From positions 3,899,501 to 3,963,500 of the forward strand of contig NC_011420.2 in assembly GCF_000016185.1 (NCBI RefSeq): a DNA stretch of 64,000 bases, read 5' to 3'. The position numbers and the translations under genes were made by a program. This document shows positions 1 through 64,000 of the stretch, piece by piece (the first letter of the stretch is position 1; each line of letters opens with the position of its first letter). The notes under the pieces are model-generated. The model did not search any database and was not told where the DNA came from. It worked only from the letters and a program-made list of their open reading frames with translations. This DNA comes from Rhodospirillum centenum SW. Its GTDB lineage: Bacteria; Pseudomonadota; Alphaproteobacteria; Azospirillales; Azospirillaceae.

Positions 1-2
1 TC

Positions 3-293
3 GACGCCAAGCAGGCAACCCGCCGCGCCAGTTCGGCCGCAGCGTCCGCCAAGGCGTCAACGCCGAAGCGCGGGGCCAGGAAGAAGTCCGCCGCGAATGA
101 CGAGATCATCGCGCCGATGGCCGATGCACTGACCAGCACCGCGTCCGCCGACCTGCTGGACGAGATCCGCACGGAGGCCTACCTGCTCTGGCTGCGCGAC
201 GGCCAGCCGAGCGGGCGTGACCTGGAGCACTGGCTCGAAGCCGAACGGATCGTCCGGCATCGCCTGTCGCTGCTGCCCCAGGCGGCGGAATAG
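3..293 (+). CDS. DUF2934 family protein (5' end outside window)
   Basis: The reading frame is open from the window edge and encodes the last 96 residues. The first 30 or so residues are rich in Ala, Lys, Arg and Ser, resembling a basic low-complexity tail. The C-terminal half holds the DUF2934 signature: a helix with AYLLWLRDG, then PSGRDLEHWLEAER. Members of this small family have no established function; the mix of a basic region and a short helical domain is typical. The true start lies upstream of the window, so length and operon context cannot be judged. Confidence 0.7.
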   Translation, partial: DAKQATRRASSAAASAKASTPKRGARKKSAANDEIIAPMADALTSTASADLLDEIRTEAYLLWLRDGQPSGRDLEHWLEAERIVRHRLSLLPQAAE

Positions 294-340
294 AATAGAA
301 CAGCCAAACTGCGGGGACAGGCGGGAGGGATGACGGCGGC

Positions 341-490
341 TCAGCCGCCGCCGATCCCTTCCGTGACAATCCCCGTGCCACGGCAGTCCGGGCAGGCCGC
401 TCCCCCCTGCCTGCCCGTTCCCCGACAGACCGGGCACAGCGCCTCGCCGGTCCCTGCTGTTCCGGCCGGTGCTTCGCTGCCCGGCTTCAT
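341..490 (-). CDS. small CxxCxGxG zinc-ribbon-like protein
   Basis: A 49-residue protein with two DnaJ-type CxxCxGxG units (CPVCRGTG and CPDCRGTG), the pattern of a one-zinc ribbon. The start at 490 is chosen because AGGA lies 7 bases upstream; an in-frame ATG at 601 would give 86 residues with a basic N-terminal extension. It faces away from flgE and is too short for most gene finders. The cysteine spacing is visible; zinc binding is expected from the motif; a role as chaperone accessory or RNA-binding peptide is only a guess. Confidence 0.5.
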   Translation of the reverse strand: MKPGSEAPAGTAGTGEALCPVCRGTGRQGGAACPDCRGTGIVTEGIGGG

Positions 491-820
491 CGGCCGATCC
501 TGACCCCGGGGCCTGCCCCCACGGGGCTGCTCTGTGCATGCCTGATCCGGGGGCATCTTCCCTCCGACCTGCCGGACAGGGCGCTCCTCATATCGATCCA
601 TGCAGGCCTCCGCACGAGAATGTGGCCAGGCCACCGCCTCCGGGCGGCCCTGCTGCCCCAACAGCCGGCAGCGGCACCTGCTGCATGGCCGGCGCGGAGC
701 CCGGGAGTACCAGCTCCCGCGATGACCGGCGGAAGATTCTGACCGGCAAGAACTGCCGCCCGCCCGGACCCGCCGCCATCCGAACCGACGGAACACACGG
801 GAATCCCTCGATTCCGCCTC

Positions 821-836
821 TGGCACGCCGGTTGCT
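821..836 (+). promoter_or_regulatory. sigma-54 promoter of flgE
   Basis: TGGCACGCCGGTTGCT matches the -24/-12 consensus TGGCACG-N4-TTGC(A/T) at every defined position. It lies 39 bases before the flgE start, so transcription would begin near 847. This fits the RpoN-dependent middle/late flagellar class. The preceding stretch from about 491 holds no other convincing gene. Confidence 0.85.
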
Positions 837-875
837 GATGGCAGGCAGACGCTGCTCAAGCATGGGAGACAGAAA

Positions 876-2843
876 ATGAGCGTGTTCGGCGCGATGACGA
901 CTGCCGTCGGCGGTTTGACCGCTCAGAGCCGGTCGCTGGGCCACATTTCCGATAACATCGCCAACTCGCAGACCATCGGGTACAAGCGGGTGGAAACCAG
1001 CTTCCAGAACCTGATCACGCAGTCGAACTCGTCCGTCCACAGCCCGGGCGGCGTCAGGGCGCGCCCCAGCTACACGAACAACATCCAGGGCAACGTCTCC
1101 CAGACCCAGTTCGCCACGAACATGGCGATCTCCGGCAGCGGCTTCTTCCAGGTCAGCCGTGGCGAGGAAGTGTCCGGCACCGTGAATTTCCAGAGCCAGG
1201 CCTACTTCACCCGGGCAGGCGACTTCTCGCTCGACAAGAACGGCTATCTGCGCAACAGCGCCGGCTATTATCTGAACGGCTGGGGCCTGCGTTCCGGAAC
1301 CAACGTCGTCGAACGGGGCACGCCGCAGCCGATCCGGGTGCAGCAGCTCATCGACAATCCGACGGCGACGACGAACATCAATCTCACGGCGAACCTGCCG
1401 CTGACGCCGAACCCCGAACAGCCGCTGCCGACGTCGGAGATCAACATCATCGACCGCAACGGCGAGACCCGCACTGTCAATCTCAACTGGCGAAAGCAGG
1501 GTGACAACAACTGGCGCCTGGATGTCGAGGCTCCCGGCAGCTCGCTACAGCCGGTAGGCGACCTGCTGTCCACCGGCAACCCCCAGTCCATCGGGCCTGA
1601 GGTCCAGATCATTCCGTCAACGACCCCTGTGCAGCAGGTCAGCACCGCGAGCTTCAGCGCCGCCACGCCGACCACCGGTACTGACTACAGCATCACGATC
1701 AACAACAAGACTTTCACCTACAAGGCACAGAGCTACGACACCAATGCCTCGGTGGCGGGCCAGTTGGTGAACCAGATCTATGCGGACGGCAGCTTCACCA
1801 ATTACACATTTGCAATCGATCCCGCGACATCGGCAATCACCGTGACCGGGCCGACCGAGGGCACACAGTTCACCTTCAAGGCCAGCTATGATGCCGCCGC
1901 CGCGACACCGACCACGGCAGGCGTGCCGGGCGTCAAGCAGCAGGTGTTCCTTCCGTTGAGCGGCATCGCCGGCGATGTGGGCGACGAGTTCACGATCCCC
2001 TTCGGCGGCGGCACCGAATCGGTCAGCTACCTCACCGACGGCACCGAGCCCGACCTGAAGACCATCGCCACCAAACTGGCTTCGAAAATCAACTCGAACA
2101 ACGACAGCCCCTACACCGCGACCGTCAGCGGTGCCGGGCTGATGCTGACCCGGAAAGACTTCACCGCCCCGGTTGCCGCCAACAACGGCATGGGCGCCTA
2201 CACGACCACCGGCGGACAGACCCCGGCCCATGTGTCCGTGCAGTTCGGCGAAGGCGGCGTTCTGAAGAGCCTGACTTCGACCAATGTCGGCTCCGGTAAC
2301 GCCCAGGTCTCTGCAACACAGGCAGAGGGCGACGATGCCTTTATCACCTTCACCGTGGACTATGGAAACGGCCCTCAGGAGATCAGGCTCAACATCGGCA
2401 AGTTCGGGTCGAGCGTGAACGGTCTGACACAGTTCGCCGGTGAGAACATCGAGACCTTCAACCTGACCCAGGACGGCTTCACCCGTGGCGCCTTCCGCGA
2501 TCTGACGATCCTGGCATCGGGCGAAGTGGTGGCCAACTACGACAACGGCCGCAGCCGTGTCCTGGCGCAGATTCCGATCTTCCAGGTCTCCAATCCCAAC
2601 GGGATGCAGAAGACCGACGGCAACGCCTACGTCGCCACGACCGACAGCGGCGCCGTGCGGGCCAGCGGGGCGGGCGAGAACGGGGCCGGCAACCTGGTGG
2701 TCAGCAGCATCGAGGGATCGAACGTCGACATCGCCGACGAGTTCACCAAGCTGATCGTCACCCAGCGGGCCTACAGCGCCAACACCCGCGTCGTCACCTC
2801 GGCCAACGACATGCTGGTCGAAGTGCTGAACCTGGGCCGCTGA
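876..2843 (+). CDS. flgE: flagellar hook protein FlgE
   Basis: Encodes 655 residues of the flagellar hook subunit. The N-terminus has the rod/hook signature (MSVFGAMTTAVGGL, then SDNIANSQTIGYKR near residues 28-41) and the C-terminus has the matching FlgBB_C segment (EFTKLIVTQRAYSANTRVVT, LVEVLNL). The middle, about residues 150-560, is a long Thr/Ser/Gly-rich variable surface region, making it longer than the enteric FlgE (about 400) but normal for alphaproteobacteria. It is preceded by GGGAG and a perfect sigma-54 promoter and followed by a strong hairpin, so it may be a single-gene transcript. The flgK and flgL genes lie downstream. Confidence 0.96.
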   Translation: MSVFGAMTTAVGGLTAQSRSLGHISDNIANSQTIGYKRVETSFQNLITQSNSSVHSPGGVRARPSYTNNIQGNVSQTQFATNMAISGSGFFQVSRGEEVSGTVNFQSQAYFTRAGDFSLDKNGYLRNSAGYYLNGWGLRSGTNVVERGTPQPIRVQQLIDNPTATTNINLTANLPLTPNPEQPLPTSEINIIDRNGETRTVNLNWRKQGDNNWRLDVEAPGSSLQPVGDLLSTGNPQSIGPEVQIIPSTTPVQQVSTASFSAATPTTGTDYSITINNKTFTYKAQSYDTNASVAGQLVNQIYADGSFTNYTFAIDPATSAITVTGPTEGTQFTFKASYDAAAATPTTAGVPGVKQQVFLPLSGIAGDVGDEFTIPFGGGTESVSYLTDGTEPDLKTIATKLASKINSNNDSPYTATVSGAGLMLTRKDFTAPVAANNGMGAYTTTGGQTPAHVSVQFGEGGVLKSLTSTNVGSGNAQVSATQAEGDDAFITFTVDYGNGPQEIRLNIGKFGSSVNGLTQFAGENIETFNLTQDGFTRGAFRDLTILASGEVVANYDNGRSRVLAQIPIFQVSNPNGMQKTDGNAYVATTDSGAVRASGAGENGAGNLVVSSIEGSNVDIADEFTKLIVTQRAYSANTRVVTSANDMLVEVLNLGR

Positions 2844-2874
2844 TCCGCGCCTGCAACAGCTGAGCGTCCGCCCC

Positions 2875-2908
2875 GCGGCCGGGCGCGCCTGAGAAGGCGC
2901 CCGGCCGC
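2875..2908 (+). terminator. strong hairpin after flgE
   Basis: A perfect 12-bp stem (GCGGCCGGGCGC with GCGCCCGGCCGC) and a 10-base loop begin 31 bases after the flgE stop. No T-run follows, so it may act as a 3' stabiliser or Rho-assisted terminator rather than a classic intrinsic terminator. Confidence 0.55.
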
Positions 2909-3035
2909 GCGCCGCTGTCAGGGACACTGGAGTCCTCGGGACGAGGGCCGCAGATTAGCCTGCCTGAAACTTTAAATTTACTTGCTGGACAAGTCGCCAC
3001 CTCTCCGCTACTCTGACGCTGGAGGTAGACTTGCC

Positions 3036-3566
3036 ATGATGGTCGGATCCGTAATCTCTGCCGTGCGGGCATCAGACCCGCTGCCGCCATCGGCGGCGCG
3101 GGCAGGGGCGGATTCTGCAGATACCACAGGCATTCCACCCGTCGAACCGGCGATTTACTTCAACCCGAAACTCCGTTTCGATTCCGATGCCAATGTCGTC
3201 GTGATCGAGTTCCGGGATCTGAAGAACGGCGAGCTTCAACGCAGCATTCCGACCCAGGCCCAGCTCGACGCCTATGAGCGCGCCGCCCGCATCACCCGGG
3301 ACGAGGAACTGCGCAGCGCGGCCGAAAAACTGGCAGGCACAGCGGCAGGCAATCCGTCGCCAGCGCCATTGACGCGGACATCCCAGCGCACCGGCAGCAC
3401 TCCGGAGACGGGGGGCTCTGGCACTCAACCGGCCGGTCAGCCCGGCCCCGCTTCCTCTCCAGTCTCGGCGCCCCGTGCCGCTGCCGGAACTGTCGGCAAT
3501 GGAGGCGACGCCACCGCTGGTCCGGCAGGCTCCGCCCCGCCGGGATCGACCGAGGTCGATGCCTGA
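3036..3566 (+). CDS. FlaG-like flagellar protein with long Pro/Ser/Gly tail
   Basis: A 176-residue protein. Residues about 38-82 follow the FlaG pattern: a beta-rich LRFD.D..VVVIEFRD segment, NGELQRSIPT, then an amphipathic helix. The last 80 residues are a low-complexity Pro/Ser/Thr/Gly/Ala tail that normal FlaG proteins (about 110 residues) lack. The start at 3036 is set by a perfect GGAGGT nine bases upstream; translation could also begin at the next codon, ATG 3039. It sits between flgE and flbT/flgK. FlaG proteins influence filament length in other bacteria; that role here is inferred from pattern and place, not proven. Confidence 0.6.
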   Translation: MMVGSVISAVRASDPLPPSAARAGADSADTTGIPPVEPAIYFNPKLRFDSDANVVVIEFRDLKNGELQRSIPTQAQLDAYERAARITRDEELRSAAEKLAGTAAGNPSPAPLTRTSQRTGSTPETGGSGTQPAGQPGPASSPVSAPRAAAGTVGNGGDATAGPAGSAPPGSTEVDA

Positions 3567-3824
3567 CTGTGGCGCTGCCGGGTCGCATCAACGGGCGTCA
3601 TCGGTGTCCGGATGGAGCGACCGATAGAGAAGGGCACGGCTTCTCTGATGCATTCTCTCTGAAACAGCTTCTGGAGAATGCAGCAGCGCAAGAGGCGTCG
3701 GGCTGTCCGGCTTTCACCTTTCCTGCCCTTGCTCGAGAATTCGGCGACACGCGCCTGTCCCGCTGTTCGCTTCCTTGAGGTGCCGGAACCGCCATCGGCG
3801 GCATCCGAACACCGGAGCGCCTCC

Positions 3825-4262
3825 TCAATCCGTCATCTCGCCGCCAGCCGGGATCTGCTCGGCAGAGGCCGGGCCGCGGCCGAGAACGATATCCTCGTAA
3901 GTGATGACATCGCGGGCGAGCTGGAGGGCGGGATAGTAGTCCTCCTCGTCGATGTGGCGGTTGAGTTCGTCCAGCTTCTCCCGGATCGCGGCGTTGCGGG
4001 TCGCGTCATGGAAATCCCGGACCAGATCCCGCTGCAGGGCCAGCATGGCCGGACGTTCATCCTCAGCGGCCAGATAGGTGTTCTGCACCGAGAAGTAGAT
4101 GCGGCGGGCAGGACTGTCGGCCTCCTCCGGGCGCATGATCTGCCGGTCCCGCATGAACCGGGCATGGTTCATGAGAACCAGCGTCGCGGAGGTCTCGGCC
4201 TTGATCAGGGCACCGTTGACGACAAGGTGCTCGCCGGCCTTCAAGCGCAACTTCAGCGGCAT
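3825..4262 (-). CDS. flbT: FlbT, post-transcriptional regulator of flagellin
   Basis: A 145-residue protein matching FlbT over its length: N-terminal MPLKLRLKAGEHLVVNGA, VLMNHARFMRDRQIM, and the central FSVQNTYLA region followed by helices. In Caulobacter FlbT binds the flagellin mRNA leader and promotes its decay when hook assembly is incomplete. Here it is transcribed toward flgE, divergent from flgK, with AGGGGAG upstream of its ATG. Its usual partner flaF lies separately after the flagellin gene at 9190. The 258 bases between the FlaG-like gene and this gene hold nothing I recognise. Confidence 0.93.
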   Translation of the reverse strand: MPLKLRLKAGEHLVVNGALIKAETSATLVLMNHARFMRDRQIMRPEEADSPARRIYFSVQNTYLAAEDERPAMLALQRDLVRDFHDATRNAAIREKLDELNRHIDEEDYYPALQLARDVITYEDIVLGRGPASAEQIPAGGEMTD

Positions 4263-4522
4263 TGACGAACAGACTCCCCTGATTCAATCGGTGGCCCGGC
4301 CCGGGCGGCACCCCTGCGGGTACCGGGCCGGCGGCGGAGCTTACACCAGCCCGGCCTGCTGGTGCATCCCCAAGGTCGCGGGTGCGAAGAAAGGGCGGCC
4401 GATCGACAGGTCTCCGGACACCCGGCAGTTCCTGCCGACCCGCCCCGGCACGGATTGCCGGTCCCCGGGTCAGCTGTCGCCAGAACCGCCGTCCGTCCCC
4501 AGGAATTCCGCAGCCTCTCTGC

Positions 4523-4538
4523 TGGCACATGCCTTGCT
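4523..4538 (+). promoter_or_regulatory. sigma-54 promoter of flgK-flgL
   Basis: TGGCACATGCCTTGCT matches the sigma-54 consensus, with the GG and GC elements ten bases apart and only the G after TGGCAC replaced by A. It ends 32 bases before the flgK ATG. The rest of the 308-base flbT-flgK gap shows no clear operator. Confidence 0.8.
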
Positions 4539-4570
4539 TGTTCCTGCCCGGAAAAAGAGGAACCAGCGGC

Positions 4571-6151
4571 ATGTCCCTGAGCGTTGCCATATCTTCTGCG
4601 ATCAGCGGCCTTCGGGCGACGCAGAACAATATCGCGACCGTGTCTCAGAACACGTCGAACATCCAGACGCCTGGGTACACCCGCAAGTTCGTCACCCAGG
4701 AGGCCCAGGTCCACACCCCCACCACCGGGGGCGTCCGGACCGGTCAGGTCCAGCGTACCTTCGACCAAGCGCTTTACCGTGAACTCTTGCAACGGGAAAG
4801 CCAGGCCGCGCATCTGGAAACCGTCTCCACCACTCTCTCCTCGATCGAGAAGCTCCAGGGAAGCCCGGAATCTCAGACATCCATCAGCGCCCGTCTGGCG
4901 GATCTGCGCGACGATTTCATCGGCCTGGCGGCGAAACCGGAATCGGTTGAACTCCAGGCCGATGTCGTCAACTCGGCCCAGATCTTCGCGGCATCCATGA
5001 ACACCGTCGCCAACGCGATCATCGACAAGCGGTCGGAGACACAGGATGCGATCGTCAATACCATCGACACCGTCAACGGGCTTCTGACCGATATCGCACA
5101 GCTGGACCGGCAGATCTTCCAGACCCAGGGGACCCAGCAGGGGACAGCAGACCTGCAGGACCGCCGCGATCTCAAGATCCGTGACCTGGCGAAACTTGTG
5201 GACGTGGTCGCCCTGGAACGGGCCGACGGCACGATGCTGCTGATGACCCGCGGCGGCGCCACCCTGCTGGACCGCGTGCCGAACTACCTGTCCACATCCC
5301 CGTCGCGGATCGCCGCAAGCAGTTATTATGATCCGTCGGGTGCCGGTGGGATCGCCCCGATCCGGCTGGGCGATCCGAACACAGGGGTTGACATCACCCA
5401 GGACCTGCGTGGGGGGCAACTGGGCGGACTGCTGGAACTGCGCGACGATATCCTGCCGCGCATGCAGGCGGAGCTGGACGAGCTGGCCCACATGGTCGCC
5501 GTGCGCTTCAAGGGCAAGACGGCGCCCGACGATGGCGCCCCCGGGCTGACCCTGTTCACCGATACCGACGGCGTCTCCATTCCCGGCGACGTGTCGGGGT
5601 CGGTGGATTATGCCCCACCTATCCTCTATGTCGGCTTTGCCTCCCGCATCCGCGTGGGACAGGCCGTCATGGAAAATGCCGAACTGGTCCGCTACGGCGA
5701 CGGTGGCGCCCCCAAGGTGCCGCCGGCCAGCGGCTCCTCGCCACCCGACCCGATCGCCGGCTCCACGATCTTCCTCAAGAATGTCGTGGACCATGTCTTC
5801 GGCACGACGACGCTGGGGGGCAGCAATCACATCGCCTTCAACACGCAAGGGCTGGGTGCCAACCCCCGGCGTAATCTGACCAGTTCAATTCCAGCCAACG
5901 TCTCCTTGATCGACTTCGCCCAGTCCGTCCTGGTCAAGCAGTCGAGCGAGGCCGGGTGGGCCAAGGCCCGTGCCACCGAGGCCACGGCCATGAAGGAAGA
6001 GCTGGATTTCCGCTACTCCGACAAGACCGGGGTCAATCTGGACGAGGAGGTCGTGATGCTGACCGTGCTGCAACGCAGCTACGCGGCCTCGTCCCGCGTC
6101 ATCACCACCGTCGAGCAGATGTACGATTCCCTGTTCCGGATCGCCGGCTGA
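4571..6151 (+). CDS. flgK: flagellar hook-associated protein FlgK (HAP1)
   Basis: Encodes 526 residues. The N-terminus (MSLSVAISSAISGLRATQNNIATVSQNTSNIQTPGYTRK) is the FlgK form of the rod/hook motif, with the Asn-rich segment and GYTRK. The C-terminus ends in EEVVMLTVLQRSYAASSRVITTVEQMYDSLF, the diagnostic FlgK tail. FlgK is the first hook-filament junction protein. The reading frame is open upstream to 4382, but the conserved N-terminus and an AGAGGAA site fix the start here. It sits 20 bases before flgL under the shared sigma-54 promoter. Confidence 0.96.
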   Translation: MSLSVAISSAISGLRATQNNIATVSQNTSNIQTPGYTRKFVTQEAQVHTPTTGGVRTGQVQRTFDQALYRELLQRESQAAHLETVSTTLSSIEKLQGSPESQTSISARLADLRDDFIGLAAKPESVELQADVVNSAQIFAASMNTVANAIIDKRSETQDAIVNTIDTVNGLLTDIAQLDRQIFQTQGTQQGTADLQDRRDLKIRDLAKLVDVVALERADGTMLLMTRGGATLLDRVPNYLSTSPSRIAASSYYDPSGAGGIAPIRLGDPNTGVDITQDLRGGQLGGLLELRDDILPRMQAELDELAHMVAVRFKGKTAPDDGAPGLTLFTDTDGVSIPGDVSGSVDYAPPILYVGFASRIRVGQAVMENAELVRYGDGGAPKVPPASGSSPPDPIAGSTIFLKNVVDHVFGTTTLGGSNHIAFNTQGLGANPRRNLTSSIPANVSLIDFAQSVLVKQSSEAGWAKARATEATAMKEELDFRYSDKTGVNLDEEVVMLTVLQRSYAASSRVITTVEQMYDSLFRIAG

Positions 6152-6170
6152 GGCTCAAGGAGATCGAACC

Positions 6171-7649
6171 ATGTCCTCCATCGCCACGCTCACGCAGTAC
6201 ACGCGGATTCTGCGCGACACCGGGCTGGTGAAGCAGCAGGAGACGGACCTCCAGCGGCAGCTCTCCACCGGTTACAAGACCGACGTCTACAGCGGTCTTG
6301 GCATCGACGCGGCGCGGTCGGTGAACCTGCGCGAGACGGCCTCGCGCATCACCAGCTACCAGCGCAACATCGACCTCGTGCAGGCCAGGACGGAGGTGCT
6401 GGACACCGCCATGCAGCGCGTCGGCAGTCTCGTCACCTCGGTGATCTCCGACCTGAACAAGCTGGACGGAACGACGATCAGCGACCCGACCGTCGTGCGC
6501 GACAACGCCCGCCAGGCCCTGGACCAGATCTACTCGCTGCTGAACACCCAGGTGGAGGGACGCTATGTCTTCGCCGCCAGCGACGAGACGACCCCGCCGG
6601 TCAACGACCTGACCGGCCTCATCGACACCTATGACCGGTTCTACACGGCCTACCTGAACGCCCCGGCCGGCGCAGCCACGCGCCTGGACTTCGACGGGGA
6701 CGGCACCACAATCGGCGACGCTGACGATGCCCTGGCCACCGGCCCGACGCCGGCGGACTCCCAGTTCGTGTTCAACGGGGTGGGGCCGGAGGGTGGCGCC
6801 TTCGTCTTCGACGTGACCGGCACGCCGCCCCCCGCTCCGGGTGACAGCTATTCGGTGACCCTGAACGGCACCACCTTCACGACCACGGTGGTCGGTGGCG
6901 GCATCGACACGACGGAGGAGATCGTCGCCGACCTGCGGGCGCAGATCCAGGCCGATCCGGCCTTCAGCTCCTACGTCGTGCTGGACGAGGATCTGGACGC
7001 CGCGGCGAACAGCCGCGCCATGCTGCGCATCCAGGTGCCGGAGGACTTCGCCACCGCCACGGCGTCCGGCGCCGGTCCCGGCGCCAACCTGACCCGGGTG
7101 CCCTCGGACATCGAGCAGCTCAATCTGGCCATGCAGCGTGTCGTCCGCGACCCGGCGCTCGCCTACGACCCCGGCATGGACGGGGTGGGGACGCTCTATT
7201 CGTCGACCCTGCGCTACGCCAATGCGCCCATGGTGGCGCGGGTGGACGATAATCTGGACGTGACCTACGGGGTGCGCGCCGACGCCAGCTACTTCCGGAA
7301 CATCATCCAGGGGCTGGCCATGGTCGCCAACCTGGAGCGGCCCGACGACCCCGAAATCCGGTCCCGCTATTACGATGCCCTGCACAGCGCCCGCGACATG
7401 CTCCAGACCGGCAGCAAGGACCTGAACACCGCCGTCGCCTCGGTCGGCGCAGTGCGCCGCAACCTCGACCAGCTCGAGGTGAAGCACAAGGCCGTGCTCG
7501 GCATCGTCAACACCAATGTCGGCGAGATCGAGGAAGCCGACATCGCAACGGTGGCCACGCGGCTGAACCTGGCTGAAACCCAGCTCCAGGCCGGCTATCG
7601 CACCATTGCGTCGCTCAACAAGACCTCGATCCTGGACTACCTGACCTGA
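6171..7649 (+). CDS. flgL: flagellar hook-associated protein FlgL (HAP3)
   Basis: A 492-residue flagellin-fold junction protein. The N-terminal D0/D1 helices (TLTQYTRILRDTGLVKQQETDLQRQLSTGYK) and C-terminal D0 helix (IATVATRLNLAETQLQAGYRTIASL) are conserved; the middle (about 160-340) is an inserted variable domain rich in Asp, Thr and Pro. It is longer than enteric FlgL (about 317). AAGGAG precedes the ATG. It caps the hook as the second junction protein and is co-transcribed with flgK. Confidence 0.93.
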   Translation: MSSIATLTQYTRILRDTGLVKQQETDLQRQLSTGYKTDVYSGLGIDAARSVNLRETASRITSYQRNIDLVQARTEVLDTAMQRVGSLVTSVISDLNKLDGTTISDPTVVRDNARQALDQIYSLLNTQVEGRYVFAASDETTPPVNDLTGLIDTYDRFYTAYLNAPAGAATRLDFDGDGTTIGDADDALATGPTPADSQFVFNGVGPEGGAFVFDVTGTPPPAPGDSYSVTLNGTTFTTTVVGGGIDTTEEIVADLRAQIQADPAFSSYVVLDEDLDAAANSRAMLRIQVPEDFATATASGAGPGANLTRVPSDIEQLNLAMQRVVRDPALAYDPGMDGVGTLYSSTLRYANAPMVARVDDNLDVTYGVRADASYFRNIIQGLAMVANLERPDDPEIRSRYYDALHSARDMLQTGSKDLNTAVASVGAVRRNLDQLEVKHKAVLGIVNTNVGEIEEADIATVATRLNLAETQLQAGYRTIASLNKTSILDYLT

Positions 7650-7675
7650 CTCCGGTGGGGGCGGCCCTATCCTTA

Positions 7676-7749
7676 GAGGTAGTAAACACCTCGTTTTCCC
7701 TTGCCCTTCCGGGGAATCCATGCAATCTTTCCCGTGCCGCAAATGCGGC
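7676..7749 (+). promoter_or_regulatory. flagellin leader with two small hairpins
   Basis: Two inverted repeats lie in the 121-base flgL-flagellin gap. GAGGT-N7-ACCTC at 7676-7692 is followed by GTTTTCCCTT and may be a weak terminator for flgL. GCCGC-AAAT-GCGGC at 7736-7749 ends about 10 bases before the AGGAGAA ribosome site, so it would sit in the flagellin mRNA leader. FlbT is known to act on such leaders in Caulobacter, so this is a candidate target. No sigma-54 or convincing sigma-28 promoter was found here. Confidence 0.4.
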
Positions 7750-7770
7750 CATTAGATCAGGAGAAAAACC

Positions 7771-9078
7771 GTGGCCAATTCTATCGTCACCAATTCCGGC
7801 GCGCAGGCTGCCATCCGGTCGCTGTTCACCATCGACCGTGACCTCAAGACCACCCAGGGCCGCATCGAGTCCGGCCTGAAGGTCAACAAGGCGTCTGACG
7901 ATCCCGCCGTGTTCTCGATCGCCCAGGGCATCCGCGGCAACGTCTCCGGCCTGAAGGCCGTGCAGGAAGGCCTCGCCTTCGGTTCCGCCGTTCTGGGCAC
8001 CGCCAGCAAGGCGGCGTCGAAAATCTCGGATGAGCTGAACGAGCTCAAGAAGACCATCACGCAGGGCCAGCAGCAGGGCCTCGACAAGGACGCTCTCAAC
8101 ACCCAGGTCGAGCGCGCCCTGTCGCTGATCGACACCTATGCCTCCTCCTCGACCTACATGGGCGTCAACCTCATGAAGAGCGAGACGGGCGGCGACATCG
8201 TCGATACCGAGCTGACCTTCCTGACGGACATCTCCGGCCGCTCGATCAGCATCTCCAACCAGCAGTTCACCTCCAAGGATCTCGGCCTTTCCAGCCTTGA
8301 CATTGATGCCGGCGGCGTCCGCTTCAATCTGGAAGGCGTCACCCTCACCTCCGCGTCGCGGATCGAGGTCGGTGGCAAGACCTTCGAGTTCACGAACGAT
8401 GAAGCGCTCGCCTCTGCGACCAGCATCGCCGTGAGCATCAACGGCCTGACCACCCAGTCCGAGATCAAGGACAAGCTGGCCTCCACGCTCCGCGCCAACG
8501 GCCTCGGCGCTCGCGTCAACAAGGACGGCTCGGTGGATGTCTTCGGCGCTGCTGCCGGCAACGTCAGCCTGACCTCGGACGGTATCCGCGGTTCTGCTGC
8601 CGGCACGACCGCCGGCCTGACCTACGACGCGACGAACAAGGTCTACTCGGCCAACCAGGCCGCGACGGCTTCTGCGCCGGCGGCGGCTGAACGGTCGGAC
8701 GCCTTCTACGTTCAGATCCTGGGTGCGACGGCGGTTGACGCTGAGTCTTCCGGCACGGGCGAGACGACGGACACGTCTGCGGCCGAGCAGTACAAGAACG
8801 TGAAGTCGAGCGCGATCGCCACGGTGGACTCGGCGATCACCCTGGCCGGTCAGAAGCTGGCCACCATCGGCGCCATCCAGCGTCAGGTCTCCGGTCTGCA
8901 GGAGTTCACCAAGACCCTGTCGGATACCCTGAACGAAGGTCTGGGTGCCCTGGTGGATGCGGACATGGCCGACGAGAGTGCGCGCCTGCAGGCCTTGCAG
9001 ACGAGGCAGCAGCTGGCCATCCAGTCGCTGTCCATTGCGAACCAGCAGCCGCAGGCTCTCCTGGGTCTGTTCCGGTAA
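7771..9078 (+). CDS. flagellin (filament subunit)
   Basis: A 435-residue flagellin. It has the N-terminal D0/D1 block (residues 1-140, with SGLKVNKASDDPAVFSIAQGIRGN) and the C-terminal block (LADMADESARLQALQTRQQLAIQSLSIANQQPQALLGLFR-type ending). The central surface domain (about 175-310) is Thr/Ser/Ala-rich and would be the site of O-glycosylation, consistent with the sugar genes that follow from 10.6 kb. The start is GTG at 7771 with AGGAGAA six bases upstream. A strong terminator follows, so it is probably its own transcript. Codon choice is strongly biased to the preferred GC-rich codons, as expected for a highly expressed gene. Confidence 0.96.
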   Translation: MANSIVTNSGAQAAIRSLFTIDRDLKTTQGRIESGLKVNKASDDPAVFSIAQGIRGNVSGLKAVQEGLAFGSAVLGTASKAASKISDELNELKKTITQGQQQGLDKDALNTQVERALSLIDTYASSSTYMGVNLMKSETGGDIVDTELTFLTDISGRSISISNQQFTSKDLGLSSLDIDAGGVRFNLEGVTLTSASRIEVGGKTFEFTNDEALASATSIAVSINGLTTQSEIKDKLASTLRANGLGARVNKDGSVDVFGAAAGNVSLTSDGIRGSAAGTTAGLTYDATNKVYSANQAATASAPAAAERSDAFYVQILGATAVDAESSGTGETTDTSAAEQYKNVKSSAIATVDSAITLAGQKLATIGAIQRQVSGLQEFTKTLSDTLNEGLGALVDADMADESARLQALQTRQQLAIQSLSIANQQPQALLGLFR

Positions 9079-9086
9079 AGTCCGGG

Positions 9087-9121
9087 GGAGGCGGCGGCAT
9101 CGCCGCCGCCTCCTTCCTTTT
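9087..9121 (+). terminator. intrinsic terminator after flagellin
   Basis: A perfect 12-bp stem (GGAGGCGGCGGC with GCCGCCGCCTCC) with a 3-base loop, followed by TTCCTTTT, starts 8 bases after the flagellin stop. This is the clearest intrinsic terminator in the window. Confidence 0.9.
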
Positions 9122-9160
9122 ACCCTTCGCTATCGATTTCGTTAGGACATTTGCGCTAAG

Positions 9161-9180
9161 CTCGGTCTGACAGGACCGAG
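9161..9180 (+). promoter_or_regulatory. hairpin masking the flaF ribosome binding site
   Basis: CTCGGTC-TGACAG-GACCGAG is a perfect 7-bp stem with a 6-base loop. Its 3' arm overlaps the first three bases of the flaF Shine-Dalgarno sequence GAGGAG (9178-9183). Folding would reduce access of the ribosome, so the hairpin could modulate flaF translation. Confidence 0.5.
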
Positions 9181-9189
9181 GAGTTGGTG

Positions 9190-9606
9190 ATGAGCATCTC
9201 TAGCTACCAGCAGCGCGCCGCCACCCAGGAAACCGCGCAGTCCCTTGAGCTTCGTGCCTTCGGTTTCGTGACCCAGGGACTCCGGCAAGCCAGTACGTCA
9301 CCCGATCCGACGGCGCGCATCCGGGCACTTCACAGGAATCACCAGCTCTGGCTGACCCTGGTCAGCGACTTGGCGACCCCTGAGAACCCTCTCCCTGAGG
9401 AGCTGAAGGGGCGTCTCATCTCCCTGGGCATGTGGTCGATGCGCTACAGCCTGCGGGCCATGGAAGAGGATATCCCCGTCGATCCGTTGATCGACGTGAA
9501 CACGGAAATCGCCGGTGGTATTTCTGACCAGATCCGGCGCTCGGCATCCCAGAGCCCGACGGCGACACCGCCGGAGGGGACGGGACCGATCCAGACAGCG
9601 GTGTGA
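9190..9606 (+). CDS. flaF: FlaF, flagellin biosynthesis regulator
   Basis: A 138-residue protein matching FlaF: an N-terminal YQQ..ATQE segment, central LHRNHQLWLTLVSDLATPENPLPEELKGRLISLGMW, and PLIDVNTEIAGGI. FlaF is needed for flagellin translation or secretion in Caulobacter and opposes FlbT. The start is placed at ATG 9190, six bases after GAGGAG; TTG and GTG codons just upstream are less likely. It lies directly behind the flagellin terminator and four bases before the DUF1217 gene, suggesting a flaF-DUF1217 operon. The last 25 residues are a Pro/Ser/Thr-rich tail. Confidence 0.92.
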   Translation: MSISSYQQRAATQETAQSLELRAFGFVTQGLRQASTSPDPTARIRALHRNHQLWLTLVSDLATPENPLPEELKGRLISLGMWSMRYSLRAMEEDIPVDPLIDVNTEIAGGISDQIRRSASQSPTATPPEGTGPIQTAV

Positions 9607-9610
9607 TGCC

Positions 9611-10390
9611 ATGTACGAAGGTCTCGGAGCGACGGTCACCTACAACATCCTGAAGAAGCAGGGTGATACGGCCGTCACGCGCTACCGGGACCAGAAGACG
9701 GTCGAGAAGACCATCAACGACTTCAAGACGCGCATCGAGAAGATCGACAGCCCGGAAGCTCTCCTCAAGGACCGCCGGGCGCTGGAGTTCGTGCTGACCT
9801 CCTTCCAGCTCGAGTCGGAGATCGGCAAGACCGGCATCCTGCGCAAGCTGCTGACCGAAGACCCTACGGAAGAAAAGTCACTTGCGAACCGCTTGGTCGA
9901 TCCCCGCTACACCAAGCTGGCGACCAGCCTGTCCGGCAAGATCCCGGAAGCCTTCCAGAACGAGTCGTTCGTCAACGGCCTGATCAACAACTACGTCACC
10001 AACACCTTCGAGAAATCCGTCGGTGAGGGGAACACAGGCCTGCGAGAGGCGCTCTACTTCAAGCGCAACATCGCCAACGTCACCAGCGTCTCCCAGATTC
10101 TGGCCGACAGGGCGCTGAGCTACGTCGTCCGCAAGGGCCTCAACCTGCCGGACAGCTTCGCGATGCAGGATTTTGACCAGCAGAAGAGGTATCTGGAAAA
10201 AAAGCTGGATCTGACGAAGTTCAAGGACCCGGGCTACGTTGAGAAGTTCACGCAGCGTTTCCTGACCCAGGTGAGCGCGACGGAGTCAAGCTCGGCCAGC
10301 TCGAACGTCGCCTTGCAGATCCTCGGCGGCAGCGGCGGCAGTGACGGTCTGACCTCGCTGCTCGGCCGGAAGGTCTCGATCCTGGTCTGA
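9611..10390 (+). CDS. DUF1217 flagellar-cluster protein
   Basis: A 259-residue, mostly helical, charged protein matching DUF1217 (conserved features: FKTRIEKIDSPEALLKDRRALEFVLTSF, GKTGILRKLLTEDP, ADRALSYVVRKGLNLP, and a VEKFTQRFL C-terminal helix). The family is found in flagellar gene clusters of alphaproteobacteria but has no established function. The start at 9611, four bases after flaF, points to translational coupling. The C-terminus ends in a Ser/Gly-rich tail. A role in filament or hook assembly is inferred only from location. Confidence 0.8.
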   Translation: MYEGLGATVTYNILKKQGDTAVTRYRDQKTVEKTINDFKTRIEKIDSPEALLKDRRALEFVLTSFQLESEIGKTGILRKLLTEDPTEEKSLANRLVDPRYTKLATSLSGKIPEAFQNESFVNGLINNYVTNTFEKSVGEGNTGLREALYFKRNIANVTSVSQILADRALSYVVRKGLNLPDSFAMQDFDQQKRYLEKKLDLTKFKDPGYVEKFTQRFLTQVSATESSSASSNVALQILGGSGGSDGLTSLLGRKVSILV

Positions 10391-10408
10391 CCCGGGATCC
10401 GTCCCGGG
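10391..10408 (+). terminator. short hairpin after the DUF1217 gene
   Basis: CCCGGGA-TCCG-TCCCGGG is a perfect 7-bp stem starting right after the stop codon. There is no T-run, so terminator function is uncertain. Confidence 0.35.
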
Positions 10409-10436
10409 CCTGCGATGGCCTGCGCCATACCCTCCC

Positions 10437-10469
10437 TGACAATCGCGCGAACTTGACAATCGCGCGAAC
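10437..10469. repeat. tandem 16-bp direct repeat
   Basis: TGACAATCGCGCGAAC occurs twice, at 10437-10452 and 10454-10469, with one base between and no mismatch. The unit contains the small palindrome TCGCGCGA. It lies between two genes that converge, so it may be a binding site, a transcript-end element or a recent duplication. Confidence 0.6.
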
Positions 10470-10604
10470 GGCACTGCCCACACGCGGCGTTCGGTCTGCC
10501 TGCGCCCCTGCCGGCAGGCCCGGTCCGCCGCCGTCATCGTGCGTGCCCTGGGTCCGGTTGCTGCCCTGACAGTCCCCGGCCCCCGGGGAGAACGGCTCCG
10601 CGTC

Positions 10605-12647
10605 TCAGTCGTAGAGCGCGCCATCCTCCGCCTCCAGTTCGTCCACCAGCCCGTAGGCCTCGGCCTCCAGCTTCCGGAAGGCATGGATCAGGATATCGCG
10701 CACCTGGGCGAACAGCCCGGCGCGATCGGCCCCCTCTGGCAGGCGGTTGAAGACCAGATTGATCACCAGCGCCATCCGGAGCACGGTCCCGCGCAGCAGC
10801 CGCGACGCGAACTGATCGCGGATATGGCGCCCGCTCAGCCGGACCGCCTGCTCGATCCGGTGCAGCACCTCGTTGTTCCAGTCGTCCGCGCGCTCCAGTG
10901 CGGTGAACAGCTCGCCCATCGTCGTGGCGATGTTCTCCCGCAGCGGCGCACCGCGCCACGCGGAGACGAACCGCTCACGCGGATAGTGCGGGAACTGCTC
11001 GATCAGCTCGCGGACATGGGCCGCCTTGTCGATCCCCGGCTCGTCCAGCGTGACGTCCTGGGCACGGGCCGGCCGGGCGCCTTCGATGGCGACTCCGTTG
11101 CTGAGATTGAGCACCTCCAGATCGAAATACCGGATCTGAGCCTCGACATTCACCCGCTGCCGGACCAGGGCCATGTCCGTGAAGACCGTGCGGCCGAAAT
11201 TGCCGCGGACCGGGATGGTCAGATGCCGCGGCCGCTGCCCCTGCCAGGCCTGGGCGGCGCGGGGCTGCACGCGCGGGTTGGCGGCACCCAGATCGACACC
11301 ACAGAGCAGGACCTTCCTGGCCCCCAGGTGGGCGCCGATGGAAATCGCCGTGTTGGTGACCTGCGGTCCTTCCATCAGCAGGATTTCCTCGCCCCGGTCA
11401 CCGAAGACGGCGAGCGGGCTCATCACCTGCCGGAAGAAGTAGATCGTGTCGCGGAAATAGCTGTCCACGCCGGGCCAGATGGATGTCGGCATCACGGCAT
11501 AGATCGACGACAGGTCGAAACTCTCCGCCAGTTCCTGGTGCCGGGTCAGGATGCTGCCGGCCCGCTCCAGATTGCAGTGGATGTCCGGCATGATGCCGTT
11601 GCGCAGCAGGATCGCCAGCGATGACCCGCTGGAAATCAGGATCGCCCGGTCCTTGGCCCAGCGGATGAAGTCGATCAGCCCCTCGATGGACGGCCCGCTG
11701 CCGGTGACGATCACCGGCAGGTCGGTCTTCTTCTGCACGACGTTCAGCACGCGCTTGTTCCCCGTCCGCAGATTGCGGAAGGAGTTCTTGAGCATGTTGT
11801 ACTCGTCGGTGGCGAAGCCCTTGAAACCGGCATGGTGGGCCGACTTCTCGCTCTGGAACTCGCCGGCGGCGACCTTGATCGCCGGCAGGCAGGGCCGGTG
11901 GACGACCGAGATCATGTTGTCCAGGCCCAGGCTGCATTCGGAATCGAACAGGTCGGTCAGGTAGCTGTCGATCCCCTGCGAGGTGGATTCGAGGCACAGT
12001 TCGAACTTGCCCCCCCAGGTCCCGACCAGTTCGAAAAGCTCCCGCCAGTCGATCAGGTAGGTGGAGGCCAGGATCAGGTCGAGGTCGCATTCACAGATCA
12101 GCGTGACCCGCGGACGGTAATGCTCGATGATCGGCTTCAGGGTCAGCCCCAGCCCGAGCCCGAACAGCGTCACGAAGTACGGCGTCGTGGCGGTCGGGTG
12201 CTGGGCCAGCTCGATTCCCTGCCGGTCAAGCTCGTCGGCAAGCTCCACCAGCATGTCGATCTCCTGGAAATCGACAGCCTTGTCGTCATAGCGCGTCGTC
12301 GGCCAGGGATCGGTCTCCGCCTTCGCCTGCGCCTCGCGCGAGGTTTCCCGGTCGCGCTCCGTCGGCATCGCCGGCCGGGCAAAGGACATCCGGACCGGCG
12401 CCCGGATCGCCGCGGCCGCCTGCGCCTCCGCCTCCGCCCGGGCCCCGGTCAGGTAGAACAGCCCCTGCGGCGTGCGCAGATTGACCTCCCCGTCGGGGAA
12501 CCAGACAAGCTGCGACTGCGGCCGGTGACGCTTCAGGAAATCGTGCAGCGGAACGCCCAGATCGCCGAAGAACTTCATGTTCCTGCGATGCAGGTCCAGG
12601 GCCTCCTTCGGCACCGCCGTGGTGGGCGAGGGTTGGGCCTGGGTCAT
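10605..12647 (-). CDS. Maf-type (DUF115) flagellin glycosyltransferase
   Basis: A 680-residue protein with the DUF115/MptE-like fold of motility accessory factors: an N-terminal Rossmann-like half (LFGLGLGLTLKPIIEH, ECDLDLILASTYLIDW) and the core motif block VIVTGSGPSIEG, ISSGSSLAILLRNGIMPDI and LLCGVDLGA. Maf proteins transfer nonulosonic acids to flagellin in other bacteria. The start at 12647 follows GGAGAT by eight bases; the longer frame upstream overlaps the divergent aldehyde dehydrogenase gene and is rejected. Its place between the flagellin locus and the sugar cluster supports a flagellin-modifying job. Donor sugar unknown. Confidence 0.85.
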   Translation of the reverse strand: MTQAQPSPTTAVPKEALDLHRRNMKFFGDLGVPLHDFLKRHRPQSQLVWFPDGEVNLRTPQGLFYLTGARAEAEAQAAAAIRAPVRMSFARPAMPTERDRETSREAQAKAETDPWPTTRYDDKAVDFQEIDMLVELADELDRQGIELAQHPTATTPYFVTLFGLGLGLTLKPIIEHYRPRVTLICECDLDLILASTYLIDWRELFELVGTWGGKFELCLESTSQGIDSYLTDLFDSECSLGLDNMISVVHRPCLPAIKVAAGEFQSEKSAHHAGFKGFATDEYNMLKNSFRNLRTGNKRVLNVVQKKTDLPVIVTGSGPSIEGLIDFIRWAKDRAILISSGSSLAILLRNGIMPDIHCNLERAGSILTRHQELAESFDLSSIYAVMPTSIWPGVDSYFRDTIYFFRQVMSPLAVFGDRGEEILLMEGPQVTNTAISIGAHLGARKVLLCGVDLGAANPRVQPRAAQAWQGQRPRHLTIPVRGNFGRTVFTDMALVRQRVNVEAQIRYFDLEVLNLSNGVAIEGARPARAQDVTLDEPGIDKAAHVRELIEQFPHYPRERFVSAWRGAPLRENIATTMGELFTALERADDWNNEVLHRIEQAVRLSGRHIRDQFASRLLRGTVLRMALVINLVFNRLPEGADRAGLFAQVRDILIHAFRKLEAEAYGLVDELEAEDGALYD

Positions 12648-12832
12648 GATCGGACATCTCCGGAATCTGGGTCGCACCGGGGTGCAGGGTAATGCCTCGA
12701 CCGGGGAGAGAGAAGAGACGATTGGCGCCGTGACATCGGGGGGAGTAGCCTGCCCGGGACCGTCATTGCCTTTGCGGGCGGGTTTGCCCACACTGCCGCC
12801 ATCCCGGTCCCGCATGGTCTTTCCGGTTGCCC

Positions 12833-14305
12833 ATGTCCTCCGTCGAACACCCAGAACTGGTCCCCAACTGGTACGCCGGTGCCGCCCGCCCGCCGTCTTC
12901 GGATCGTTGGGGTGACAAGCTGGCCCCGCACGACGGGCGGCTGCTGTCCCGCTTCGCGCTCTCCGCGGCGGACGATGTGGATGCGGCGGTGGCGGCTGCT
13001 GCTGCCGCACAGCCGGCCTGGGCGGCGCTGACGCCGGTCCGGCGCGGCGAGATCCTGCGCGAGGTGGTGGCGGCCCTGCGCGCCGCGCGCGACGGGCTGG
13101 CCGATCTGGTGGCGCTGGAGACGGGCAAGCCCCCCAAGGACGCCCGGGGAGAGACGGCCGGCGCCCTGCTGCAGGGCGATTTCTGGGCGGGGGAGGGCCT
13201 GCGCCTCTATGGCCGCACCCTCTCCAGCGCCATGCCCGGGCGCTATTCCGGCACGGTACGGCAGCCGATCGGCATCGCCGGCCTGATCGTCCCGGCCAAC
13301 ACCCCGATCGCCAACATCGCCTGGAAGGTGTTTCCCGCCCTGCTCTGCGGCAATGCCGCGGTGCTGAAGGCGTCGGAGGATGCGCCCCTGCTGGCCCTGC
13401 GGATCGCCCGGATCGCCGAGGCGGCGGGCCTGCCGCCGGGGGTTCTGAACGTGGTCCAGGGGCTGGGGGCCGAGGCAGGGGCCGCCCTGGTCGGGCATCC
13501 CGACGTCGGCGTCGTCAGCTTCACCGGCTCCACCGCCGTCGGGCGCTGGATCGCGGAAGCCGCGGGACGGCGGCTGGCCCGTGTCTCGCTGGAACTGGGC
13601 GGCAAGAACGCCTTCGTCGTCTGCGATGACGCCGATCTGGACAAGGCCGTCCACTGGGCCGTGCTCTCCGCCTTCAGCAATGCCGGCCAGCGCTGCGCCG
13701 CCGGCAGCCGGCTGATCGTCATGGACCGGGTGTACGAGGCGTTCCGCGACCGCTTCGTGGAGCGGGCCCGGTCGCTGCGCCTGGGCGTCACGGATGCGGA
13801 CGATCTCGGCCCTGTCATCAATGCACGCCAGCTCGCCACCATGCTGGCACGCCTGGACGATGCCAGACAGGCGGGGGCACGGGTGCTGACCGGCGGGCAC
13901 CGCCTGACCGGACCCGGCCACGCCACCGGCTGCTATCTCGCCCCGACCGTGCTGGAGGGGCTGGACCCGGGGCATCCCCTGTCGGACTGCGAACTGTTCG
14001 GCCCGATCACGGCGCTCTACCGTGTCGCGGACTTCCAGGGGGCGCTGGATCTGGCGAACCGCACGGCCTACGGCCTCACCGCCGCCATCCATACGCGGAG
14101 CCTCGACCGGGCGCTCACCTTCTGCCAGCGGGTGCGTGCCGGCGTCGCCAACGCCAACATCGGCACCTTCGGCAGCGAACCGCAGATGCCCTTCGGCGGT
14201 TTCGGCCTGTCCGGCAACGGCAGCCGCGAGCCGGGGACGGAGGCGCTGGACGTGTACAGCGAGCTGAAGACCATCTCCCTCACCGTCGATCAGGACAGGC
14301 TATGA
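12833..14305 (+). CDS. aldehyde dehydrogenase family protein in sugar cluster
   Basis: A 490-residue NAD(P)-dependent aldehyde dehydrogenase. Visible family features are SFTGSTAVG (about residue 225), LELGGKNAFVV with the general-base Glu, NAGQRCAAGSR with the catalytic Cys, and the C-terminal EPQMPFGGFGLSGNG. It is the first gene of a run with neuA, transketolase, SDR and neuB, and its last four bases overlap the neuA start (ATGA). It probably oxidises a sugar or sugar-derived aldehyde for that pathway rather than serving general catabolism; this is inferred from context. No clear ribosome site precedes the ATG. Confidence 0.85.
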   Translation: MSSVEHPELVPNWYAGAARPPSSDRWGDKLAPHDGRLLSRFALSAADDVDAAVAAAAAAQPAWAALTPVRRGEILREVVAALRAARDGLADLVALETGKPPKDARGETAGALLQGDFWAGEGLRLYGRTLSSAMPGRYSGTVRQPIGIAGLIVPANTPIANIAWKVFPALLCGNAAVLKASEDAPLLALRIARIAEAAGLPPGVLNVVQGLGAEAGAALVGHPDVGVVSFTGSTAVGRWIAEAAGRRLARVSLELGGKNAFVVCDDADLDKAVHWAVLSAFSNAGQRCAAGSRLIVMDRVYEAFRDRFVERARSLRLGVTDADDLGPVINARQLATMLARLDDARQAGARVLTGGHRLTGPGHATGCYLAPTVLEGLDPGHPLSDCELFGPITALYRVADFQGALDLANRTAYGLTAAIHTRSLDRALTFCQRVRAGVANANIGTFGSEPQMPFGGFGLSGNGSREPGTEALDVYSELKTISLTVDQDRL

Positions 14306-15090
14306 GCCCCGCCGACCCCGCCCGCCCCAGCGCCGTCGCGCTCATCCCGGCGCGATCGGGCTCCAAGCGCGTGCCGCACAAGAACGTCCGGCCGCTGGGC
14401 GGCCACCCGCTGATCGCCTACTCCATCGCCGCGGCGCGCGACAGCGGCGTGTTCGATGCCGTCATCGTCTCCACCGACGATGCCCGCTATGCCGACATCG
14501 CCCGCCACTACAGGGCGGAGGTGCCGTTCCTCCGCCCGCCGGAGATCGCCGGCGACCGCTCGCCCGACATCGAGTGGGTCCGCCACACACTGGAACGCCT
14601 GCGCGACGGGGGGCGGACCTTCGACTGCTTCAGCATCCTGCGCCCGACCAGCCCCTTCCGCCTGCCCGACACGATCCGCCGCGCCTGGGACCGCTTCCGC
14701 TCCCAGTCCGGGGTGGACAGCCTGCGGGCCGTGGAGAAATGCCGGCAGCATCCCGGCAAGATGTGGGTCATCCGCGGCGACCGCCTGCTGCCCCTGCTGC
14801 CGCTGACGCCGGAGGAGCAGCCCTGGCACAGCAGCCAGTACGCCGCCCTGCCCACCGTCCATGTGCAGAACGCCAGTCTGGAGATCGCCTGGAGCCGGGT
14901 GGCCCTGGAGGGCGGCACCATCGCGGGCAGCGCCATCGTCCCCTTCCTGACCGAGGGGCAGGAGGGGCTGGACGTGAACGACGATTACGACTGGGTCTAT
15001 GCGGAAACCCTTCTCGCCCGGGGTGCCGCCCGCCTGCCGGCGGTGACGCAACCGCCCTACGGTCCGCTCGACCCGGCCGGGCATCCCTGA
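14302..15090 (+). CDS. neuA: CMP-nonulosonate cytidylyltransferase (NeuA-like)
   Basis: A 262-residue enzyme of the acylneuraminate cytidylyltransferase family. The nucleotide-binding motif IPARSGSKRVPHKN is at residues 14-27, followed by STDDARYADIA and ILRPTSPFR. It would activate a nonulosonic acid with CTP for transfer by the Maf protein. The coding region overlaps the aldehyde dehydrogenase stop by four bases. The chain is longer than PseF/NeuA enzymes of about 230 because of a C-terminal extension rich in Ala and Pro. The exact sugar cannot be read from the sequence. Confidence 0.85.
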   Translation: MSPADPARPSAVALIPARSGSKRVPHKNVRPLGGHPLIAYSIAAARDSGVFDAVIVSTDDARYADIARHYRAEVPFLRPPEIAGDRSPDIEWVRHTLERLRDGGRTFDCFSILRPTSPFRLPDTIRRAWDRFRSQSGVDSLRAVEKCRQHPGKMWVIRGDRLLPLLPLTPEEQPWHSSQYAALPTVHVQNASLEIAWSRVALEGGTIAGSAIVPFLTEGQEGLDVNDDYDWVYAETLLARGAARLPAVTQPPYGPLDPAGHP

Positions 15091-15111
15091 CGACGGAACG
15101 GAGACGGCCCC

Positions 15112-17028
15112 ATGGGCGAGCAGATCACCCTCTCGAACGACGCCGGCGCCCTGTTCCATGTGCCGCAGGCGGAGTTCCGGCGCCTGCTGGACCTGCCGCT
15201 GGCCCCGCCGGAGCGCGCCGCCCTGTTCGCGGACCTGTGCCGGCTGAACACGCTCTACATGATCACCCGGGCCGGCTCGGGCCATATCGGCAGCAGCTTC
15301 TCCAGCCTGGACATCGTCTCCTGGCTGCACCTCTGCGTCCTGCGGCCGGGGCACGACCTCTACTTCTCCTCCAAGGGGCATGACGCGCCCGGCCTGTATG
15401 CCGTGCTGACGGCGCTGGGCGCCCTGCCGTTCGAGAAGATTCACGGGTTGCGCCGGCTGGGCGGGCTGCCGGGGCATCCCGACGTCGCCATCCCCGGCAT
15501 GGTGGCGAACACCGGCTCCCTGGGCATGGGCATCTCCAAGGCCAAGGGCATGGCCGAAGCCGACCGGGTGGCCGGCCGGCCGCCGCGACGGCTGTTCGTG
15601 CTGACCGGCGACGGCGAGTTGCAGGAGGGGCAGGTCTGGGAATCGCTCGTCTCGGCGGCGAACCGGCACAGCGACGGGATCGTCGCCATCGTGGACCACA
15701 ACAAGCTCCAGTCGGACACCTTCGTGCGCCGGGTCAGCGACCTGGGCGACCTGGAGGCGAAGTTCCGTGCCTTCGGCTGGTCCGTCATGCGGGCGGACGG
15801 GCATGACATCCCCGCCGTCGCGGCGGCCCTGGACGCGCTGCTGGCCCTGCCGGGGCCGCGGGTCCTGATCGCCGACACGGTGAAGGGCAGGGGGGTCTCC
15901 TTCATGGAGCATACGGCCCTGCGGCCGGAGCAGGAGTTCTACAGGTTCCACAGCGGCGCCCCGTCGCGGCCGGACTACGCCCGCGCCACGCAGGAACTGG
16001 CGGACCGCATCAATGGCCGCCTCGCGGCCGCCGGGGCCGCGCCCCTGGCGCTGGAGGTGGAGACCGTGCCGGCCACGGCAGCGCCGCCCGGCGTGCGCCT
16101 GATCCCCGCCTACACCGAGGCGCTGCTGGACGCGGCGGAGCGCCACCCGCATCTGGTGGCGCTGGATGCCGACCTGATCCTGGATACGGGGCTGATCCCC
16201 TTCCGCGACAGGTTCCCGGACCGCTTCATCGAATGCGGCATCGCCGAACAGGACATGGTCTCCCAGGCCAGCGGCATGGCCCTGGCCGGGCTGCTGCCGG
16301 TCGTCCATTCCTTCGCCTGCTTCCTGACGGCCCGGCCGAACGAGCAGATCTACAACGCCTGTTCCGAAGGAAAGCGGATCGTCTTCGTCGGGTCGCTGGC
16401 CGGACTGCTGCCGGCGGGGCCGGGCCATTCGCACCAGTCGGTGCGCGACCTTGCCGCCATGGGTGCGATGCCGGGACTGACCATGGTCGAGCCGTCCTGC
16501 CCCGCGGCGGTGGGGCCGCTGCTGCGCTGGTGCCTGGAAGCGGCCCCGGCGGCCAGCTATCTGCGGCTGGTCTCGATCCCCTGCGACGTGCCCTTCGCCC
16601 TGCCGGACGGCTGGACGCCGGAGCCGGGGCGGGGAACCGTGCTGCGGCCGGGGCGCGACGGCGCCGTCATCGCCTACGGCCCGGTCATGCTGACGGAAGC
16701 CTGGCACGCCCTGGACCGGCTGGAGCGGGAACATGGGCTGCGGCTGTCCCTGATCGACCTGCCCTGGCTGAACCGGGTGGATCCCGACTGGCTGGCGGAG
16801 ACGCTCACGGGGATGCCGCTGGCCGTCTCCATCGACAACCATTTCCGTATCGGCGGCCAGGGGGACCGCATCGCCGAGGCGCTGGCAGCCCGGTCCGGCA
16901 GCCCCCCGCTGCTGCGCTTCTGCGTCGATCGGCTGCCGGACTGCGGTCGCAACGACGAGGTGCTGAAGGCCCACGGGCTGGACCGCGACTCCCTGGCCGC
17001 GGGCATCCTCGCCCGGCTGCGGCCGTGA
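15112..17028 (+). CDS. transketolase-like enzyme of the sugar cluster
   Basis: A 638-residue single-chain transketolase. The N-terminal half has SGHIGSSFSSLDI and the thiamine-diphosphate/Mg motif GDGELQEGQ (about residues 165-173); the pyrimidine domain follows from about 330 with the catalytic Glu in ECGIAEQDMV; a C-terminal transketolase_C domain closes the protein. CGGAGA precedes the ATG. It lies 21 bases after neuA and 50 before the SDR gene, so it belongs to the nonulosonate-like pathway rather than the pentose phosphate pathway. It may transfer a two-carbon ketol unit to build or shorten the sugar chain; that step is inferred. Confidence 0.82.
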   Translation: MGEQITLSNDAGALFHVPQAEFRRLLDLPLAPPERAALFADLCRLNTLYMITRAGSGHIGSSFSSLDIVSWLHLCVLRPGHDLYFSSKGHDAPGLYAVLTALGALPFEKIHGLRRLGGLPGHPDVAIPGMVANTGSLGMGISKAKGMAEADRVAGRPPRRLFVLTGDGELQEGQVWESLVSAANRHSDGIVAIVDHNKLQSDTFVRRVSDLGDLEAKFRAFGWSVMRADGHDIPAVAAALDALLALPGPRVLIADTVKGRGVSFMEHTALRPEQEFYRFHSGAPSRPDYARATQELADRINGRLAAAGAAPLALEVETVPATAAPPGVRLIPAYTEALLDAAERHPHLVALDADLILDTGLIPFRDRFPDRFIECGIAEQDMVSQASGMALAGLLPVVHSFACFLTARPNEQIYNACSEGKRIVFVGSLAGLLPAGPGHSHQSVRDLAAMGAMPGLTMVEPSCPAAVGPLLRWCLEAAPAASYLRLVSIPCDVPFALPDGWTPEPGRGTVLRPGRDGAVIAYGPVMLTEAWHALDRLEREHGLRLSLIDLPWLNRVDPDWLAETLTGMPLAVSIDNHFRIGGQGDRIAEALAARSGSPPLLRFCVDRLPDCGRNDEVLKAHGLDRDSLAAGILARLRP

Positions 17029-17078
17029 CAGCGCCCGCGCTGACAGAAGCCCCGGTGACGACAGGGAAGAGGTAAGCC

Positions 17079-17897
17079 ATGGACCCGGTTTTCGACGTGT
17101 CGCAGGAGATCGCCGTCGTCACCGGCGCGGCCGGCCAGCTCGGCGGCGCCTACACGGCGGCGTTCCTGGAGCGGGGCGCACGGGTGGTCGCCCTGGACCG
17201 GAGCGTCGATCCCGACCTGCTGACCCGCCGCCTGGGGCCGCTGGCCGCGTCGGACCGACTGCTGCCGGTGGCGGCCGACGTGACCGACCGGGCCGGCCTG
17301 GAAGCGGTGCTGGCGCAGGTTCGGTCGCGCTTCGGCACGCCCACCGTGCTGGTCAACAATGCCGGCATCGATACCCCGCCCGACGTGCCGGCGGCGGCCG
17401 AGACGGGACCGTTCGAGGACTACCCGGAAGCCTCCTTCGACCGCGTGATGGCGGTCAACGTGAAGGGCGTCTTCCTCTGCTGCCAGGTGTTCGGCGGAGC
17501 GATGGCCGAAGCCGGGCGCGGTTCCGTCGTCAATGTCAGCTCGATCTACGGCGTCGTCTCGCCGGACCAGGAGATCTACGCCTACCGGCGGGATCGCGGC
17601 GAGGTCTTCTACAAGCCGGTGGCCTATTCGACCTCAAAGTCGGCGTTGCACAACCTGACGCGGTATCTGGCGGCCTACTGGGGGCGCAAGGGGGTACGGG
17701 TGAACACGCTGGTCCTGGCCGGCGTCTTCAACCACCAGGACCCGGCCTTCCTGGCGGCCTACACGGGCCGCATCCCGATCGGGCGCATGGCCGACCCGGC
17801 CGACTATGTCGGGCCGGTCCTCTATCTCGCCAGCCCGGCCGCCCGCTACATGACCGGCGCCGACCTCGTGGTGGACGGCGGCTGGACGGCGATCTGA
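17079..17897 (+). CDS. short-chain dehydrogenase/reductase (sugar cluster)
   Basis: A 272-residue classical SDR. The cofactor motif VVTGAAGQLGGAY is near residue 11, NNAG lies near residue 90, the catalytic Ser is in VNVSSIYG and the YSTSKSALHNL motif gives Tyr/Lys. The segment between Ser and Tyr is longer than usual (DQEIYAYRRDRGEVFYKPVA), as in FlmH-like and related sugar-locus SDRs. AGAGGT precedes the ATG. It probably reduces or oxidises the sugar intermediate made with the neighbouring transketolase. Confidence 0.82.
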   Translation: MDPVFDVSQEIAVVTGAAGQLGGAYTAAFLERGARVVALDRSVDPDLLTRRLGPLAASDRLLPVAADVTDRAGLEAVLAQVRSRFGTPTVLVNNAGIDTPPDVPAAAETGPFEDYPEASFDRVMAVNVKGVFLCCQVFGGAMAEAGRGSVVNVSSIYGVVSPDQEIYAYRRDRGEVFYKPVAYSTSKSALHNLTRYLAAYWGRKGVRVNTLVLAGVFNHQDPAFLAAYTGRIPIGRMADPADYVGPVLYLASPAARYMTGADLVVDGGWTAI

Positions 17898-17909
17898 CGC
17901 AGCCCGGGC

Positions 17910-17961
17910 GGTGCCGGTTTCCGGATGTCCATGCGGATCGACATCCCGGAACTTTGGCACC
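17910..17961. promoter_or_regulatory. intergenic stem-loop before neuB
   Basis: An imperfect long inverted repeat: outer arms GGTGCC (17910-17915) and GGCACC (17956-17961), inner arms TTCCGG-ATGTC and GACATCCCGGAA with one bulge. A smaller hairpin (GGAAG-N9-CTTCC, 17962-17980) and an AT-rich stretch (TTAATCATGTTATTCTA) follow. This may end the upstream operon and start a new transcript at neuB. A TGGCAC within it does not have correct sigma-54 spacing. Confidence 0.4.
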
Positions 17962-18123
17962 GGAAGGCTACAACACTTCCTTAATCATGTTATTCTATCC
18001 CGGATGGAGTAGCCCTGGCCGCCCGTCCTGCCTTTCTTCGCGGCCTCTTTCCGCGGAGAGACGGCGCGGCTTCGGGGTCCGTCGCCCGCCGGGTCCGACG
18101 CCCCGGCCAGAAGGAGCCGTCCC

Positions 18124-19254
18124 GTGGACCGTGAAGCCGTGGCCAGAGAACCCGTCGTGAGAGACCCCTCGGCCAGAGAACTGGAGATCGACGGCCGCCT
18201 CATCAACGACGCGGGCGACTGCTACGTCATCGCGGAGATCGGCCACAACCACCAGGGCAACCTTGAACAGTGCATGAAGCTGTTCACCCTGGCCAAGATG
18301 TGCGGCGCCGACGCGGTGAAGTTGCAGAAGCGCGACAACCGGGCCCTGTTCACGCGGGAGATGTACGACAGCCCGTACCACTCCGAGAACGCCTTCGGGG
18401 CGACCTACGGCGCCCACCGGGAATTCCTGGAATTCGGCCGCGACGACTACATCCAGCTCAAGCTGCACGCGCGGGAGATCGGGATCACCTTCTTTTCCAC
18501 CGCCTTCGATCTGAAGAGCGCCGACTTCCTGGCCGACATCGGCATGCCGGCCTACAAGATCGCGTCGGGGGACATCACCAACACGCCGCTGCTGCGCCAT
18601 GTCGCCCGCATCGGCCGCCCGATCATCATGAGCACCGGCGGCGCGGACATGGACGATGTGCGCCGCGCCTACGACACGGTGATGGAGATCAACCCGAAGC
18701 TCGCCATCCTGCAATGCACCTCGGGCTATCCGCCGGCCTTCGAGGAGATGAATCTCCGGGTGATCGAGACCTTCCGGGAGGCGTTCCCGACCACGGTCGT
18801 CGGCCTGTCCTCGCATGACAGCGGCATCGCCATGGCGCTGGCCGGCTACATGCTGGGCGCGCGCATCGTGGAGAAGCACTTCACCCTGAACCGCGCCATG
18901 AAGGGCACCGACCACGCCTTCTCGCTGGAGCACAGCGGGCTGGAGAAGATGGTGCGCGACCTGAAGCGGGCCCGCATCGCCCTGGGCGACGGCGTCAAGC
19001 GCCGCTACCCGTCGGAGGAGAAGCCCCTCTACAAGATGGCGAAGAAGATCGTGGCGGCGCGCGATCTTCCGGCCGGCCATGTCCTCGCCCAGGAGGACCT
19101 CGCCTTCAAGGCGCCGAACGACGGGTTGCCGCCCTACCATGCCGACCATCTGGTCGGGATGCGGCTGACCCGCCCGCTGGCGGAGGACGAGGCGATCGGC
19201 TATGCCGACCTGACCAGCGAGGACGCGCCCGCCAGCCCGGCCGTGGTGCCCTGA
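18124..19254 (+). CDS. neuB: NeuB-type nonulosonic acid synthase
   Basis: A 376-residue PEP-dependent sialic-acid-synthase family enzyme. Residues about 25-290 form the TIM barrel (VIAEIGHNHQGN, AVKLQKRD, ISFFSTAFD-like segment, YKIASGDITNTPLL, CTSGYP, GLSSHD, EKHFTLNRAMKGTDHAFSLE), and the last 75 residues form the antifreeze-like SAF domain (KKIVAARDLPAGHVL). It condenses a sugar with phosphoenolpyruvate. GTG 18124 is chosen from AAGGAG seven bases upstream. The acceptor sugar may differ from the usual diacetamido hexose, because the enzymes for those sugars are missing around it. Confidence 0.9.
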   Translation: MDREAVAREPVVRDPSARELEIDGRLINDAGDCYVIAEIGHNHQGNLEQCMKLFTLAKMCGADAVKLQKRDNRALFTREMYDSPYHSENAFGATYGAHREFLEFGRDDYIQLKLHAREIGITFFSTAFDLKSADFLADIGMPAYKIASGDITNTPLLRHVARIGRPIIMSTGGADMDDVRRAYDTVMEINPKLAILQCTSGYPPAFEEMNLRVIETFREAFPTTVVGLSSHDSGIAMALAGYMLGARIVEKHFTLNRAMKGTDHAFSLEHSGLEKMVRDLKRARIALGDGVKRRYPSEEKPLYKMAKKIVAARDLPAGHVLAQEDLAFKAPNDGLPPYHADHLVGMRLTRPLAEDEAIGYADLTSEDAPASPAVVP

Positions 19255-19291
19255 GCCCAGTCCAGCTTCCCCGCAGCCTTCCGGGAACCGC

Positions 19292-20557
19292 ATGTCCGAC
19301 GTTCTGCTCCGCGCCCTCCGCCTTGTCGATGGCGCGCTCGCCGCCGGCGACACCGAAACCGCCACCGGCGTGGCCCGCTCCCTGAGCGAGGCCGGCGCGC
19401 GCGACAGCATGAAGCCGGGCGTCCTGGCGGAACTGATGGTCGCCAACGGTCTCTACCGGGAAGCCGAACCGATGCTGCGGACGCTGGCGGACAGCGAGGA
19501 CGATCCCGCCCCGCCCCTGCTCCTGGGCCACCTGCACGGACTGCTGGGACTGGACGCCGAGGCGGCCCGCTTCCAGGCCCTGGGTACGGCCCGGGCCGGC
19601 GACCAGGTCCGCCGGCAGATCGCGGCCCTGGCCGCCATGGAGGGGCCGATCCTCGTCGGTCCCTGGATCGGCGATGTCAGCCACGAGATCCTGTACTGGA
19701 TTCCCTTCCTGCGCCGGATGGCGGACGATTTCGGCCTGCCGGCCGGGCGCTGCATCGCCGTCTGCCGCGGCGGCAGCGGCGGCTGGTACGCGGACCTGTT
19801 CGACCGGACCCTCGACCTCGCGGACGTCTACCCGGACGGCCGCCTGGGGCCGATGCTGTCGGAACGGGTGGACGTGGCCGGCTACCTGAACCAGTACGCC
19901 ATGGCCGACGTGGACGGGACGATCCTCCAGGACTGCGCCGACCATCTCGGGCTGGCGCAGTGCCATGTGCTGCATCCGTCGATCATGTTCCAGGTGCTGC
20001 GGCACTACTGGACCGGCACGGCGCCGCTGGACCATGCGCTCTCCCTGCTGGCGCCCTATCCCGCCGGCTGGCCGGCCGGGAGCGGCGCCGCGGCGCCGCT
20101 GGCCGATCTGGCGACCCGGTTCGACATCGGGGACAGCTTCGCGCCCAGCGACTACAACGCCAACTTCACGGCCAGCATCGCCTTCGGGGTGGAGGGGCTG
20201 ACCCTGGTCGATCTGGCGACGCTGGTTCCGGGTGGGGAGCAGAGCCTGCGGCTGCCCGACGACGCGGCGCTGGTTCAGCCGGTGCTGGACGGTGTTCCGG
20301 CGGCCCCGCTGGCAGTGCAGACGGCAGCCCTGGCACAGGCACGGGCCTTCGCCGGCAGCCTGGGACCCTACTGCTATCTGGCGCTGGCCATGGGCAAGCC
20401 CGCATTTGCGGCGATCGACGCCTATCCGGTGAGCCAAGCGCCGCATGTACGCCTCGCCGCACGACTGGCCGGGGCGCCCGGTGCTAGGCTGTCCATCATC
20501 CACGGCGAAGACTGGGACCGCTGGTCACAGGCGCTTTCCGCCATCCGGGCCGCCTGA
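19292..20557 (+). CDS. unrecognised protein of the flagellin-sugar cluster
   Basis: A 421-residue protein I do not recognise. The first 110 residues are Ala/Leu-rich helices with a repeat-like AxxLxxxGxxxEAE pattern that could be TPR-like. From about residue 125 an alpha/beta region begins (GPILVGPWIGDVSHEILYWIPFLRRMADDFG) that resembles the opening of GT-B glycosyltransferase folds. A NFTASIAFG segment lies in the middle. It sits 37 bases after neuB and 33 before a glycosyltransferase gene, so a role in glycan assembly is likely but unproven. Confidence 0.55.
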   Translation: MSDVLLRALRLVDGALAAGDTETATGVARSLSEAGARDSMKPGVLAELMVANGLYREAEPMLRTLADSEDDPAPPLLLGHLHGLLGLDAEAARFQALGTARAGDQVRRQIAALAAMEGPILVGPWIGDVSHEILYWIPFLRRMADDFGLPAGRCIAVCRGGSGGWYADLFDRTLDLADVYPDGRLGPMLSERVDVAGYLNQYAMADVDGTILQDCADHLGLAQCHVLHPSIMFQVLRHYWTGTAPLDHALSLLAPYPAGWPAGSGAAAPLADLATRFDIGDSFAPSDYNANFTASIAFGVEGLTLVDLATLVPGGEQSLRLPDDAALVQPVLDGVPAAPLAVQTAALAQARAFAGSLGPYCYLALAMGKPAFAAIDAYPVSQAPHVRLAARLAGAPGARLSIIHGEDWDRWSQALSAIRAA

Positions 20558-20590
20558 CCACCTTCCCAGCCGGCATGAAGGACCGAAGCC

Positions 20591-21586
20591 ATGCTGGAAC
20601 ATACCTCGATCCTGATTCCGGTGCTCCCGGGGCGGGCCCCCTATCTGGCGCCGGCACTGCGGCTGTTCGCGGACGAGACACCCGAGGTCCAGATCATCAT
20701 CGGCGCGATGGACTCCGCCTACGGGGAGGTTTCCGCCCTGCCGGAGGCAGGGCGTCTTGGTGATCTGCATATCTGCCAGCATGACAGCAAGACAGCATAC
20801 CACCTCCGCCTCAAGGAGTTGCGGGCGCAGGCGAGGGGCCGTTTCCTCGTGATCCACCCTGACGACGACATCATGGACCCGGTCATGATGGCGGCGTGCG
20901 AGGAGTTCCTGCTGGCTAACCCGGACTATTCCGCCGCGATGGGGCGCGCCCTGCGCGTCTCGCGTGGCCGCGATCCCTCGGGCACGGAGGCGTTCCAGGT
21001 CAGTTCCTATCCCGTCTGGTCGCATGAGCAGGCCACCCCGCGCGAGCGCATCCTGCATCTGTTCCAGCACTACCATCATCTCTGGTATTCGCTGCAACGG
21101 GCAGACTCGGTCGATCTGCGCCTGCACCACATCGCCCTGTTCGAGGGCGATCCGATGTTCTCCCAGTATCTGGACGGCTGTATCCCGGTGGCCGTCGGCC
21201 GGACCAAGGTGCTGGAGGGCATCGGCTTCATCCGCCGGCTGCACGACCAGAACACCGGCACGCGGATGGGGACGCAGCGTGACCCCAACGTCTTCCCCCA
21301 CCTCATGTTCAACCCGGCCTTCTCCCAGCGTTACGCCCACTTCCGCGAACTCGCGCTGGATCTCGTCGCTGGCGCCTCGATGGCGGCGAACATCCCCGTC
21401 GATACCGAATCGCTGCGCGAGGAGCTGGACCTGCGCTCGCTCCAGCTCCTGCGCTGGGGACTGTTCCTGGAACGGGGCCGGGTCGAACCAGGGGAGGAGA
21501 AGTTCCTCGCCAACCTGCGCGATCCCCGGACGGCGGACGGGGCCCGGGCGCAGAAGCTTCTGGCCACCATGTGGTCGCCGGGCTGA
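20591..21586 (+). CDS. GT2-like (TIGR00180-type) glycosyltransferase
   Basis: A 331-residue protein starting with a GT-A nucleotide-sugar fold: SILIPVLPGRAPYLAPAL, a beta strand VQIIIGAMDS, and the acidic motif GRFLVIHPDDDIMDP (about residues 88-102) that would bind the metal and donor. The pattern resembles the TIGR00180 glycosyltransferase group rather than canonical GT2. It ends nine bases before the epimerase gene, suggesting one transcript. The acceptor could be flagellin glycan or a surface polysaccharide. Confidence 0.65.
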   Translation: MLEHTSILIPVLPGRAPYLAPALRLFADETPEVQIIIGAMDSAYGEVSALPEAGRLGDLHICQHDSKTAYHLRLKELRAQARGRFLVIHPDDDIMDPVMMAACEEFLLANPDYSAAMGRALRVSRGRDPSGTEAFQVSSYPVWSHEQATPRERILHLFQHYHHLWYSLQRADSVDLRLHHIALFEGDPMFSQYLDGCIPVAVGRTKVLEGIGFIRRLHDQNTGTRMGTQRDPNVFPHLMFNPAFSQRYAHFRELALDLVAGASMAANIPVDTESLREELDLRSLQLLRWGLFLERGRVEPGEEKFLANLRDPRTADGARAQKLLATMWSPG

Positions 21587-21595
21587 TCCGGGCCG

Positions 21596-22543
21596 ATGCG
21601 CGGACTGGAGAACGCGACCGTCCTGGTCACAGGCGCCTCTGGCTTCGTCGGCCGTGCCGTCGTTGCCGATCTGGCCCGCGCGGGGGTCTGGGTCCATGCC
21701 GTCGTCCGGGCGGACAGTCCCGTGCCCGGCGCCACCGCCACGCATCGGGCCGATCTGCTGGAGCCCGCGCCCCTGCGGGCGCTGGTGCGGGCGCTGCGTC
21801 CGAGCCATCTGGTCCTGTGCGGCTGGCACGTTGACCCGGCCGACTATCTCGTCTCGCCGCTCAACGCCGCCCACCGGGATGCGGCGCGGCGGCTGGCGGC
21901 GGACTTCCTCGACGCCGGCGGACACCGCCTGGTCGCCCTTGGCACCTGCCTCGAATACGACCCGCCCCGGGAGTCCGACTGCGACGAACTGGCGACCCCG
22001 CTCCGCGGCACCTCCCCCTATGCCGAAGCGAAGATCGCCCTGCATGGGGATCTGCAATCCCTGTTCGCCGGACGCCCCGACGATCTGGTCTGGGGCCGCC
22101 TGTTCATCCCGTTCGGGGAGGGCGAGCGTCCGGTCCGCCTCGTCCCGTCCACCATCCTCAGCCTCATGGCGGGGCGGCCGGTCGTCGTGCAGCGGCCGGA
22201 TCTGGTGCGCGACTTCGTGGACATCCGCGACGTGGCGGCGATGATCACCGCCCTGCTGGCCGGCCGGGACGGGGGCCCCGTCAATCTGGGCAGCGGCCGG
22301 GGGATCGCGCTGAAGGACCTTGCCCTGGCGCTCGGGACCCGGCTGGGGCGCCCGGACCTCGTGAGCTGGCCGGACACGATGCCGCCGGGCGACGCGCCAC
22401 GGATCGTCGCCGCCTCCGGACGGCGCGACCGCATGACCGGTGGTTACGCCGTGACGCCGCTGGCCGACAGCCTGGACCGGGTCGTCGCCTCCTGGGCGCG
22501 GATCAGCGCCGCCGGCGCAGCCATCCCCCCGGGAAATAGGTGA
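21596..22543 (+). CDS. NAD-dependent epimerase/dehydratase (extended SDR)
   Basis: A 315-residue extended SDR. It has the NAD-binding motif VTGASGFVG at about residue 10, a GTCLEYD segment, the active-site SPYAEAK (Tyr/Lys) near residue 140, and DFVDIRDVAAM plus a NLGSG motif typical of nucleotide-sugar 4-reductases and epimerases. It could act on the nonulosonate branch or serve as the missing 4-ketoreductase of the CDP-sugar pathway encoded downstream. Its 3' end overlaps by 41 bases the end of the convergent methyltransferase gene. Confidence 0.75.
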   Translation: MRGLENATVLVTGASGFVGRAVVADLARAGVWVHAVVRADSPVPGATATHRADLLEPAPLRALVRALRPSHLVLCGWHVDPADYLVSPLNAAHRDAARRLAADFLDAGGHRLVALGTCLEYDPPRESDCDELATPLRGTSPYAEAKIALHGDLQSLFAGRPDDLVWGRLFIPFGEGERPVRLVPSTILSLMAGRPVVVQRPDLVRDFVDIRDVAAMITALLAGRDGGPVNLGSGRGIALKDLALALGTRLGRPDLVSWPDTMPPGDAPRIVAASGRRDRMTGGYAVTPLADSLDRVVASWARISAAGAAIPPGNR

Positions 22544-23273
22544 TGTCCGTGCAGCCGGCGCTCTCGTCGAAGGGGCGCGGCGGCCCCACATCCTCGAACT
22601 CCGGATGGGCGGCCAGGAACTCCACGGCGGCCTGACGGGGGTTGTCCCACTGCCACTCGGGCCGGGTGCGCGGCAGGCCCGCGAGGTCCCCCATGATCCC
22701 GTCGGTCACCAGCAGGTAGGACCCGGGGCTGACCAGACCGGCATAGGCGGCCAGCTCCGCGGCCACATGCGCCCGGGTGTGGTTGGAATCCAGGATCACC
22801 ATCACGGTGTCGCCCGGCCCGATCAGGGAGGCGACCCGCCCGACCGTCTCCGCCGCCACGGAATCCCCTTCGATCAGGTCGATCATCGACGCCAGCGGGT
22901 GGCTCTCCAGCGCCGCCCGGTTGTGCGGCCGGATCTCGACATCGACGCCGATGACGCGGCGGCCATGGCCCATCGCCTTCATCAGGCTGGCATGGAACAC
23001 CAGCGAACCGCCATGGGCGACGCCGGTCTCCACGATCACGTCCGGCCGCACGGCGTGGATCGCCTCCTGCAACCGGATCACGTCCTCCGGCAACTGGATG
23101 ATCGGGCGCCCCATCCAGGTGAAGCTGTAGGAGTGCTTCTGCACCCAGCCGACATCCCGCCAGAGCGTCGCCACCAGGGCATAGCCCTCGGCGGAGAACA
23201 GGTCGATCCGCCGGGCCCCGCCGCCCTCCGCGATCTCGATGGTCCGGGCATCGGTGTCGATCGTCAGTTTCAT
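22503..23273 (-). CDS. CmcI/cephalosporin-hydroxylase family methyltransferase
   Basis: A 256-residue protein with the CmcI-like SAM fold: DVIVETGVAHGGSLVFHASLM (motif I), VIGVDVEIRPHNR, MVILDSNHTRAHV and LVTDGIMGD. Despite the family name, members in polysaccharide clusters are sugar O-methyltransferases. The ATG at 23273 follows GGGGAGA by nine bases. Located in the sugar block, it most likely methylates a glycan residue. Confidence 0.78.
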   Translation of the reverse strand: MKLTIDTDARTIEIAEGGGARRIDLFSAEGYALVATLWRDVGWVQKHSYSFTWMGRPIIQLPEDVIRLQEAIHAVRPDVIVETGVAHGGSLVFHASLMKAMGHGRRVIGVDVEIRPHNRAALESHPLASMIDLIEGDSVAAETVGRVASLIGPGDTVMVILDSNHTRAHVAAELAAYAGLVSPGSYLLVTDGIMGDLAGLPRTRPEWQWDNPRQAAVEFLAAHPEFEDVGPPRPFDESAGCTDITYFPGGWLRRRR

Positions 23274-23442
23274 GGCCGGAACTCTCCCCCCATCGCGGCT
23301 CCCCTGGCCGGGCAGTATGTCGCCGCGTCCCGGCGGCGTCACCTTTCCTGCGCACGGGCAGCCGCGATGCCCGCTGCCGCCGCCTTGACCCGTCTTCCGG
23401 CCCCCCCGTATCGTTCCGGGACACGTCTTGGGGAGATGGCCC

Positions 23443-24630
23443 GTGGGCTCCGCGCATTGCCCGATCTGCGACTCGGCTTCGGTCCGCGTTCTCCATGCCC
23501 GGCGGGATTTCCCGGTCTTCCAGAACGTCGCCTATGCGACTGCGGCGGCTGCCCAGGCGGCGCCGACGGGGCAGCTCGACCTGTGCCGGTGCGATGCCTG
23601 CGGCTTTGTCTGGAATGCCGCCTTCGACCCGGCCCTGATGGCCTATGACGGCAGCTACGAGAACTGCCAGAGCCATTCCGCCGTGTTCGGCCGGCATGTC
23701 GGGGAGGTGATGGCCGCGATCCTGGACCGGCTGCCGCCGGGGGAGCGGCCCGACCTGGTGGAGGTCGGCTGCGGCCAGGGCGATTTCCTGCGCGGCCTGC
23801 TGGCGGCGCACGGGGATAGGCTGGGCCGCGCGGCCGGGTTCGATCCGGCCCTGCGCCGGCCGGACCCCGACGGACGCCCGGTCCTGGTCGCCGGGCTGCT
23901 GGATGCCGCCGCCCTCGCCGCGAGCGGGCTGCGGCCGGGCCTCGTGATCTCCCGCCACACCATCGAGCATGTCCCGGACCCCAGGGCGTTCCTGCGGTCG
24001 ATCCTGGCCGCCGTCCGGACCGTGGACGGCGTCCGGCTGGTGCTCGAAACGCCGGACGTAGACTGGATTCTACGCAACGGAGCGATCGAGGACCTGTTCT
24101 ACGAGCATTGCAGCCTGTTCTCGGGCCGTGCGCTGGAAGTGGCGCTCGCCACCACCGGCTTCGCCGTGGACCGCATCGAGCGGGTCTTCGGCGGCCAGTA
24201 CCTGCTCTGCCACGCCCATGCCCGTGGCACCGGGGAGGTGCCGCCGGCCCCGGCGGAGGTCCCGATGGACCCCGCTCTGGCCGGCGCGGCCCTGGACAGG
24301 AAGACGGCGGCCCTGTCCCGCTCCCTGGCGCGGCTGGCGGGGGAGGGAACGATCACGCTCTGGGGCGCCGGGGCGAAGGGCTGCACCTTCGCGCTGCTGA
24401 TGCAGGAGGCCGGCATCCGCCCGCGGTTCGCCGTGGACATCAACCCGGCCAAGCAGGGCCGCTTCCTGCCGAAATCCGCCCTGCCGATCCTTTCCCCGGC
24501 GGATGCCAGGACGGCCGGAGCCGATCATGTGATCGTGCTCAACCCGATGTACCTGGACGAAGTCCGGGCGCTCTGCCGGCAGATGGGCTGGACCGTCCCG
24601 CTGGTCGGGATCGACAGCCTGACGGCCTGA
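23443..24630 (+). CDS. class I SAM methyltransferase with zinc-finger and Methyltransf_14-like domains
   Basis: A 395-residue protein. Four cysteines near the N-terminus (CPICD and CRCDAC) look like the zinc site of sugar C-methyltransferases. The SAM motif LVEVGCGQGDF is near residue 105, RHTIEHVPDPRAFL near 170, and the C-terminal third (LWGAGAKGCTFALLMQEAG, FAVDINPAKQGRFLP) resembles Methyltransf_14. GTG 23443 is preferred because GGGGAG lies seven bases upstream; a TTG at 23428 sits before that site. It resembles the methyltransferase at 25184 in layout but has its own strand and promoter. Substrate unknown. Confidence 0.75.
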   Translation: MGSAHCPICDSASVRVLHARRDFPVFQNVAYATAAAAQAAPTGQLDLCRCDACGFVWNAAFDPALMAYDGSYENCQSHSAVFGRHVGEVMAAILDRLPPGERPDLVEVGCGQGDFLRGLLAAHGDRLGRAAGFDPALRRPDPDGRPVLVAGLLDAAALAASGLRPGLVISRHTIEHVPDPRAFLRSILAAVRTVDGVRLVLETPDVDWILRNGAIEDLFYEHCSLFSGRALEVALATTGFAVDRIERVFGGQYLLCHAHARGTGEVPPAPAEVPMDPALAGAALDRKTAALSRSLARLAGEGTITLWGAGAKGCTFALLMQEAGIRPRFAVDINPAKQGRFLPKSALPILSPADARTAGADHVIVLNPMYLDEVRALCRQMGWTVPLVGIDSLTA

Positions 24631-24650
24631 CCCGGCACCGCGCCGGTGTC

Positions 24651-25184
24651 TCAAGCGCCGGCGAAGTCCGGAAAGGAAAGGTCGCGCTCGGAGATCAGGG
24701 TCGGCGGAAGCGGCCAGTCGATGCCGAAGGCGGGATCGTTCCAACGGTAGCCCCGGGCCGCCTCCGGCACGAAGCGCACGCCCATCATGTACAGGACCTC
24801 CGTCTCATCGGTCAGGGTCTGGAAACCGTGGGCCAGACCGGGCGGGATGTAGAGCGCCCGGCCGGTCGATGCCGACAGTTCGATCCCGACCCACTGCCTC
24901 CAAGTCGGCGACTCCGGGCGGAGATCGACGGCAACGTCGAAGATGGCGCCCCGCGTGCACCGGATCAGCTTCGGCTCGCCGTGGGGCGGAAGCTGGAAAT
25001 GCAGGCCGCGCACCGTCCCCGCCACCGCATTGAAGGAGAGGCTGTGCTGCGGGAAGTCGGTCGGCAGCCCCCGCGCGGCGAAGGCGTCGGCGCAGAAGCA
25101 GCGGGCGAAATGGCCGCGCCGGTCGCGGATCGGCTCCAGGTCCACGACCGTCACGCCCGGGATCGTGGTCTCGGAGAACTGCAT
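24651..25184 (-). CDS. dTDP-4-dehydrorhamnose 3,5-epimerase-like (RfbC family)
   Basis: A 177-residue cupin epimerase with the family core: RGHFARCFCADAFA, the His-containing TVRGLHFQ, PKLIRCTRGAIFDVAVDLR, and YIPPGLAHGFQ with a second His. The ATG at 25184 follows GGAGGT by six bases and overlaps the stop of the upstream methyltransferase by one base (TGATG). In this context, behind CDP-glucose genes, it would epimerise a CDP-4-keto-6-deoxy sugar rather than a dTDP sugar. Confidence 0.85.
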   Translation of the reverse strand: MQFSETTIPGVTVVDLEPIRDRRGHFARCFCADAFAARGLPTDFPQHSLSFNAVAGTVRGLHFQLPPHGEPKLIRCTRGAIFDVAVDLRPESPTWRQWVGIELSASTGRALYIPPGLAHGFQTLTDETEVLYMMGVRFVPEAARGYRWNDPAFGIDWPLPPTLISERDLSFPDFAGA

Positions 25185-26416
25185 CAGAAGACCTCCAGGC
25201 GCGGGATGGCCACGACGAAGCGCCCACCCCAGCCGCGGATGCCGGCCATGGCGCCGGCGATCTCTTCCCGCAGGTTCCACGGCAGGATCAGCAGGTAGTC
25301 CGGCCGCTCGCGCTCCACGACCTCCAGCGGCAGGATGGGGATGTGGCTGCCGGGCAGCAGGCGGCCCTGCTTGTGCGGGCTGCGGTCGACGACGAACCGG
25401 ATGTCATCCGTGCCGATGCCGCAGTAGTTCAGCAGCGTGTTGCCCTTCGCGGCGGCACCGTAGGCGGCCACGGCGCGGCCCTCCCGCCGGGCTCCGGCGA
25501 GGAAACCCAGCAGGTCGTCGCGGACCTTGCGCACCCGCTCCCCGAAGCCGGCATAGGTCTCCAGCCGGTCCAGCCCGGCCCGGGCCTCCCTGGCCCGGAC
25601 GGCGTCGAGCCCGGGGCAGGGACCGTGCGGCCCGTCCCGGTGGCCGACAAAGACCCGCAGCGACCCGCCATGGGTCGGCAACTCCTCCACATCGAAGGCA
25701 CGCAGGCCGTTCCGTTCCAGGATGCTCTCGACGGCCAGGAGCGAGAGGTAGGAGAAGTGCTCATGGTAGATCGTGTCGAACTGCACCTGCTCGATCAGGT
25801 TCAGCAGGTGGGGGAACTCCACGGTCCAGACGCCCGCCGGCTTCAGCAATGCTGCGATGCCGGCGACGAAGCCGTTGATGTCCGGGACATGCGCCAGCAC
25901 GTTGTTGGCCGCGATCAGGTCGGCGGCGAGCCCCCGGTCGCGCAAGTCGCGCGCCGTCTCCCGCCCGAAGAAGACCGTCTCCGTCGGCACGCCCTGCGCC
26001 CGCGCCACCGCGGCGACATTGGCGGCGGGTTCGATGCCCAGCACGGGAATGCCGGCGGCCACGAAATGCCGGAGCAGATAGCCGTCGTTGCTGGCGACCT
26101 CCACGACCTGGCTGCGTCCGTCCAGCCCGAACCGCCCGATCATGCCGAGCGCATAGCGCCGCGCATGCTCCACCCAGCTCTCCGAGTAGGAGGAGAAGTA
26201 GGCGTAGTCGGTGAAGATCGCCTCGGCCGGCACCACGTCCTCCACCTGCACCAGGAAGCAGGCGTCGCAGACGCGGGCATGCAGATCGTAGACGGCCTCC
26301 GCCTCTCCGGCCCGGTCCGGGTCCAGGTAGCTGTTCGCCAGGGGAGTCTTGCCCAGATCGACGAAGCTGTGCCGCAGGGGAGCGCCGCAGGCCCGGCAGG
26401 ACAGGGGGGCGCTCAC
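25184..26416 (-). CDS. NDP-hexose C-methyltransferase (TylC3/EvaC-like)
   Basis: A 410-residue enzyme with the three-domain layout of sugar C-methyltransferases: N-terminal zinc-binding cysteines (CRACG, CDACF), a SAM domain with VVEVASNDGYLLRHF and LIAANNVLAHVPDINGF, the HEHFSYLS motif, and a C-terminal Methyltransf_14 domain (AAYGAAAKGNTLLNYCG, FVVDRSPHKQGRLLPG). These enzymes add a methyl group at C3 of a 4-keto-6-deoxy sugar. Stop/start overlaps of four bases with rfbG upstream and one base with the epimerase downstream show tight coupling. Confidence 0.87.
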   Translation of the reverse strand: MSAPLSCRACGAPLRHSFVDLGKTPLANSYLDPDRAGEAEAVYDLHARVCDACFLVQVEDVVPAEAIFTDYAYFSSYSESWVEHARRYALGMIGRFGLDGRSQVVEVASNDGYLLRHFVAAGIPVLGIEPAANVAAVARAQGVPTETVFFGRETARDLRDRGLAADLIAANNVLAHVPDINGFVAGIAALLKPAGVWTVEFPHLLNLIEQVQFDTIYHEHFSYLSLLAVESILERNGLRAFDVEELPTHGGSLRVFVGHRDGPHGPCPGLDAVRAREARAGLDRLETYAGFGERVRKVRDDLLGFLAGARREGRAVAAYGAAAKGNTLLNYCGIGTDDIRFVVDRSPHKQGRLLPGSHIPILPLEVVERERPDYLLILPWNLREEIAGAMAGIRGWGGRFVVAIPRLEVF

Positions 26417-27480
26417 AACGGCCTCCGGCAGTAGTCCGCGATCTGGGCAAGGGTCAGGGCGCGCATGTCCTCGCCCCGGTCGAAGGCGGCATACCAGGCG
26501 GCCGTCCAGTCCACAGCCTCAGCCATGGACAGACGCGGGCGCCAGCCCAGGGTCTCCCGGATCAGGCCGGCGTCGATGGTCAGGGTGGGCTTCTCCGGCG
26601 GCTGCGGCCCCTCCGGCCGGCACCAGGACAGCGGAGCCCCGGCCCGGTCGGCGAAGCGCCGGGCGAGGTCGAGCACCGACAGTTCCTCGTCCGGCGACGG
26701 GCCGATGTTCAGCGCCGTCGGCAGGCGGCCGTGCCGGTCGGCGGCCAGCGCCTCCAGATAGACCAGATACGCCCCGACGGGCTCCAGCACATGCTGCCAG
26801 GGGCGCGTCGCATCGGGAAAGCGGATCTCGACCGGCCTGCCGGCACGGCGGGCCCGCCAGAGGTCCGGGACGATCCGGTCCTCCGACCAGTCGCCGCCGC
26901 CGATCACGTTTCCCGCCCGCGCCGTCGCCAGGGGAATCCCCGCCGGCGCGTAATAGCTGCTGCGGAAGCTGGCGACTGCCAGCTCACAGGCCGCCTTGGA
27001 GGCGGAGTAGGGGTCGGCGCCGCCGAGCCTGTCATCCTCCCGCAGCGGCCGGCCCCCACCGGGATTGTCGTAGACCTTGTCCGACGTCACCACCAGAACC
27101 GCCTCAAGGTCCGGCACCTGGCGCAGCGCCTCCAGCAGGGTGACCGTCCCGCCCAGATTGGTGGCGAAGGTCCCCGCCGGGTCCCGGTAGGAGCGGCGGA
27201 CCAGGGCCTGCGCCGCCATGTGCAGCACGATCCGGGGCCGCGCCGCGGCGACGGCCCGCGCCACCGCCGCCGCCTCGCGCACATCGACGGGAGGCTCGGA
27301 GGCAGGACCGTTCAGAAGGGTGTGGAGCGACGGGACCGTCTCCGGCGGCAGCGCCAGCCCGGAAACCTCGGCCCCCATGGTCCGCAGCCAGGCCGCGGCC
27401 CAGCTCCCCTTGAAGCCGGTATGTCCGGTCAGCAGGACGCGCCTGCCGCGCCAGAAGGCGGGGGTGGGCAGGGGGCTCAT
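26413..27480 (-). CDS. rfbG: CDP-glucose 4,6-dehydratase
   Basis: A 355-residue extended SDR. The NAD motif LLTGHTGFKGSW (TGHTGFKG is diagnostic of this enzyme) is at residues 17-28, followed by LHMAAQALVRRSY, VVTSDKVYDN, YSASKAACEL and GNVIGGGDWSEDRIVPD. It makes CDP-4-keto-6-deoxyglucose. The ATG at 27480 overlaps the rfbF stop by four bases; the frame's upstream extension is inside rfbF and is rejected. Confidence 0.93.
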   Translation of the reverse strand: MSPLPTPAFWRGRRVLLTGHTGFKGSWAAAWLRTMGAEVSGLALPPETVPSLHTLLNGPASEPPVDVREAAAVARAVAAARPRIVLHMAAQALVRRSYRDPAGTFATNLGGTVTLLEALRQVPDLEAVLVVTSDKVYDNPGGGRPLREDDRLGGADPYSASKAACELAVASFRSSYYAPAGIPLATARAGNVIGGGDWSEDRIVPDLWRARRAGRPVEIRFPDATRPWQHVLEPVGAYLVYLEALAADRHGRLPTALNIGPSPDEELSVLDLARRFADRAGAPLSWCRPEGPQPPEKPTLTIDAGLIRETLGWRPRLSMAEAVDWTAAWYAAFDRGEDMRALTLAQIADYCRRPL

Positions 27481-28250
27481 GTCCACACCTTCCAGGGCGG
27501 CCGGCCGGACTGCCACAGGGTATCGAGCTGCGTCTTGTCGCGCAGCGTGTCCATCGCCTGCCAGAAACCGTCGTGGCGGTAGGCGGCAAGCTGTCCGTCG
27601 GCGGCCAGGGACTGCAACGGCTCCAGCTCCCACGGCGTCCGGTCCCCCTCGATCCGGCCGATCACCGAGGGGTTCAGCACGAAGAAGCCGCCGTTGATGT
27701 AGCCGCCGTCGCCCGCCGGCTTCTCCACGAACTCGCTCACCAGATCGCCGTCCAGGCGGGTGGCGCCGTAGCGCCCGGGCGGCTTCACGGCGGTGAGCGT
27801 CGCCTCCTTACCGTGGTCGCGGTGGAAGCGGACGAGCGCGGCGATGTCCACGTCCGAGACGCCGTCGCCATAGGTCATGCAGAAGGGTTCGGCCGGGTCG
27901 AGATAGGAGGACACCCGGCGCAGCCGGCCGCCGGTCATCGTCTCCATGCCGGTATCGACCAGCGTCACGCGCCAGGGCTTCACCCGGTCGGCCAGATAGG
28001 TGATCTCGCGCCGCCCCAGGTCGATGGTGACGTCCGAATTGTGCAGCACGAAGTTCGCGAAGTACTCCTTGATCAGATAGCCCTTGTAGCCCAGGCAGAT
28101 CACGAAGTCGGCGAAGCCATGGTGGGCGTAGAGGCTCATGATGTGCCAGAGGATCGGCAGCCCGCCGATCTCCACCATCGGCTTCGGCTTCAGGTGGGTT
28201 TCCTCCGACAGCCGGGTGCCGAGCCCCCCCGCGAGAATGACGACCTTCAT
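27477..28250 (-). CDS. rfbF: glucose-1-phosphate cytidylyltransferase
   Basis: A 257-residue nucleotidyltransferase beginning MKVVILAGGLGTRLSEETHLKPKPMVEIGG, the classic RfbF signature, with CLGYKGYLIKEYF and MTYGDGVSDVD. It makes CDP-glucose from glucose 1-phosphate and CTP. It is the first gene of a four-gene leftward operon (rfbF-rfbG-methyltransferase-epimerase) and divergent from asnB. The 222-base gap between them shows no operator I can name. Confidence 0.94.
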   Translation of the reverse strand: MKVVILAGGLGTRLSEETHLKPKPMVEIGGLPILWHIMSLYAHHGFADFVICLGYKGYLIKEYFANFVLHNSDVTIDLGRREITYLADRVKPWRVTLVDTGMETMTGGRLRRVSSYLDPAEPFCMTYGDGVSDVDIAALVRFHRDHGKEATLTAVKPPGRYGATRLDGDLVSEFVEKPAGDGGYINGGFFVLNPSVIGRIEGDRTPWELEPLQSLAADGQLAAYRHDGFWQAMDTLRDKTQLDTLWQSGRPPWKVWT

Positions 28251-28472
28251 CGGCCCCCCTGACGCGGCCTCTCCATCCGCCCCGGCCTGCAGTCTCCGCC
28301 AGGGTCTTCCAGCGGCACTGTACCACGCTTTCGGGGCAGGCATAGCCGCCCCGCTTACCTCTCCCGGGAATGGTCACGACGGTCTCGGGTTCCGCCGCGC
28401 GGGACTTGCCAGGAGAGGGGCGGGCTGCCACGGTCGCCGCCGGTCGGGGGGCTTTCCCGGAGCGGGGTCGGT

Positions 28473-30416
28473 ATGTGCGGCATAGCCGGTGTCTGGAGGT
28501 TCGGAGGCGCGCCCGCAGCGGCGCTGGAGGGTGAGGCCGCGGCCATGACCGATCGGCTGCGTCACCGTGGCCCCGATGACGGCGGCGTCTGGGCGGACCC
28601 GGCGGCCGGGGTGGCGCTGGGCAACCGCCGGCTCGCCATCGTCGATCTGTCGCCCGGCGGTCACCAGCCCATGCTCTCCGCCGACGGGCGGGTCGCCGTC
28701 GCCTTCAACGGGGAGATCTACAACCACCCGGCCCTGCGCCGGGAACTGGAGCGGGAGGGGGTGCGCTTCCGTTCCCGCTCCGACACGGAGGTGCTGGTCG
28801 AAGCCATCGCCCGCTGGGGCCTGGACACGGCGCTGGATCGCGCCGACGGCATGTTCGGGCTGGCGGTCTGGCAGCCGGAGCGCGGGTGCCTGACCCTGGC
28901 GCGCGACCGGCTGGGGGAGAAGCCGCTCTACTGGGCGGCGGGGCCGGGGCTGCTGCTGTTCGGGTCGGAGCTGAAGGCCCTGCGCGCCCATCCGGACTTC
29001 GCCCGGCTGGCCGGCCCGCTGGACGCGACGGCGCTGGCGCGCTACCTGCGCCTCTCCTGGATCCCGGCGCCGCTGACCATCCACAGCGGCGTCCGCCAGC
29101 TCCGGCCCGGCTGCCTGCTGGAGGTCGGGCCGGACGGAACGCCGGCGGAACGGCGCTACTGGTCGGCAGAGGCCGTGGCCCGCCAGGGTCTGGCCGACCC
29201 GCTGCCGGCGGACGATCCGGACGCTGCGGCCGACGCGCTGCACCGGGTGCTGGCGGAGTCCGTCGCCGCCCGGATGGAGGCGGACGTGCCGCTGGGCGTC
29301 TTCCTCTCCGGCGGGGTGGACAGCAGTCTGGTGGCCGCCCTGATGCGGGAACGGGCCGGCCGGCCCGTGATCAGCTTCAGCATCGGTTTCGCCGAGCGCA
29401 GCCACGATGAATCGGCCGCCGCCGCTGCCGTGGCCCGCCACCTCGGCACCGAGCACGTCCCCCTGACCGTGACGGCGCGCGATGCGCTGGACCTCGTACC
29501 GGCCCTGCCGTCGATCTATGACGAGCCGTTCGCGGACAGCTCCCAGCTTCCGACCCTGCTGCTCTCCCGGCTGGCACGGCGGCAGGTGACGGTCGCGCTG
29601 ACCGGCGACGGCGGCGACGAGGTCTTCGCCGGCTACGAACGGCACATCTGGGCCGAGCGGCTGGACCGGCTGCGCGGCCGCCTGCCGGGACCGGCGGGAC
29701 GGCTGGCCGGGACCGCCCTTCTGGGCCTGCCGCCCACCGTCTGGGACGGGCTGATCGGCCCCCTGGTCGGGCGCCGGCGGCTGGCGGACCGGGTGCGCAA
29801 GCTGGCCACGGCATTGCAGGCCGGCACGATGGCGGACCTGCATGACAGCCTGCTGGCACGCTGGCCTGATCCCGCTGCCCTGCTGGCCGATCCGCTGCCC
29901 TTTGCGGCGGTTCCCGGCGCCGGTCTTGAACCTCCGGCCATCGCTCCCGGCCTGCCGGCCGTCGCCCGGATGCAGCTCGCGGACGCGCTCGGCTATCTGC
30001 CCGACGGCGTGCTGGTGAAGGTGGATCGTGCCAGCATGGCAGCAAGCCTGGAAGCCAGGGCGCCCTTCCTCGCCCCCGCCGTCGTCGCCTTCGGCTGGCG
30101 CCTGCCGCCGGCGCTGCGTGTCGCCGGGGCGCAGGGAAAGGTGCTGCCCCGGCGCCTGCTGCGCCGCTATCTGCCCGCCGCCCTGGTGGACGCCCCGAAG
30201 TCCGGCTTCACGGTGCCGATCGGGGACTGGCTGCGGGGGCCGCTGCGGGACTGGGCGGAACCGCTGCTCGCGCCGCCCGTGCTGGAGGCGGCGGGCCTGC
30301 GCCCGGAGCCGGTCCTGGCCGTCTGGCGCCGGCATCTGGACGGGGCCGCCGGACATGGGGAGGCGCTCTGGACGGTGCTGTCCTACGTCGCCTGGACCAA
30401 GGCCGGGCCCACCTGA
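28473..30416 (+). CDS. asnB: asparagine synthase-like amidotransferase
   Basis: A 647-residue glutamine-hydrolysing asparagine synthetase family protein. Cys2 (MCGIAGVW) is the glutaminase nucleophile, with RHRGPDDGG, AFNGEIYN and LARDRLGEKPLY in the first domain. The ATP pyrophosphatase motif SGGVDSS is at about residues 279-285, and TGDGGDEVFAGY follows. In polysaccharide loci such enzymes often amidate sugar carboxylates rather than make asparagine for the cell; context favours that here. Length and motifs are complete. Confidence 0.88.
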   Translation: MCGIAGVWRFGGAPAAALEGEAAAMTDRLRHRGPDDGGVWADPAAGVALGNRRLAIVDLSPGGHQPMLSADGRVAVAFNGEIYNHPALRRELEREGVRFRSRSDTEVLVEAIARWGLDTALDRADGMFGLAVWQPERGCLTLARDRLGEKPLYWAAGPGLLLFGSELKALRAHPDFARLAGPLDATALARYLRLSWIPAPLTIHSGVRQLRPGCLLEVGPDGTPAERRYWSAEAVARQGLADPLPADDPDAAADALHRVLAESVAARMEADVPLGVFLSGGVDSSLVAALMRERAGRPVISFSIGFAERSHDESAAAAAVARHLGTEHVPLTVTARDALDLVPALPSIYDEPFADSSQLPTLLLSRLARRQVTVALTGDGGDEVFAGYERHIWAERLDRLRGRLPGPAGRLAGTALLGLPPTVWDGLIGPLVGRRRLADRVRKLATALQAGTMADLHDSLLARWPDPAALLADPLPFAAVPGAGLEPPAIAPGLPAVARMQLADALGYLPDGVLVKVDRASMAASLEARAPFLAPAVVAFGWRLPPALRVAGAQGKVLPRRLLRRYLPAALVDAPKSGFTVPIGDWLRGPLRDWAEPLLAPPVLEAAGLRPEPVLAVWRRHLDGAAGHGEALWTVLSYVAWTKAGPT

Positions 30417-30450
30417 CCGGCCGCCGGGGCGCAGCCTTTCCCGCAGGTTC

Positions 30451-30470
30451 TTCCGCCAGTACTGGCGGAA
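30451..30470. promoter_or_regulatory. perfect 20-bp palindrome, possible LuxR-type or other dimer operator
   Basis: TTCCGCCAGTACTGGCGGAA reads identically on both strands. It lies 35 bases after the asnB stop and 198 bases before the outer-membrane protein gene. The CCAG-TA-CTGG core recalls lux-box-like quorum-sensing sites. A terminator is less likely because there is no loop and no T-run. Confidence 0.5.
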
Positions 30471-30667
30471 TGGAAACCGTGCGGGGCGGAGACGAATCGC
30501 GTTCCCGACCGTATTTCCCTGCACCCGGACCCGGCGTTACCCCTTTCGGCGTAAAAAGGACCCGTCCATATGCCAGCTTGAGCCGCTGGAGCCCGGATGA
30601 TAGCGAGCGCGTTGGACGTCCAGCGGGCGCGAATATTCGCCCTGCCGCACCACGAAGCAGGTCATCC

Positions 30668-31900
30668 ATGCGCAAGAGCGTGCTTTTCCTGACCGCCGCC
30701 CTCATCCTGCCGGCCGGCGCCGCCACGGCCCAGACCCCGGGGGACCCGGTCCGCGGCATTCCGGTGCAGAACCGGCCGCGGCCTGATTTCGACCCGGCCG
30801 GGCTGCGTGCCGGGACCTTCCTGGTCTATCCCCAGATCAGCCTCAGCGGCCGCTACGACGACAACATCTTCGCCGACGAGAGCGGCACCGTGGACGATGT
30901 CATCTACATCGCCAGCCCGCAGGTGCGCCTCCAGTCGGACTGGAACCGGCACGCTCTGAACCTGCGGGCCGCGGCGGAGATCGGGCGCTACGCCGACAAC
31001 GGCAGCGAGGATTACGAGGATTACGTCGCTGCCCTGGACGGCCGGCTGGACATCCTGCGCGGCACCACCGCGACCGGCCGCGCCAGCTTCGCCCGGCTGC
31101 ACGAGGACCGCGGCTCGCCCGACGAAGCCGGCGGCCTGGAACCGACCGAGTACGACCTGTGGACCGCCTCGGCCACCCTGGACCGCTCGCTGGCCCGGCT
31201 CGGCGCCCGGCTCACGGCCGACTACCGGGGATTCGACTTCAACGATGTCCCGGCCCCCGGCGGGGCCGTGATCGACCAGGACGACCGCGACCGCGACGAA
31301 TACGGCGTGGCCGCCCGGCTCAGCTACGCGACCTCGCCGAACCTCGCCGGCTTCATCCAGGCCGCCTACAACTGGCGCCGTTACGAGCGGGAGGTCGGGC
31401 GTGATTCGGAAGGCTACCGGCTCACCGGCGGCGTGGCGCTGGATTTCGGCGGCGTCACCAGCGGCGAGATCTTCGCCGGCTACCGCTCCCAGGACTACGA
31501 CAATCCCGCCTTCCCGACGGCCGACGGGCTGACCTACGGCGCCAGCCTCGCCTGGAACCCCACGACCCTGACCAGCCTGGCGTTCACCGCGTCCAACACG
31601 GTGGAGGAGACGACCTCCGACGCAGCCTCCGCCTACGTCGCCACCCTGTTCCGGATCGATATCGACCACGAGCTGCTGCGCAATCTCCTGATCGGTGGAT
31701 ATGCGGGATATCTGGAGAACGACTACGAGCGCATCGACCGCACGGACGACGTCATCAGCCTGGGCGCCAGCCTGCGGTATCTGGTGAACCGCAATTTTCA
31801 GATTGAAGGGGGGTACGATTACACGAACCGCGACTCAAATCTGTCGGGCATCGATTATGATCGCAACATAGTGTATCTGCGCCTGACAGGCCTGCTCTGA
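30668..31900 (+). CDS. outer-membrane beta-barrel protein (BBP2-like, polysaccharide export type)
   Basis: A 410-residue exported protein. A signal peptide is clear: MRK, a hydrophobic stretch (VLFLTAALILPAGA) and a likely cleavage after ATA-21 before Q. The mature part is a series of amphipathic beta strands with Tyr/Arg/Asp alternation (YPQISLSGRYDDNIFADE, then GYRSQDYDN and GGYDYTNRDSN) and ends with a terminal strand NIVYLRLTGLL, typical of barrel insertion. Similar proteins (BBP2_2/VpsM type) occur in exopolysaccharide loci. The ATG at 30668 is chosen because the signal peptide starts there. Confidence 0.8.
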   Translation: MRKSVLFLTAALILPAGAATAQTPGDPVRGIPVQNRPRPDFDPAGLRAGTFLVYPQISLSGRYDDNIFADESGTVDDVIYIASPQVRLQSDWNRHALNLRAAAEIGRYADNGSEDYEDYVAALDGRLDILRGTTATGRASFARLHEDRGSPDEAGGLEPTEYDLWTASATLDRSLARLGARLTADYRGFDFNDVPAPGGAVIDQDDRDRDEYGVAARLSYATSPNLAGFIQAAYNWRRYEREVGRDSEGYRLTGGVALDFGGVTSGEIFAGYRSQDYDNPAFPTADGLTYGASLAWNPTTLTSLAFTASNTVEETTSDAASAYVATLFRIDIDHELLRNLLIGGYAGYLENDYERIDRTDDVISLGASLRYLVNRNFQIEGGYDYTNRDSNLSGIDYDRNIVYLRLTGLL

Positions 31901-32180
31901 CGCGCGCCGCCGCCCCCTTTTCTGCCGGACTGCGCAGTTATCGGATCAGCACTGCAATCCGCGCGCGAGCCGGATCGACAACGCCCATGCTCCGGTGTTC
32001 ACAGTCCGGAAAGGGGATGCTATCGTATGCTGCGTTGGCCTGAAGCCGGAGGGCCATCGGCCGTCCGGAATAGGTCGGGTGCGGGTCCGGTGTCACTCAC
32101 CGGCCAGACAGGGCGGCAGCATGATCCCGAATCCGGGTGAGCGGTCGGACCTCCGGTAGAGCGGTCGGGATGCGGGTCGG

Positions 32181-35100
32181 ATGGCGACGAGCGGAAGCAC
32201 AGCGCGCCCCGGGGCGGGGGCGGGGGCCGCGCCGGCAGGAATGACCGGCGGGGAAGCCGCCGTGCGCTCCGACCGGCGCATGGCCACGGTGCTGTTCGCC
32301 GACATCGTGGGCTCCACCCGTATGGTCGCCGCCGCCGACCCCGAGGATGCGCAGGAGCGGCTGGACCGGGTGCTGCGCACCCTGTCGGCCCATGTGGAAC
32401 GCTACGGCGGGACCGTCTGCCAGACCCTGGGCGACGGTATCCTGGCCGTGTTCGGCGCCCCCAACAGCCTGGAAGATCACGCGGTCCGCGCCTGCTTCGC
32501 GGCCGACGCCATCGTGCGGGAGGCGCGCAGCGGCATGCGCGATGCCGATCCGGTGGCTGTGCGCGTCGGGCTCAGTTCGGGCGAGATTCTCTGGGATTCC
32601 GGCGCGCTCAACCGGCAGGACCGTGCCCCCGCGGTGGGCCGCACGGTGCATCTGGCCGCAAAACTGCAACAGACGGCACCGGAAAACGGCGTGCGACTGT
32701 CGGAGCCGACGGCCGTCGCCGCGCAGGACTGGGCGGAACTGGCCCTGGTCGGCCGCTTCGCCGTCCTGCCGAAGGATGAAGTCGGCGTCTTCACTCTTCT
32801 GGCCATGCGCCACCGCCGCCGCCGGGCGGACGACGACCCGCCCCTGTTCGGCCGTGACGACGTGCTCGGTGAGCTGCAGGCCGCTGTCGCCCGGGCGCTC
32901 GACTGTCAGGGCGGGGCCTGCCTGCTGGCCGCGCCGGCGGGCCTGGGCAAGTCCCGGCTGGCCGAAGCCGTCTCCGCCTTCGCCTGGCGGGTCGGTGCCC
33001 GTGTCGTCGACTGGCGGATGCACGCGATGCAGCCCGTCGGCGTGGCCGACCCGCTGCACGACCTGGTCACGGCCCTGCTCGACGGCGACCTGCCGGAGAC
33101 GCGGGCACCGCTGCTCCGCCTGATCGAAGGGCACGGTGCGCGCAAGGTGGCGGCCGAGGCCCTGGCCGACCTGCTGCTGCCCGCGGAAGAGCGCTGCGGC
33201 ACGGCGCAGGGGGAGGATCTGCTGGTCCTGGCCGCCGAAGCCGTGGGCGATCTGGTCCGGGCCGCGGCCCGGCGGACACCGCTGCTGCTGCTGGCGGAGG
33301 ACCTGCACTGGGCCGGCAGCAGTGCCGCCGCCGTGCTGGACCGGGTGGTGCCGCTGGTGGGGGCGCTGCCGCTGTTCCTGCTCGGCACCGCCCGGGAGGT
33401 GCCGTCCTGGCTGCCCGACGGGGTGCGGGTCGTGGAACTGGCGCCGCTGCCCGACGATGCCGCGGCAGAACTGACCGCCGCGCTGGTCGGCTCGCACCCC
33501 GCCCTGGACGAATTGCGCGCCTCGCTGGTGCGGCGGACCCAGGGCAATCCCTTCTTCCTGCAGGAATGCGTCCGCGGCATGGTCGTCAGCGGCCGGCTGA
33601 CCGGCATTCCCGGCGACTACCGGCCGGCCGGGCTGGGCGACGACCGGCTGCCGGAGACGGTGCAGGCGCTGCTCGCGGCCCGCATCGACACCCTGCCCGA
33701 ACGGCACCGCACCGTGCTGCTGGCCGCTTCCGTCGCCGGCGCCACCTTCGACGCCGCCCTGCTGGCGGCACTCGTGGGTTGCGGCCGGACCGCCCTGGTG
33801 GAGATCCTGACGGCGCTGGCCGACGCGGACTTCCTGGACAACACCCGCCTGCTGCCGCGGCTCGAATACTCCTTCCGCCATGCGCTGCTGCATGAGGCGG
33901 CCTATGCCACCCTGACCCGCCGCGACCGCCGGGCGACGCACGACCGCCTGGTCGCGCTGCTGGAATCACCGGACTTCGCCGATCTGGCGGGGCGCAAGGC
34001 GGCGATCGCCCGCCACGCTTACCGGAGCGAGGCCTGGGCCAAGGCGGCGGAGGCCGGCGGGGAAGCGGGGCTGGAGGCGTTCCAGCTTTCGCTCACCTCC
34101 GAAGCGGTCGATCTCCTCGGCAAGGCCGTGGACGCGCACGACCGGCTGGGCGGGGCAGGGAACGACCCGGCCCGTGCCTTCGACCTGCGTCTGATGCTGG
34201 CCCGCGCCACCATGCCGCTGGGGGTGGAGGGTCACGGGCCGGACGTGCTGGACCGGGCCATCGACATCGCGCGGGCGCTGGGCGATCCCGACCGGGAATG
34301 CGCCGCCTGGCTGCTGCGCTCCGCCTTCGACTGGGCCTATGGCAGCCTGCGGGACGCCGTAACGTCGGCCGGACACGCGGTCGAAGCCTCACGCGCCGCC
34401 GAAGGCGGTGGCGACCCGCATTTCGAGGTCGAACTGCATCACGGCAACATCCTGCTGGAAACGGGCAATGTCCGTGCGGCCCTGCCGATCCTGCGACATG
34501 CCGCTGCGATGGCCGCGCAGAACGGGCAGCGTCAGGGCCGCTACTGGGCGTTGGACAGCCACATGATGCTGGACCTCCGTCTGGCCCGCGGGCTGATCGA
34601 GATCGGCGAGATCGACGCCGCCCGCCGCCACCTGGCCGCGGCCGAGGAACACGCCGCCGAAAGCCCGTTCCCCTTCACCCGCATCTTCTGCTGGACCTTC
34701 ATTGCCGAGGATCACCTGCTCACGGGAGGCTGGAAGCTGGCGGCGAGCTATGCCGGGCGCGCCCTCCTGCTCATGGAGCAGACGGGGTCGCGCATCCATT
34801 ACGGGCTTGCCACGGCACTTGCCGGACTGGTGACGGTCACGCTCGACGGTTCGGAGGAGGGCGTGCGCCAGATCGACAAGGGGCTGGCGCAGGTGCGCCA
34901 GCGCCGGACGGCAGCGCACGAGGCACACATTCTTCTGCTGCGTGCCCAGGCCATGGGCCGGCTGGGAAACCACTTCGAGGCGTTGCGGGATGCCGATGCC
35001 GCGCTGGCGCTGGCGGAGCGGCGGCACCAGGGCCTCGTGGCCGTGCGGGCCGGCCTGGAATCCGCCCGCCATGCCGGCCAGCTGGGCGATGCCCGCCGCT

Positions 35101-35231
35101 CGCAGGAGATGCTGGCCCAGGCCCGCACCTGGGCTTCCTCCCTGGGTCTATCGACGCTGCTGGGCCAGTGCGACGGGCTGCATGCCCGGATCGGATCGGG
35201 CTTCGCCACGCTCCCGGCTGCCGGCCGCTAG
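32181..35231 (+). CDS. class III nucleotide cyclase fused to ATPase and TPR domains
   Basis: A 1016-residue multidomain protein. Residues about 33-170 are a class III cyclase domain with both metal aspartates (VLFADIVGST and TLGDGILAVFG). From about 222 an AAA-type ATPase follows with a P-loop APAGLGKSRL (250-259; first Gly replaced by Ala) and LLLAEDLHW as Walker B. Residues about 560-1000 are helical TPR-like repeats. Such proteins make cyclic nucleotide in response to ligands sensed by the C-terminus. No membrane segment is seen. It ends 85 bases before the ribbon-helix-helix gene and sits close to a Crp-type regulator and its likely site, suggesting a cAMP link. Confidence 0.88.
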   Translation: MATSGSTARPGAGAGAAPAGMTGGEAAVRSDRRMATVLFADIVGSTRMVAAADPEDAQERLDRVLRTLSAHVERYGGTVCQTLGDGILAVFGAPNSLEDHAVRACFAADAIVREARSGMRDADPVAVRVGLSSGEILWDSGALNRQDRAPAVGRTVHLAAKLQQTAPENGVRLSEPTAVAAQDWAELALVGRFAVLPKDEVGVFTLLAMRHRRRRADDDPPLFGRDDVLGELQAAVARALDCQGGACLLAAPAGLGKSRLAEAVSAFAWRVGARVVDWRMHAMQPVGVADPLHDLVTALLDGDLPETRAPLLRLIEGHGARKVAAEALADLLLPAEERCGTAQGEDLLVLAAEAVGDLVRAAARRTPLLLLAEDLHWAGSSAAAVLDRVVPLVGALPLFLLGTAREVPSWLPDGVRVVELAPLPDDAAAELTAALVGSHPALDELRASLVRRTQGNPFFLQECVRGMVVSGRLTGIPGDYRPAGLGDDRLPETVQALLAARIDTLPERHRTVLLAASVAGATFDAALLAALVGCGRTALVEILTALADADFLDNTRLLPRLEYSFRHALLHEAAYATLTRRDRRATHDRLVALLESPDFADLAGRKAAIARHAYRSEAWAKAAEAGGEAGLEAFQLSLTSEAVDLLGKAVDAHDRLGGAGNDPARAFDLRLMLARATMPLGVEGHGPDVLDRAIDIARALGDPDRECAAWLLRSAFDWAYGSLRDAVTSAGHAVEASRAAEGGGDPHFEVELHHGNILLETGNVRAALPILRHAAAMAAQNGQRQGRYWALDSHMMLDLRLARGLIEIGEIDAARRHLAAAEEHAAESPFPFTRIFCWTFIAEDHLLTGGWKLAASYAGRALLLMEQTGSRIHYGLATALAGLVTVTLDGSEEGVRQIDKGLAQVRQRRTAAHEAHILLLRAQAMGRLGNHFEALRDADAALALAERRHQGLVAVRAGLESARHAGQLGDARRSQEMLAQARTWASSLGLSTLLGQCDGLHARIGSGFATLPAAGR

Positions 35232-35271
35232 TCCAGGGTCCGCGGGGGGCCTGCCGTAGACAGAACGACCC

Positions 35272-35300
35272 CCGGACAGCCCCCTTTGTGTGCTGTCCGG
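35272..35300. terminator. bidirectional hairpin between convergent genes
   Basis: CCGGACAG and CTGTCCGG form a perfect 8-bp stem around a 13-base loop that includes CCCCCTTT. It lies between the cyclase stop (35231) and the leftward gene end (35317), so it may end both transcripts. Confidence 0.55.
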
Positions 35301-35316
35301 TGCTCTCCGGTCAGGG

Positions 35317-35649
35317 TCAGGCGCTGGCGTCGCCAAGAACCTGTGACAGCAGCGGTCCCTTCTTGCCCGAGACGTGCAGCGCCCGGAAATAGGCGACCAG
35401 GAAGGCGCGGATGGTCGCGGTCAGGGTGGACGTCTCGTGCCGCCGCGCGGCGATCATCGAGATGAGCTGGTGGATGGTCGTGCCCTCGATCTCCGCGATC
35501 TCGTGCAGGCTCTTCCACATCACGGCTTCCAGACGGACGCTCGTCCGATGCCCGTTGACCCAGACATTGTGGCTGATGAGCTGGCCGTCCACCTCCAGGG
35601 CGTCGGGCTCATAGATCGGGACCTTCTGCGGCTTGCTCGGTGCGTTCAT
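35317..35649 (-). CDS. ribbon-helix-helix domain protein (RHH_4)
   Basis: A 110-residue protein with the RHH_4 pattern: HNVWVNGHRTSVRLEAVMWKSLHEIAEIEGTTIHQLISMIAARRHE, that is, a beta strand with basic residues followed by two helices. Such proteins are usually small DNA-binding regulators that act as dimers. GGAGG lies five bases before the ATG at 35649. It is divergent from the candidate RiPP cluster, and the CRP-type palindrome lies in the 225-base gap between them, so the two could be co-regulated. Confidence 0.8.
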   Translation of the reverse strand: MNAPSKPQKVPIYEPDALEVDGQLISHNVWVNGHRTSVRLEAVMWKSLHEIAEIEGTTIHQLISMIAARRHETSTLTATIRAFLVAYFRALHVSGKKGPLLSQVLGDASA

Positions 35650-35734
35650 CCTGGCCTCCAGACCTTGAGGCAGCGCGGGACGCTGGGGGGCTGCCATCAC
35701 GGTCGCCGATCATAGAAGGTCACCTGCATAGGAT

Positions 35735-35754
35735 CGTGTGAAGCAGTTCACACG
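35735..35754. promoter_or_regulatory. CRP-type operator upstream of the RiPP cluster
   Basis: CGTGTGAAGCAGTTCACACG is a perfect inverted repeat with a 4-base centre and contains TGTGA-N6-TCACA, the classic CRP recognition pattern. It ends 120 bases before the precursor gene and lies 85 bases beyond the start of the divergent RHH gene. GATTAA at 35772-35777 could be a -10 element for a site centred near -41. The cluster itself encodes a Crp-family protein. Confidence 0.7.
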
Positions 35755-35874
35755 CCTGCGTGCAGTCACGGGATTAAGCATGCAGTCGTCCGGGCGCCGG
35801 GCCGGGCCGGCCTCGTCGCCGCCCTTCTCCGGCCGCCGCGGACCAGTTGCTCCAGCCTTCCTGCGAGGTGACCC

Positions 35875-36039
35875 ATGTCCATGCTGATCCGGGGCGCCGA
35901 CGGCCGCCTCTACGCCATCGAGGCCGATTCCGCCGTCACGGTCGAAGAACCCGTCACGTCCGCCGAGCCTGTCGTCCTTGTCGGCCAGAGCGGCGGCGAG
36001 GGTGACTACTTCGGTGGCGCCATCGTCTGCGAGGCGTGA
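35875..36039 (+). CDS. candidate RiPP precursor peptide (54 aa)
   Basis: A 54-residue peptide too short for common ORF filters. It has GAGGTG four to five bases before the ATG at 35875. The N-terminal two thirds is acidic and Val/Ala/Glu-rich (a plausible leader, with VTVEEPVTSAEP); the C-terminus has a Gly-rich run GGEGDYFGG and ends in IVCEA with a single Cys third from the end. It lies 103 bases before ycaO and tfuA on the same strand. Position, size and composition are those of a RiPP precursor; cleavage and modification sites cannot be read. The ending C-x-A and internal GG recall trifolitoxin, but the rest of the peptide does not match. Confidence 0.7.
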   Translation: MSMLIRGADGRLYAIEADSAVTVEEPVTSAEPVVLVGQSGGEGDYFGGAIVCEA

Positions 36040-36102
36040 TCCCGGCTCGGTCGCGGCGGAACCACACGCCGCGACCGCCCGCCTGGCCGCCGCCGACCGC
36101 CT

Positions 36103-36117
36103 CCCCCCCCCCCCCCC
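36103..36117 (+). repeat. 15-base homopolymeric C tract between precursor and ycaO
   Basis: Fifteen consecutive C lie 25 bases before the ycaO start, in the gap after the precursor gene. The ycaO reading frame remains open through the tract upstream to 35978. Such runs are prone to slippage; the count may vary among cells or reflect sequencing error. Confidence 0.7.
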
Positions 36118-36142
36118 GCACGACGAAGCCGGAGCCGCCGCC

Positions 36143-37387
36143 ATGACCGGACTCCCCGCCGACAGTGCCGACCCGATCCTGCAGGCCGACGCCTGGCGCC
36201 GGATCGTCCCCGCCGAGGAGACGGTGGCGCGGCTGAAGCGCTTTCTGCCGATGTTCGGGATCACCCGTGTTGCCACCCTGACCGGGCTGGACACGGTCGG
36301 CATCCCGGTGGTGATGGTGAACCGGCCCAACTCGCGCTCCCTCGCCGTATCCCAGGGCAAGGGGGTGACGCTCGCGGCGGCCAAGGCGTCCGGCCTCATG
36401 GAATCCGTCGAGGCGTGGCACGCCGAGCGGATCGTGCAGCCGCTGAAGATCGGCTCCTTCGAGGATCTCTGCTACTCCCACGCGATGGTGGACCCCGACC
36501 GGCTGCCGCGCCTCAGCAGCAGCCGCTACACGCCCCATACCCAGATGCTCTGGATCGAGGGGCGCAGCCTGACCCGTGACCGCAGCGTCTGGGTCCCCTA
36601 TGAGATGGTCCACACCAACTACACGCTGCCGCTGCCGTCGGGCCATGGCTGCTTCCAGGCCAATACCAACGGCCTCGCCTCCGGCAACCACCCGCTGGAA
36701 GCGGTCATCCACGGCCTCTGCGAACTGATCGAGCGGGACGCCCTGACGCTCTGGCACCAGAAGCCGGAGGAGGCGCAGGACGAGGACCGCCTGGATCTGG
36801 AAACGGTGGCCGATCCGGTCTGCCGCGACCTGATCGGCCGGTTCGCCCGCGCCGGGGTCGAGGTCGGCGTCTGGGAGATCACCTCCGACATCGGCGTGCC
36901 GACCTTCCTGTGCCGCATCGTGCAGGCCGAGGGGGAGCACGCCACCGGGATCCGGCCGGCGATCGGCTGCGGCACCCATCTGGTGCGCGAGATCGCCCTG
37001 GCCCGGGCCCTGACCGAAGCGGCGCAGAGCCGGCTGACCTTCATCTCCGGCGCCCGCGACGACATGGCCCGGGTCGATTACGAACGGATGCTGGATCCTG
37101 CCCTCCAGCGCACCTGGCTGGCCCGCATCCGCCATGGCGCACCGATGCGCGACTTCAATGCGGTGCCGGTCTGGGGCGGGCGCTCCCTGCGGAACGACCT
37201 GGACGCGCTGCTGGCACGGCTGGACCGCGCCGGGATCGAGGAGCCGGTCGTCGTCGATCTGACCCGGCGCGAGCTGGGCATCCCCGTGGTCCGGGTGCTG
37301 GCGCCCGGGCTGGAGGGGGTGGACAGCTCGCCCGACTATGTCCTGGGCGCCCGCGGCCGCGCGGCCGCCGGGTACCGCCCACACTGA
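36143..37387 (+). CDS. YcaO-domain RiPP-modifying enzyme
   Basis: A 414-residue YcaO-domain ATPase. The ATP/Mg motifs are MESVEAWHAER (residues 86-96) and CELIERDALTLW (193-204), with later RALTEAAQSRL as the third motif. The C-terminus ends GYRPH and lacks the PxPxP ending of azoline-forming YcaO enzymes, which agrees with a TfuA-partnered type. YcaO with TfuA is linked to thioamidation of peptides and to trifolitoxin. The ATG at 36143 is chosen from CGGAG; a longer frame extends back to 35978 through the C tract but would overlap the precursor gene. Confidence 0.88.
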   Translation: MTGLPADSADPILQADAWRRIVPAEETVARLKRFLPMFGITRVATLTGLDTVGIPVVMVNRPNSRSLAVSQGKGVTLAAAKASGLMESVEAWHAERIVQPLKIGSFEDLCYSHAMVDPDRLPRLSSSRYTPHTQMLWIEGRSLTRDRSVWVPYEMVHTNYTLPLPSGHGCFQANTNGLASGNHPLEAVIHGLCELIERDALTLWHQKPEEAQDEDRLDLETVADPVCRDLIGRFARAGVEVGVWEITSDIGVPTFLCRIVQAEGEHATGIRPAIGCGTHLVREIALARALTEAAQSRLTFISGARDDMARVDYERMLDPALQRTWLARIRHGAPMRDFNAVPVWGGRSLRNDLDALLARLDRAGIEEPVVVDLTRRELGIPVVRVLAPGLEGVDSSPDYVLGARGRAAAGYRPH

Positions 37388-37433
37388 TCCGGCCCGCACC
37401 GGGACAGACACGCTCCGAAAGGGAGGACCGACC

Positions 37434-38177
37434 ATGTCCGACGCCATCGTCTTCCTCGGCCCCACGCTCGCCCTGGCCGATGCCCGCGAGATCCTGGCAG
37501 CGGACTACCGCCCGCCGGTCGCCCAGGGCGACGTGCTGCGGGCGGTGATGGACGGGGCGCGGGCGATCGGCATCGTGGACGGTTTCTTCGAGAACGTGCC
37601 GTCGGTCTGGCACAAGGAGATTCTGTTCGCCCTGACCAAGGGCGTGCAGGTCTACGGCAGCGCCAGCATGGGGGCGTTGCGGGCGGCGGAGCTGCACCCC
37701 TTCGGCATGCACGGCGTCGGCGCCGTGTTCGAAGCCTTCGCCGACAGCCGGCTGGAGGACGATGACGAGGTCGCGGTGACGCACGGCCCGGCGGAGATCG
37801 GGTATCCCATCCTGTCGGAAGCCATGGTGAACATCCGCCGCACCCTGTCCGATGCCTTCGGCCGCGGCATCATCGGCACGGGCACCCGGCGCCACCTGGA
37901 AGCCATGGCCAAGGCCCTGCCCTACAAGGAACGGACCTACGCCCGCCTGTTCCGCGATGCGGCCACCGCCGGCGTGAACCGGGCCGAGGTCGAGGCGCTG
38001 CGCGCGTGGCTGCCCACGGGCCGCGCCGACCAGAAGCGGGAGGATGCGGTCGCCATGCTGCGCACCATGCGCGCGGCGCTGGAGCGGCCCTGGACCCCGG
38101 CCACGGTCCTCTTCCCGTTCGAGCACACGACCCTGTTCGAGCGGGCCGCGCGGCCGATCCTGGGTGCAGCCGCATGA
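37434..38177 (+). CDS. TfuA-like protein
   Basis: A 247-residue protein with the TfuA core: IVFLGPTLALADAREIL at the N-terminus, then YRPPVAQGDVLRAV, IGIVDGFFENVPSVWHKEILFALTKGVQVYGSASMGALRAAEL and GVGAVFEAF. TfuA proteins accompany YcaO enzymes and are thought to assist thioamide formation. GGGAGG lies seven bases before the ATG. It follows ycaO by 46 bases and precedes the Crp-family gene, supporting one operon. Confidence 0.9.
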   Translation: MSDAIVFLGPTLALADAREILAADYRPPVAQGDVLRAVMDGARAIGIVDGFFENVPSVWHKEILFALTKGVQVYGSASMGALRAAELHPFGMHGVGAVFEAFADSRLEDDDEVAVTHGPAEIGYPILSEAMVNIRRTLSDAFGRGIIGTGTRRHLEAMAKALPYKERTYARLFRDAATAGVNRAEVEALRAWLPTGRADQKREDAVAMLRTMRAALERPWTPATVLFPFEHTTLFERAARPILGAAA

Positions 38178-38262
38178 CGTCTTGCGGTCGAAGGCCCCGC
38201 CAGCGGATGCTGGCGGGGCCGGACCGCCCGCCCCGCCGGAGGGGTCCGTTTCCGCGGCCAGC

Positions 38263-38970
38263 GTGACGCCCGTGCCCAGCGACACAAAGCGCATCGACAT
38301 CGCCGTGCTCCGGCGCAACCGACTGTTCGGCATCCTGGATGCTGCCGAGATGGAAGCGGTGCTGGCCTTCGCCCAGGTCCGCCGCTTCGCCCCGGACGAG
38401 CGCATCTTCACCAAGGGCGATCCGGGCGACTGCCTCTACGCCATCCTGCGCGGCCGGGTTGCCGTCCACACGGAATCGGAGGACGCCAAGGTGATGCTGC
38501 TGAACACGCTCGCCGCCGGCGAGGTGTTCGGAGAGATCGCCATGCTTGACGGCGGCGAGCGCACGGCCACCGTGACGGCCGCGGAACCGGCGGACCTGCT
38601 GCGCATCGACCGGCGGGACTTCCTGCCCTTCCTGGAGGCGCGGCCGAACCTCTGCATCCGGCTGATGACGGTGCTGTGCGAGCGCCTGCGCTGGACCAGC
38701 GCCATCATCGAGGACACGGTCTTCCTCAATGTCCCCCGGCGGCTGGCCAAGCGCATCCTGATGCTGGCGCAGAGTGAAGGCCGGCAGACGCCCGACGGCA
38801 TCCGTATCGCCACCTTCGTCTCCCAGGATGCCCTGGCGAAGATGCTGGGCGTATCGCGGGAGATCGTGAACAAGACCCTGAAGAGTTTCCAGGCCGACGG
38901 CGCCATCGCCTATCGCAGCGGCTACCTGATCGTCCACGACACGGCCTATCTGGAGAAGCTCGCCGGCTGA
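38263..38970 (+). CDS. Crp/Fnr family transcriptional regulator
   Basis: A 235-residue Crp-family regulator. The cyclic-nucleotide domain has GDPGDCLYAILRGRVAVH and FGEIAMLDGGERTATV with the Glu and Arg that bind cAMP in CRP. The C-terminal helix-turn-helix (about residues 185-215: SQDALAKMLGVSREIVNKTLK) retains the Arg-Glu pair of the CRP recognition helix, with Lys in place of the second Arg. Start is uncertain: GTG 38263 and GTG 38272 are plausible, and GTG 38164 would overlap tfuA. It probably binds the TGTGA-N6-TCACA site at 35735 and controls the cluster, responding to the neighbouring cyclase. Confidence 0.85.
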   Translation: MTPVPSDTKRIDIAVLRRNRLFGILDAAEMEAVLAFAQVRRFAPDERIFTKGDPGDCLYAILRGRVAVHTESEDAKVMLLNTLAAGEVFGEIAMLDGGERTATVTAAEPADLLRIDRRDFLPFLEARPNLCIRLMTVLCERLRWTSAIIEDTVFLNVPRRLAKRILMLAQSEGRQTPDGIRIATFVSQDALAKMLGVSREIVNKTLKSFQADGAIAYRSGYLIVHDTAYLEKLAG

Positions 38971-39061
38971 GCCGCGCCGCCGCGCATGAGAGGTAGATGC
39001 CTGCCCGTTCAGGGGATCATTAACCATTCTGGGTCGCAACTGGGGGCATGCACTGTCCCGG

Positions 39062-40825
39062 ATGCCCCCGATGACGCCCCCCATTCCCAGCGGCGCCGCC
39101 GCCCTCTATGCCCGTGCCTTCCATGAGGCGCGGGCGTTCAGGCCACATCTGGCCGCGGTGCTGCTGGTCGGCCTGCTGGGCCTGCCGATCACCCTGGTGC
39201 TGCCGATCCCGGTCACCCTGGTGGTGGACCATGTGCTGGCCGGCCATCCGGTCCCGGGCTGGCTGGCCGGACTGGTCCCGGCCGCCGTGGCGGCGGCACC
39301 CGACCGGCTGCTGCGGCTGGCGGTCCTGGCCGGGGCCTGTCTTGCCCTGCTTTCCGCCGCCCACCACTATCTGGACTGGATGCTGCGCGACTGGCTGGCC
39401 GAACGCATGGTGCTGGACTTCCGCGGCCGGCTGCTGCGGCAGGGCCTGACCCTGCCGGGCGGGGCCTTCGAGCGCGGCAGCCAGGAATCGGCCCACCGCA
39501 TCCAGCACGATGCGCCGGCCCTGCAATGGACGGCGCTCTACGGCATCATCCCGATGGCGGTGGCGCTGGTCTCCCTGGCCGGCGTGCTGGCCGTCACGGC
39601 GCGGATCGACGCCGCTCTGGCGGGGGTGGCGCTGGCGACCGCGGTGCCCGTGATCGTGCTGATCCATCTCAGCCAGACCCGGCTGCGCGGCCGCTGGACA
39701 ACGGTGAAGGACGGGGAGGGGGCAGCCTTCGCCGTGGCGCAGGAGACGCTGGCCGCCAGCCGGCTGGTTGCCGCCTTCGGGCGGGAGGAAGCGGAGACGG
39801 AGCGTTTCCTGACGACGGCCGGGACCGCCTTCCGGCAGCGCCAGCGGGTGATCCGGGTGGAGGGACTGCTGACCGTCTCCCTCGGTCTCGCCTCGGGCCT
39901 GGGCACGACGGCCATCCTCTATCTCGGCGCCCGCGGCGTGCAGGCGGGCAGCCTCAGCCTGGGCGAACTGCTCCTGGTCATGGGCTATCTGGCCCAGCTC
40001 TACGCGCCGCTGCAGCAGATCGGCAGCCACATCACGGGGCAGCAGCGCGCGCTCGTCAGCGCCGCCCGCGCCTTCGCGCTGATGGATGCGGTGCCGGCCG
40101 TGACCGACGCGCCCGACGCCGAACCGCTGGCCCGCGCCCGCGGCCATCTCCGGCTGGAGGGGGTCGGTTTCCGCTACGACCCGCGCACCCCGGTGCTGGC
40201 CGGCGTCGGGCTGGACATCCCGGCGGGGACCTGCGTCGGCATCGTCGGCCGGACCGGGGCGGGCAAGTCCACCCTGGTGAACCTGCTGATGCGCCAGATC
40301 GACCCGACGGAGGGGCGCATCCTGCTGGACGGGCACGATCTCCGTCACATCCGCCTGCGTGACCTCCGCCGCCAGTTCGCCGTCGTGCCGCAGGACCCGA
40401 CCCTGTTCTCCACCAGCATCGCCGCGAACATCGCCTACGGCGATCCCGATGCCCCGATCGGGCGCATCATCGCCGCCGCGAAGCAGGCGGCCGCGCACGA
40501 CTTCATCATGGCCCTGCCGGACGGCTATGCCACGCGGGTGGGGGAACGGGGGACGCGGCTGTCGGGCGGGGAACGCCAGCGCATCGCCATCGCCCGCGCC
40601 TTCCTGATGGACGCGCCGGTGCTGGTGCTGGACGAACCGACCAGCGCCATCGACGCCACGACGGAGGCGGAGATCCTGGAAAGCCTGGACCGGCTGATGC
40701 GGGACCGCACCACCTTCGTCATCGCCCACCGGCTGGCGACCCTGCGCCGTGCCGATCTGGTGCTGCGGGTGGAAGGCGGCCGCGTCGTCCCCGATGCCGC
40801 CGATCCGCTGCGGCTGGTATCCTGA
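39062..40825 (+). CDS. ABC exporter with fused membrane and ATPase domains
   Basis: A 587-residue half-transporter. Hydrophobic segments at about residues 25-50, 60-90, 150-185 and 255-275 form the exporter membrane domain; the ATPase has Walker A GRTGAGKST (about 397-405), LSGGERQRIAIARA (about 500-513) and Walker B VLVLDEPTSAID. It lacks an N-terminal C39 peptidase, so the leader must be cut by another protease if this exports the peptide. It follows the Crp gene by 91 bases. Export or self-protection for the RiPP product is inferred. Confidence 0.88.
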   Translation: MPPMTPPIPSGAAALYARAFHEARAFRPHLAAVLLVGLLGLPITLVLPIPVTLVVDHVLAGHPVPGWLAGLVPAAVAAAPDRLLRLAVLAGACLALLSAAHHYLDWMLRDWLAERMVLDFRGRLLRQGLTLPGGAFERGSQESAHRIQHDAPALQWTALYGIIPMAVALVSLAGVLAVTARIDAALAGVALATAVPVIVLIHLSQTRLRGRWTTVKDGEGAAFAVAQETLAASRLVAAFGREEAETERFLTTAGTAFRQRQRVIRVEGLLTVSLGLASGLGTTAILYLGARGVQAGSLSLGELLLVMGYLAQLYAPLQQIGSHITGQQRALVSAARAFALMDAVPAVTDAPDAEPLARARGHLRLEGVGFRYDPRTPVLAGVGLDIPAGTCVGIVGRTGAGKSTLVNLLMRQIDPTEGRILLDGHDLRHIRLRDLRRQFAVVPQDPTLFSTSIAANIAYGDPDAPIGRIIAAAKQAAAHDFIMALPDGYATRVGERGTRLSGGERQRIAIARAFLMDAPVLVLDEPTSAIDATTEAEILESLDRLMRDRTTFVIAHRLATLRRADLVLRVEGGRVVPDAADPLRLVS

Positions 40826-40847
40826 CCACCGGGCCGGGGCGGACAGG

Positions 40848-41792
40848 CTAATAATCGACCAGATAGCCCACCAGCTTCGGCCCCAGCTCGTCGGTCAGGC
40901 GGCGGGGCAGACGGCGCCAGACCTGCTGCGCCAGCATGTAGCGGGTCTGGAGCAGGCGGCCGGCCCCGACCAGCCGGAGGGGAACCGGCACCGCCCCCCA
41001 CTTGCGCTTGAAGCGGAAGGTGCCCCCGCCCATGGGCGAGCGGCCGAGATCGACCGTGCGCACCCTGTCCACCAGACACTCGCAGAGCAGGTGCCAGATC
41101 AGCAGGTCGCCCGGCGCCTCCGCCGCGGCGCGCCGGTCGGTGGCGATCCAGGGCACCCAGCGCAGATCGCCGTCCGGCACGACGACCATGCCGGCCAGAT
41201 CATGGCCGGCGGCCTCCGCCAGCAGAATCTCCGCCCGCGTCTCCCGCACCAGCGTCTGCACCAGGGTCGGCGGCAGCATCGGCGCGCCATGGCGGGCCAG
41301 CGTGCCGGCCAGCAGCACGGTGAAACGGCGGACCATCTCGGGATCGCGCCCCTGCTGCACCTGGATGCCCGCCTTCTCGGCCCGGCGGACCCGGTTGCGG
41401 CAGACCGGGGGGATCAGGTGGCTCCACAGCGTATCGGCATCCACCCCGACAAGCGAGGCGCGCAGCGTGACCGGGTCACCGACGGACGGCGGCGGGGCAT
41501 CGGGGTCCAGCACACGGATCAGGTGGCGCCGCGGCCCCGCCTCCTGGGCCAGCCGTTCCGCCGCCGCCGGGGTCATGTCGGTGTAACTGAGGAACGGCAG
41601 GTAGGACAGCACGCGGCCGCCGGTCAGGGCCGGCACGGTCAGGAAGGCCCCGTCCTGCTCCCAGCCGAACTCGGCCGCCACCACCTCGCGCCACAGCGCG
41701 CACAGGCCGGGGCTGAGCGGCCGCGGATCGATCGGGGCCATAGCCATCGGAGCCCGGCCGGAGAAGGGAAACGCCGCAGGGTTTTCCACCAT
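40848..41792 (-). CDS. GNAT/FemAB-like acyltransferase
   Basis: A 314-residue protein matching the BioF2/FemAB-like acetyltransferase pattern: CRNRVRRAEKAGIQVQQGRD in the middle, then AAGHDLAGMVVVPDGD, WIATDRRA, LLIWHLLCECLVDRVRTVDLGRSPMGGGTFRFKRKWGAVPVPL. Such enzymes transfer acyl or aminoacyl groups and also occur in polysaccharide loci. It converges on the ABC gene with 22 bases between them, so its link to the RiPP cluster is uncertain. ATG 41792 is the longest start; ATG 41747 is possible. Confidence 0.7.
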   Translation of the reverse strand: MVENPAAFPFSGRAPMAMAPIDPRPLSPGLCALWREVVAAEFGWEQDGAFLTVPALTGGRVLSYLPFLSYTDMTPAAAERLAQEAGPRRHLIRVLDPDAPPPSVGDPVTLRASLVGVDADTLWSHLIPPVCRNRVRRAEKAGIQVQQGRDPEMVRRFTVLLAGTLARHGAPMLPPTLVQTLVRETRAEILLAEAAGHDLAGMVVVPDGDLRWVPWIATDRRAAAEAPGDLLIWHLLCECLVDRVRTVDLGRSPMGGGTFRFKRKWGAVPVPLRLVGAGRLLQTRYMLAQQVWRRLPRRLTDELGPKLVGYLVDY

Positions 41793-41895
41793 GAGGTCAT
41801 GGTAATGCAGCGGATGCCGCGGGGGAACGGGTCCGGGCGGGCGGCGCCCCCCTGTCCGGCGCTGCCTGTCCGCACGGTGGTGGCGGCACTGCGGG

Positions 41896-42072
41896 TCAGC
41901 CGCGCCCGTCCAGCCAGATCCAGGTCCAGGACACCAGGGCGATGCCGCCGAGCAGCAGCACGACGATCCCCAGCGCCCGCAGGAACTGCGCCAGCTCCCC
42001 CTGTTTCCAGGCGCTGCGGGCCAGCAGCGCCAGATAGAGGGCGATCGTGCCCAGAACGGCCTTCAGCAGCAT
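41896..42072 (-). CDS. small membrane protein at the end of a six-gene operon
   Basis: A 58-residue protein below usual ORF cut-offs. Two hydrophobic segments are visible (LLKAVLGTIALYLALLA and LGIVVLLLGGIALVSWTWIWL), joined by a short charged loop, so it is probably a two-span inner-membrane protein. AGGGGG lies ten bases before the ATG, and the gene starts 15 bases after the stop of the next one. Function unknown; it ends the leftward operon. Confidence 0.6.
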   Translation of the reverse strand: MLLKAVLGTIALYLALLARSAWKQGELAQFLRALGIVVLLLGGIALVSWTWIWLDGRG

Positions 42073-42087
42073 GGAACGACAGCCCCC

Positions 42088-42603
42088 TCAGAAGCGGGCC
42101 GACCTCTCCACCTGAAGGACCCGGAAGCCCTGACTGCCGAGGAACTTCAGCTCGGCGCGGCGGCGCACATCCCGCTCGGTGGCCGCGGACACGACATAGC
42201 GCCGGCCCCGCGCCCAGGACAACCTGTATTCCTCGTCCCCCACGTCGCGGAACTGGGTGTCGTTGGAGACCACCAGCTCCCACAGGGTCTGACCGGGCTG
42301 CATCACCCGCTCCATCACGTAGATCCGGTCCTTGGCGCGCTCGCGCAGGCGCTGCAGCTCCTCGTCCAGCGCCGCCTTCTCGGCCTTCTGATGCTCGATG
42401 CGGATGCCCACGCGGCCGATCTGGTCGGCCGTGTCCTTGATCTGCCCCTCCAGCCGCTGCTTCGCCCGCGCCAGCTCCACCGGCCGCGCCGCCAGCACCC
42501 GCAGTTCCTCGTTCGAGCGGCCGTAGGCGCGGTTGGCCTGGACCATCTTCACGGCGGCGACATAGATGGCGGCCAGCGCCGCGCCCAACAGCAGGAGTTC
42601 CAT
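42088..42603 (-). CDS. membrane-anchored coiled-coil protein of unknown function
   Basis: A 171-residue protein. Residues 1-20 are a membrane helix (MELLLLGAALAAIYVAAVKMV), followed by a long Lys/Arg/Glu-rich coiled coil (about 25-100: ELARAKQRLEGQIKDTADQIGRVGIRIEHQKAEKAALDEELQRL) and a C-terminal globular part with alternating strands. Orientation is probably N-terminus in or short outside. Its ATG overlaps the stop of the upstream gene by one base (TGATG). I do not recognise a family. Confidence 0.6.
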   Translation of the reverse strand: MELLLLGAALAAIYVAAVKMVQANRAYGRSNEELRVLAARPVELARAKQRLEGQIKDTADQIGRVGIRIEHQKAEKAALDEELQRLRERAKDRIYVMERVMQPGQTLWELVVSNDTQFRDVGDEEYRLSWARGRRYVVSAATERDVRRRAELKFLGSQGFRVLQVERSARF

Positions 42604-43178
42604 CACGTCGGCTCCGCGAAGCCGGGAATCGAGGCGTTCAGGAAGCGGGTGATGACATAGCCGTAACGGACGGGGAACACCCGCCCGGCCAGTTGCAGCG
42701 CCTCCTGCGGCGACGGAGCCCAGATGCGGGCGATGTTGCGGCGGCTCCAGACCCGCGGCTCGGTCTGCGTTGCCGCCGGGCCCTGGTTCATCGCCGCCGG
42801 GCTCAGCAGGATCTCCACGTCGAAGGCGGCGTTGCCACTGCCGGGTGTGCCGACCTCGTGGATGATCTCGAAGGTGTCCTGGGCGGCGATGGTGCAGGTC
42901 CGGCGGGCCTGCGTCGTCTCGATCACCAGGGCGGCCTCCTCCGCCTCCAGAACCCGCAGGTCGGCCTGGACCTCTGCCAGCCGCGCTTCCAGACCGGCGC
43001 ACTGTCCTTCCAGGTCCTTCGCCATGCCGCGCAGGCGCAGGCCCTTGCGCCGCGTGTGCGTCGCCGCCGCCGCCTTCATCGCATAGGCGATGACCAGCAG
43101 CACCACCGCGGCCAGCAGCGAGCTGGCCGCGAATGCCATGGAATCGGTGATGACCATGCCGCCCATGGGGCCGCTCAC
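42603..43178 (-). CDS. membrane coiled-coil protein, paralogue-like partner
   Basis: A 191-residue protein built like its neighbour: one N-terminal membrane helix (FAASSLLAAVVLLVIAYAM), a coiled coil (residues about 50-85) and a C-terminal beta-rich region (RVWSRRNIARIWAPS, VRYGYVITRFLNASIPGF). GTG 43178 overlaps the upstream stop by four bases (GTGA); ATG 43166 is an alternative. The similar architecture of the two proteins suggests they form a heterocomplex at the inner membrane. Function unknown. Confidence 0.6.
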   Translation of the reverse strand: MSGPMGGMVITDSMAFAASSLLAAVVLLVIAYAMKAAAATHTRRKGLRLRGMAKDLEGQCAGLEARLAEVQADLRVLEAEEAALVIETTQARRTCTIAAQDTFEIIHEVGTPGSGNAAFDVEILLSPAAMNQGPAATQTEPRVWSRRNIARIWAPSPQEALQLAGRVFPVRYGYVITRFLNASIPGFAEPT

Positions 43179-43540
43179 CCCAGGACGGACGGGGCGCGGC
43201 GGGCGGGCCGCGGCTTTGCCGCCGGCTCGTCCATGTAGATCACCAGATTGACCGAGCCACCGATGACCTGGACGAACTTGCGCCCCGAGGCGGGCAGGCG
43301 GATGCGGCGGTCGATGCAGTAGTTGACCAGCGACGCCGCCAGTTCCGCCGCGGTGCGGCGGATCGTGGTGCGCGCGCCGTAATCGTCCTCGACCAGCAGG
43401 GTGGCGGCGACCGGATCATCCTCCAGCTCCATCCCGAGGAGCTGGCCGCTGGGCAGGGGCTGACGCTGGCGGCGCATCAGGTCGAGCACCGCCTGCATCA
43501 CCTCCCGCTCGCTGAAGCTGAGGGTCCGCATTTCCTTCAC
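43175..43540 (-). CDS. unrecognised small cytosolic protein
   Basis: A 121-residue soluble protein: an N-terminal helix (SEREVMQAVLDLMRRQRQPL), a strand region (LLVEDDYGARTTIRRTAAELAASLVNYCIDRRIRLP) and a VQVIGGSVNLVIYMDEP strand near the end. The start is GTG 43540 with GGGAGA seven bases upstream and a GTGA overlap with the gene before. No family recognised; its place in a tightly coupled operon suggests a partner role. Confidence 0.55.
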   Translation of the reverse strand: MKEMRTLSFSEREVMQAVLDLMRRQRQPLPSGQLLGMELEDDPVAATLLVEDDYGARTTIRRTAAELAASLVNYCIDRRIRLPASGRKFVQVIGGSVNLVIYMDEPAAKPRPARRAPSVLG

Positions 43541-44964
43541 AGGTCCGTCTCCCGGTACAGGGGGGTATCTCCGGCGGCGCCCACGCCCAGCCTCTCCTGC
43601 CAGTCCAGCAGGATGTGCTCCGCCTCGTCGGGGCCGGCCACGATCTCCACCAGCCGCAGCAGCGAGACGATCTGCTCGTCCGCGGTGGCGGCGTCCGCGG
43701 CGGTCGTCTCCGGCGCCTGCGCCAGGATGCCGAGCTGTTCGGTGGCGCGCCGCACGGTGTGGCAGAGCCGGGCCGTCTTCTCCTGCATCTGGGGCTTCAG
43801 ACCGACCTGCGGAGCGATGCGGGCGCAGCGGCGGTAGGCGCGGGCGAACTCCTCGGCGCGGGCGATCTCCTCCGGCGTGGCGGGCCGTGGCAGCAGATCG
43901 GGCCGGATCAGGTCGCGCTCGGCCGCAGCCAGCACATGCCCCAGCAGCTCGTGATCGGCGGGACCGATGACGCGCTCCAGGATCGCCTCGGAGATGACGG
44001 CGCGGGCCTGATCCACCCGGCGCACCATCTTGCGCTGGTCGGGATGCTGCAAGGTCGCGGTCATGGACTCGAAGCCGTCCAGCAGCCGCTCGGCGATGGT
44101 GGCGATCTCGCGCGCGGCCACCCCTTCCTTCAGCATCCGCGGCACCGATCCGGACTGGCGCAGCAGGTTCTCCAGGGCGAAGACACCGACCTCCCGTGCC
44201 ACCGCGTCCTTCTCCTGCTGCGGGGCGTCCAGGCGGGTGTCCGCCAGCACGGTCAGCAGGTCGCCCGGCCGCAGCATGCGGGCGGACAGGGCCAGCAGGA
44301 AGGGGGCGACGCTACGGATGTCCTGGGCCGCCAGTTCCTTGATCGTCCGGCGCAGCACCTCGACATGGAACTCGGCCAGGGCCTGGACCGGCCGGTCGGG
44401 CAACCGCGCCTTCACCGACTGCAACGGCGCACCGATCCCGGTCACGGCCACGAGAACCGCGACCTGCCGCAGCACGTCGTCGTCGCGGCCGAACAGGCGG
44501 ATGCGGGTCTTCTGGTTCTGGTGCGCCTCGTCCAGCGCATCGCCCAGCGCCCTGGCACCGTCACGCCAGAGCGCCTCGCCCTCCCGCACCAGGGCCACCG
44601 CATCGTGCCCGTCCACCCCGGCAAGGATGACCTCCAGGCGGTCCAGCCGCGCTGCGCCCAGCCGCTCGGCGACGATGCGCCAGCACGGGTCCAGGGTGGC
44701 ACGGGAGATGCGCGACAGCCGGCGATGGTAGGTGCCGATGTCGTCCAGCAGGTCCTCCACCGGCAGGAAGAACAGGCGCATCGGCAGCAGCCGGCGGGGC
44801 GGGCGCAACTCCGTCATGCGGGGCCGGATGACCTGCATGGCGTCGGCGATGTCCGATCGGTGGCGCACCTTCTCGAACAGCTCGACGATCTTCAGGAACT
44901 TGGAGTCCGTCAGGGCGGTCGCCGAGGCGGCAAGCTGCCTCCATTCCTGGCTCTGCCCGCTCAT
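43537..44964 (-). CDS. unrecognised 475-residue helical protein
   Basis: A 475-residue, almost all-helical, charged protein with no membrane segment. Repeated Leu/Ala/Arg/Asp patterns (for example GARALGDALDEAHQNQKTRIRLFGRDDDVLRQVAVLVAVTG, and TIAERLLDGFESM) suggest an alpha-solenoid. The longer open frame upstream (to 45945) overlaps the preceding gene and is rejected: ATG 44964 overlaps its stop by four bases (ATGA). I know no family; the protein is the second largest in the six-gene operon. Confidence 0.65.
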   Translation of the reverse strand: MSGQSQEWRQLAASATALTDSKFLKIVELFEKVRHRSDIADAMQVIRPRMTELRPPRRLLPMRLFFLPVEDLLDDIGTYHRRLSRISRATLDPCWRIVAERLGAARLDRLEVILAGVDGHDAVALVREGEALWRDGARALGDALDEAHQNQKTRIRLFGRDDDVLRQVAVLVAVTGIGAPLQSVKARLPDRPVQALAEFHVEVLRRTIKELAAQDIRSVAPFLLALSARMLRPGDLLTVLADTRLDAPQQEKDAVAREVGVFALENLLRQSGSVPRMLKEGVAAREIATIAERLLDGFESMTATLQHPDQRKMVRRVDQARAVISEAILERVIGPADHELLGHVLAAAERDLIRPDLLPRPATPEEIARAEEFARAYRRCARIAPQVGLKPQMQEKTARLCHTVRRATEQLGILAQAPETTAADAATADEQIVSLLRLVEIVAGPDEAEHILLDWQERLGVGAAGDTPLYRETDL

Positions 44965-46094
44965 GCCAGCTTCGCCTTCACGGTCTCGATGCGCCGGATC
45001 GCATCGTAGTCCAGCCCGCCCGTGCGCCAGTCCTGGTTGGCGCGGACCCAGCGCCGCTGTACGCGGCGCAGGTCGTCCATGTCGAAGTTCTCGTTCGCGG
45101 CCAGCTCCTGCACCGGGATGATCGGGGCGATGCGGAACAGCTCGCACATGGCCAGCCGCTGCACGTCGTCGGACTGGGCGCGGCTGTCCTCCCAGTGCTG
45201 GCAGATGTAGTCCCAGCCGTCCAGCAGCCAGGACAGGCTGGTGACGCCGGAGCGCACCTCGCGCAGTGTCTTCTCCTCGCCGGTCACGACAGGACGCAGC
45301 CGGCCCAGCAGGGGATCGACCCGGGCCAGCCGGGCGGCGGCAATCGTCAGGGTCTGGTCGGCGCATTCGGCCATGAAGCGGGCGAGGGACTCGGCCTCCG
45401 TCGCCTCCGTCACGGCCCAGGCGGCGACATCGTCGCGGAACCACTCCAGCCGGTGCATGAGCTGGCGCAGGCGGCCGGGCTGCGGCGCCTGGGGCAGGCC
45501 CAGCGGCGTCAGCAGGGTGCTCAGCTCCTCCACCCGGCCGTAGAGCGTGTCCGGCACCATGCCGAACCCTTCCGCCACCCGGGTCAGGGCTGCCTTCGCC
45601 TTCTGCCGCATGGCCTCGCTGTCCAGGCCTGCGCGCAGAAGGTCGGGAGCCCGGGTCCCGACCAGCTTCAGCAGCTCCAGCACGAAGACATAGTTGGTCA
45701 GGACGGTGTAGTCGCGGTCCAGCGCCAGTGCCTGCCTGGCCTGGGCGGCGGCGGCCAGACCGGCGAAGCCGCGCGCCGCCACCTGCAAGGAGCAGAGCCG
45801 GATCGTGTCCGGCGCGTTCGCCTTCGTCTCCAGGATCTCCCGGTGCAGGGCGCGGTCGTGCAGCGTGATCCGGATGACCTCCGGCAACGCCTTCCAGCCG
45901 AACACATAGGTTCCCTTGCCGCCGGAGAACCCGGGCAGCAGGCATTCCAGCCGCTCCTGCGCATCCATCCGGATGCGGGCCTGCGCCAGAATGGGGGTCG
46001 TGAAGGGGACGCAGACGCCCCGTTCGGCGAAGGTGGACGGCCGTCCCTGGATGACGCCGACCTGAGGATTGGAAACTGGCGCCGATGCACTCAC
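44961..46094 (-). CDS. unrecognised 377-residue protein, first gene of the operon
   Basis: A 377-residue soluble helical protein with a beta-rich start (GVIQGRPSTFAERGVCVPFTTPILAQARIR, YVFGWKALPEV). Later helices include LDYDAIRRIETVKAKLA at the C-terminus. GTG 46094 is preceded by GGAGGT twelve bases away. It is the promoter-proximal gene of the six-gene operon; four overlaps downstream show a translationally coupled set. Function unknown. Confidence 0.65.
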   Translation of the reverse strand: MSASAPVSNPQVGVIQGRPSTFAERGVCVPFTTPILAQARIRMDAQERLECLLPGFSGGKGTYVFGWKALPEVIRITLHDRALHREILETKANAPDTIRLCSLQVAARGFAGLAAAAQARQALALDRDYTVLTNYVFVLELLKLVGTRAPDLLRAGLDSEAMRQKAKAALTRVAEGFGMVPDTLYGRVEELSTLLTPLGLPQAPQPGRLRQLMHRLEWFRDDVAAWAVTEATEAESLARFMAECADQTLTIAAARLARVDPLLGRLRPVVTGEEKTLREVRSGVTSLSWLLDGWDYICQHWEDSRAQSDDVQRLAMCELFRIAPIIPVQELAANENFDMDDLRRVQRRWVRANQDWRTGGLDYDAIRRIETVKAKLA

Positions 46095-46386
46095 GGAACG
46101 CTCATGACCTCCGGGTCATCGCTCCGCCGTCCGGCCCCGGGCAGTGCGGATGCGTCCGCCGGACGGTCAGATAGATAAAATTGCAGATAACCATACAGGA
46201 GGGGCCCGCTTCTTTGGAAGGGGCGCATTGCTTCGTTTCAAGAAAAACTATCGCCGGGATCGCCGAATATGGCGGCTGATCTGTTAATGGACTGTCAACG
46301 GCGATGAATTAATGTGTTAACTGTAAAATATGTCCGGAGGATGCAAATGTTCTGTCTCGCCTGGACTGGCTTTCTATGGGTGATGG
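46095..46386. other. AT-rich intergenic region between kpsF and the six-gene operon
   Basis: Much lower GC than the rest of the window, with runs such as GATAGATAAAATTGCAGATAA and GAATTAATGTGTTAACTGTAAAATATG. It most likely carries the promoter of the leftward operon. A GGAGG site at 46336-46340 precedes ATG 46347 of a short rightward frame that runs antisense into the kpsF end; its composition is not protein-like enough to call. Confidence 0.5.
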
Positions 46387-47379
46387 TCAGCCCAGGGTTT
46401 TTTCAACTTCAAGACCGGCGATGTCATGCATGCGGATCAGACCAAGCACACGCCCGTCTCCATCCACGACCGGCAGAACATAGATCTGCGTCGGCGTCTC
46501 CATGATCTCCAGCGCCTCCAGCGCGGTGATCGACGGCCCGCAGGTGCGCGGTGCCGCGCCCATGCAGGCCCGCGTATCCATCTCCAGGAAATTCTTGCCG
46601 TGGGCGGACAGGCCGCGGCGCACGTCGCCCTCGGTGACGATGCCGGCCAGACGGCCGTCGGCATCCACCACCAGGGCGGCGCCGTTGGGGTGACGGGTCA
46701 TGGCCAGCAGCGTCTCGACCACCGACGTCTCCGGCGTGACCAGGGCCACCCCGCCCGGCGCCTTCACCATCAGGTCGGCAACGCGGGAGCCCAGCACCAC
46801 GCCCAGCGTACCGCCGGGATGGTTGCGGGCGTACTCGTCCACCGTGAAGCCGCGCCGGCGCGCCACGGCGATCACCAGCGCGTCGCCCAGGGCCAGCATG
46901 GCCGCCGTGCTGGCGGTCGGCAGCCGTGTCTCCGTCGCCTCGCGCTCGACATGGACGCGCAGGGTCCAGTCGGCGATGCGGGACAGCGCCGACGGCACGC
47001 GGGAGACCATGGCGGCGACGCGGGCGCCGCGCTGGATGGCGCAGCGGCCGAGATCGACCAGCTCGCGCGTCTGTCCGCTGTTGGACAGCAGGATCAGCAG
47101 ATCGTCCGGCCGCAGCCCGCCCAGTTCGCCGTGCAGCGCGTCGGTCGTGCTGTAATACCAGGCGCGTGTGCCGACCGAGGCCAGCTTGCTGGCCAGCAGG
47201 CGCGCGATCAGGCCGGATTTCCCGACCCCCGCCACCAGCGTGTTCGTGTCCCGTGTACCGATATGATTGACGACGTTCAGGAAACCGTCGTCCAGGCTCT
47301 GCTCCTGGGCCAGCACGGTCTTCGCCTCGATGTGGAGAAGATCGCGGGCGGAGGCGATGATCGGGTCGTAAGCGGACAC
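46387..47379 (-). CDS. kpsF: arabinose-5-phosphate isomerase (KpsF/GutQ family)
   Basis: A 330-residue sugar isomerase. The SIS domain (about residues 35-170) has VAGVGKSGLIARLLASKLASVGT and LLILLSNSGQTRELV; EYARNHPGGTLG is the family signature between domains, and two CBS domains follow (about 205-325). It makes arabinose 5-phosphate for Kdo synthesis. GTG 47379 is chosen from an AGGGA site; upstream frame is poor. The length is standard (about 325). Confidence 0.93.
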   Translation of the reverse strand: MSAYDPIIASARDLLHIEAKTVLAQEQSLDDGFLNVVNHIGTRDTNTLVAGVGKSGLIARLLASKLASVGTRAWYYSTTDALHGELGGLRPDDLLILLSNSGQTRELVDLGRCAIQRGARVAAMVSRVPSALSRIADWTLRVHVEREATETRLPTASTAAMLALGDALVIAVARRRGFTVDEYARNHPGGTLGVVLGSRVADLMVKAPGGVALVTPETSVVETLLAMTRHPNGAALVVDADGRLAGIVTEGDVRRGLSAHGKNFLEMDTRACMGAAPRTCGPSITALEALEIMETPTQIYVLPVVDGDGRVLGLIRMHDIAGLEVEKTLG

Positions 47380-47754
47380 GGGGGCACAATCCCTCTTGTT
47401 AACCGACGCCGGGTTACGCCAGGGTTTACCGCATGTCGCGGACCGGCACAGCCCCCGCCGCGCGCGCCCCAGCTTCCCATCCAGCGAAGGGCCCGCAGAC
47501 CCGCCGCGGGACAGCCCTGGTCCGCGGCCGCCACCGGTTGACAGAGACGGTCGCGACGCGCCCCCTGCTGCCCGATCCGGCGGCGCAACGGCGCCGGAAA
47601 CGGCGGTTTTTACGGAGAGCGGAGCGATGGGACGGGGCGACCCGGAACGGTGCCACGGTGGTGCCGGCATGGCCGTGGAGTTTCCCGGCAGGGTGGTGGA
47701 CGCGGGTCGCATCTGCACGGTCCGCATGGCTGGGAACGGGGACGCCGCCCGGCC
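47380..47754. other. 375-base divergent gap between kpsF and the MFS gene
   Basis: Contains a TTGACA at 47538 without a matching -10 element, and GCCG-GAAA-CGGC followed by GGTTTTT at 47593-47611, which resembles a small terminator-like hairpin. Nothing here is convincing as a gene or operator. Confidence 0.4.
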
Positions 47755-49404
47755 ATGAGTACCGCGACGACCACAGCCCCCGGCACGGGGAACCAACCCG
47801 TCGGCGCCTGGACCCCGCTACGCCGTCCGGTCTTCCGGGCGCTCTGGCTGGCGACGCTCGTCTCCAACGTCGGCACCTGGATGCATGATGTGGGTGCCGC
47901 CTGGATGATGGCGACGCTCGCCCCCAGCCCGCTGATGGTGGCGCTGGTGCAGGCGGCGACGACGCTGCCGGTCTTCCTGCTGGCGCTGCCGTCGGGCGTG
48001 CTGGCCGACATCTTCGACCGCCGCCGCTTCCTGATCCAGGCCCAGCTCTGGGGAGCCGCCGCGGCCGCGGGGCTGGGGGCGGCGGCGCTGGCCGGGCTGG
48101 TGACGCCGCCCGTGCTGCTGCTCTTCACCTTCCTGATCGGCGTCTCGGCCGCCGCGTCCGCCCCGGCCTTCCAGGCCATCGTGCCGGAACTGGTGCCGCG
48201 GTCGGAACTGCCGGCAGCGGTGGCGCTGAACAGCCTCTCCATCAATGTCAGCCGTGCCATCGGCCCGGCGGTCGGCGGCTTCATCGTAGCGGCGTCGGGG
48301 CCGGTGGCCGTCTTCGTCCTGAACGCCGTCAGCTTCTTCGCCGTCATCGCCGTGCTGCTGACCTGGCGACGCGAGGTCCCCTCCAGCGGGCTGCCGCGGG
48401 AACCGTTCTTCGGCGCCATGCGCACGGGCCTGCGCTATGTCCGTTCCGCCCCGGACTTCCGCCGCGTGCTGGTCCGGGCCATGGCCTTCTTCTTCTCCGC
48501 CAGCGCCGTCTGGGCCCTGCTGCCGGTGGTGGCGCGGGACCGGCTGGGGCTGGACGCGACGGGCTACGGCTTCCTGCTGGCGGCCCTGGGGGCCGGGGCC
48601 GTCGGTGGAGCACTGGTGCTGCCGCGGCTGCGCCGGCGCTTCTCCAACAACCGGCTGTCGGTCGGGGCGACAGTGCTGTTCGCCGCCGTCTCCGTGGCGC
48701 TGGCGCTGCTGCGGCAGCCGGCGGCGGCGGGGATCGCCCTGGCACTGGCCGGGGCCGGCTGGATCACGGTGCTGTCCAGCTTCCATGTCGCCGGCCAGAC
48801 CTCCCTGCCGGGCTGGGTCAAGGCCCGCGGTCTGTCGCTGTTCCTGGTCGTCTTCTTCGGCGCCATGGCGGCGGGCAGCAGCCTCTGGGGTCATGTCGCC
48901 GCCAGCCACGGCATCCCTGCGGCTCTGCTGGCCGCGGCCGCCGGTCTGATCCTCGGCCTCGGGGTGGTGCCATGGAATCCCCTGCGCGCCATGGACCAGG
49001 GCGATCTGGTACCCTCCGCCCACTGGCAACCCCCGCCCGTCCATGCCGAGCCCGCCCCCGACCGCGGCCCGGCCCTGGTGACGGTGGAATACCGCATCCC
49101 GGCCGCCGGCACGGCCGCCTTCCTGGGTCACATGCGGGATCTGGAGGCCAGCCGCCGGCGCGGCGGTGCGGTGGACTGGGCCGTCTATGAGGATGTGGCC
49201 CGGCCGGGCCGCTGGCTGGAAACCTTCGTCACCGCGAACTGGCTGGACCATCTGCGCCAGCACGACCGCGTAACGATGGCGGACCGGCGCCTGCAAGAGG
49301 CCATCATGGCTCTTTGCGAACCCGGAACGACCCCGCAGGTGGAGCATTTCGTCGGCCCGGCCCGCGGTCGTTCCACGGGCGCAATGACATCCGCTCCGGA
49401 ATAG
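47755..49404 (+). CDS. MFS exporter (MFS_3/DUF894 type) with C-terminal soluble domain
   Basis: A 549-residue transporter with about eleven or twelve hydrophobic segments, the MFS loop motif ADIFDRRR (about residue 78) and an ISPVG-like NVSRAIGPAVGGF. Residues after about 435 form a soluble alpha/beta region (VTVEYRIPAAGTAAFLGHMRDLEASRRRGGAVDWAVYED) that resembles antibiotic-monooxygenase-like domains found at the end of this MFS subgroup. Substrate unknown; related proteins export siderophores or drugs. ATG 47755 is chosen from the onset of the MFS domain. Confidence 0.83.
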   Translation: MSTATTTAPGTGNQPVGAWTPLRRPVFRALWLATLVSNVGTWMHDVGAAWMMATLAPSPLMVALVQAATTLPVFLLALPSGVLADIFDRRRFLIQAQLWGAAAAAGLGAAALAGLVTPPVLLLFTFLIGVSAAASAPAFQAIVPELVPRSELPAAVALNSLSINVSRAIGPAVGGFIVAASGPVAVFVLNAVSFFAVIAVLLTWRREVPSSGLPREPFFGAMRTGLRYVRSAPDFRRVLVRAMAFFFSASAVWALLPVVARDRLGLDATGYGFLLAALGAGAVGGALVLPRLRRRFSNNRLSVGATVLFAAVSVALALLRQPAAAGIALALAGAGWITVLSSFHVAGQTSLPGWVKARGLSLFLVVFFGAMAAGSSLWGHVAASHGIPAALLAAAAGLILGLGVVPWNPLRAMDQGDLVPSAHWQPPPVHAEPAPDRGPALVTVEYRIPAAGTAAFLGHMRDLEASRRRGGAVDWAVYEDVARPGRWLETFVTANWLDHLRQHDRVTMADRRLQEAIMALCEPGTTPQVEHFVGPARGRSTGAMTSAPE

Positions 49405-49477
49405 GGACGCCGTTCCCGCAGGGCCGGCCCTGCGGCATGGTCTTGCGGGGCACCGCCGTGGCCGGCAGGATGGCGCC

Positions 49478-50455
49478 ATGCAGGATGCCGACCCGGACCC
49501 CGCGCCAGATCCCGCGACGGACCCCGCGACGGCGGCGCTGCCGCCCGAGGACATGCCCTGGCCGTTCGATACGGACGGCTTCCGGATCGGCATGGGCCTG
49601 CGCCATCTGGACCCGGCAGACTGGATCCGCCTCGACGCGACCTGGCCGGACCTGCTGGCGGAACGGCGGCATCTGCTCCGCGAGCGGGGGGCGGAGGTTC
49701 TGCTGGCACCGTCCGGGACGGAGGTCGCGGCGCGGGACCTGCTGCACCGGCTCGCGTCGCATCTGCCGGCCCGTTTTCCGTCCCTCTACGCCCGTGACGG
49801 CCGGATGCTGCTGAACCGGCTGACCGGCGAATCCCTGGACGTCTCCGAGGCGCCGCCGCTGGAGACGGCCTGCCTGCTGGTGCCGGAGGACCTGTGCCTG
49901 CTGCGGCGGGAGGCCGGGGCATGGCGGCTGGCCGCCGGCATCGTCTGCTTCCCGAACCGTTGGCGGCTGGCGGAAAAGGCGGGGCGCGGCCTGCCCGGCA
50001 TCCACGAGCCCGTGCCGGGCTATACCGAGCGGCTGGCGATACCGGTGGACCGTTTCTTCGACACGCTGGCGCCGGGGCGCGGCGTCTGGCGGACGAACTG
50101 GAGCCTGAACGACGACCCGGCCCTGTTCCAGCCCGGGGAGACGGCCCATCTGCCGGCGGATGCCGGGATCACCGCGGCGACGGCGGGGGACCGTCTGCTG
50201 CTGCGGGTGGAGCGGCAGACCCTGCTGGCCCTGCCGGAGAGCGGTGCCGTCGTCTTCGGCATCCGCACCTACCAGCGGCCGCTCTCCCGGCTGTCGCCGG
50301 CCCAGGCCCGACAGTTCGCGGCGGTGCTGCGCGACGTGCCGGAGGACAGCGCCCGCTACAAGGGACTGCTGCGGACGCGGGAACCGGCGCTGGCCGTGCT
50401 CGACCGACGCGCCGCCGGAGAGGAGATCAGTCCTCCAGCGTCTCGAAGCGGCTGA
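49478..50455 (+). CDS. DUF3445 (heme-dependent N-demethylase-like) protein
   Basis: A 325-residue protein with the DUF3445 pattern: PFDTDGFRIGMGLRHLDPADWI at the start of the domain, LLHRLASHLPARFPSLY, LVPEDLCLLRR, ACLLVPEDL and GIVCFPNRWRLAEKAGRGLPGIHEPVPGY, then TNWSLNDDPALF and RTYQRPLSRL. The family includes heme-dependent oxidative N-demethylases. The N-terminal 20 residues are Asp/Pro/Ala repeats. It overlaps the end of the convergent replication initiator gene by 29 bases. Confidence 0.8.
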   Translation: MQDADPDPAPDPATDPATAALPPEDMPWPFDTDGFRIGMGLRHLDPADWIRLDATWPDLLAERRHLLRERGAEVLLAPSGTEVAARDLLHRLASHLPARFPSLYARDGRMLLNRLTGESLDVSEAPPLETACLLVPEDLCLLRREAGAWRLAAGIVCFPNRWRLAEKAGRGLPGIHEPVPGYTERLAIPVDRFFDTLAPGRGVWRTNWSLNDDPALFQPGETAHLPADAGITAATAGDRLLLRVERQTLLALPESGAVVFGIRTYQRPLSRLSPAQARQFAAVLRDVPEDSARYKGLLRTREPALAVLDRRAAGEEISPPASRSG

Positions 50456-51335
50456 CGTCGTATTCGCGCCAGCGGTCGATGCGCCAGAACACGACCATGA
50501 TCTTCTTGAGCTGGGTGCGCTGGCCCTTGGTCCCGCCCTCGGAATTCGGGTCGTTGATCAGCTTGAAGCCGTATTCGGGCAGGGGGCTTTTCTTCTCGGC
50601 GATCTTGGCCAGCTTGTAGCGGAACTGGCGCAGGTCGGTCTCCGCACCCACGCGCAGCCGCAGCTTCTCCAGATTGATCTTGAAGCCCGGCTGGTTGCCG
50701 CAATGGGCGCGCGCCATCTCATAGAGGCGCTTCTCCAGCGGCGGCAGGTCGAAATAGGCCGGATCGTAGGTCAGCATCCGGTTGTCCTTGAGGATGGCGC
50801 GGTAGAGCCAGTCGCACAGCTCCACCGTGATCCGCTTCAGGACGCGCTCGCCCTTGGTGTTCTTGCGGTATTCCGCCTTGGCCGACTTCAGCCAGCTGAA
50901 CCACTCGTCGGTGCCTTCGCCGCCCGTCTCGATGTTGGTCTTGATCTGCGTACCTTGCAGCCGCTCCAACGCCCCGGAGATGCGGTCGTAGGACTTGCCC
51001 CCGGCGGACACGCGGCAGACCCGGAAGAAATCGTGCCCGGAGAAGCTGAAGACCTGGCTCACCGGCTCGCCGCGGTTCATCTTGTCGACCATCAGCGAGG
51101 CGATGTAGATCAGGAATTCCTTGTCGTAGATGGTGGCGATGCCGGCATCCGTGCCCTTCACCTCGATCGTGACCTTGCCGTCCTGATAGCGGATCGGATC
51201 CAGCCGCTTCTCCTTCGTGAGCGCGAAGAAGTTGTAGACCATGATCGAGCGTTCATTCTTGACGCTGCCGATCAGCGGGCTGTCGAGGAGGGAAAGCTGA
51301 TGCGCCTCTTCGATGGTCTTCATCATGTCACCCAT
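50427..51335 (-). CDS. RPA-family plasmid-type replication initiator
   Basis: A 302-residue protein matching replication initiator protein A (RPA, PF10134): ERSIMVYNFFALTKEKR, VTIEVKGTDAGIATIYDKEFLIYIASLMVDKMNRGE, YDRISGALERLQGTQIKTNIETGGEG, CDWLYRAILKDNRMLTYDPAYFDLPPLEKRLYEMARAHCGNQPGFKINLEKLRLRVG and a C-terminal helix-turn-helix-like part. Such proteins start replication of iteron plasmids and of some alphaproteobacterial chromids. About ten 18-bp iterons lie just upstream, as expected. The chain is complete. Lys/Ile/Tyr content is higher than in its neighbours, hinting at a different origin. Confidence 0.85.
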   Translation of the reverse strand: MGDMMKTIEEAHQLSLLDSPLIGSVKNERSIMVYNFFALTKEKRLDPIRYQDGKVTIEVKGTDAGIATIYDKEFLIYIASLMVDKMNRGEPVSQVFSFSGHDFFRVCRVSAGGKSYDRISGALERLQGTQIKTNIETGGEGTDEWFSWLKSAKAEYRKNTKGERVLKRITVELCDWLYRAILKDNRMLTYDPAYFDLPPLEKRLYEMARAHCGNQPGFKINLEKLRLRVGAETDLRQFRYKLAKIAEKKSPLPEYGFKLINDPNSEGGTKGQRTQLKKIMVVFWRIDRWREYDVSRFETLED

Positions 51336-51412
51336 CCAACGACTCTGCGGTTTTCATCAGGGTCGGCACCCAGGGACGACGGTCCGGGGGACGACGGGGC
51401 CACCTGCCCCCC

Positions 51413-52136
51413 GTCACCGAAACAACGAACGGAATGGACGGCAGGCGGATGCTCGGTCCGGGAAATTTGGGTCGAGACGTTCGGGGCTGTCCACAAGCGA
51501 TTGTGCGAACGTCACCGAAACAACGAAGATTTGGTGGTCAGACCCCTCCGGGACCGCCAGCACCGGGCCGGAATCTCGTTGTTTCAGTGACATGGACACG
51601 GGGGAACGGCGACCCGGCTTCGTTGGAACGGTGACAGGGCCGGGAATCCGCGGGGTCGGGGCGTTCGTTGGTTCGGCGACGCGGAATCCGGGATCGTTGG
51701 ATGGGGCACGCCAGCCCGTTGCTTCGGGCACCCGAACTCGGAGTTACGGACACGCCGGTTCGCTGTTTCAGCGACCCCCGCTCGCGGTTTGGGCGACGCA
51801 AATCGCCGTAGGCTCTTGATTCCAGAAACGGATTCCGGCCCGTAACTGGAAAACCCTGTAACTCCCTAACGGAATCTAACAGGCTCAACACGTCGCGCCT
51901 CCGCACGCTTGACAGGGTTTCAGCGGTTCCAGACCGGCACGGGACACCGGGGCAGGGATCCCTGCCAGAAGGATGACCGGGAAAGCGCCGGAGGCTCCGG
52001 GGTTCAACGACTCGGGCGGAAGTGACTGCGACTCGGGGCAACATGCCTGCCCCGGAGAGGGATGTCACCGAAACCACGAATCCCTATCGGAACGGAAGAG
52101 AATGGGGCCGGAGGGAATGTCACTGAAACCTCGAAC
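51413..52136. repeat. iteron array (candidate replication origin)
   Basis: An 18-bp repeat close to GTCACCGAAACAACGAAC recurs. Forward copies: 51413, 51511, 52064, 52119. Inverted copies: 51574-51591, 51618-51635 (GTCACCGTTCCAACGAAG), 51663-51680 (GTCGCCGAACCAACGAAC), 51758-51775 (GTCGCTGAAACAGCGAAC), and a weaker one at 51780-51797. A DnaA-box-like CTGTCCACA is at 51487 and an A/T-richer stretch at about 51815-51890. The 830-base gap has no gene I can support. Confidence 0.8.
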
Positions 52137-52165
52137 CGGGCCGGGACAGAAGGGGAGGGGAGAGG

Positions 52166-53146
52166 TCAAGGGCGGACAAGATGGAACCGCTGTTCACCCA
52201 GAGCATCACGCAGGAAGGCGACCGCCGGATCGATGCGATCCAGGGGAATCGGATCATGGCCGGCCAGAAGCATGGGCAGAAGCGCCGGGCGGACGCCGAG
52301 AACGTCGACCAGGGCCGGCCCCAGCCCGAGACGGTGGATCTCCGCCATCAGGGGTCCGGAGCTGGAGCCATCGACGAAAACGGCTCCTTCCCGCCGTTGA
52401 AGAACCAGGGTAACCACCTCGGGAACCGGATGCCGGTCAGCAACGGCGGGAGCCGGGTGAGGCGGGTGAGTGACCGGCAACCGGGGGGGCAGAACGGGCT
52501 GTTGAGCCGGGGTTTCCGCAGCGGCGCTGAAATCCGGAAGATCGGGCGCCCGTTGATGAAGCGCCAGGGAAAGGCTTCTGACCTCGCCCAGAAGCGCATC
52601 CAGCGCTGGCCAGTCTGGCTGGGCGCGGGCGGACACCAGATCCTGCTCCATGCGGTCAAGACCGGAGAGCCAGGACTCCAGAACATAACGGGTACCCAAC
52701 GGCAAGGGCTCATGCTTGCGTTCCAGCAGACGCAGAAGCGGAGCAGCACTTTCGAGATGAAGTCTCGCCAGACGCCGCCGGAGCAGATCAAGCTGTTCGT
52801 CGGCATTGCGCCGCTTGCGGGGGTCCAGCCCCTCCGCATGGGTAGCGATGACCGCGATGAAGAACTCAACCTCCTCGAAAAGGGGGCGCAGTCCTTTGAA
52901 GCGGTGCAAGGCCAGAAAGTGCGATTCAGGCAGGTCGGGGTCGAGACGGACTTCGCCGGCCAGTCCACCTTCCAGATCGGCAAGCATGCCATGGAGGCGT
53001 TTCAGATCATCGAGCAGCCGACGGTAGAGGGCGCGGGGAGAAACCTGACGCCTCTCCTGCCGCGCCGCCCGGCCCCCTGTGGCCAGCCGGGCCGATTGCA
53101 CGTCGAACCGGGGGCGTCGCCCTCCTGAGAACGAATCGGCGTTCAT
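52166..53146 (-). CDS. unrecognised protein upstream of the replication initiator
   Basis: A 326-residue, helix-rich protein with no recognised family. Residues about 30-200 are charged helices (RALYRRLLDDLKRLHGMLADLEGGLAG, FLALHRFKGLRPLFEEVEFFIAVIATHAEGLDPRKRRN), then a Pro-rich linker and a C-terminal alpha/beta part (VVTLVLQRREGAVFVDGSSSG). Start is uncertain; ATG 53146 has no strong ribosome site. It is codirectional with the initiator, with the iterons between. A frame on the opposite strand (52181-53128) is judged a shadow. It could be a replication or partition accessory protein, but this is speculation. Confidence 0.55.
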   Translation of the reverse strand: MNADSFSGGRRPRFDVQSARLATGGRAARQERRQVSPRALYRRLLDDLKRLHGMLADLEGGLAGEVRLDPDLPESHFLALHRFKGLRPLFEEVEFFIAVIATHAEGLDPRKRRNADEQLDLLRRRLARLHLESAAPLLRLLERKHEPLPLGTRYVLESWLSGLDRMEQDLVSARAQPDWPALDALLGEVRSLSLALHQRAPDLPDFSAAAETPAQQPVLPPRLPVTHPPHPAPAVADRHPVPEVVTLVLQRREGAVFVDGSSSGPLMAEIHRLGLGPALVDVLGVRPALLPMLLAGHDPIPLDRIDPAVAFLRDALGEQRFHLVRP

Positions 53147-53788
53147 GACGACATTGGACCGTGACGGTCGCGTGGGTGTCAACGGGCCGTTCCAGAGGCG
53201 CTGGCAGGCCCTGACCTGGTTCGGGAACGCCTGACTGCCAGGGGCGGAGGGGGAACGGAGACGCAGCCGGGAAGCACGCCATCAAGGCGGCGAATCCTTG
53301 TCGGGGCAGGGGGTCCTAGGTTCTGGATTCAGGGTCCAGAAATCCGCCCGGAATCCTTGTCCTGCGGCCATTTCAGGGGCTCCGGAGGGGATCCGCGGGC
53401 TTGGCCGCCGTGTCCCCGTTCCAACGTCGGCCGGATGGCGAACGTCACCGAAACAACGTCCCCGCCTCTCTGCTGAGTCGCTCCCCCCAGCCCCGCTGCG
53501 GGTTTCAGGGGCGGCCCTCGCCGTCGGTTCGGTGGATCAGGGACATTGGCGGCCAGGTCCCCGTGTCGATCGGATCACTGTCGCCGTGCGGGAGAGGTAA
53601 CCGCTTCCCCGGCCGGCGCACACCGGCAGGCCCGGATGTGGGAGAACCGGCTGCCGCTGATCCGGCCCGCCTGCCACGGTGTTCATGGGACAGTCTCAAC
53701 CGCCAGCCTCGTGGCAGAAGGGGCCTCCGGCAAACGGGGGAACGGCCGCGACAAGGCAGGCACCGGGCAGGGAAGGGCGGGCGGCATC
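53147..53788. other. 642-base gene-free region with two more iteron-like sites
   Basis: Holds a forward iteron at 53444-53461 (GTCACCGAAACAACGTCC) and a variant at 53412-53429 (GTCCCCGTTCCAACGTCG). No open frame here looks like a protein; the short frames are GC-rich shadows. The region may be part of the replicon control area or promoter of the sugar gene downstream. Confidence 0.6.
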
Positions 53789-54760
53789 ATGAAGCGCATC
53801 CTCGTGACCGGAGGGGCCGGTTTCATCGGCTCCCATCTGTGCGAGTATTTGCTGGAATCAGGAAACGAAGTCCTGTGTGTGGATAACTATTTCACCGGGT
53901 CGAAACGGAACATCGAGCACCTGCGCGACTGCCCCCGTTTCGAGGTGCTGCGCCATGACGTGACCATTCCGCTCTATGTCGAGGTGGACGAGATCTACAA
54001 TCTCGCCTGCCCGGCCTCTCCGGTCCACTACCAGCACGATCCCGTGCAGACGACGAAGACCTCGGTCCACGGCGCCATCAACATGCTGGGCCTCGCCAAA
54101 CGGCTGAAGGCGCGCATCCTCCAGGCTTCCACGTCCGAGGTCTACGGTGACCCGGAGGAACACCCGCAGCGGGAGGAATACTGGGGCAACGTCAATCCGA
54201 TCGGGCCGCGGGCCTGCTACGACGAGGGCAAGCGCTGCGCGGAAACCCTGTTCTTCGACTACCACCGCCAGCACGGGGTGCCGATCAAGGTCATCCGCAT
54301 CTTCAACACCTACGGGCCGCGCATGCACCCGGACGATGGCCGCGTCGTCTCCAACTTCATCGTGCAGGCGCTCAAGGGCGATCCTATCACCATCTACGGC
54401 GACGGTTCACAGACCCGCTCCTTCTGCTATGTGGACGATCTCGTCCGCGGGATGGTCCGCTTCATGGAAACGCCGGAGGCGGAGCCCGGGCCTGTCAATC
54501 TCGGCAACCCCGGTGAGTTCACCATCCTGGAACTGGCGGAGACGGTGCTGCGTCTGACCGGATCGGCATCGCCCATCGTCTTCCGTCCGTTGCCGCAGGA
54601 TGATCCCCGCCGCCGCCGGCCCGATATCGGCCGGGCGGATGCGCTGTTCGGCTGGCGGCCGGGCGTGCCGCTGGCGACAGGGCTGGAACGGACCATCGAC
54701 CATTTCCGGAACGTGCTCGGCCATCATCCTGTGCACTGCCTTGCGGCGGCCGCGGATTGA
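53789..54760 (+). CDS. UDP-glucuronate decarboxylase (UDP-xylose synthase)
   Basis: A 323-residue extended SDR. It begins [23 protein letters not shown] (NAD motif), then [69 protein letters not shown], the active-site YDEGKRCAE (Tyr/Lys) and [22 protein letters not shown]. These are the UXS family hallmarks. It decarboxylates UDP-glucuronate to UDP-xylose for surface polysaccharide. Upstream frame extends to 53546 but lacks similarity; GGAAGGG lies before ATG 53789. Confidence 0.93.
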
Positions 54761-54938
54761 CAGAACCCTCCACCGATCGTTGAATGCCCCCACCCCCGCC
54801 GCGGTTTGCGACGGGAGGCGCGACCCCACGATTCCCGTCCGGGGCCGATGTGACGCACCTGCGGTTTGCAGCGGTCCTCTTTTATGACAGCATGCGCAAG
54901 CATGCCTGGGCCGGCTTGGACGTTTGGGGATCTTTTCA

Positions 54939-57623
54939 GTGGACGTGATTGACCAGGTCGGCAGGATCAACCTCGACGCCTGTGCGCGGGAGCCGATCCA
55001 TATCCTCGGCAACATCCAGTCGCACGGTGCTCTGCTGGCGGCCGACGGTGCTGGCGTGGTCCGGCAGTGCAGCTCCAACCTCCAGGAATTTCTGGGACTT
55101 CTTCCCGCCGAGGCGTTGGACCGGCCGCTCTCCACACTGCTCGGGCGCGGCATCGCCACCTGGGCGGACTCCACGGCCGCGGACTCGGAGGAGAGGCCTC
55201 CCCTGAAGGTGCGCCGCCATCGTATCGCCCGGACCGGCCTGACCGTCTGGCTGCGCGCCCACCGCCGCGGCGGCATGACCATCGTGGAGATGGAACGGGC
55301 GGAGGTGATGGCCCCCGCTCCGGACTCCCCCGACGACCGGCCGGCCCTGTCGCGCATCCTGCACGAGCGGAATCTCTACCGCGCCTGCCAGGATGCGGCG
55401 GACCTGGTGCAGGCCGTCGCCGGCTACGACCGGGTGATGGTCTACATGTTCCACCCCGACATGACCGGGGAGGTGGTGGCCGAGGCACGCTCGCGCTCCA
55501 TGGCCAGCTATCTGGGCCTGCGCTATCCCGCGTCGGACATCCCGGCGCAGGCACGGCGCCTTTATCTGGAGGCCCGGCTGCGGCAGGTCGTGGACATCCA
55601 CAGCCTGCCCGTACCGATCGAGCCGCTGCTGAATCCGCAGACGGGGCAGCCGCTGGATCTGGGGCTGGCGCATCTGCGTTCCCTCTCCCCGGTCCATATC
55701 GAATACCTCGCCAACATGGGCGTGACGGCCAGCCTGACCCTGTCCGTCATCGTGGACGGGGCGCTCTGGGGCCTGATCGCCTGCCACCATACCCAGCCCT
55801 TCTGGCTCGACCCTGACCGCCAGCAGCGGATCTGTCGGGTCGCGGACGCCCTGGCCCGGTCGATCCGTACCGCGACCCGCCGCCTCGATGCCCAGGCGAC
55901 CCGGCAGGCCGCCCGGCAGTTCGCCCGGCTGCAACGGGTCGTCGCCCGCTCCCGCAGCCCGCTGGAGGACATCATCCTCTCCCGGCAGGGCCTGCTGAAC
56001 GCCATCGACGCCGACGGCGTGGCCCTGGTGGCGGGCCGCAGCGTGCTCTCCACGGGGGCGGTGCCCGAAGCGGACTGGCTGCGCCAGTTCGCCCGCATCC
56101 TGGCTGATCGTGCGGGGGAAGCGTCCTTCGTCTCCGAATGTCTGGGCCGCGACGTGCCGGACCTGCCGGCCCCCGGTCCCGCGGCCAGCGGCTGCATCGC
56201 CCAGCTCATCGATCCCGCCGGCCCCGTGGTGATCGCCGCCTTCGCGGGAGAGGTGGGCGGCACGGTCAACTGGGGCGGCAATCCTGACAAGCCGGTCGAA
56301 TGGGACCCGGCCAAGGGCCGGCTCAGCCCGCGCAAGAGTTTCGAGCTGTGGAAGCAGCAGCTCCGCGGCCATACGCGGCCGTGGCGCCGCGCCGACATCC
56401 GGCTGATCGCGGATGTCGGCCGTCTGCTCACCGTGGACCAGGCCGGCAATCCGGATGGGATGGTCCGCGAGATCGAGCGGGTGTCCCGCCGCCTGGGCGG
56501 GGAGAAGCAGGTCCGGCGGGAGATCCTGGACGTGCTGCTCGACGGCATCGTCCTGGTGGCCAGCATCCGCGACGACAACGAGATGAAGGTCCACGCCGTC
56601 AACCGGCTGTTCCGGGACGTCTTCGGCATCTCCGGTGACAAGCGCCTGCCGCACCGGCTGGAAACGTTCCTGGAGACCTTCGGCCTGCCGCCGGAACTGG
56701 CCGATCCCGCTTTCACCGATTTCCCCATGACGCGGGAGGTCTGGTCTTCCCGGCGGGGCCGGCGCTGGTTCTCCTTCGACCGCCGGACCGTCTTCAATGC
56801 GCAGGGAGAGAGCGGGGGAACCAAGCTGGCGCTGATCTGCCTTTACGATGTCACGGCCTACAAGCAGGCCGAGGAAGCCCTGATGGCCGCCCGGCAGCAG
56901 GCCATCAGCGCCATGGAACAGCAGCGCAAGTTCATCGCCGCCGCCAGCCACGAACTGCGGACCCCGCTGAACGCCATCATCGGCTTCAGCGAGATGATCC
57001 AGATGCAGACCTTCGGGCCGGTGGGCGACACCCGCTATCAGGAATACGCGACCGACATCCTGAACGCCGGCCGCCACCTGCTGGACCTCATCAACGACAT
57101 CCTGACGCTGGGCCGGATGCAGCCGGGCGCGGCGGCCGCGGCCGATGCCCCTGTCTGTCTGAACGACGAAATCCGCCAGGCCCTGCGCATGGTCGAGGAT
57201 CAGGCCCGCGCGCGGAGCATCGCCGTGGTCTGGGAGGAACCTCCCTACCGCATCCTGCTGGACATGGAAGCGCGGGCTGTCCGCCAGATCCTGCTGAACC
57301 TGCTCTCCAACGCCGTGAAGTTCACCCCGCCCGGCGGTCAGGTCAGCGTCGTGCTGGGCGGCCACGACGGGGAGGACCTCTGGCTGGAGATCAGCGACAC
57401 CGGCATCGGCATCGCCGAGGCCGACATGGAGCACGTCTTCGAGCCCTTCTTCCGCGCCGGGAACGTCTATACCCGCAGCACGGAGGGCACGGGCCTGGGC
57501 CTCTCCATCGTCCGCGCCCTGATGGAGGCGCATGGCGGGCGCGTCTCCTTACGCAGCCGCTACGGCCAGGGCACGACCCTGCGGATCACGCTGCCGTCCT
57601 GGCGGCTACAATGGCACGGCTGA
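54939..57623 (+). CDS. bphP: bacteriophytochrome histidine kinase
   Basis: An 894-residue red/far-red light receptor. PAS domain from the start, with the bilin-binding Cys at residue 15 (DACAREPIHILGNIQSHGALL); GAF with PASDIP (about 198-203) and LSPVHIEYLANMG; PHY with the tongue motifs WGGNPDKP and SPRKSFELWKQ; then a PAS-like linker (about 530-640), HisKA with SHELRTPLNAIIGFSE (His671) and a HATPase domain ending DTGIGIAEAD and GTGLGLSI. Soluble. GTG 54939 is chosen because GGGGA lies eight bases upstream; TTG 54924 lies before that site. No response regulator or heme oxygenase gene is adjacent. Confidence 0.93.
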   Translation: MDVIDQVGRINLDACAREPIHILGNIQSHGALLAADGAGVVRQCSSNLQEFLGLLPAEALDRPLSTLLGRGIATWADSTAADSEERPPLKVRRHRIARTGLTVWLRAHRRGGMTIVEMERAEVMAPAPDSPDDRPALSRILHERNLYRACQDAADLVQAVAGYDRVMVYMFHPDMTGEVVAEARSRSMASYLGLRYPASDIPAQARRLYLEARLRQVVDIHSLPVPIEPLLNPQTGQPLDLGLAHLRSLSPVHIEYLANMGVTASLTLSVIVDGALWGLIACHHTQPFWLDPDRQQRICRVADALARSIRTATRRLDAQATRQAARQFARLQRVVARSRSPLEDIILSRQGLLNAIDADGVALVAGRSVLSTGAVPEADWLRQFARILADRAGEASFVSECLGRDVPDLPAPGPAASGCIAQLIDPAGPVVIAAFAGEVGGTVNWGGNPDKPVEWDPAKGRLSPRKSFELWKQQLRGHTRPWRRADIRLIADVGRLLTVDQAGNPDGMVREIERVSRRLGGEKQVRREILDVLLDGIVLVASIRDDNEMKVHAVNRLFRDVFGISGDKRLPHRLETFLETFGLPPELADPAFTDFPMTREVWSSRRGRRWFSFDRRTVFNAQGESGGTKLALICLYDVTAYKQAEEALMAARQQAISAMEQQRKFIAAASHELRTPLNAIIGFSEMIQMQTFGPVGDTRYQEYATDILNAGRHLLDLINDILTLGRMQPGAAAAADAPVCLNDEIRQALRMVEDQARARSIAVVWEEPPYRILLDMEARAVRQILLNLLSNAVKFTPPGGQVSVVLGGHDGEDLWLEISDTGIGIAEADMEHVFEPFFRAGNVYTRSTEGTGLGLSIVRALMEAHGGRVSLRSRYGQGTTLRITLPSWRLQWHG

Positions 57624-57669
57624 GCGCGGACCGGATACGACAGGAAGAGCGGGGGCCGGCGGCCCGTCC

Positions 57670-58590
57670 TCAGGGCAGCACCGTCCGCCCGATGGAGGCG
57701 TCCAGCGCCTCGTAGTCGTGATAGGCGATGGTGGCGTAAAGCTCCGCCCGGGTCTGCATGTCGGGCAGCATCGCTTCCGTCGAGCCGGTGCGCGCCAGCG
57801 TGGCGTAGAGCCGTTCCTGCGCCTTGTTGGCGACGCGCAGGCTGCTGACCGGCCAGATCACCATGCGGTAGCCCATGGCCTCGAACTCGCCGGCGGTGAA
57901 GACCGGGGTGCGGCCGAACTCCGTCATGTTGGCGAGCAACGGCACGCCGGGCATCCGGCGGGCGAACTCGCGGAACATCTCCGCACTGGTCAGCGCCTCG
58001 GGGAAGATCGCGTCCGCTCCGGCCTCCAGATAGAGCTTCGCGCGGGCGACCGCGCCCTCCAGCCCCTCCGACGCCGCGGCATCGGTGCGGGCGATCAGGT
58101 AGAGATGCCGCCGCGCCTTCGCCGCGGCCGCCACCTTGGCCGCCATCTCCGCCGGCGGGACCAGCCGCTTGTCGTTCAGGTGGCCGCATTTCTTCGGCAG
58201 CACCTGGTCCTCCAGATGCACCGCCGCCGCCCCCGCCTCCTCGAAGACGCGGACCATGCGCATGACGTTCAGCACCTCGCCATAGCCGGTGTCGCCGTCC
58301 ACCAGCACCGGCAGGCCGCTGGCGCGGGCGACCTGACGGATGAAGAAGGCGACCTCCTCCAGGGTGATGAGGCCGAGGTCCGGCAGCCCCATGGAGGCGG
58401 TCATCGCCGCCCCGGACAGGTACAGCCCGTCGAACCCCGCCGCCATCGCCTGCAATGCCGCCATCCCGTTGTGCGCCCCCGGCAGGCGCAGGATGCCCGG
58501 CCGGGCCAGCAGGGCGCGGAACCGGTCGCCCGGCGGGGTCGGCGGCAGGTCGGTGGCGATCAGATAGGGCATCGTGCCGTAGCAGGACAT
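57670..58590 (-). CDS. prpB: methylisocitrate lyase family protein (PrpB)
   Basis: A 306-residue isocitrate-lyase/PEP-mutase superfamily enzyme. The active-site loop KKCGHLNDKRLVP is clear, with GFDGLYLSGAAMTASMGLPD and VDGDTGYGE before it. It cleaves 2-methylisocitrate to pyruvate and succinate in propionate breakdown. GAGGGGG lies before ATG 58590. It is the last gene of the leftward methylcitrate operon, ten bases after prpC. The convergent phytochrome gene ends 46 bases away. Confidence 0.9.
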   Translation of the reverse strand: MSCYGTMPYLIATDLPPTPPGDRFRALLARPGILRLPGAHNGMAALQAMAAGFDGLYLSGAAMTASMGLPDLGLITLEEVAFFIRQVARASGLPVLVDGDTGYGEVLNVMRMVRVFEEAGAAAVHLEDQVLPKKCGHLNDKRLVPPAEMAAKVAAAAKARRHLYLIARTDAAASEGLEGAVARAKLYLEAGADAIFPEALTSAEMFREFARRMPGVPLLANMTEFGRTPVFTAGEFEAMGYRMVIWPVSSLRVANKAQERLYATLARTGSTEAMLPDMQTRAELYATIAYHDYEALDASIGRTVLP

Positions 58591-58600
58591 GGCCGCCCCC

Positions 58601-59806
58601 TCACGCCGCCGGCGCCCGGCCGATGGCCGGCGACGCCGTGCCCTGGCGGGCGGACAGGGGCACGAAGGACCGGCTCTCCGGCCCGACATAGCGGGCCGAC
58701 GGCCGGATCAGCCGGTTGTCCTGGCGCTGCTCGATGACATGGGCGCACCAGCCGGAGGTGCGGGCGATGACGAACAGCGGCGTGAACATGGCCGTCGGCA
58801 CCCCCATCTGGTGGTAGGTGACGGCGCTGTACCAGTCCAGGTTGGCGAACAGGCCCTTGGTCCCCGCCATCACGCCCTCGATGCGCTCGGCGATCTCGAA
58901 CAGGGCCGTCTCGCCGCTGCCCTCCGCCAGATCGCGGGCGATGCGCTTGATGACGGCGTTGCGCGGGTCCTCGATGGTGTAGACGGGGTGGCCGAAGCCG
59001 ATCACCACCTCCTTCGCCGCCACCCGGCGGCGGATGTCCGCCTCCGCCTCGTCGGGGTCGGCATAGCGCTTCTGCACCTCCAGCGCCGCCTCGTTGGCGC
59101 CGCCGTGCTTCGGCCCGCGCAGGGCACCGATGGCGCCCGTGACGGCCGAATAGAGGTCGGCGCCGGTGCCCGCGATGGAGCGGGCGGTGAAGGTGGAGGC
59201 GGCGAACTCGTGCTCGGCATAGAGGATCAGGGAGACCTGCATCGCCCGCACCCACTCCGGCGGCGGCCGCTCGCCGTGCAGCAGGTGCAGGAAATGGCCG
59301 GCGATGCTGTCGTCGTCGGTATCCACCTCGATGGTGCGGCCGTGATGGGCGAAATGGTGCCAGTAGAGCAGCATCGAGCCCAGGGAGGCCATCAGCCGGT
59401 CGGCGATGTCGCGCGCCCCGGCCGGGTTGTGGTCGGGGCTTTCCGGCAGGACGCAGCCCAGGGCGGACACGCCGCTGCGCAGCACGTCCATCGGGTGTGC
59501 GGCGGCGGGAAGCGTCTCCAGCGTCCGCTTCACCGCCGCCGGCAGGCCGCGCAGACCGCGCAGCTTTGCCTTGTAGGCCTTGTACTGGATCAGGGTCGGC
59601 AGGCTGCCATGGACCAGCAGGTGCGCGACCTCCTCGAAATCGCAGCGGGCGGCCAGCTCCAGGATGTCGTAGCCGCGGTACTGCAGGTCGTTGCCGCTGC
59701 GCCCGACGCTGCACAGGGCGGTGTTGCCGGCGACGACACCGGACAGGCTGACGGACTTCTTCGGTGCCGGCGCAGGCGTGACGTCGGATGGGGTCATGCT
59801 GGTCAT
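58601..59806 (-). CDS. prpC: 2-methylcitrate synthase
   Basis: A 401-residue citrate-synthase family enzyme. [10 protein letters not shown] and [18 protein letters not shown] contain the catalytic histidines, and [15 protein letters not shown]-type C-terminus is conserved. The short N-terminus with [16 protein letters not shown] is typical of PrpC. It joins propionyl-CoA and oxaloacetate. AGGAGG lies four bases before ATG 59806. It follows prpD by 19 bases. Confidence 0.93.
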
Positions 59807-59825
59807 GGTGCCTCCTTTCCGGGCC

Positions 59826-61340
59826 TCAGGCCCGCCGGTCGAACAGACCGCGGTTCGCACCGCGGGCCAGGGAGTCGGGATCGACGGTGAAGCCCAGACC
59901 CGACAGTTCGCCCGCGGTCAGGGTCGGCAGCCGGTCCACCAGGGCGAGGAAGCGGTCCTGCTCGGCCCGGGCGACGACGCCGTCGGCCAGGGTGCGGAAC
60001 TTCGCCACGTACTGGTCGCGGGCGAAGGGGCGGGCACCCAGCGGGTGGGCATCGGCCACGGCGATCGAGTCCTCGATCACCGATCCGTCGTCCAGCGTGA
60101 TGACGACATGGCCACCGAACGCCTTCTCCGCCGGATCGTGGCTGTGGTAGCGGCGCGTCCACGCCGGGTCCTCTTCGGTCCTGACCCTGTGCCAGAGGGC
60201 GACCGTGTCCGGCCGGCGGGCGCGCTCGGGCGCGTAGGAGTGCTCGTGGTGCCAGCCGCCGTCCTGCAAGGCGACGGCGAAGATGTACATGATGGAATGG
60301 TCCAGCGTTTCGCGGCTGGCCCCGGGGTCCATCTTCTGCGGGTCGTTGGCGCCCGTGCCGATGACATGGTGGGTGTGGTGGCTGGTGCGGATCAGGATGT
60401 CGCGGACGCGGGCGAGGTCCCCGATCCGCGGCCGCAGCCGGCGGGCCAGGTCGATCAGGGCCTGGCTCTGGTACTCGGCCGAATGCTCCTTGGTGTAGCT
60501 GTCCAGGATGGCGCGCCTGGGCTCTCCCGCTTCCGGCAGGGGCACGGTGTAGACGGCGCCGGGACCGCTCAGCATGCGGGCGATGAAGCCGTCCTCGCCC
60601 TCGTAGATGGGCGACGGTGCACCTTCGCCGCGCATGGCGCGGTCCACCGCTTCCACCGCCATCTTGCCGGCGAAGGCCGGGGCGTAGGCCTTCCAGCTCG
60701 AAATCTCGCCCTTGCGCGACTGCCGCGTCGTAGTCGTGACGTGCAGCGCCTGCTGCACCGCCTGGAAGATGGTCTCCACCGGCAGGCCCAGGGCGGCGCC
60801 GATGCCGGCGGCGGCCGACGGGCCGAGATGGGCGATGTGGTCGATCTTGTGCTCGTGCAGGCAGATGCCCTTCACCAGGTTGATCTGGATCTCGTAGGCG
60901 GCCGCAAGGCCGCGCACCAGGTCGGCGCCGGTCAGGCCGCAATGCTGCGCCACGGCCAGCACGGGCGGGATGTTGTCGGCCGGGTGCGAATAGTCCGCGG
61001 CCAGGAAGGTGTCGTGATAGTCCAGTTCGCGCACCGCGACGCCGTTGGCCCAGGCCGCCCATTCCGGCGCATAGCGGCGGTAGGGGGAGAGCCCGAACAG
61101 GGTGGCGCCGGGCGAGAAGGGATGCGCGATGGCCTGGTCGCGGGCGCTGACGACCGGCCGCCGGTTCAGCGAAGCCGCGGCGACGGCGGCATTGTCGATG
61201 ATCCGGTTGGCGATCATCGCGGCCACGTCGGCATCGACGGGCACCGGGTCGGCGGCCACCGCGGCCAGCTTCCAGGCGAGCTGCTCCTCCCGCGGCAGGG
61301 TATCGGCGGACCTGTGGGAACGGACGGCGTGGGACTTCAC
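59826..61340 (-). CDS. prpD: 2-methylcitrate dehydratase
   Basis: A 504-residue MmgE/PrpD family enzyme with typical blocks: [74 protein letters not shown] and [24 protein letters not shown]. It dehydrates 2-methylcitrate. GTG 61340 follows GGGAGAG by seven bases and overlaps the thioesterase stop by four bases (GTGA), so the two are translationally coupled. Confidence 0.93.
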
Positions 61341-61765
61341 GGTTGCACTCTCCCGGCATCGAAGGGGCGCGGCCGGCCGTGCGCATCCACGGCGACCATC
61401 TCGAACCGACCGCTCAGCACGTCGTGGCGGGGACCACCGGCCGGCGCTTCGGAGACACCATCGACCTGCACCGTGAGGGAGCTGCGGCCGGTGCGCACGA
61501 CGCGCGCCGTCAGCTCCAGCAGGTGCCCGACGGGAACGGGGCGGTGGAAACGGACCGCATCGGTCGCCGCCATCACGACATTGCAGCCGGCGCGCCGGCT
61601 GGCGGCCATGTAGGCGGCCCGGCCCATCAGGCTCAGGGCGTGGCCGCCGAACAGGGTGCCGTAATGGTTGGACGCGTCGGGGAAGACCGTCTCCAGCAGG
61701 ACGGTCGCCCGTCCCGGTCCGGCGTCCGTCTCCGGCGTCTGTCGTTCCGCCGCGGCGCTGGACAT
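61337..61765 (-). CDS. acyl-CoA thioesterase (hotdog fold), first gene of the prp operon
   Basis: A 142-residue hotdog-fold thioesterase of the YciA/BFIT type: [29 protein letters not shown] is the family core with the active-site Asp/Asn pattern, then [40 protein letters not shown] lies three to five bases before ATG 61765. Placed first in the propionate operon, it may release excess propionyl-CoA or methylcitrate-pathway CoA esters. It overlaps prpD by four bases. Confidence 0.85.
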
Positions 61766-61841
61766 CGTCCCCTCCAATCTGCTTGTCATCGGTGTCTGTC
61801 TTCTCAATATTCGCAGGCCGTGCCTTCCTGGAACGGCTGAA

Positions 61842-61890
61842 TTTGTGAAGATCAGCGCAGGATCTTCAGTGGATTTGCGAATCTTGCGAA
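61842..61890. promoter_or_regulatory. TTTGYGAA operator repeats between prp operon and regulator
   Basis: Three near-identical octamers: TTTGTGAA at 61842, TTTGCGAA at 61874 and CTTGCGAA at 61883. The last two are nine bases apart; the first is 32 bases (about three turns) before. They resemble the TTTGCAAA core bound by RamB/PrpR-type regulators. They lie between the divergent thioesterase and ScfR genes. Confidence 0.6.
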
Positions 61891-61901
61891 TGGAGGGAGG
61901 G

Positions 61902-63299
61902 GTGCGGAAGCAGTTCGTCGGCGTGCGGCTGCGGCGGCTGCGGGAGGAGCGCGGGCTGACCCAGGCGGCGCTGGCCCGGGCGCTGGAGCTGTCGCCCTCC
62001 TACCTGAACCAGCTCGAACAGAATCTGCGGCCGCTGACGGTGCCGGTGCTGCTGCGGATCAACGCCGTCTTCGGCGTGGACGTGCAGATGTTCTCCGAGG
62101 ACGATGAGGCGCGCCTCATCGCCGACCTGCGCGAGGCGCTGTCCGAGGCCGGCCTGGCGGACGGGGTGGCGCTGGCGGAGCTGCGTGAACTGGCGGCGGG
62201 CATGCCGGCGGTGGGGCGCGCGCTGCTGGCGCTGCACCGCCGCGGCCGCGAGGCGGCGGGCCGGCTGGAGCAGCTCTCCGGCCATCTCGGCGAGGGCTGG
62301 CAGGACGCCGCCAAGCCGCTGATGCCGTTCGAGGAGGTGCGCGACTTCTTCTATGCCCGCCACAACCATGTCGCGGAGCTGGACGAGGCGGGGGAGGCGC
62401 TCCAGCGGGAGGCGGGGCTGGTGGCCGGCGACATGGCCGCCGGGCTGGCGCGGCATCTGGCACGCCGGCACGATGTCCGCGTGCTGGCGGACGGGGAGGC
62501 CGCGGTGCCCCGCCGCTACGACGCGGCCAGCCGCACGCTGCGCCTCTCGGCCGATCTCACGCCGGGGCAGCGGGCCTTCCAGATGGCGACGCAGCTTGCC
62601 TTCCTGGACCGGGGGGCGATGCTGGACGGGCTGATCGCCCAGGCCGACTTCTCCGGCGAAGAGGCGCGGCGACTCGCCCGCATCGGGCTCGCCAGCTACT
62701 TCGCCGGGGCGGTGCTGCTGCCCTACCGGCCCTTCCTGGCGGCGGCGGAGGCCCTGCGCTACGACATCGAGCGGCTGGAACGGCAGTTCGGTGTGGGGTT
62801 CGAGACGGTGTGCCACCGCCTCTCCACGCTGCAACGGCCCGGTGAGCGCGGGGTGCCCTTCTTCTTCGTGCGGGTGGACCGGGCCGGCAACATCTCCAAG
62901 CGGCAGTCGGCCACCGACTTCCACTTCTCCCGCGTCGGCGGCTCCTGTCCCCTCTGGAACGTGTACGAGGCCTTTGCCCAGCCGGGTCGCATCCTGATCC
63001 AGCGCGCGGCGATGCCCGACGGGCGGCAGTATCTCTGGCTCGCGCGCACGGTCGGCCGGGGGGCCGGCGGCTTCGGCGCCCCGGCCCGGCAGTTCGCCGT
63101 CGGCCTGGGCTGCGACCTGCGCCATGCCGCCCGGCTGGTCTACGCCAAGGGACTGGACCTTGCCGATCCCGAGGCCGCGACGCCGATCGGCGCCGGCTGC
63201 AAGGTCTGCGAGCGGGCCGACTGCGCCCAGCGCGCCTTCCCCATGATCGGCCGGCCGTTACAGGTGGACGAGGCGGTCCGCCGCTTCGCGCCCTACTGA
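61902..63299 (+). CDS. ScfR/PrpR-type short-chain fatty acid regulator
   Basis: A 465-residue regulator. The Xre helix-turn-helix is at about residues 5-60 (VRLRRLREERGLTQAALARALELSPSYLNQLEQN); an IrrE/ImmA-like domain spans roughly 145-290; a DUF2083 C-terminal domain follows, ending with Cys-rich CKVCERADCAQRAFP. In Mycobacterium PrpR, cysteines there bind an iron-sulfur cluster and acyl-CoA is sensed. It is divergent from the methylcitrate operon. GTG 61902 is chosen because GGAGGGAGG lies just upstream; ATG 61890 is an alternative. Confidence 0.88.
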   Translation: MRKQFVGVRLRRLREERGLTQAALARALELSPSYLNQLEQNLRPLTVPVLLRINAVFGVDVQMFSEDDEARLIADLREALSEAGLADGVALAELRELAAGMPAVGRALLALHRRGREAAGRLEQLSGHLGEGWQDAAKPLMPFEEVRDFFYARHNHVAELDEAGEALQREAGLVAGDMAAGLARHLARRHDVRVLADGEAAVPRRYDAASRTLRLSADLTPGQRAFQMATQLAFLDRGAMLDGLIAQADFSGEEARRLARIGLASYFAGAVLLPYRPFLAAAEALRYDIERLERQFGVGFETVCHRLSTLQRPGERGVPFFFVRVDRAGNISKRQSATDFHFSRVGGSCPLWNVYEAFAQPGRILIQRAAMPDGRQYLWLARTVGRGAGGFGAPARQFAVGLGCDLRHAARLVYAKGLDLADPEAATPIGAGCKVCERADCAQRAFPMIGRPLQVDEAVRRFAPY

Positions 63300-63314
63300 C
63301 CCGCCCGGTGAAAC

Positions 63315-64000
63315 TCAGCGCCGCCGCCACCACAGCCACAGGCCGGTGACGCACAGCGCCACCGTGGCCAGCCCGGCCACCAGCACGACGATGCGGCCGG
63401 GCAGGCCCAGCCCCTTGCCCGAATGCAGCGGGTACTGCCAGGCGAAGAAGGCGTCTCCCGGTCCTTCGCCACGGTCGTGCCGCTGGCCCAGGATGGCCCC
63501 GTCCTGCATCGAGACGTAGATCCACAGCCGGCCATAGCCGTCCATGTCGCGCTCGTCGAAGGCGCGCACGCCATAGACCCCCTTGCGGGAAAGCACCACG
63601 ATGCTGTCGATCCGGGCACCGGACCGGGTCCCGGCGACGGCCAGGGCGGCGTCGATCCCCACGGGGGGCCTCATGGCGTGCGCTTCCGCAGGGCGGTCCG
63701 GGAAGCTCAGATGCAGCCGCTCCGAGACCGGCACGACCAGCCGGGCCGCCCAGCGGACCTCCTCGTGCCAGGTGAGGGCCAGACTGGACACCGCCAGCAC
63801 CAGCGTCACCGGGAAGAGCCAGACCCCCTTGGCCCGGTGCAGGTCGAACAGCCGGCGCAGGCTTCCGCGCGGACCGCCGACCCGGAAGGAGGCCTGCCAC
63901 TTCGCCGCGACCGGGAAAGCCAGCACCAGGGCGGCGGCATGGTCGGCGATCCAGAGCAGCGCCACCAGCCCCAGGAACCAGGTCATGGCCGGACCGAGCA
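63315..64000 (-). CDS. PepSY-associated membrane protein (5' end outside window)
   Basis: The last 228 or so residues of a PepSY_TM family protein; the frame stays open to the window edge. A membrane helix (WFLGLVALLWIADHAAALVLAFPV), a HRAKGVWLFPVTLVLAVSSLALTW helix and a C-terminal helix (IVVLVAGLATVALCVTGLWLWWRRR) are visible, with a periplasmic region carrying YPLHSGKGLGLPGR. Related proteins accompany TonB receptors in iron uptake and reductase activity. The N-terminus is missing, so its full length and operon are unknown. Confidence 0.8.
   Translation of the reverse strand, partial: LGPAMTWFLGLVALLWIADHAAALVLAFPVAAKWQASFRVGGPRGSLRRLFDLHRAKGVWLFPVTLVLAVSSLALTWHEEVRWAARLVVPVSERLHLSFPDRPAEAHAMRPPVGIDAALAVAGTRSGARIDSIVVLSRKGVYGVRAFDERDMDGYGRLWIYVSMQDGAILGQRHDRGEGPGDAFFAWQYPLHSGKGLGLPGRIVVLVAGLATVALCVTGLWLWWRRR

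Follow-up and report, generated by a model that had tools for sequence, protein, structure and literature searches.

A predicted RPA-type iteron origin in the Rhodospirillum centenum chromosome probably marks a merged chromid

Why does a replication initiator of the RPA family, with an iteron array beside it, lie in the chromosome of Rhodospirillum centenum SW? The window that we analysed is the whole 64,000-nucleotide stretch at positions 3,899,501–3,963,500 of one 4,355,543-bp contig. A sequence-only reading had placed an iteron origin amid flagellar and metabolic DNA, a setting that the annotation of the window's genes bears out, and had offered two explanations, namely that the window lies on a chromid or plasmid, or that a replicon has merged into the chromosome. 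The first is not how the sequence is deposited, which is as a single contig; the second is supported by a block of replication polarity that surrounds the locus.

The initiator gene was assigned to the RPA family in that reading, and the family profile confirmed this (PF10134 in Pfam, E 7.7e-59, 199.5 bits against a curated cut-off of 27, profile positions 1–226 of 228). It also matched the Rep3_N WH1 profile more weakly (Pfam, E 2.3e-6), and it was the only PF10134 match when the whole genome was searched. Initiators in three other genera are 92–93% identical, with dN of 0.046–0.051 and dS of 0.58–0.61, showing that the reading frame is open and constrained. The predicted fold, from a model of moderate confidence (pLDDT 69.9), is nearest to domains 2–3 of RctB (E 1.1e-10, TM 0.53–0.56 by query) and also resembles RepE54 (E 7e-6 and weaker) and Pi (E 4.3e-3). 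RctB of Vibrio chromosome 2, RepE of F and Pi of R6K likewise serve iteron-type origins, but their identity to the R. centenum protein is 12–16% in these structural matches, and no sequence match was found in the PDB set up to E 1. The likeness to RctB, known from a predicted model, is one of fold alone, and sequence homology to the RctB family was not found.

Table 1 Features of the locus and its surroundings. Positions are those of the window, except for parAB (chromosome position); ori2 is the putative origin region of an ancestral chromid.
Feature	Position	Strand	Remarks
RPA-family replication initiator gene	50427..51335	-	302 aa, intact; PF10134
Inverted iteron-like copy	51327..51342	+	3 mismatches; covers initiator start codon; straddles the 51336 limit of the count
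Exact core copy	51413..51428	+	orientation opposite to array; between initiator and array
DnaA-box-like block	51488..51504	-	15/17 columns invariant across four genera
Exact core copy	51511..51526	+	orientation opposite to array; adjoins DnaA-box-like block
Iteron array	51576..51797	-	eight same-orientation copies, 16-bp core, 1 to 5 mismatches; conserved in four genera
A/T-richer stretch, repeated GTTA	51843..51880	-	conserved in four genera
Outlying core copy	52064..52079	+	1 mismatch
Outlying core copy	52119..52134	+	3 mismatches
338-aa protein, no family assigned	52166..53182	-	upstream of array
Outlying core copy	53444..53459	+	1 mismatch
Plasmid-type parAB pair	3.882 Mb		66 kb from ori2; second partition system inside block

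We counted sites of a 16-bp iteron core in 51336–53789, using 60 first-order Markov shuffles of the same interval as a control. At up to 2, 3, 4 and 5 mismatches there were 6, 9, 11 and 16 sites, compared with shuffle means of 0, 0.05, 0.2 and 1.8 (maxima 0, 1, 2 and 6) and with 0, 0, 3 and 31 sites in the remaining 61.5 kb of the window; the array far exceeds chance expectation. Its last five copies (51694–51797, 3 to 5 mismatches each) start at 51694, 51716, 51738, 51760 and 51782, an exact 22-bp spacing that places direct repeats in helical phase beside the initiator gene, and outlying copies extend as far as 53459. The sequence-only reading had described about ten copies of an 18-bp repeat in both orientations; the array and the two orientations stand, but the unit is better given as a 16-bp core with 22-bp phasing. 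Its DnaA-box-like site and A/T-richer stretch were both recovered as conserved blocks. The former departs at two positions from the DnaA box consensus. The latter has 16 of 38 columns invariant in the four-genus alignment, compared with 61 of 330 elsewhere, and is probably an unwinding element; GC content is 0.63–0.66 in 2-kb windows between 50 and 54 kb. The iteron-like copy that overlaps the initiator start in inverted orientation is probably an autoregulatory operator. Phased repeats, the DnaA-box-like site and the A/T-richer stretch together give the locus the layout of an iteron origin, and it is predicted to be one.

Replication polarity was measured from codons by leaving out one stretch at a time, with 38.7% of the genome sampled; among the 59 main-arm stretches predicted in this way, 53 received the correct sign. 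A two-state fit returned the same six switches at penalties of 5, 7 and 10 (0.216, 0.503, 1.249, 2.921, 3.798 and 3.904 Mb). These are ori1, near the chromosomal parABS (parS at 2.891 and 2.894 Mb, ParB at 2.8956 Mb), ter1, and four that outline a block of about 1.06 Mb that starts at 3.80 Mb, crosses position zero and ends at 0.50 Mb. Inside the block are an origin-like switch at 3.90 Mb and a terminus-like switch at 0.22 Mb; the block limits were set after the polarity data were known. By arithmetic on the switch positions, the main arms without the block are balanced at 1.65 and 1.64 Mb. Polarity was −5.8 (−7.8 to −3.9) at 3.82–3.8995 Mb and −4.2 (−5.9 to −2.4) at 0.27–0.506 Mb; among equal gene runs in rightward arms, drawn from the training arms, 0 of 498 and 0 of 445, respectively, were as low. 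In the codon fit the origin-like switch falls at 3.904 Mb, which is 46 kb away from the initiator (3.95 Mb), and 3.8995–3.950 Mb is ambiguous; fourfold A/T skew agrees with codon polarity and places the switch nearer the locus. By codons and A/T skew, the strand bias of the block inside the main chromosome switches once in an origin-like and once in a terminus-like manner; GGGNAGGG polarity disagrees left of the locus, where it lacks a leftward arm (16 forward and 7 reverse in samples from 3.834–3.950 Mb).

A shift in GC skew had been proposed as a check. The sampled cumulative GC skew does reach its minimum in the window, but strand-corrected fourfold GC skew gives no usable guide. Its intervals include zero in all 6 segments of 0.535–2.88 Mb, and elsewhere it was +0.028 (2.88–3.22 Mb), −0.048 (3.22–3.55 Mb), −0.026 (3.55–3.88 Mb) and −0.033 (4.15–0.15 Mb). 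We rejected it as a test of merger: the values at 3.22–3.88 Mb fit leftward forks from ori2, and that at 4.15–0.15 Mb contradicts them. Nor can it refute a merger, because it is about zero in two long main-arm stretches and inconsistent in sign elsewhere. The genome paper reports no strong GC-skew inflection (PMC2890560), which a merger, if true, would help to explain.

In other Azospirillaceae, the same initiator is found on RPA chromids and plasmids, at 43.2% identity in Azospirillum sp. B510 (NC_013855.1) and 93.4% in Indioceanicola profundi, where it lies on C2 (NZ_CP030127.1), a separate circular replicon of 1,184,037 bp with four 16S genes. Both loci are on separate replicons, unlike that of R. 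centenum, which lies inside a single main chromosome. The same origin arrangement and conserved DNA blocks lie upstream of the 92–93% identical initiators of the three other genera, C2 included, and 33–51 kb of the window is collinear with C2. No further match to the RPA protein was found on C2, and RepC had no match on C2, in the rest of I. profundi or in the R. centenum genome. A genome search with Rep3_N found none in R. centenum and one in I. profundi (on a 296-kb replicon); this search is insensitive because it also missed the RPA genes of R. centenum and C2. Reciprocal matches to C2 fell inside the block in 41 of 60 cases, the block holding 387 of the 1,492 sampled genes. Without the window and its two neighbours, this was 20 of 39, which 9 of 79 rotations reach, and 16 of 31 at 55% identity or above (Fisher by stretch, p 0.075); a deficit of I. 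profundi main-chromosome matches was not significant. The locus and its flanks clearly have their counterpart on C2; for the whole block, such a correspondence is suggested by enrichment only. Genes at 0.168–0.218 Mb match C2 at 647–656 and 732–737 kb, in what GGGNAGGG counts suggest is the C2 terminus region. On C2 itself, GGGNAGGG switches at about 90–118 kb, beside parAB (94–96 kb) and away from the RPA gene (49 kb), and A/T skew has no switch at 49 kb. The C2 parAB differs in type from the R. centenum pair at 3.882 Mb. Three relatives, all from a single genus, have pairs next to their RPA genes to which the R. centenum proteins are 79% (ParA) and 58–60% (ParB) identical. When one 8-kb piece per stretch was compared with a plasmid collection (6 of 81 sampled stretches), an Azospirillaceae replicon was among the five matches listed for each of the 3 block pieces and was absent from the five listed for each of the 3 others, a weak contrast because Azospirillum records matched at least 2 of the 3 non-block pieces. 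The block has 3 tRNAs in 464 kb, compared with 22 in 1,220 kb elsewhere.

We consider it probable that an ancestral chromid of about 1.06 Mb merged into the main chromosome and that its origin region was retained, the locus being ori2 or part of it. The RPA protein would bind the phased iterons, DnaA would probably assist at the neighbouring block, the GTTA stretch would open, and the inverted copy would probably allow the initiator to repress itself. Having joined once and recently, the chromid would now fill the block. ori2 and parAB would have stayed with it, as would the terminus-like point at about 0.22 Mb and the strand bias of its own replication. ori2 may still fire. One chromosome would then be copied every cycle from two unrelated origins about 1.06 Mb apart, DnaA/parABS and RPA-iteron, with outer arms reaching the terminus at equal distance; the fusion would have escaped notice since GC skew is uninformative here, whereas A/T bias at the codon level still records the layout of the former replicon. 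We advance this fuller picture tentatively, at clearly less than an even chance.

Not far short of even is the alternative that the chromid merged but the locus is a relic, with ori2 silent and ori1 copying everything. In line with this, GGGNAGGG polarity is rightward through the locus, and the unchanged polarity of the block points to a recent join, so that conservation says little about present use of ori2. Against silence are the open and constrained initiator frame, the intact array and DnaA-like block, the equal outer arms that use of ori2 would produce and the report that both origins remain active in fused Agrobacterium (PMC12153318).

An unlikely reading is that two replicons of about 3.3 and 1.06 Mb persist, or that they alternately fuse and separate, the deposited circle being a misassembly or snapshot. 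A permanently joined molecule should copy 0.27–0.506 Mb rightward, yet this segment is leftward at full strength, −4.2 compared with −3.8 in the main leftward arm, with no decay; a recent true fusion accounts for the same data. Passages in the literature describe spontaneous fusion and splitting in Rhizobium NGR234 (PMC12153318) and short reads overlooking joined versus split states (PMC8729776), but the genome paper describes one circle, no plasmids and a 28–47-kb fosmid library as scaffold (PMC2890560). Quite improbable is a history of two inversions or rearrangements with a small plasmid inserted near one breakpoint, for although inversions likewise flip polarity, 19 of the 60 reciprocal C2 matches lie outside the block and Azospirillum species show very little synteny between replicons (PMC3245306), it would require the origin-like switch near the locus, the terminus-like switch at 0.216 Mb where C2 terminus-region genes sit, the chromid-type parAB nearby and the balance of the main arms without the block all to be coincidences.

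The probable merger in R. centenum has parallels: Cupriavidus necator KK10, Vibrio cholerae, Agrobacterium tumefaciens and Sinorhizobium meliloti include natural fusions with a secondary replicon in one molecule. The initiator families of those four systems differ from RPA. They belong to other lineages and, unlike the KK10 fusion, for which extra skew peaks are described (PMC8729776 and PMC12153318), the putative fusion of R. centenum is not revealed by GC skew. Chromosome–chromid fusion is thus known elsewhere, and we found no description of a replicon fusion in R. centenum in the openly licensed literature, where a search for pulsed-field work on the species turned up a study of another bacterium. 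If the merger is real, 'single chromosome, no plasmids' may conceal a merged or misjoined replicon. Whether stable use of two origins on one chromosome is possible in bacteria is under active study, mainly in Vibrio and Agrobacterium. What looks like a natural fusion, together with an intact second origin of plasmid type, would make this harmless phototroph and laboratory model a further system for testing the question, with an initiator from another family.

Two patterns for dif had no matches in 3 and 4 genomes, and Rfam had none in the window at gathering scores. Upstream of the array, the gene caller preferred an antisense frame (52181–53125, +) to the gene for the 338-aa protein; the antisense frame has no Pfam match and no homologue at the loci of the compared relatives. 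The 338-aa protein itself matches nothing in Pfam or NCBIfam, and a homologue 35% identical over 316 aa occupies the same position in MAG bin98.

The RPA-family initiator with upstream repeats described in the sequence-only reading is present in both its parts, with its gene listed in the table. The 302-residue product also has a weak second match to Rep3_N. Between this gene and the next clear gene (window 51336–53789) we found 11 copies of the 16-bp iteron consensus (the core) at up to 4 mismatches and 16 at up to 5, against shuffle means of 0.2 and 1.8; the strongest repeat feature is an exact 22-bp spacing across five copies. A structural model of the initiator (pLDDT 69.9) lay closest to RctB domains 2–3, followed by RepE54 and, more weakly, Pi; the protein belongs to the RPA family, not to the RctB family. 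A 338-residue protein without a known family (52166–53182) lies upstream of the iterons, as it does in the Rhodospirillaceae MAG bin98; the Indioceanicola profundi and Oleisolibacter albus stretches examined contained no match to it at E 1e-5.

Initiator matches were found in 26 of the 59 genomes searched, R. centenum included. Those of I. profundi, O. albus and bin98 are 92–93% identical, and all three have core-like repeats upstream. In the origin alignment, invariant columns made up 103/176 of the iterons, 15/17 of the DnaA-like block, 16/38 of the GTTA stretch and 61/330 of the remainder. Purifying selection acts on the initiator in 6/6 pairs, and the window's copy evolves no faster. On the basis of the core repeats, the conserved origin DNA and a model near RctB and RepE54, the RPA locus is a predicted origin that would work in the iteron manner.

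The I. profundi initiator sits on a circular record of 1,184,037 bp (NZ_CP030127.1, hereafter C2), whose gene order is shared by window 33–51 kb. C2 is a chromid rather than a plasmid, because it carries four of the seven 16S rRNA genes found in I. profundi; the record is titled 'plasmid unnamed1'. RPA likely drives C2 replication, as it is the sole initiator found there.

A separate replicon, one of the options raised for the window, is not what the assembly contains: the window occupies positions 3,899,501–3,963,500 of a single contig of 4,355,543 bp, and a merged replicon is the reading that we favour. The accessible text of the genome report describes one circle, no plasmids and no strong GC-skew inflection (PMC2890560). 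Our sample comprised the window and 81 further 20-kb stretches (1.684 Mb in total), in which genes were called from codon usage learned on 53 conserved ORFs. Fourfold GC skew showed no consistent picture across the sampled genome, whereas fourfold A/T skew did, once adjusted for the coding strand. It puts an origin-like switch at the RPA locus or just to its right; the intervals across 3.95–4.15 Mb include zero.

Initiator gene and fourfold A/T skew along the chromosome (intervals in brackets)
Feature	Position	Strand	Value
RPA initiator gene	window 50427-51335	-	302 aa; PF10134, 199.5 bits
A/T skew	2.88-3.80 Mb		negative
A/T skew	3.83-3.8995 Mb		+0.207 [0.123,0.290]
A/T skew	window 1-11 kb		+0.003 [-0.297,0.269]
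A/T skew	window 11-51 kb		+0.151 [0.066,0.226]
A/T skew	window 51-64 kb		+0.038 [-0.103,0.173]
A/T skew	3.99-4.15 Mb		-0.071 [-0.159,0.023]
A/T skew	4.15-0.15 Mb		-0.082 [-0.136,-0.026]
A/T skew	0.15-0.535 Mb		+0.089 [0.016,0.159]
A/T skew	0.535-1.22 Mb		-0.163
A/T skew	1.22-2.88 Mb		+0.123

A codon-based polarity score, trained on the main arms and applied with each stretch left out, had the correct sign in 53/59 stretches. Two-state fits gave six switches at penalties of 5, 7 and 10, and twelve at 3. The main origin (ori1) should correspond to the 2.921 Mb switch; parS sites lie at 2.891 and 2.894 Mb, so the positional error there is about 28 kb. Another switch, at 3.904 Mb, falls between parAB (3.882 Mb) and the initiator (3.950 Mb), and the score is ambiguous across the 46 kb from this switch to the initiator; polarity alone therefore narrows the origin only to 3.88–3.96 Mb. 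The GGGNAGGG motif, which we take to be KOPS, occurred 16 times rightward versus 7 leftward in the 3.834–3.950 Mb samples, contrary to a leftward arm, 43 versus 15 in samples at 3.9475–4.340 Mb and 11 versus 36 at 0.216–0.506 Mb. On C2, the motif switches near 90–118 kb, beside parAB (94–96 kb) and not the RPA gene (49 kb); A/T skew at 49–95 kb is weak and flat (-0.006), and this parAB differs in type from that in R. centenum.

A single event, the merger of a chromid with the chromosome, accounts for the origin parts, the parAB pair, the additional switches and the balance of what is left without the block. The putative merged block runs through zero between the 3.798 and 0.503 Mb switches (1.06 Mb). 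With ori1 set at parS (2.893 Mb) and the terminus at 1.249 Mb, the arms measure 2.71 and 1.64 Mb with the block and 1.65 and 1.64 Mb without it; from the RPA-locus origin (ori2, 3.95 Mb) rightward to the terminus is 1.65 Mb. Polarity at 0.27–0.506 Mb is at full strength, although a joined molecule should copy this stretch in the opposite direction. The join must therefore be recent or reversible, or else result from misassembly, and for the same reason an intact origin does not prove that ori2 fires. Comparable fusions have been described for Vibrio, Sinorhizobium, Agrobacterium and Cupriavidus, according to the accessible text of PMC8729776 and PMC12153318, the latter reporting that balanced arm sizes enabled survival of fused Agrobacterium chromosomes; our searches of openly licensed papers yielded none for R. 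centenum or its family.

Gene content favours a chromid origin for the block, with less support once the window and its neighbours are removed. The block, with 387 of 1,492 sampled genes, holds 41/60 C2 matches (reached in 2/82 rotations), and matches occur in 12/21 block stretches versus 11/61 elsewhere (p 0.0014). Without the window and neighbours these become 9/18 versus 11/61 (p 0.012; 9/79 rotations), and at ≥55% identity 6/18 versus 8/61 (p 0.075). Matches to the I. profundi main chromosome were not significantly rarer in the block (5/37); our I. profundi samples covered 648 kb of C2 but no more than 240 kb of main chromosome, which favours C2 matches throughout. The block is also poorer in tRNAs, with 3 (one of them doubtful) in 464 kb versus 22 in 1,220 kb elsewhere.

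Within the window, an ARAGORN tRNA-Sec call (40962–41048) is probably false, because it lies inside a same-strand GNAT acetyltransferase gene (40851–41741). Positions 876–27516, with flagellar hook-type and FlgK genes, two flagellins, a Maf-type glycosyltransferase, NeuB and sugar-nucleotide genes, are probably a flagellin glycosylation neighbourhood. A YcaO–TfuA gene pair with a possible role in peptide- or protein-backbone modification lies at 36143–38174 and has reciprocal matches near the corresponding I. profundi locus.
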